Below the pieces are notes generated by a model. It was not told the DNA's origin. It worked only from the letters and a program-made list of their open reading frames with translations, and did no database searches. This document shows, one piece after another, positions 1-8,989 of a DNA stretch of 8,989 nucleotides. Position 1 is the stretch's first letter; the number at the start of each line of letters is the position of its first letter. The stretch is from Hyphomicrobiaceae bacterium (GTDB lineage Bacteria > Pseudomonadota > Alphaproteobacteria > Rhizobiales > Hyphomicrobiaceae). The stretch is taken from the NCBI GenBank assembly GCA_020442225.1, contig JAGRKR010000427.1, positions 1 to 8,989 of the forward strand, given 5' to 3'. The position numbers were made by a program, and so were the translations under genes.

Positions 1-13
1 CCAGTGACGCGGC

Positions 14-100
14 GTCCCACCGCCGTCCCCCTCTGTCCCACCCTTCGTCCCCATCTATCCCACCCCTCGTCCCACTCCCTGTCCCGACGACATCCCACCC
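14..100. repeat. Phased RTCCC direct repeats, C-rich, G4-capable on minus strand
   Basis: Eight copies of a short RTCCC unit (mostly GTCCCAC or ATCCCACC) begin at 14, 25, 35, 47, 57, 69, 81 and 92. The steps are 11, 10, 12, 10, 12, 12 and 11 bases, close to one helical turn, so the units would lie on one face of the DNA. The minus strand carries runs of three or more G with loops of 1-5 bases: complement of 27-52 and of 63-85. These meet the usual G-quadruplex pattern. No gene is seen in bases 1-150. Such a cluster upstream of a replication operon could be iterons, an operator array, or the end of an unrelated upstream region; the sequence alone does not decide. Confidence 0.6.
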
Positions 101-107
101 CGGGATG
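91..107. promoter_or_regulatory. Inverted repeat CATCCC/GGGATG
   Basis: A perfect 6-bp inverted repeat (91-96 and 102-107) with a 5-base centre ACCCC. Its left arm includes the last RTCCC unit. It lies 44 bases before the HTH gene and could be an operator or a small hairpin. Function is inferred only from position. Confidence 0.3.
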
Positions 108-117
108 AGCGACTCTT

Positions 118-143
118 CTCGCATCACCAGACGGGAATGCGAG
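118..143. promoter_or_regulatory. Inverted repeat CTCGCAT/ATGCGAG before the HTH gene
   Basis: A perfect 7-bp inverted repeat, CTCGCAT (118-124) and ATGCGAG (137-143), with a 12-base spacer, ends 7 bases before the ATG at 151. As DNA it would fit an autoregulatory operator for the HTH protein. As RNA it would form a hairpin that buries the only purine-rich stretch (GCGAG, 139-143) available as a ribosome binding site. I see no clear -35/-10 pair around it. Confidence 0.35.
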
Positions 144-150
144 TACGGCG

Positions 151-363
151 ATGGAACAGTCAGGACATCTCAGCGAGAAGCTGCTGGCGCGACGTTGGGG
201 TCTTAGTCACCGGACGCTGGAGCGCTGGCGCCACGATGATCATGGTCCCGCGTATCTGAAGATCGGCGGCCGGATCGTCTACGCCATATCCGACATCGAA
301 GCCTTCGAGGCGGCACGGCGGCGCACGACTGGCGCCGTCTCCGCAGGGGCAGGCGCACAATGA
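151..363 (+). CDS. Small helix-turn-helix protein, AlpA/excisionase type
   Basis: A 70-aa protein made almost entirely of one winged HTH domain of the MerR-like HTH_17/AlpA/excisionase type. Residues about 7-26 (LSEKLLARRWGLSHRTLERW) give the helix-turn-helix. The GPAYLKIGGRIVYAISDIEAF stretch is the usual short hairpin wing and closing helix of this family, where P..kiG..v.y...D.e.f is typical. The last 15 residues are Ala/Gly-rich and look disordered. Known members act as excisionases or as activators and repressors of phage and integrated-element genes. Here it heads the plus-strand cluster, so control of the downstream operon is a reasonable inference. The stop overlaps the next start as ATGA (360-363), implying translational coupling. 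The ribosome binding site is weak (GCGAG, 139-143) and sits in an inverted repeat. Confidence 0.85.
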   Translation: MEQSGHLSEKLLARRWGLSHRTLERWRHDDHGPAYLKIGGRIVYAISDIEAFEAARRRTTGAVSAGAGAQ

Positions 364-731
364 ACGCCGCAGTCCCCGTCTCTATGGCCAGCGCAATGGT
401 CTCCCCGCGGATCAGCGAGTTCGAGCTTCGCGCCTGGGTCGTCCAGGCCCGGCCCGGAGACGTCCTCGAGTATCACCGCGGCTTCCTCGCCATCGACCGC
501 ACCCCGCTCGGGCCGCCAATGAGCGACGAGGAGCGAAGCGCCCTCGCGCAGACCGGCGCTGTCGCCATGCGGCTTGCGAGCGAGGGCGGTGTCCATCTCG
601 TCCAGCGCCGGCTTGGTCCGGGCAGTTGCAGCTATCTCGCCATCGCCCGGCGTCGACCAAGGAGTTCGCCTGCCGGTTCCGTAGCGGTGCCGCGCGATGC
701 CGGGGCGGTGCCGCTCGAGACAGCAGCGTGA
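360..731 (+). CDS. Hypothetical protein, 123 aa, phage-module type
   Basis: A 123-aa protein of unknown function. ATG 360 overlaps the stop of the HTH gene (ATGA) and an AGGGG stretch lies at 345-349. ATG codons at 384 and 396 are possible alternative starts. The core, about residues 20-98, looks like a small folded domain: an amphipathic start (ISEFELRAWVVQA), then RPGDVLEYHRGFLAIDR, an Ala-rich helix, and a final VHLVQRRLGPGSCSYLAIARR strand pair. I recall similar 'GD.l.YHrG.lA' hypothetical proteins in alphaproteobacterial prophages but can name no family. The last 25 residues are Arg/Pro/Ala-rich and probably unstructured. No catalytic motif, membrane segment or signal peptide is visible. 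Its coupling to the HTH gene and position before the recombination genes suggest an accessory or regulatory role, which is inference. Confidence 0.7.
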   Translation: MNAAVPVSMASAMVSPRISEFELRAWVVQARPGDVLEYHRGFLAIDRTPLGPPMSDEERSALAQTGAVAMRLASEGGVHLVQRRLGPGSCSYLAIARRRPRSSPAGSVAVPRDAGAVPLETAA

Positions 732-736
732 AGACA

Positions 737-804
737 GCGGCGGGGCGGCCCTTTCCGCAAGGACGGGCAGGCTCTCCTTCGGCGCCCGGTCAACGCCCCG
801 CCGC
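737..804 (+). promoter_or_regulatory. Structured intergenic leader: 11-bp inverted repeat with inner stem
   Basis: Directly after the stop at 731, GCGGCGGGGCG (737-747) is a perfect inverted match to CGCCCCGCCGC (794-804), an 11-bp stem enclosing 46 bases. Inside, GACGGGC (762-768) can pair with 784-791 with one bulged G. No T-run follows, so it is not a standard intrinsic terminator. The structure ends 42 bases before the ATPase start and could be a processing, attenuation or translation-control element, or a protein site on DNA. High GC raises the chance of fortuitous pairing, but 11 perfect pairs are notable. Confidence 0.4.
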
Positions 805-846
805 CCCAGACCAAGCGACGACGTCATCCACACGAGGATCCAACCA

Positions 847-1695
847 ATGCCGGTTCGCATCATCACGGCCGACGAGCGGCTGTCGGCAGCTCACAACAAG
901 ACCTCGATCGCCATCTTCGGACCACCGGGCGCCGGGAAGACGTCGCTCCTGAAGACGCTGCCGGCCGACCAGACCGTCTGCCTCGATCTTGAGGCCGGCA
1001 TGAAGTCGGTGCAGGATTGGCCAGGCGCCAGCATTCCCGTACGGAGCTTCCTCGACTTCCGTGACCTGGCGGTGCTGATCGGCGGACCCGACCCGGCCGC
1101 CGATCCCAATGCCTGGTACAGCGCGCAGCACCATCAGCACACGAGGAGCGTCTACGCCGGCAGCGGTGTGGAAGAGTTCCTCGCCAGCAAGTCCGTGGTG
1201 TTCGTCGACAGCATCACCGATCTCACGCGCCAGTCGATGGCCTATGCCCGGCAGCAGCCGGAAGCGTTCTCCGAGCGCACCGGGAAGCCGGATGTTCGTG
1301 GCGCCTACGGCCTGCTCGGCCGTGAGGTCATCCAGGCCCTCAAGCACCTCCAGCACGCGCCGGGCAAGACGGTGATCTTCGTCGGGGTCCTGGAGAAGGT
1401 CACCGACGAGTTCGGTGTCACGACCTGGCAGCCGCAGATGGAGGGCTCCAAGGTCGGCCGCGAGCTGCCGGGCATCGTTGATCAGGTGATGGCGCTGCAC
1501 CTGTTCAGCCGCGACACCGACGGCGGCTACGTCCTCGACGAGAAGGCGAGCGAACGCCGGCTCGTTTGCCGGGCCGGCAATCCGTTCGGCCTGCCGGCCA
1601 AGGATCGAAGCGGCCGCCTCGGCGAGACCGAGCCTCCCGACCTCGGCGCCCTGCTCGCCAAGATCAACACAACCGCGTTCGCAGCCGCACGATAG
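847..1695 (+). CDS. Phage RecA-core ATPase, Sak4-like (AAA_24 family)
   Basis: A 282-aa P-loop ATPase. Walker A is GPPGAGKTS at residues 25-33; Walker B is VVFVDS at 117-122 with Asp121. Other family features are CLDLEAG after the first helix, a helix leading to a TVIFVGVLEKV strand, QPQMEGSKVGRELPGIVDQVMAL, and a late basic AGNPFGLPAKDRSGRL segment. This order matches the phage AAA_24 ATPases that include Sak4-type single-strand annealing proteins, which have a minimal RecA core and are typically encoded beside an ssDNA-binding protein. The next gene here is SSB-like, which supports that reading. A longer frame opens at 697, but its first 50 residues are Arg/Pro-rich and run through the inverted repeat. 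ATG 847 has a GAGGA stretch 8-12 bases upstream and begins where homology-like sequence begins. The exact activity, annealing or loading, cannot be read from sequence. Confidence 0.85.
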   Translation: MPVRIITADERLSAAHNKTSIAIFGPPGAGKTSLLKTLPADQTVCLDLEAGMKSVQDWPGASIPVRSFLDFRDLAVLIGGPDPAADPNAWYSAQHHQHTRSVYAGSGVEEFLASKSVVFVDSITDLTRQSMAYARQQPEAFSERTGKPDVRGAYGLLGREVIQALKHLQHAPGKTVIFVGVLEKVTDEFGVTTWQPQMEGSKVGRELPGIVDQVMALHLFSRDTDGGYVLDEKASERRLVCRAGNPFGLPAKDRSGRLGETEPPDLGALLAKINTTAFAAAR

Positions 1696-1736
1696 GCGGC
1701 GTCACCGATCGAGAATCTTAATCCAAGGAGAACGAC

Positions 1737-2438
1737 ATGTACGACCTCAACGATGCCCAGCCACAGATGGCGCCAGTCGGCGACCTGATTCCCGACGGCA
1801 CCTTCGCCAAGGTGAAGATGACCATTCGCCCGGGCGGAACGAACGGCTCGACGCCGCTCGATGCTGGTCTGCTCAAGGCATCGCAGTCCAGCGACGCCAA
1901 GCTGCTCGATTGCGAGTTCACGGTGGTCGCCGGCCCCTATGCCAGACGGAAGTTCTGGCAGAACTTCACCGTCGCCGGCGGCAAGCTCGACGAGAAGGGG
2001 CAGTCGAAGGGCTGGAACATCTCGAAGGCGACGTTCCGCGCCATGGTCGACAGCGCCCTCGGCCTCGATCCGCGCGATGAGAGCGCCGCCGCCAAGGCCA
2101 AGCGCGTCTTCCAGGGGCTGAAGCAGCTCGACGGCATCGTTGTCGCTGCCCGGATCATGGTCGAGCCCGCGTCGGAGCCGCAATACAGGGACGCCAACAA
2201 GCTCGCGAATGTCGTCCTGCCGGGTGAGCCCCAGTACGACGCGATCATGCGCGGCGAGACCGTGCAGCCCGATCCGATCAACGCCAAGCCGCGCAAGGCG
2301 CAGAACGGCGCGACGCAGAACGCCCCCGCCTGGCAACCCAACGCGCAGCAGAATGGCAGCGTGCCGTGGGCCGACCAGGATCAGTCCAGGCCACCTCAAC
2401 CTGCTCCGGCGACCGGTCCCGCCTGGCTCAATACCTAA
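1737..2438 (+). CDS. SSB-like single-stranded DNA-binding protein (DUF669-like)
   Basis: A 233-aa protein, probably the ssDNA-binding partner of the preceding ATPase. Residues about 12-160 form one domain with alternating strands (DLIPDGTFAKVKMTI, AKLLDCEFTVVAGPYARRKFWQNFTVAG) and then NISKATFRAMVDSALGLDP. That matches the phage DUF669/SSB-like pattern of 'G.Y.a.v' followed by a 'f.V..G.y.gR..w.n.t' strand pair. From about residue 185 to the end the chain is Gln/Asn/Pro-rich with PAW and VPW repeats and looks disordered, as in SSB linkers. It ends in PAWLNT and lacks the acidic DDDIPF-type tip of bacterial SSB. The ribosome binding site is strong (AAGGAG, 1725-1730, six bases before ATG). The 41-base gap and the pairing with a Sak4-like gene support a shared recombination role. 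The family name is a recollection, not a search result. Confidence 0.7.
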   Translation: MYDLNDAQPQMAPVGDLIPDGTFAKVKMTIRPGGTNGSTPLDAGLLKASQSSDAKLLDCEFTVVAGPYARRKFWQNFTVAGGKLDEKGQSKGWNISKATFRAMVDSALGLDPRDESAAAKAKRVFQGLKQLDGIVVAARIMVEPASEPQYRDANKLANVVLPGEPQYDAIMRGETVQPDPINAKPRKAQNGATQNAPAWQPNAQQNGSVPWADQDQSRPPQPAPATGPAWLNT

Positions 2439-2449
2439 GGCGGGAGGTC

Positions 2450-2680
2450 GTGACCGATGACGAGTGGCTGGCGCACACGACGCGCGAAGCGGCGAAGGCG
2501 ATCGGTCGATGGCTCGAAGGAAGAGGTGGGCTGCACCAGCCAATCCGCTCTTTGACCATGCGCGATCTCGAAGCCATGGCCGCCAGGGCCAACGACCGCT
2601 TCGTGGTGTTGGCGGCGGAGCGGATCAGGGAACAACCGGAGGCGGCCACGGCCAATCACAGGTGGCTCATGGCTGGCTAG
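2450..2680 (+). CDS. Hypothetical protein, 76 aa
   Basis: A 76-aa, mostly helical protein of unknown function starting at GTG 2450. Visible segments are an N-terminal acidic turn (TDDEWLAHTTREAAKAIGRWLEGRGG), a short linker QPIRSLTMRDLEAMAARANDRFVVLAAERI, and the end HRWLMAG. Composition is protein-like, unlike the Arg-rich overlapping frame. I recall similar small ORFs between SSB-like and zinc-finger genes of alphaproteobacterial prophages but know no family name. The likely ribosome binding site is AAGG (2437-2440), nine bases before GTG; the nearer GGGAGG is only two bases away and so too close. The gene starts 11 bases after the SSB-like stop, and its last 19 bases overlap the proposed start of the next gene, which suggests translational coupling. 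Confidence 0.65.
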   Translation: MTDDEWLAHTTREAAKAIGRWLEGRGGLHQPIRSLTMRDLEAMAARANDRFVVLAAERIREQPEAATANHRWLMAG

Positions 2681-3048
2681 CCCCGTGTGCGCTCTGCGGC
2701 CGGCAGAGCCGGGGCTACCTCTACTGCCACCTGCTCCGTCGGGACCGTTTCCCCGACTACGCCTTCTGCTCGCCGACCTGCACCGACCTCGGAATCGCAC
2801 TCGCCAGGGAGAACAACGGCGTGATCGACAAGACTGCCCGCGAGACACAGGCCCTCAGGGAGGCTCGGCGCCCCTTCGCCGAGGCGCTCACCGCACTCGG
2901 TCTGATGGAGCCCTTCTACAATCGTACCGCCGCCGAGATCGATCAGCTGATCGAGGCGGCAGTCACCGGCTTCGTCGAGAGCATGCAGCGCCAGTCGGCG
3001 ACGCCCGAGCGCTCCGGCACGCCCTTCGACGACGACATTCCTTTTTGA
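2662..3048 (+). CDS. Zinc-finger-like protein with SSB-type DDDIPF tail (probable DUF6511)
   Basis: A 128-aa protein if translation starts at GTG 2662. The N-terminal part has CALC (Cys9, Cys12) and FCSPTC (Cys36, Cys40), a likely treble-clef-type zinc site, with Cys22-His23 between them. A helical region follows: ENNGVIDKTARETQALREARRPFAEALTALGLM, then AAEIDQLIEAAVTGFVESMQRQS. This order fits my memory of the DUF6511 family of alphaproteobacteria and their phages, whose function is unknown. The last eight residues are PFDDDIPF; the final six are identical to the tip of E. coli SSB, the docking site for many DNA repair and replication proteins. The start is uncertain: GGAGG at 2638-2642 is 19 bases away, and an in-frame ATG at 2509 would add a low-quality Arg/Gly-rich stretch. 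Frame and C-terminus are firm. Confidence 0.75.
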   Translation: MAHGWLAPCALCGRQSRGYLYCHLLRRDRFPDYAFCSPTCTDLGIALARENNGVIDKTARETQALREARRPFAEALTALGLMEPFYNRTAAEIDQLIEAAVTGFVESMQRQSATPERSGTPFDDDIPF

Positions 3049-3060
3049 GGGCGAACATCG

Positions 3061-3855
3061 GTGATCGACCTCAATCACAAGTCGGGCTGCCAGTACGAAC
3101 CGCCTCTCCGCCCGCCTGGCATCGCCGCCGCCATCGGCAGGGCAATCGACAGCGCGCTGCTAGCGCGCCATCACGCCCAGCCGCCACGACGCTATGTCAG
3201 CAGCTCGGGCCTTGGTCGGGAGTGTCTCCGCCAGATCCAGTACGACTATCTCGCCGCGCCGAAGGACGAGGGCCGGGACTTCGAACCGGCGACCCTCCGG
3301 ATCTTCGCGGCCGGTCATCGCGGTGAGGACGTGGTGGCGGCATGGCTGCGGGCCGCCGGGTTCGATCTCCGTACCCACCGCTCGGACGGACGACAGTTCG
3401 GCTTCTCGATGCTCGGCGGCCGCTTCCGTGGCCACATCGATGGCTGCGTGGTCAGCGGTCCGGCGCCGATGATCTTTCCGGCGCTCTGGGAGAACAAGGC
3501 GGTCGGCGCCGGTCCGTGGAAGGAGATCGTCAAGCGCGGCGTGGTGATCGCGAGGCCGGTCTACGCGGCGCAGATCGCACTCTACCAGGCCTACCTCGAT
3601 CTGCCCAACCCCGCTCTCTTCACCGCGCTCAATCGCGACACCCTTGAACTCCATGCGGAGCTGGTCCCGTTTGACGCGGCGCTCGCGCAGGCCATGAGCG
3701 ACCGGGCCGTGCAGGTGGTCCGCGCCAGCGACGCCGAGGAGCTTCTGCCGCGCGCCGCCGCCGACCGCAGCGCGGCTGTCTGTCGGGGCGGAATGAGCGG
3801 CGGCTCCTATCATGGCGCCTGCTCCTGGCAGGACCGGTGCTGGAGGGCGCGATGA
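3061..3855 (+). CDS. PD-(D/E)XK exonuclease, Cas4/AddB-like
   Basis: A 264-aa nuclease of the RecB/Cas4-like PD-(D/E)XK fold. Motifs in order: YVSSSGLGRECLRQIQYDYL (44-63, the S.S.L..C.R...Y entry motif with Cys55); HRGEDVVAAWLRAAGF with His86 and Glu89; FRGHIDG with Asp127; WENKAVG with Glu144 and Lys146; and YAAQIALYQAYL with Gln171. Asp127, Glu144 and Lys146 form the metal-dependent active site of this fold. The C-terminus has Cys241, His251, Cys254 and Cys260. With Cys55 this resembles the iron-sulfur latch of Cas4 and AddB, but with a His or a shifted Cys in one position. A likely role is end resection for the neighbouring annealing proteins. GTG 3061 has GAGG at 3047-3050. The gene lies 12 bases after the zinc-finger gene. 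It is not called Cas4 because no CRISPR genes are present. Confidence 0.85.
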   Translation: MIDLNHKSGCQYEPPLRPPGIAAAIGRAIDSALLARHHAQPPRRYVSSSGLGRECLRQIQYDYLAAPKDEGRDFEPATLRIFAAGHRGEDVVAAWLRAAGFDLRTHRSDGRQFGFSMLGGRFRGHIDGCVVSGPAPMIFPALWENKAVGAGPWKEIVKRGVVIARPVYAAQIALYQAYLDLPNPALFTALNRDTLELHAELVPFDAALAQAMSDRAVQVVRASDAEELLPRAAADRSAAVCRGGMSGGSYHGACSWQDRCWRAR

Positions 3856-3887
3856 TCACCGCCAAGCTTCGGACATGGACACACCTC

Positions 3888-3897
3888 AAGAGGAGGT
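3888..3897 (+). promoter_or_regulatory. Strong ribosome binding site of the helicase gene
   Basis: AAGAGGAGGT at 3888-3897 is the best match to the anti-Shine-Dalgarno sequence in the window, with about five bases between AGGAGG and ATG 3902. It decides the helicase start against the upstream in-frame ATG codons at 3812 and 3875, which lack such a site. Confidence 0.75.
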
Positions 3898-3901
3898 CGG
3901 C

Positions 3902-5224
3902 ATGACCGACATCACGCTCACCGACCAGCAATGGGCCGGGGTCAAGCGCATCGTCCATTGGTTCAGGCACGAGACGCATGAGAAGCAGGTGGCGCGCATC
4001 TCCGGGTACGCAGGATGCGGCAAGAGCACCATCCTGAAGTTCGTGCTCGATGAGCTTGGCCTCGATGCTCACGTGAGCGATCGCGACGGCGGCAGCTGCG
4101 TACCTGGTGTGGTCACCGCGACCTTCACCGGCAAGGCGGCCCTGGTGCTAAAACGGAAGGGTACGCCGGCGCGCACCATTCACAGCCTGATCTACAGCGT
4201 CATCGAGGCCACCGAGGAAGAGATCGAGGCGGCGGGCAAGAAGATCGCCGAGGCGGAAGCCCATGCGCGGACACTGACCGGGTTCGATCGCACCGCCGCG
4301 GAGGCCGCCATCGAAGCCCAGCGCCAGGCTCTGTCGCAGATGAAGAAGCCGCGCTTCTCATTGAACCCGCAGAGCGACGCTGCCGACGCAAGGCTGATCG
4401 TCCTGGACGAGGTCTCCATGGTCGGCGAGGAAATGGCGCGCGACCTGATGAGCTTCGGCAAGCCCATCCTGGTGCTGGGTGACCCCGGGCAGCTGCCGCC
4501 GATCAAGGGGGAAGGCGCGTTCACCAACGATGCCCCTGACGTCATGCTCACCGAGATCCATCGGCAGGCCGAGACCAGCGCCATCATCCGCCTTGCCACC
4601 ATGGCCCGTCGCGGTGAGCCGATCGGCTTCGGCCAGTACGACACCTTCGTCTGGAAGATGAGGAAGCAGGACGTCACGCCCGAGCAGGCGCTCCGCGGCG
4701 GCCAGGTCATCTGCGGGCTCAACGCCACCCGGCTGCAGCTCAACAATGCCATGCGCCGGGCGGCGGGGTTCGTCGACGGCTGGCTGCCCACCGGGCCGGA
4801 CGAGAAGATCATTTGCCTCAAGAACCAGAACGACCTCGGCCTGATCAACGGCATGTTCGTCACCCTCGACAATGTGGTCGACGAGGGCAGCCTCTACTTC
4901 TCGGCTGCGGTGAGCGACGAGGACGGCAACCGGATCGGGCCGCCGGGTGCGGACGGCAAACCGGGCCGGCTCCGCATCTACAAGGGACACTTCGAGGATC
5001 ACGTCGCCTTCGATCGGCAGCGCCACGATCGGGACTGGAAGGGCAAGCGCAACCTCACCGAGGCAACGTTCGGCTGGGCCATCACCGGGCACAAGTCGCA
5101 AGGGTCGCAATGGGAGAATGTCATCGTCTGGGACGATGGCCTTGGACGGAGCGAATCCGATCGCCGCCGCTGGCTCTACACGGTCATCACCCGTGCCGAG
5201 CGTGGGCTGGTGATCCTGGCCTGA
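3902..5224 (+). CDS. SF1B DNA helicase, Dda/RecD-like (AAA_30)
   Basis: A 440-aa ATP-dependent DNA helicase. Motifs in order: Q-motif-like TDQQ (7-10); Walker A GYAGCGKS (35-42); Walker B LDEVSM with Asp169-Glu170; motif III LGDPGQLPP with Asp194; TEIHRQ shortly after; UvrD_C_2-type motif V GHKSQGSQWENVIVWDD from residue 396; and motif VI YTVITRAERGL from 426. This set and length are typical of phage Dda-like and RecD2-like 5'-3' helicases, which remodel replication forks or restart stalled ones; the polarity is family knowledge. Between Walker A and Walker B a Glu/Ala/Lys-rich helical stretch (about 100-150) may form a coiled-coil insert. ATG 3902 is set by the strong ribosome binding site. 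The gene sits 46 bases after the nuclease and 9 before the primase gene, so all three are probably co-transcribed. A combined resection role with the nuclease is plausible but unproven. Confidence 0.9.
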   Translation: MTDITLTDQQWAGVKRIVHWFRHETHEKQVARISGYAGCGKSTILKFVLDELGLDAHVSDRDGGSCVPGVVTATFTGKAALVLKRKGTPARTIHSLIYSVIEATEEEIEAAGKKIAEAEAHARTLTGFDRTAAEAAIEAQRQALSQMKKPRFSLNPQSDAADARLIVLDEVSMVGEEMARDLMSFGKPILVLGDPGQLPPIKGEGAFTNDAPDVMLTEIHRQAETSAIIRLATMARRGEPIGFGQYDTFVWKMRKQDVTPEQALRGGQVICGLNATRLQLNNAMRRAAGFVDGWLPTGPDEKIICLKNQNDLGLINGMFVTLDNVVDEGSLYFSAAVSDEDGNRIGPPGADGKPGRLRIYKGHFEDHVAFDRQRHDRDWKGKRNLTEATFGWAITGHKSQGSQWENVIVWDDGLGRSESDRRRWLYTVITRAERGLVILA

Positions 5225-5233
5225 GCCCCGGCC

Positions 5234-7768
5234 GTGATCGACCTGAACGATGTCTGGCAGCCACCGGTCCGTTTCGATCTCGCTGCCGTGCGCGACCGGT
5301 TGTCGGCGACGGCGGCCGACTGGCTGCCGGCGCTATTCCCGGAGGCACGGGCGTCTTCCGACCGGAAGACGCTTCGCTGCGCCGACCTCTCCGGCCGCCC
5401 ACCCCGCAACGAAGGTTCCTGCGTCATCCATCTGCAGGGGCCGCGCGCCGGCTGGGGCTATGACCACGCCACGGGCGAGTCCGCCGGACCCATCGACCTG
5501 ATCCATCATGCGATCGGTCTCTCGGGCGGCGCCCTGTTCGAGGAAGCGGCGCGGCTTGCGCGTCTCGACGCGCCGACAGCGACGCCACGAAGGTCGGGTC
5601 AGCCGAAGTCGGGCCACGCCCTCGAGGTGGCGCGTATACTCGATGGCTGCCAGCCCATCGCCGCTACCGTGGCAGAGGTTTATCTGCGGAGCCGCGGTCT
5701 GGCCGATCCAGGCTCGCCGGACCTCCTGTATCACCCCGACCTCACCGACTATGAGGCCAGGCGCGGCTGGTCCGGCATGGTCGCGGTCGTGCGCGATGGC
5801 GCCGGCGAACCGACCGGCGGCATTCATCGCACCTTCCTGCTCGACGATGGTTCGGCCAAGGCGCCGCCGGGCAAGAAGATGCTCGATGCGGTGGGCGGCG
5901 GCTCGGTGCGTCTCGCGCAGGTCGGCGACGATGGACATCTGGGCATCGCCGAGGGCATCGAGACGGCCCTGTCCGCACACACGATCTTCGGCGTGCCGAC
6001 ATGGGCGGCCCTGTCGGCCGATGGCCTCCGGCGCTGGCAGTGGCCCCAAGGCATCAGCCGCGTGACCATCTTCGCCGACGCCGGCGAAGCCGGGGCGCAG
6101 GCCGGGGCCGCCCTCGCCGAGCGCCTCAGCGTAGCCGGCATCGCCAACGCGATCGTCGCGCCGCTGCATGGCGACGATTTCAACGACGACCTCCGCCACG
6201 GTGTGACCGCAGCCGACTACAAGATCTCAGCCCCTGTTGCCGCAGCTGCGCCGCTCGCCACGGCCGCGGAATTCGAGCGGGCAGCCCGGGTGTTGACCAA
6301 TCCGCCTGATCTCACGGCCCTCGGCAGCCTGCTCGGCCAGCTCGTCCTGGCACGGCTGGAACCACTGCCCGAGCGCCAGGTCCTGGCGGCGATCAAGTCC
6401 GCCACCGGCATCGCCGTCTCCATCCTCGAGAAGCAGATCGCAGAGCTGCGCCGCCGGCTGAATGCCACCGGCGACATCCACCAGCGTCCCATTCGTCCGC
6501 TATGGGCAAGCCAGCTCCGCCTTGACCTGGCTGGGACGCCGGAACGCAACGAAGCCAACGTCATCACCGCGCTCTCAAATGACGAGGCCTTTGCCGGCGC
6601 TCTTGTGTTCGACGAGTTCCGCCAGGAGACCATGGTCAATCGGGCGCTGCCTTGGGACGAGGACGCCGCGAGGATCCCTCGACCATGGAGCGATGCCGAC
6701 GACGTGCGCTGTGCCGAGTGGCTCCAGCATCGCGAGATCAACGTCGCACCGATCGTCGTCAGTCGTAGCGCCATCGCGGTCGCCAGGGACATCCGCGTCC
6801 ATCCGGTGCGCGACTATCTGAACGGCCTCACCTGGGATGGCGTGCCCCGTCTGGCGAGCTGGGCGATCGCCTACCTCGGCGCGGACGACACGGCCCTAAA
6901 CCGCGCCTTCGGGTCGCGCTGGATGATCTCCGCCGTCGCGCGCATCATGCGCCCCGGCGCCAAGGTCGACCACATGCTGATCCTCGAAGGACCGCAGGGC
7001 GCGAAGAAGTCGACCGCGCTGAAGGTGCTGGCTGGTGACGAGTGGTTCACCGACGAACTCCCTGAGATCGGCTCGAAGGATGCTGCCCAGCAGATCCGCG
7101 GCATCTGGATCGTCGAGATCGCAGAACTCGATGCGATCGGCCGGGCCGAGGTCTCGCGCATCAAGGCGTTCCTGACCCGCACCATCGATCGATACCGGCC
7201 GCCCTATGGGCGCTACGTCATCGAAGTGCCCCGCGAGTGCGTCTTCGCCGGCAGCGTCAACCCGGACAGCTATCTCCGCGACGAGACCGGCAACCGCCGC
7301 TTCTGGCCGGTGCGGTGTGGCAGCATCGATCTCGACGCGCTTCGCCGCGACCGCGACCAGCTGTGGGCAGAAGCCGTCGTTCGGTTCCGTGACGGGGCAA
7401 TCTGGTGGCTCGATGACGCGGAGCTCATGGCCAACGCAACGGAGGAACAGGACGCCCGCTATCAGTCCGATGCCTGGGACGCCCTCATCGAACGCTGGCT
7501 CGTCTATGAGCGCCGCCGCATCAACCGTGGCTATGGCTATGACGATTGGGTCGATGAAGAAGTCGAACGGGGAAAGCCGATCACCGACCTCTCGGTCGGC
7601 GAGGTCCTCGATCAGGCGATCGGCATCGAGCCCGGTCGCTGGACGAAGAGCGATCAGATGCGCGTAGGAGCATACCTGAAGGCAAACGGATGGCAGCGCT
7701 ACCAGCGCCGGGTTCGAAATCTCCGCGAATGGCGCTATCGGCGAGCGGACGACAGCGTAGCCGTCTGA
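5234..7768 (+). CDS. Toprim primase fused to VirE-type SF3-like helicase
   Basis: An 844-aa fusion. Residues about 1-120 resemble a degenerate primase zinc-binding region (LRCADLSG, GWGYDHATGESAGPIDLIHHAIGL) without a full Cys set. A Toprim_3-like domain follows at about 232-325: GIAEGIETALSA with Glu240, IFADAGEAG with Asp282, and HGDDFNDDLR from 313. A middle linker to about 430 is helical. The C-terminal VirE (virulence-associated E) helicase has Walker A GPQGAKKST (586-594), Walker B WIVEIAELD with Glu628, Glu631 and Asp633, sensor GSVN (673-676), and GNRRFWPV with Arg688/Arg689. Such proteins prime and unwind DNA in phages and islands. The Toprim metal motif is DAG rather than DxD. GTG 5234 follows the helicase stop by nine bases and has no clear ribosome binding site, suggesting coupled translation. 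The most likely role is the element's replication initiator or replisome core. Confidence 0.88.
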   Translation: MIDLNDVWQPPVRFDLAAVRDRLSATAADWLPALFPEARASSDRKTLRCADLSGRPPRNEGSCVIHLQGPRAGWGYDHATGESAGPIDLIHHAIGLSGGALFEEAARLARLDAPTATPRRSGQPKSGHALEVARILDGCQPIAATVAEVYLRSRGLADPGSPDLLYHPDLTDYEARRGWSGMVAVVRDGAGEPTGGIHRTFLLDDGSAKAPPGKKMLDAVGGGSVRLAQVGDDGHLGIAEGIETALSAHTIFGVPTWAALSADGLRRWQWPQGISRVTIFADAGEAGAQAGAALAERLSVAGIANAIVAPLHGDDFNDDLRHGVTAADYKISAPVAAAAPLATAAEFERAARVLTNPPDLTALGSLLGQLVLARLEPLPERQVLAAIKSATGIAVSILEKQIAELRRRLNATGDIHQRPIRPLWASQLRLDLAGTPERNEANVITALSNDEAFAGALVFDEFRQETMVNRALPWDEDAARIPRPWSDADDVRCAEWLQHREINVAPIVVSRSAIAVARDIRVHPVRDYLNGLTWDGVPRLASWAIAYLGADDTALNRAFGSRWMISAVARIMRPGAKVDHMLILEGPQGAKKSTALKVLAGDEWFTDELPEIGSKDAAQQIRGIWIVEIAELDAIGRAEVSRIKAFLTRTIDRYRPPYGRYVIEVPRECVFAGSVNPDSYLRDETGNRRFWPVRCGSIDLDALRRDRDQLWAEAVVRFRDGAIWWLDDAELMANATEEQDARYQSDAWDALIERWLVYERRRINRGYGYDDWVDEEVERGKPITDLSVGEVLDQAIGIEPGRWTKSDQMRVGAYLKANGWQRYQRRVRNLREWRYRRADDSVAV

Positions 7769-7785
7769 CTGCTGACATTAAATAA

Positions 7786-7815
7786 CTGCCGTGCAAGATT
7801 GGAGCGTCCCGGCAG
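7786..7815. repeat. Weak inverted repeat between convergent genes
   Basis: CTGCCG (7786-7791) and CGGCAG (7810-7815) could pair across an 18-base loop in the 79-base gap between the primase-helicase gene and the opposite-strand gene. A CTGCGCGCAG palindrome follows at 7816-7825. There is no T-run, so a terminator call is weak, although the convergent arrangement makes one expected here. Confidence 0.2.
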
Positions 7816-7847
7816 CTGCGCGCAGGGATGCGGTTGGCGGATCCTGA

Positions 7848-8126
7848 TCACGTTTCCGCTGCCAGCCGGTCGGCCGCGCGGACAACGTCCGCGGGAGCCA
7901 TTTCGGCGTAGGCTGCAAATTCGAGAAGCCACGGCTCCCAACCGACGACCTGCTGCATGACACCGCTCAGGAAGCCTGGCTGCCGCGCGCCAAGCCGAAT
8001 TGTCTCGGGTTGAGTCCCGGTGAGAAGCAGGAAGCGTTCGAGCCTTTCCGGATCGGCGGCGATGAAGGCGAGCGCGGTGATCGCCACCATCTCCGGATCA
8101 GCCTGCTCCTGGGTCTGACGAATCAT
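7848..8126 (-). CDS. DUF3572-family protein on the opposite strand
   Basis: A 92-aa protein encoded against all its neighbours. The core ITALAFIAADPERLERFLLLTGTQPETIRLGARQPGFLSGVMQQVVGWEPWLLEFAAYAEMAPADVVRAADRL matches the DUF3572 pattern I know from alphaproteobacteria (AL.FiA.DPe.L.RFL.l.G..P...R..A..pgFl..vL......E..Ll.FA...g..P). It is all-helical, without signal peptide or membrane segment, and its function is unknown. The start at 8126 is chosen because the DUF core begins about 15 residues in; the nearest upstream purine-rich site is GGAG, 12 bases away. Its orientation inside a one-directional module suggests a separately transcribed cargo gene or a remnant of chromosomal sequence at an element edge. 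The resolvase gene to its right argues for the former. Confidence 0.75.
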   Translation of the reverse strand: MIRQTQEQADPEMVAITALAFIAADPERLERFLLLTGTQPETIRLGARQPGFLSGVMQQVVGWEPWLLEFAAYAEMAPADVVRAADRLAAET

Positions 8127-8194
8127 GCCTCGCTCTGGCTCCGGGGACGCCGAGAGTCACACCCCTTGCCACAATCGACAAGAGTTCAGAAGTG

Positions 8195-8211
8195 GACACA
8201 CGCTGTGTGTC
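8195..8211. promoter_or_regulatory. 17-bp palindrome GACACAC-GCT-GTGTGTC
   Basis: A perfect 7-bp inverted repeat around a 3-base centre. Its right arm overlaps the GTGTCA/GTCACC repeat at 8207-8214. It is a candidate site for a dimeric repressor controlling either the opposite-strand gene, whose start is 69 bases away, or the rightward resolvase gene. Confidence 0.4.
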
Positions 8212-8394
8212 ACCAACCGTCACCACTTTCATGAGCAGGTGGGGACTCTGCAGCCGCTTGAGTTTTCAATGGTGTCATCACCGTCACCACTGTCACCACC
8301 TGTTTCGAACATGGGCACGTGGAAGGCGGTTGTCTGGAACGGGGTGGCATCACGCATATTCCCAAGGGAAGGTGTTGACCCCCATGCGATGGTG

Positions 8395-8410
8395 GTGTCA
8401 GTGGTGACAC
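8395..8410. promoter_or_regulatory. 16-bp palindrome GTGTCA-GTGG-TGACAC
   Basis: A perfect 6-bp inverted repeat with a 4-base spacer, built from the same GTGTCA half-site as the neighbouring repeats. It lies about 190 bases before the resolvase gene. An operator for a dimeric regulator is the simplest reading; the cognate protein is unknown. Confidence 0.4.
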
Positions 8411-8598
8411 ACTGCTTAGCCGATTGAAATTAATAGGGTATTGGTGTCACCGCCCTGAGCGATGGGTAGTGACGGCGGAGGATCGGCGGGCTCAAGGAAA
8501 AAATGCTGCCTGTGCTCGTTTTCAGTTGCCCCGCCGTAATCGGTCTCTAGAATCAACATCGACCAAAGCCGAAGGCCCACTTCTCGTGAGCCTTCGTG

Positions 8599-8989
8599 AT
8601 GAATATCCCTTCCGCTGTCGTGCCCGGGGTGGCCAACGAGCCGCCGCCTGCCGTCACGACTCGCCCAGTCGAGACCTCGGGCGCTCCGGCCATCCTCGCC
8701 CTCGACCTTGGCACCACCACCGGCTGGGCGCTTCGCAATCTCCGCGGCCGCATCCTCAGTGGCACCGCCGAGTTCAAGCCGCACCGCTTCGAAGGCGGCG
8801 GCATGCGCTACCTCCGCTTCGAGCGCTGGCTCGACGAGACGCTCCGCCTCGCCGGTGACGTCCAGGCCGTCTACTTCGAGGAGGTGCGCCGACACGTCGG
8901 CGTTGACGCAGCCCATGCTTACGGGGGGTTCCTCGCCGGCCTCACCGCATGGTGCGAGGAACACGCGATCGCCTACCAGGGCGTCCCGG
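8599..8989 (+). CDS. RuvC-fold Holliday-junction resolvase, phage type (3' truncated by window)
   Basis: The open frame from ATG 8599 continues without a stop to the window edge: 130 codons plus one base. The first 30 residues are Pro/Thr/Val-rich and likely disordered. AILALDLGTTTGWAL follows (31-45), with Asp36 as the first catalytic acid of the RuvC/RNase H fold. AVYFEEVRRHVGVDAAHAYGGFLAGL (from 90) supplies the second acid, Glu94, and the usual 'g..aa..yG...g.l' helix. The last catalytic acids would lie beyond the edge. Phage RuvC-like enzymes cleave branched DNA during recombination or packaging, which fits the recombination genes to the left. An in-frame stop at 8587-8589 limits the start to GTG 8596 or ATG 8599; TGAG at 8587-8590 is a modest ribosome binding site. 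Codon composition matches the rest of the module. Confidence 0.82.
   Translation, partial: MNIPSAVVPGVANEPPPAVTTRPVETSGAPAILALDLGTTTGWALRNLRGRILSGTAEFKPHRFEGGGMRYLRFERWLDETLRLAGDVQAVYFEEVRRHVGVDAAHAYGGFLAGLTAWCEEHAIAYQGVP

Follow-up and report, generated by a model that had tools for sequence, protein, structure and literature searches.

The DUF6511 protein of a Hyphomicrobiaceae prophage ends in a putative docking tip of the SSB type, and this tip is not the product of chance. As judged by codon contrasts, it is under strong purifying selection in the subfamily to which the protein belongs. The nearby phrog_2300 protein, a putative phage SSB, carries no acidic tip, and the acidic tips of the two proteins show a complementary distribution. 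SSB tips serve as an address label, by which bacterial enzymes of repair and replication are sent to single-stranded DNA. The reading that we prefer, with a probability of about 0.45, is that DUF6511 is a phage adaptor, which would supply in trans the tip missing on the phage SSB, for Sak4 and/or host enzymes. The window, i.e. the whole 8,989 bp stretch of DNA that was analysed, contains the features listed in Table 1.

Table 1. Coordinates of features in the window and the evidence on which their assignment is based
Feature	Position	Strand	Evidence
Sak4-like single-strand annealing ATPase	847..1695	+	PF13479 4.5e-40; phrog_124 8.4e-35 (scan began one codon upstream, at 844)
phrog_2300 protein, putative phage SSB, non-acidic tip GPAWLNT	1737..2438	+	phrog_2300 8e-37
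76-aa ORF overlapping DUF6511 start	2450..2680	+	only phrog_31651, E 0.058
DUF6511 protein, 128 aa, GTG start	2662..3048	+	PF20121 85.3 bits; homologue starts
Zinc-type part C9-x2-C12 ... C36-x3-C40 (putative metal site)	2686..2781	+	cysteine conservation; AlphaFold2 strands
Helical domain (aa 54-113)	2821..3000	+	helices 58-79, 90-113; block pLDDT 84-97 to aa 110
Linker TPERSGTP (aa 114-121), probably disordered	3001..3024	+	block pLDDT 63, 59; codon differences
SSB-type C-terminal tip FDDDIPF	3025..3045	+	window sequence, homologue conservation, codon contrasts
Cas4-domain exonuclease	3061..3855	+	phrog_1990 3.2e-62
Dda/RecD2-like helicase	3902..5224	+	phrog_325 9.6e-95; PF13604, PF13538
Toprim primase with VapE-type helicase domain	5234..7768	+	PF05272 1.1e-82, PF13362 2.2e-25
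RuvC-like resolvase, running past the window	8596..8989	+	phrog_159 9.7e-10; 7.5e-29 for whole ORF (L379)

The DUF6511 protein and its C-terminal tip

The reading frame closed by the TGA at 3046-3048 encodes ...MQRQSATPERSGTPFDDDIPF, and the C-terminal peptide of the protein, tip included, is RSGTPFDDDIPF. The octapeptide PFDDDIPF (3022-3045), in which an earlier note on this DNA had recognized an SSB-type tip, was read in the window sequence directly before the stop. Its last seven residues are also those that close the peptide WMDFDDDIPF, cited for E. coli SSB in PMC10238739. As in SSB C-termini, the P-F pair follows acidic residues and stands directly at the stop. In the host's own genome the DNA pattern for tip plus stop (Asp as GAC only) was found once, at the window site.

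The PF20121 profile matched the protein far above its cut-off of 28 bits, aligning from position 1 to 69 of 69 with aa 54-128 and thus reaching the last residue. Close homologues have their start at the corresponding residue (MAHGWLAPC). AlphaFold2, using 99 sequences, predicted with confidence a zinc-type N-terminal part and helices at 38-50, 58-79 and 90-113 (mean pLDDT 84.6). Among these sequences C40 was invariant and C12 and C36 were present in at least 90 per cent, C9 being outside that list. The cysteine pattern of the zinc finger claimed previously is therefore present, and suggests metal binding. The tail was poorly placed in the monomer model (pLDDT 63 and 59 in the last two blocks, after aa 110) and varies freely in sequence, in keeping with the linker that the earlier note had assumed in front of the tip; the tip would sit on a variable and probably flexible stretch. 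The protein resembles bacterial SSBs (PF00436) in its terminal D-D-D-I-P-F following a linker, but differs from them in having a zinc-type/helical scaffold, and no match to the SSB/OB domain PF00436 was found in it at E values up to 0.1. A fold search with the model gave weak matches only, and a PDB sequence search with the DUF6511 profile returned nothing (best E 0.74).

When named genome contigs were scanned once, the gene's nearest relative came from a Bauldia sp. MAG, at 92% identity. DUF6511 occurs at three places in the host genome, each on a different contig. Several places were also seen in other single genomes, seven at most in G203 (C1, with L127 and L177), as would be expected of genomes containing several related prophages. 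No match to the window DUF6511 was found in named phage records, and a distant DUF6511 query hit three of them, all AcaML1. Our search of open-licence papers found no literature on DUF6511.

The homologue lists covered 120 of 333, 120 of 1653 and 120 of 2532 matches. Among 120 listed homologues, the end was PF in 117 and PY in two; the remaining one (P0117) was incomplete and left out of the tail counts. All 119 complete ones had an acidic residue among the six preceding the last two. When representatives were chosen by clustering the part before the tail, PF ends were found in 108 of 117 at 90% identity (P-[FYW] in 111), in 31 of 37 at 70% (P-[FYW] in 33) and in 7 of 10 at 50%. Column entropy at the 90% level was 0.41 bits at position -2 and 0.58 at -1, compared to 2.70-3.72 at -7 to -16.

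The same conclusion emerged at the codon level. Of the 53 distinct genes in the subfamily of the window protein, 52 kept Pro(-2), the exception (L042) being one residue longer, and all four codons were used for it (CCA 22, CCG 10, CCT 10 and CCC 10). The ratio of synonymous to nonsynonymous pair differences was 1441:205 at P-F, 1332:8764 in the linker (-7 to -15) and 3598:12485 in the preceding helix, these counts being contrasts between non-independent pairs of related genes rather than tests. An HMM devoid of the last 20 residues picked the same 53 genes, which shows that they were not selected by the tip. These values indicate strong purifying selection on P-F and a free linker in the window's subfamily. 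The earlier note had proposed to weigh the conservation of the tip among homologues against that of the linker, and would have abandoned a tip that was not conserved; since in the window's subfamily the tip is conserved over the linker, the proposal stands there.

The background was estimated from the other closed ORFs of at least 100 aa in the loci examined, 9,246 distinct ones in all. An acidic P-[FYW] tip occurred in 13 and the strict tip in five of them, namely the SSB of the host, two RadD-like helicases, a DUF6511-like protein and a Cas4-type exonuclease.

The tip turned out to be a feature of most of the DUF6511 family, not of all. Gene calls were stop-to-stop ORFs combined with purpose-built HMMs, and tip classes were regular expressions of our own definition. 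By these criteria 121 of 183 distinct DUF6511 tails, a set that includes false or truncated ORFs (e.g. L089, L302, L240, L232|10 and L307), had an acidic terminal P-[FYW] tip. Of the other 62, 22 carried LPW internally, 2-20 residues ahead of the terminus (types of AcaML1 and G396), 15 ended in P-[FYW] of the non-acidic kind, mostly as GVPF, eight were tipless RMQLD tails (G408 type) and four LPC tails; the remaining 13 were in part broken or miscalled frames. As a rule for the whole family the tip thus does not hold, because distant subfamilies have GVPF-type non-acidic ends, internal LPW, LPC or none of these. An internal EDDLPW instead of a terminal tip was observed in the DUF6511 proteins of L189 (7676-8197, AcaML1 gp14), L130 and L131.

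The prophage operon and the phrog_2300 protein

The window belongs to a prophage located on the host's contig C46. Upstream of it lies an integrase gene (phrog_95, 5e-108), whose product also matches DNA-invertase phrogs and is therefore probably of the serine type; the RuvC-like resolvase, the terminase large subunit (phrog_15, 1.4e-166) and the portal (phrog_21, 1.4e-45) are encoded downstream. On one strand follow a HTH gene, a 123-aa ORF, the genes of the Sak4-like AAA_24 ATPase and the phrog_2300 protein, the 76-aa ORF and DUF6511, and after it, on the same strand, those of the Cas4-domain exonuclease, the Dda/RecD2-like helicase, the Toprim/VapE primase-helicase and RuvC. With Sak4-like, exonuclease, helicase, primase and RuvC genes adjoining DUF6511, the phage recombination operon postulated in the earlier note was recovered. 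Also within the prophage, a DUF3572 gene (PF12096) on the opposite strand (7851-8126) separates the primase gene from that of RuvC.

The association between DUF6511 and phrog_2300 extends beyond this prophage. In 398 genomes of the phylum, DUF6511 was found in 33, phrog_2300 in 38 and both in 32. A phrog_2300 gene lay within 12 kb of 59 of the 71 DUF6511 places, in 58 of the 59 upstream on the same strand; as no more than five candidates were scored in each genome during the phrog_2300 search, the unpaired DUF6511 places may be artefacts. The gene order is also kept in Acidithiobacillus phage AcaML1, where gp12-gp15 correspond to Sak4-like, phrog_2300, DUF6511 and Cas4-type exonuclease proteins; the AcaML1 DUF6511 differs in having EDDLPW about 20 residues before its end, not terminally.

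The phrog_2300 gene directly follows that of Sak4 and is the second one upstream of DUF6511. Its product has an SSB-like layout, i.e. a conserved N-terminal part, a Pro/Ala/Gln linker and the end GPAWLNT; relatives encoded beside DUF6511 end in P-[AS]-W-[LA]-[NQ] or a similar sequence. The conserved non-acidic tip, GPAWLN or RPSWAQ, was observed in the window (2415-2435) and in the genes of L127, L123 and L189. A possible connection to known ssDNA-binding proteins is suggested by L181, which matches Pfam DUF669 (PF05037, 2.6e-27), phrog_2300 (3.1e-35) and a ssDNA-binding phrog (3.4e-44), and by the distant phrog_2300 member L127, which matches the ssDNA-binding phrog_378 at 1.8e-4. In view of these matches the window protein may be a remote DUF669 relative and is a putative SSB, which may bind ssDNA. 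Other results speak against this: the window protein had no Pfam match (PF05037 included), the Pfam matches of 18 aligned relatives were to four unrelated families, each in a single member, at E values up to 10, and hhalign of the family profile against one DUF669 sequence gave 6% probability. A PDB sequence search with the phrog_2300 profile found nothing (best E 0.78), and the model, built from an alignment of close relatives only, had a mean pLDDT of 40.6.

Distribution of tips between phrog_2300, DUF6511 and other proteins

From the loci, the phage collection and viral contigs 221 distinct phrog_2300 tails were pooled. The viral contigs were scanned with four further phrog_2300 queries and one from L183, the scan with query A4 covering 80 of 583 relatives, and in the tally the acidic tip was allowed one residue after P-[FYW]. 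Where DUF6511 was present within 8 kb, 169 of 170 phrog_2300 tails were W-type, one was of another kind and none was acidic. Where DUF6511 was absent from at least 4 kb of downstream sequence, 19 of 25 tails were acidic and six W-type. With flanks too short to tell, there were 20 W-type and six acidic tails. The 19 acidic tails were either WO-type, accompanied by Sak4 (eight), or Megaira-type, with no Sak4 match (11).

Tblastn of the phage collection with the phrog_2300 protein gave 12 records, four of which were examined. In AcaML1, with DUF6511 next door, the phrog_2300 protein ends KPAWAQ. The two Wolbachia phage WO records and one Megaira phage encode homologues of the window phrog_2300 protein (gwv_1126 and UXM65458) that end DWLPF and GDELPF, respectively; unlike in the window, DUF6511 was not found in these three records. 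The corresponding proteins, annotated as hypothetical, appear to be SSB-like members of phrog_2300 (L190, 6486-6977; L192, 6486-6986; L191, 6986-7564). A Sak4-like gene was noticed upstream of the phrog_2300 gene in the WO records.

In a tree of 65 representatives, made by a quick method, the tip type changed three times, in the WO clade, in the Megaira clade and in the lone row L183. The latter is a 5.3-kb contig on which the primase frame overlaps the phrog_2300 end, so that no DUF6511 fits between them. As there are only two independent pairs, a sign test cannot reach 0.05, and tip complementarity between phrog_2300 and DUF6511, observed in two or three lineages, is suggestive.

Complementarity is not strict. 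The six W-type rows without DUF6511 were L170, L177, L179, L281, L282 and L347. In L347 (5974-6573) the phrog_2300 protein ends IHQTWS and Sak4 is present; neither DUF6511 nor an acidic-tipped ORF of at least 45 aa was found. Eight DUF669-type loci (L169, L173, L174, L175, L178, L180, L181 and L182) had GPW- or APW-type tails. DUF6511 was not found in seven of these eight, some of which are on short contigs, and the sole acidic tip there was that of a 46-aa ORF in L175; only L178 has DUF6511, about 5 kb off. One acidic tip per operon was considered as a rule and is ruled out by the seven tip-poor DUF669-type loci and L347.

In some loci the tip was on other proteins. The Cas4-domain exonuclease of L179 (5384-6514, minus strand) ends SEEIPF; no DUF6511 was found in this locus and the phrog_2300 match is weak. 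RadD-like SF2 helicases of two prophage-type operons end IEEIPF (L136, 9747-11435, minus strand) and DDDIPF (L185, 5434-7128, minus strand), and both operons have a divergent DUF6511 (PF20121, 41.5 and 33.3 bits, respectively) ending APF. In L281 (4505-4861) and L282 (8174-8578), an ORF ending NDPNEPF occupies the DUF6511 slot in the gap between phrog_2300 and the exonuclease; its family matches were at chance level (E 0.07 or worse). The exonuclease and helicase cases are compatible with a module that needs the tip and is loose about its bearer, though tipless loci exist.

The SF2 helicases of the distant operons L127 and L185 are related to E. coli RadD, which, according to the part of the source available, binds the SSB C-terminus via Arg21, Arg49 and Arg145 (PMC10238739). 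In a comparison by eye, with chain numbering taken as residue numbering, the L185 helicase keeps Arg21 and has Glu at 49 and Lys at 145, and that of L127 keeps none of the three arginines. The window helicase is Dda/RecD2-like instead. A RadD-like helicase as the tip reader of the operon is not supported.

Possible roles of the tip

The closest precedent for the adaptor reading is phage HK620. According to the accessible text of PMC5928155, its SSB, a DUF669 protein, adjoins Sak4, deletion of the last six residues (NDYPPF) abolished Sak4 binding to SSB-coated ssDNA, and these residues were needed for most of the annealing stimulation. In a survey of Firmicutes phages, again as far as the available text goes, sak4 was mostly located upstream of ssb or DUF669 genes (PMC8093625). 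The HK620 module is similar to that of the window in that a Sak4-like gene is followed by a DUF669-related gene and a PF tip is encoded. The two differ in the bearer of the tip, which is the SSB itself in HK620 but DUF6511 in the window, where the SSB-like protein has GPAWLNT at its end. In the mechanism that we envisage, phrog_2300 would coat the phage ssDNA, DUF6511 would join phrog_2300 or the ssDNA through its zinc/helical part, and its tip would dock Sak4 and/or host SSB-binding enzymes and bring them onto the phage ssDNA. The phage SSB and DUF6511 would together be equivalent to the one-piece phage SSB of HK620 and, judging by its tail, of WO. For the 11 Megaira-type proteins, having no Sak4 match, the tip must serve something else.

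In a more specific and somewhat less probable form of this proposal, the SSB is split: the ssDNA-binding part (phrog_2300) and the docking tip would reside on two proteins, DUF6511 being a dedicated tip subunit, and in some lineages the tip would be carried by the SSB-like protein, the exonuclease or the RadD-like helicase. The motif of the tip is already known, as are Sak4-SSB pairs and recruitment that depends on the tip. We did not find in the open-licence literature a tip on a zinc-type protein beside a tipless phage SSB-like protein, phage WO paired with Sak4, or an SSB tip acting in trans or placed on a separate protein.

The chief alternative is that the tip imitates the host's SSB with no connection to phrog_2300, recruiting host RecO, RecQ, PriA, chi, ExoI and RecG to phage DNA or competing them off host SSB. 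Recruitment of SSB-binding host enzymes, or competition for them, had been suggested in the earlier note, which did not propose that the tip might replace one missing on the phage SSB. The host's one PF00436 match (L051, on another contig) ends ...AEELDDEIPF, so its tail, LDDEIPF, nearly equals the DUF6511 tip. SSBs were searched in 30 of the 47 other DUF6511-bearing genomes known then, and the best match per genome ended [DN]D[DE][IV]PF in 29 of the 30, the thirtieth (L352) running off its contig. The DUF6511 tip thus matches what host pockets read, which makes host partners plausible, and RadD and RecG are host enzymes reported, in the available parts of the sources, to read such a tip (PMC10238739, PMC10164576). 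What this alternative leaves unexplained is the total absence of acidic phrog_2300 tails near DUF6511 (0 of 170) and the steady position of DUF6511 inside the Sak4 operon, and we regard it as rather unlikely.

It is still less likely that the PF end serves the structure or assembly of DUF6511 itself, e.g. as a fold-back or a subunit clasp, and that its likeness to SSB is due to convergence. The P-[FYW] ends lacking acidic residues (15 of 183 tails) would fit a hydrophobic end that alone matters, and an intermolecular clasp is compatible with a model computed for the monomer only. However, the end is fixed while the linker varies in length and sequence, the monomer model does not place the tail, and in 92 of the 117 representatives at 90% identity two or more of the five positions -8 to -4 hold an acidic residue. 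Acidic C-termini are common in general, but a chance tail with no docking role is very improbable in view of the strict background rate (5 in 9,246), the codon selection at P-F and the conservation across subfamilies.

If the adaptor reading is true, identifying the reader of the tip, phage annealase or host hub, becomes a short and direct biochemical question. It would also hint at how Sak4-type annealases working with an SSB that lacks an acidic tip are recruited, and a Pfam family of unknown function, present in 33 of the 398 sampled genomes of the phylum, would gain a testable role.
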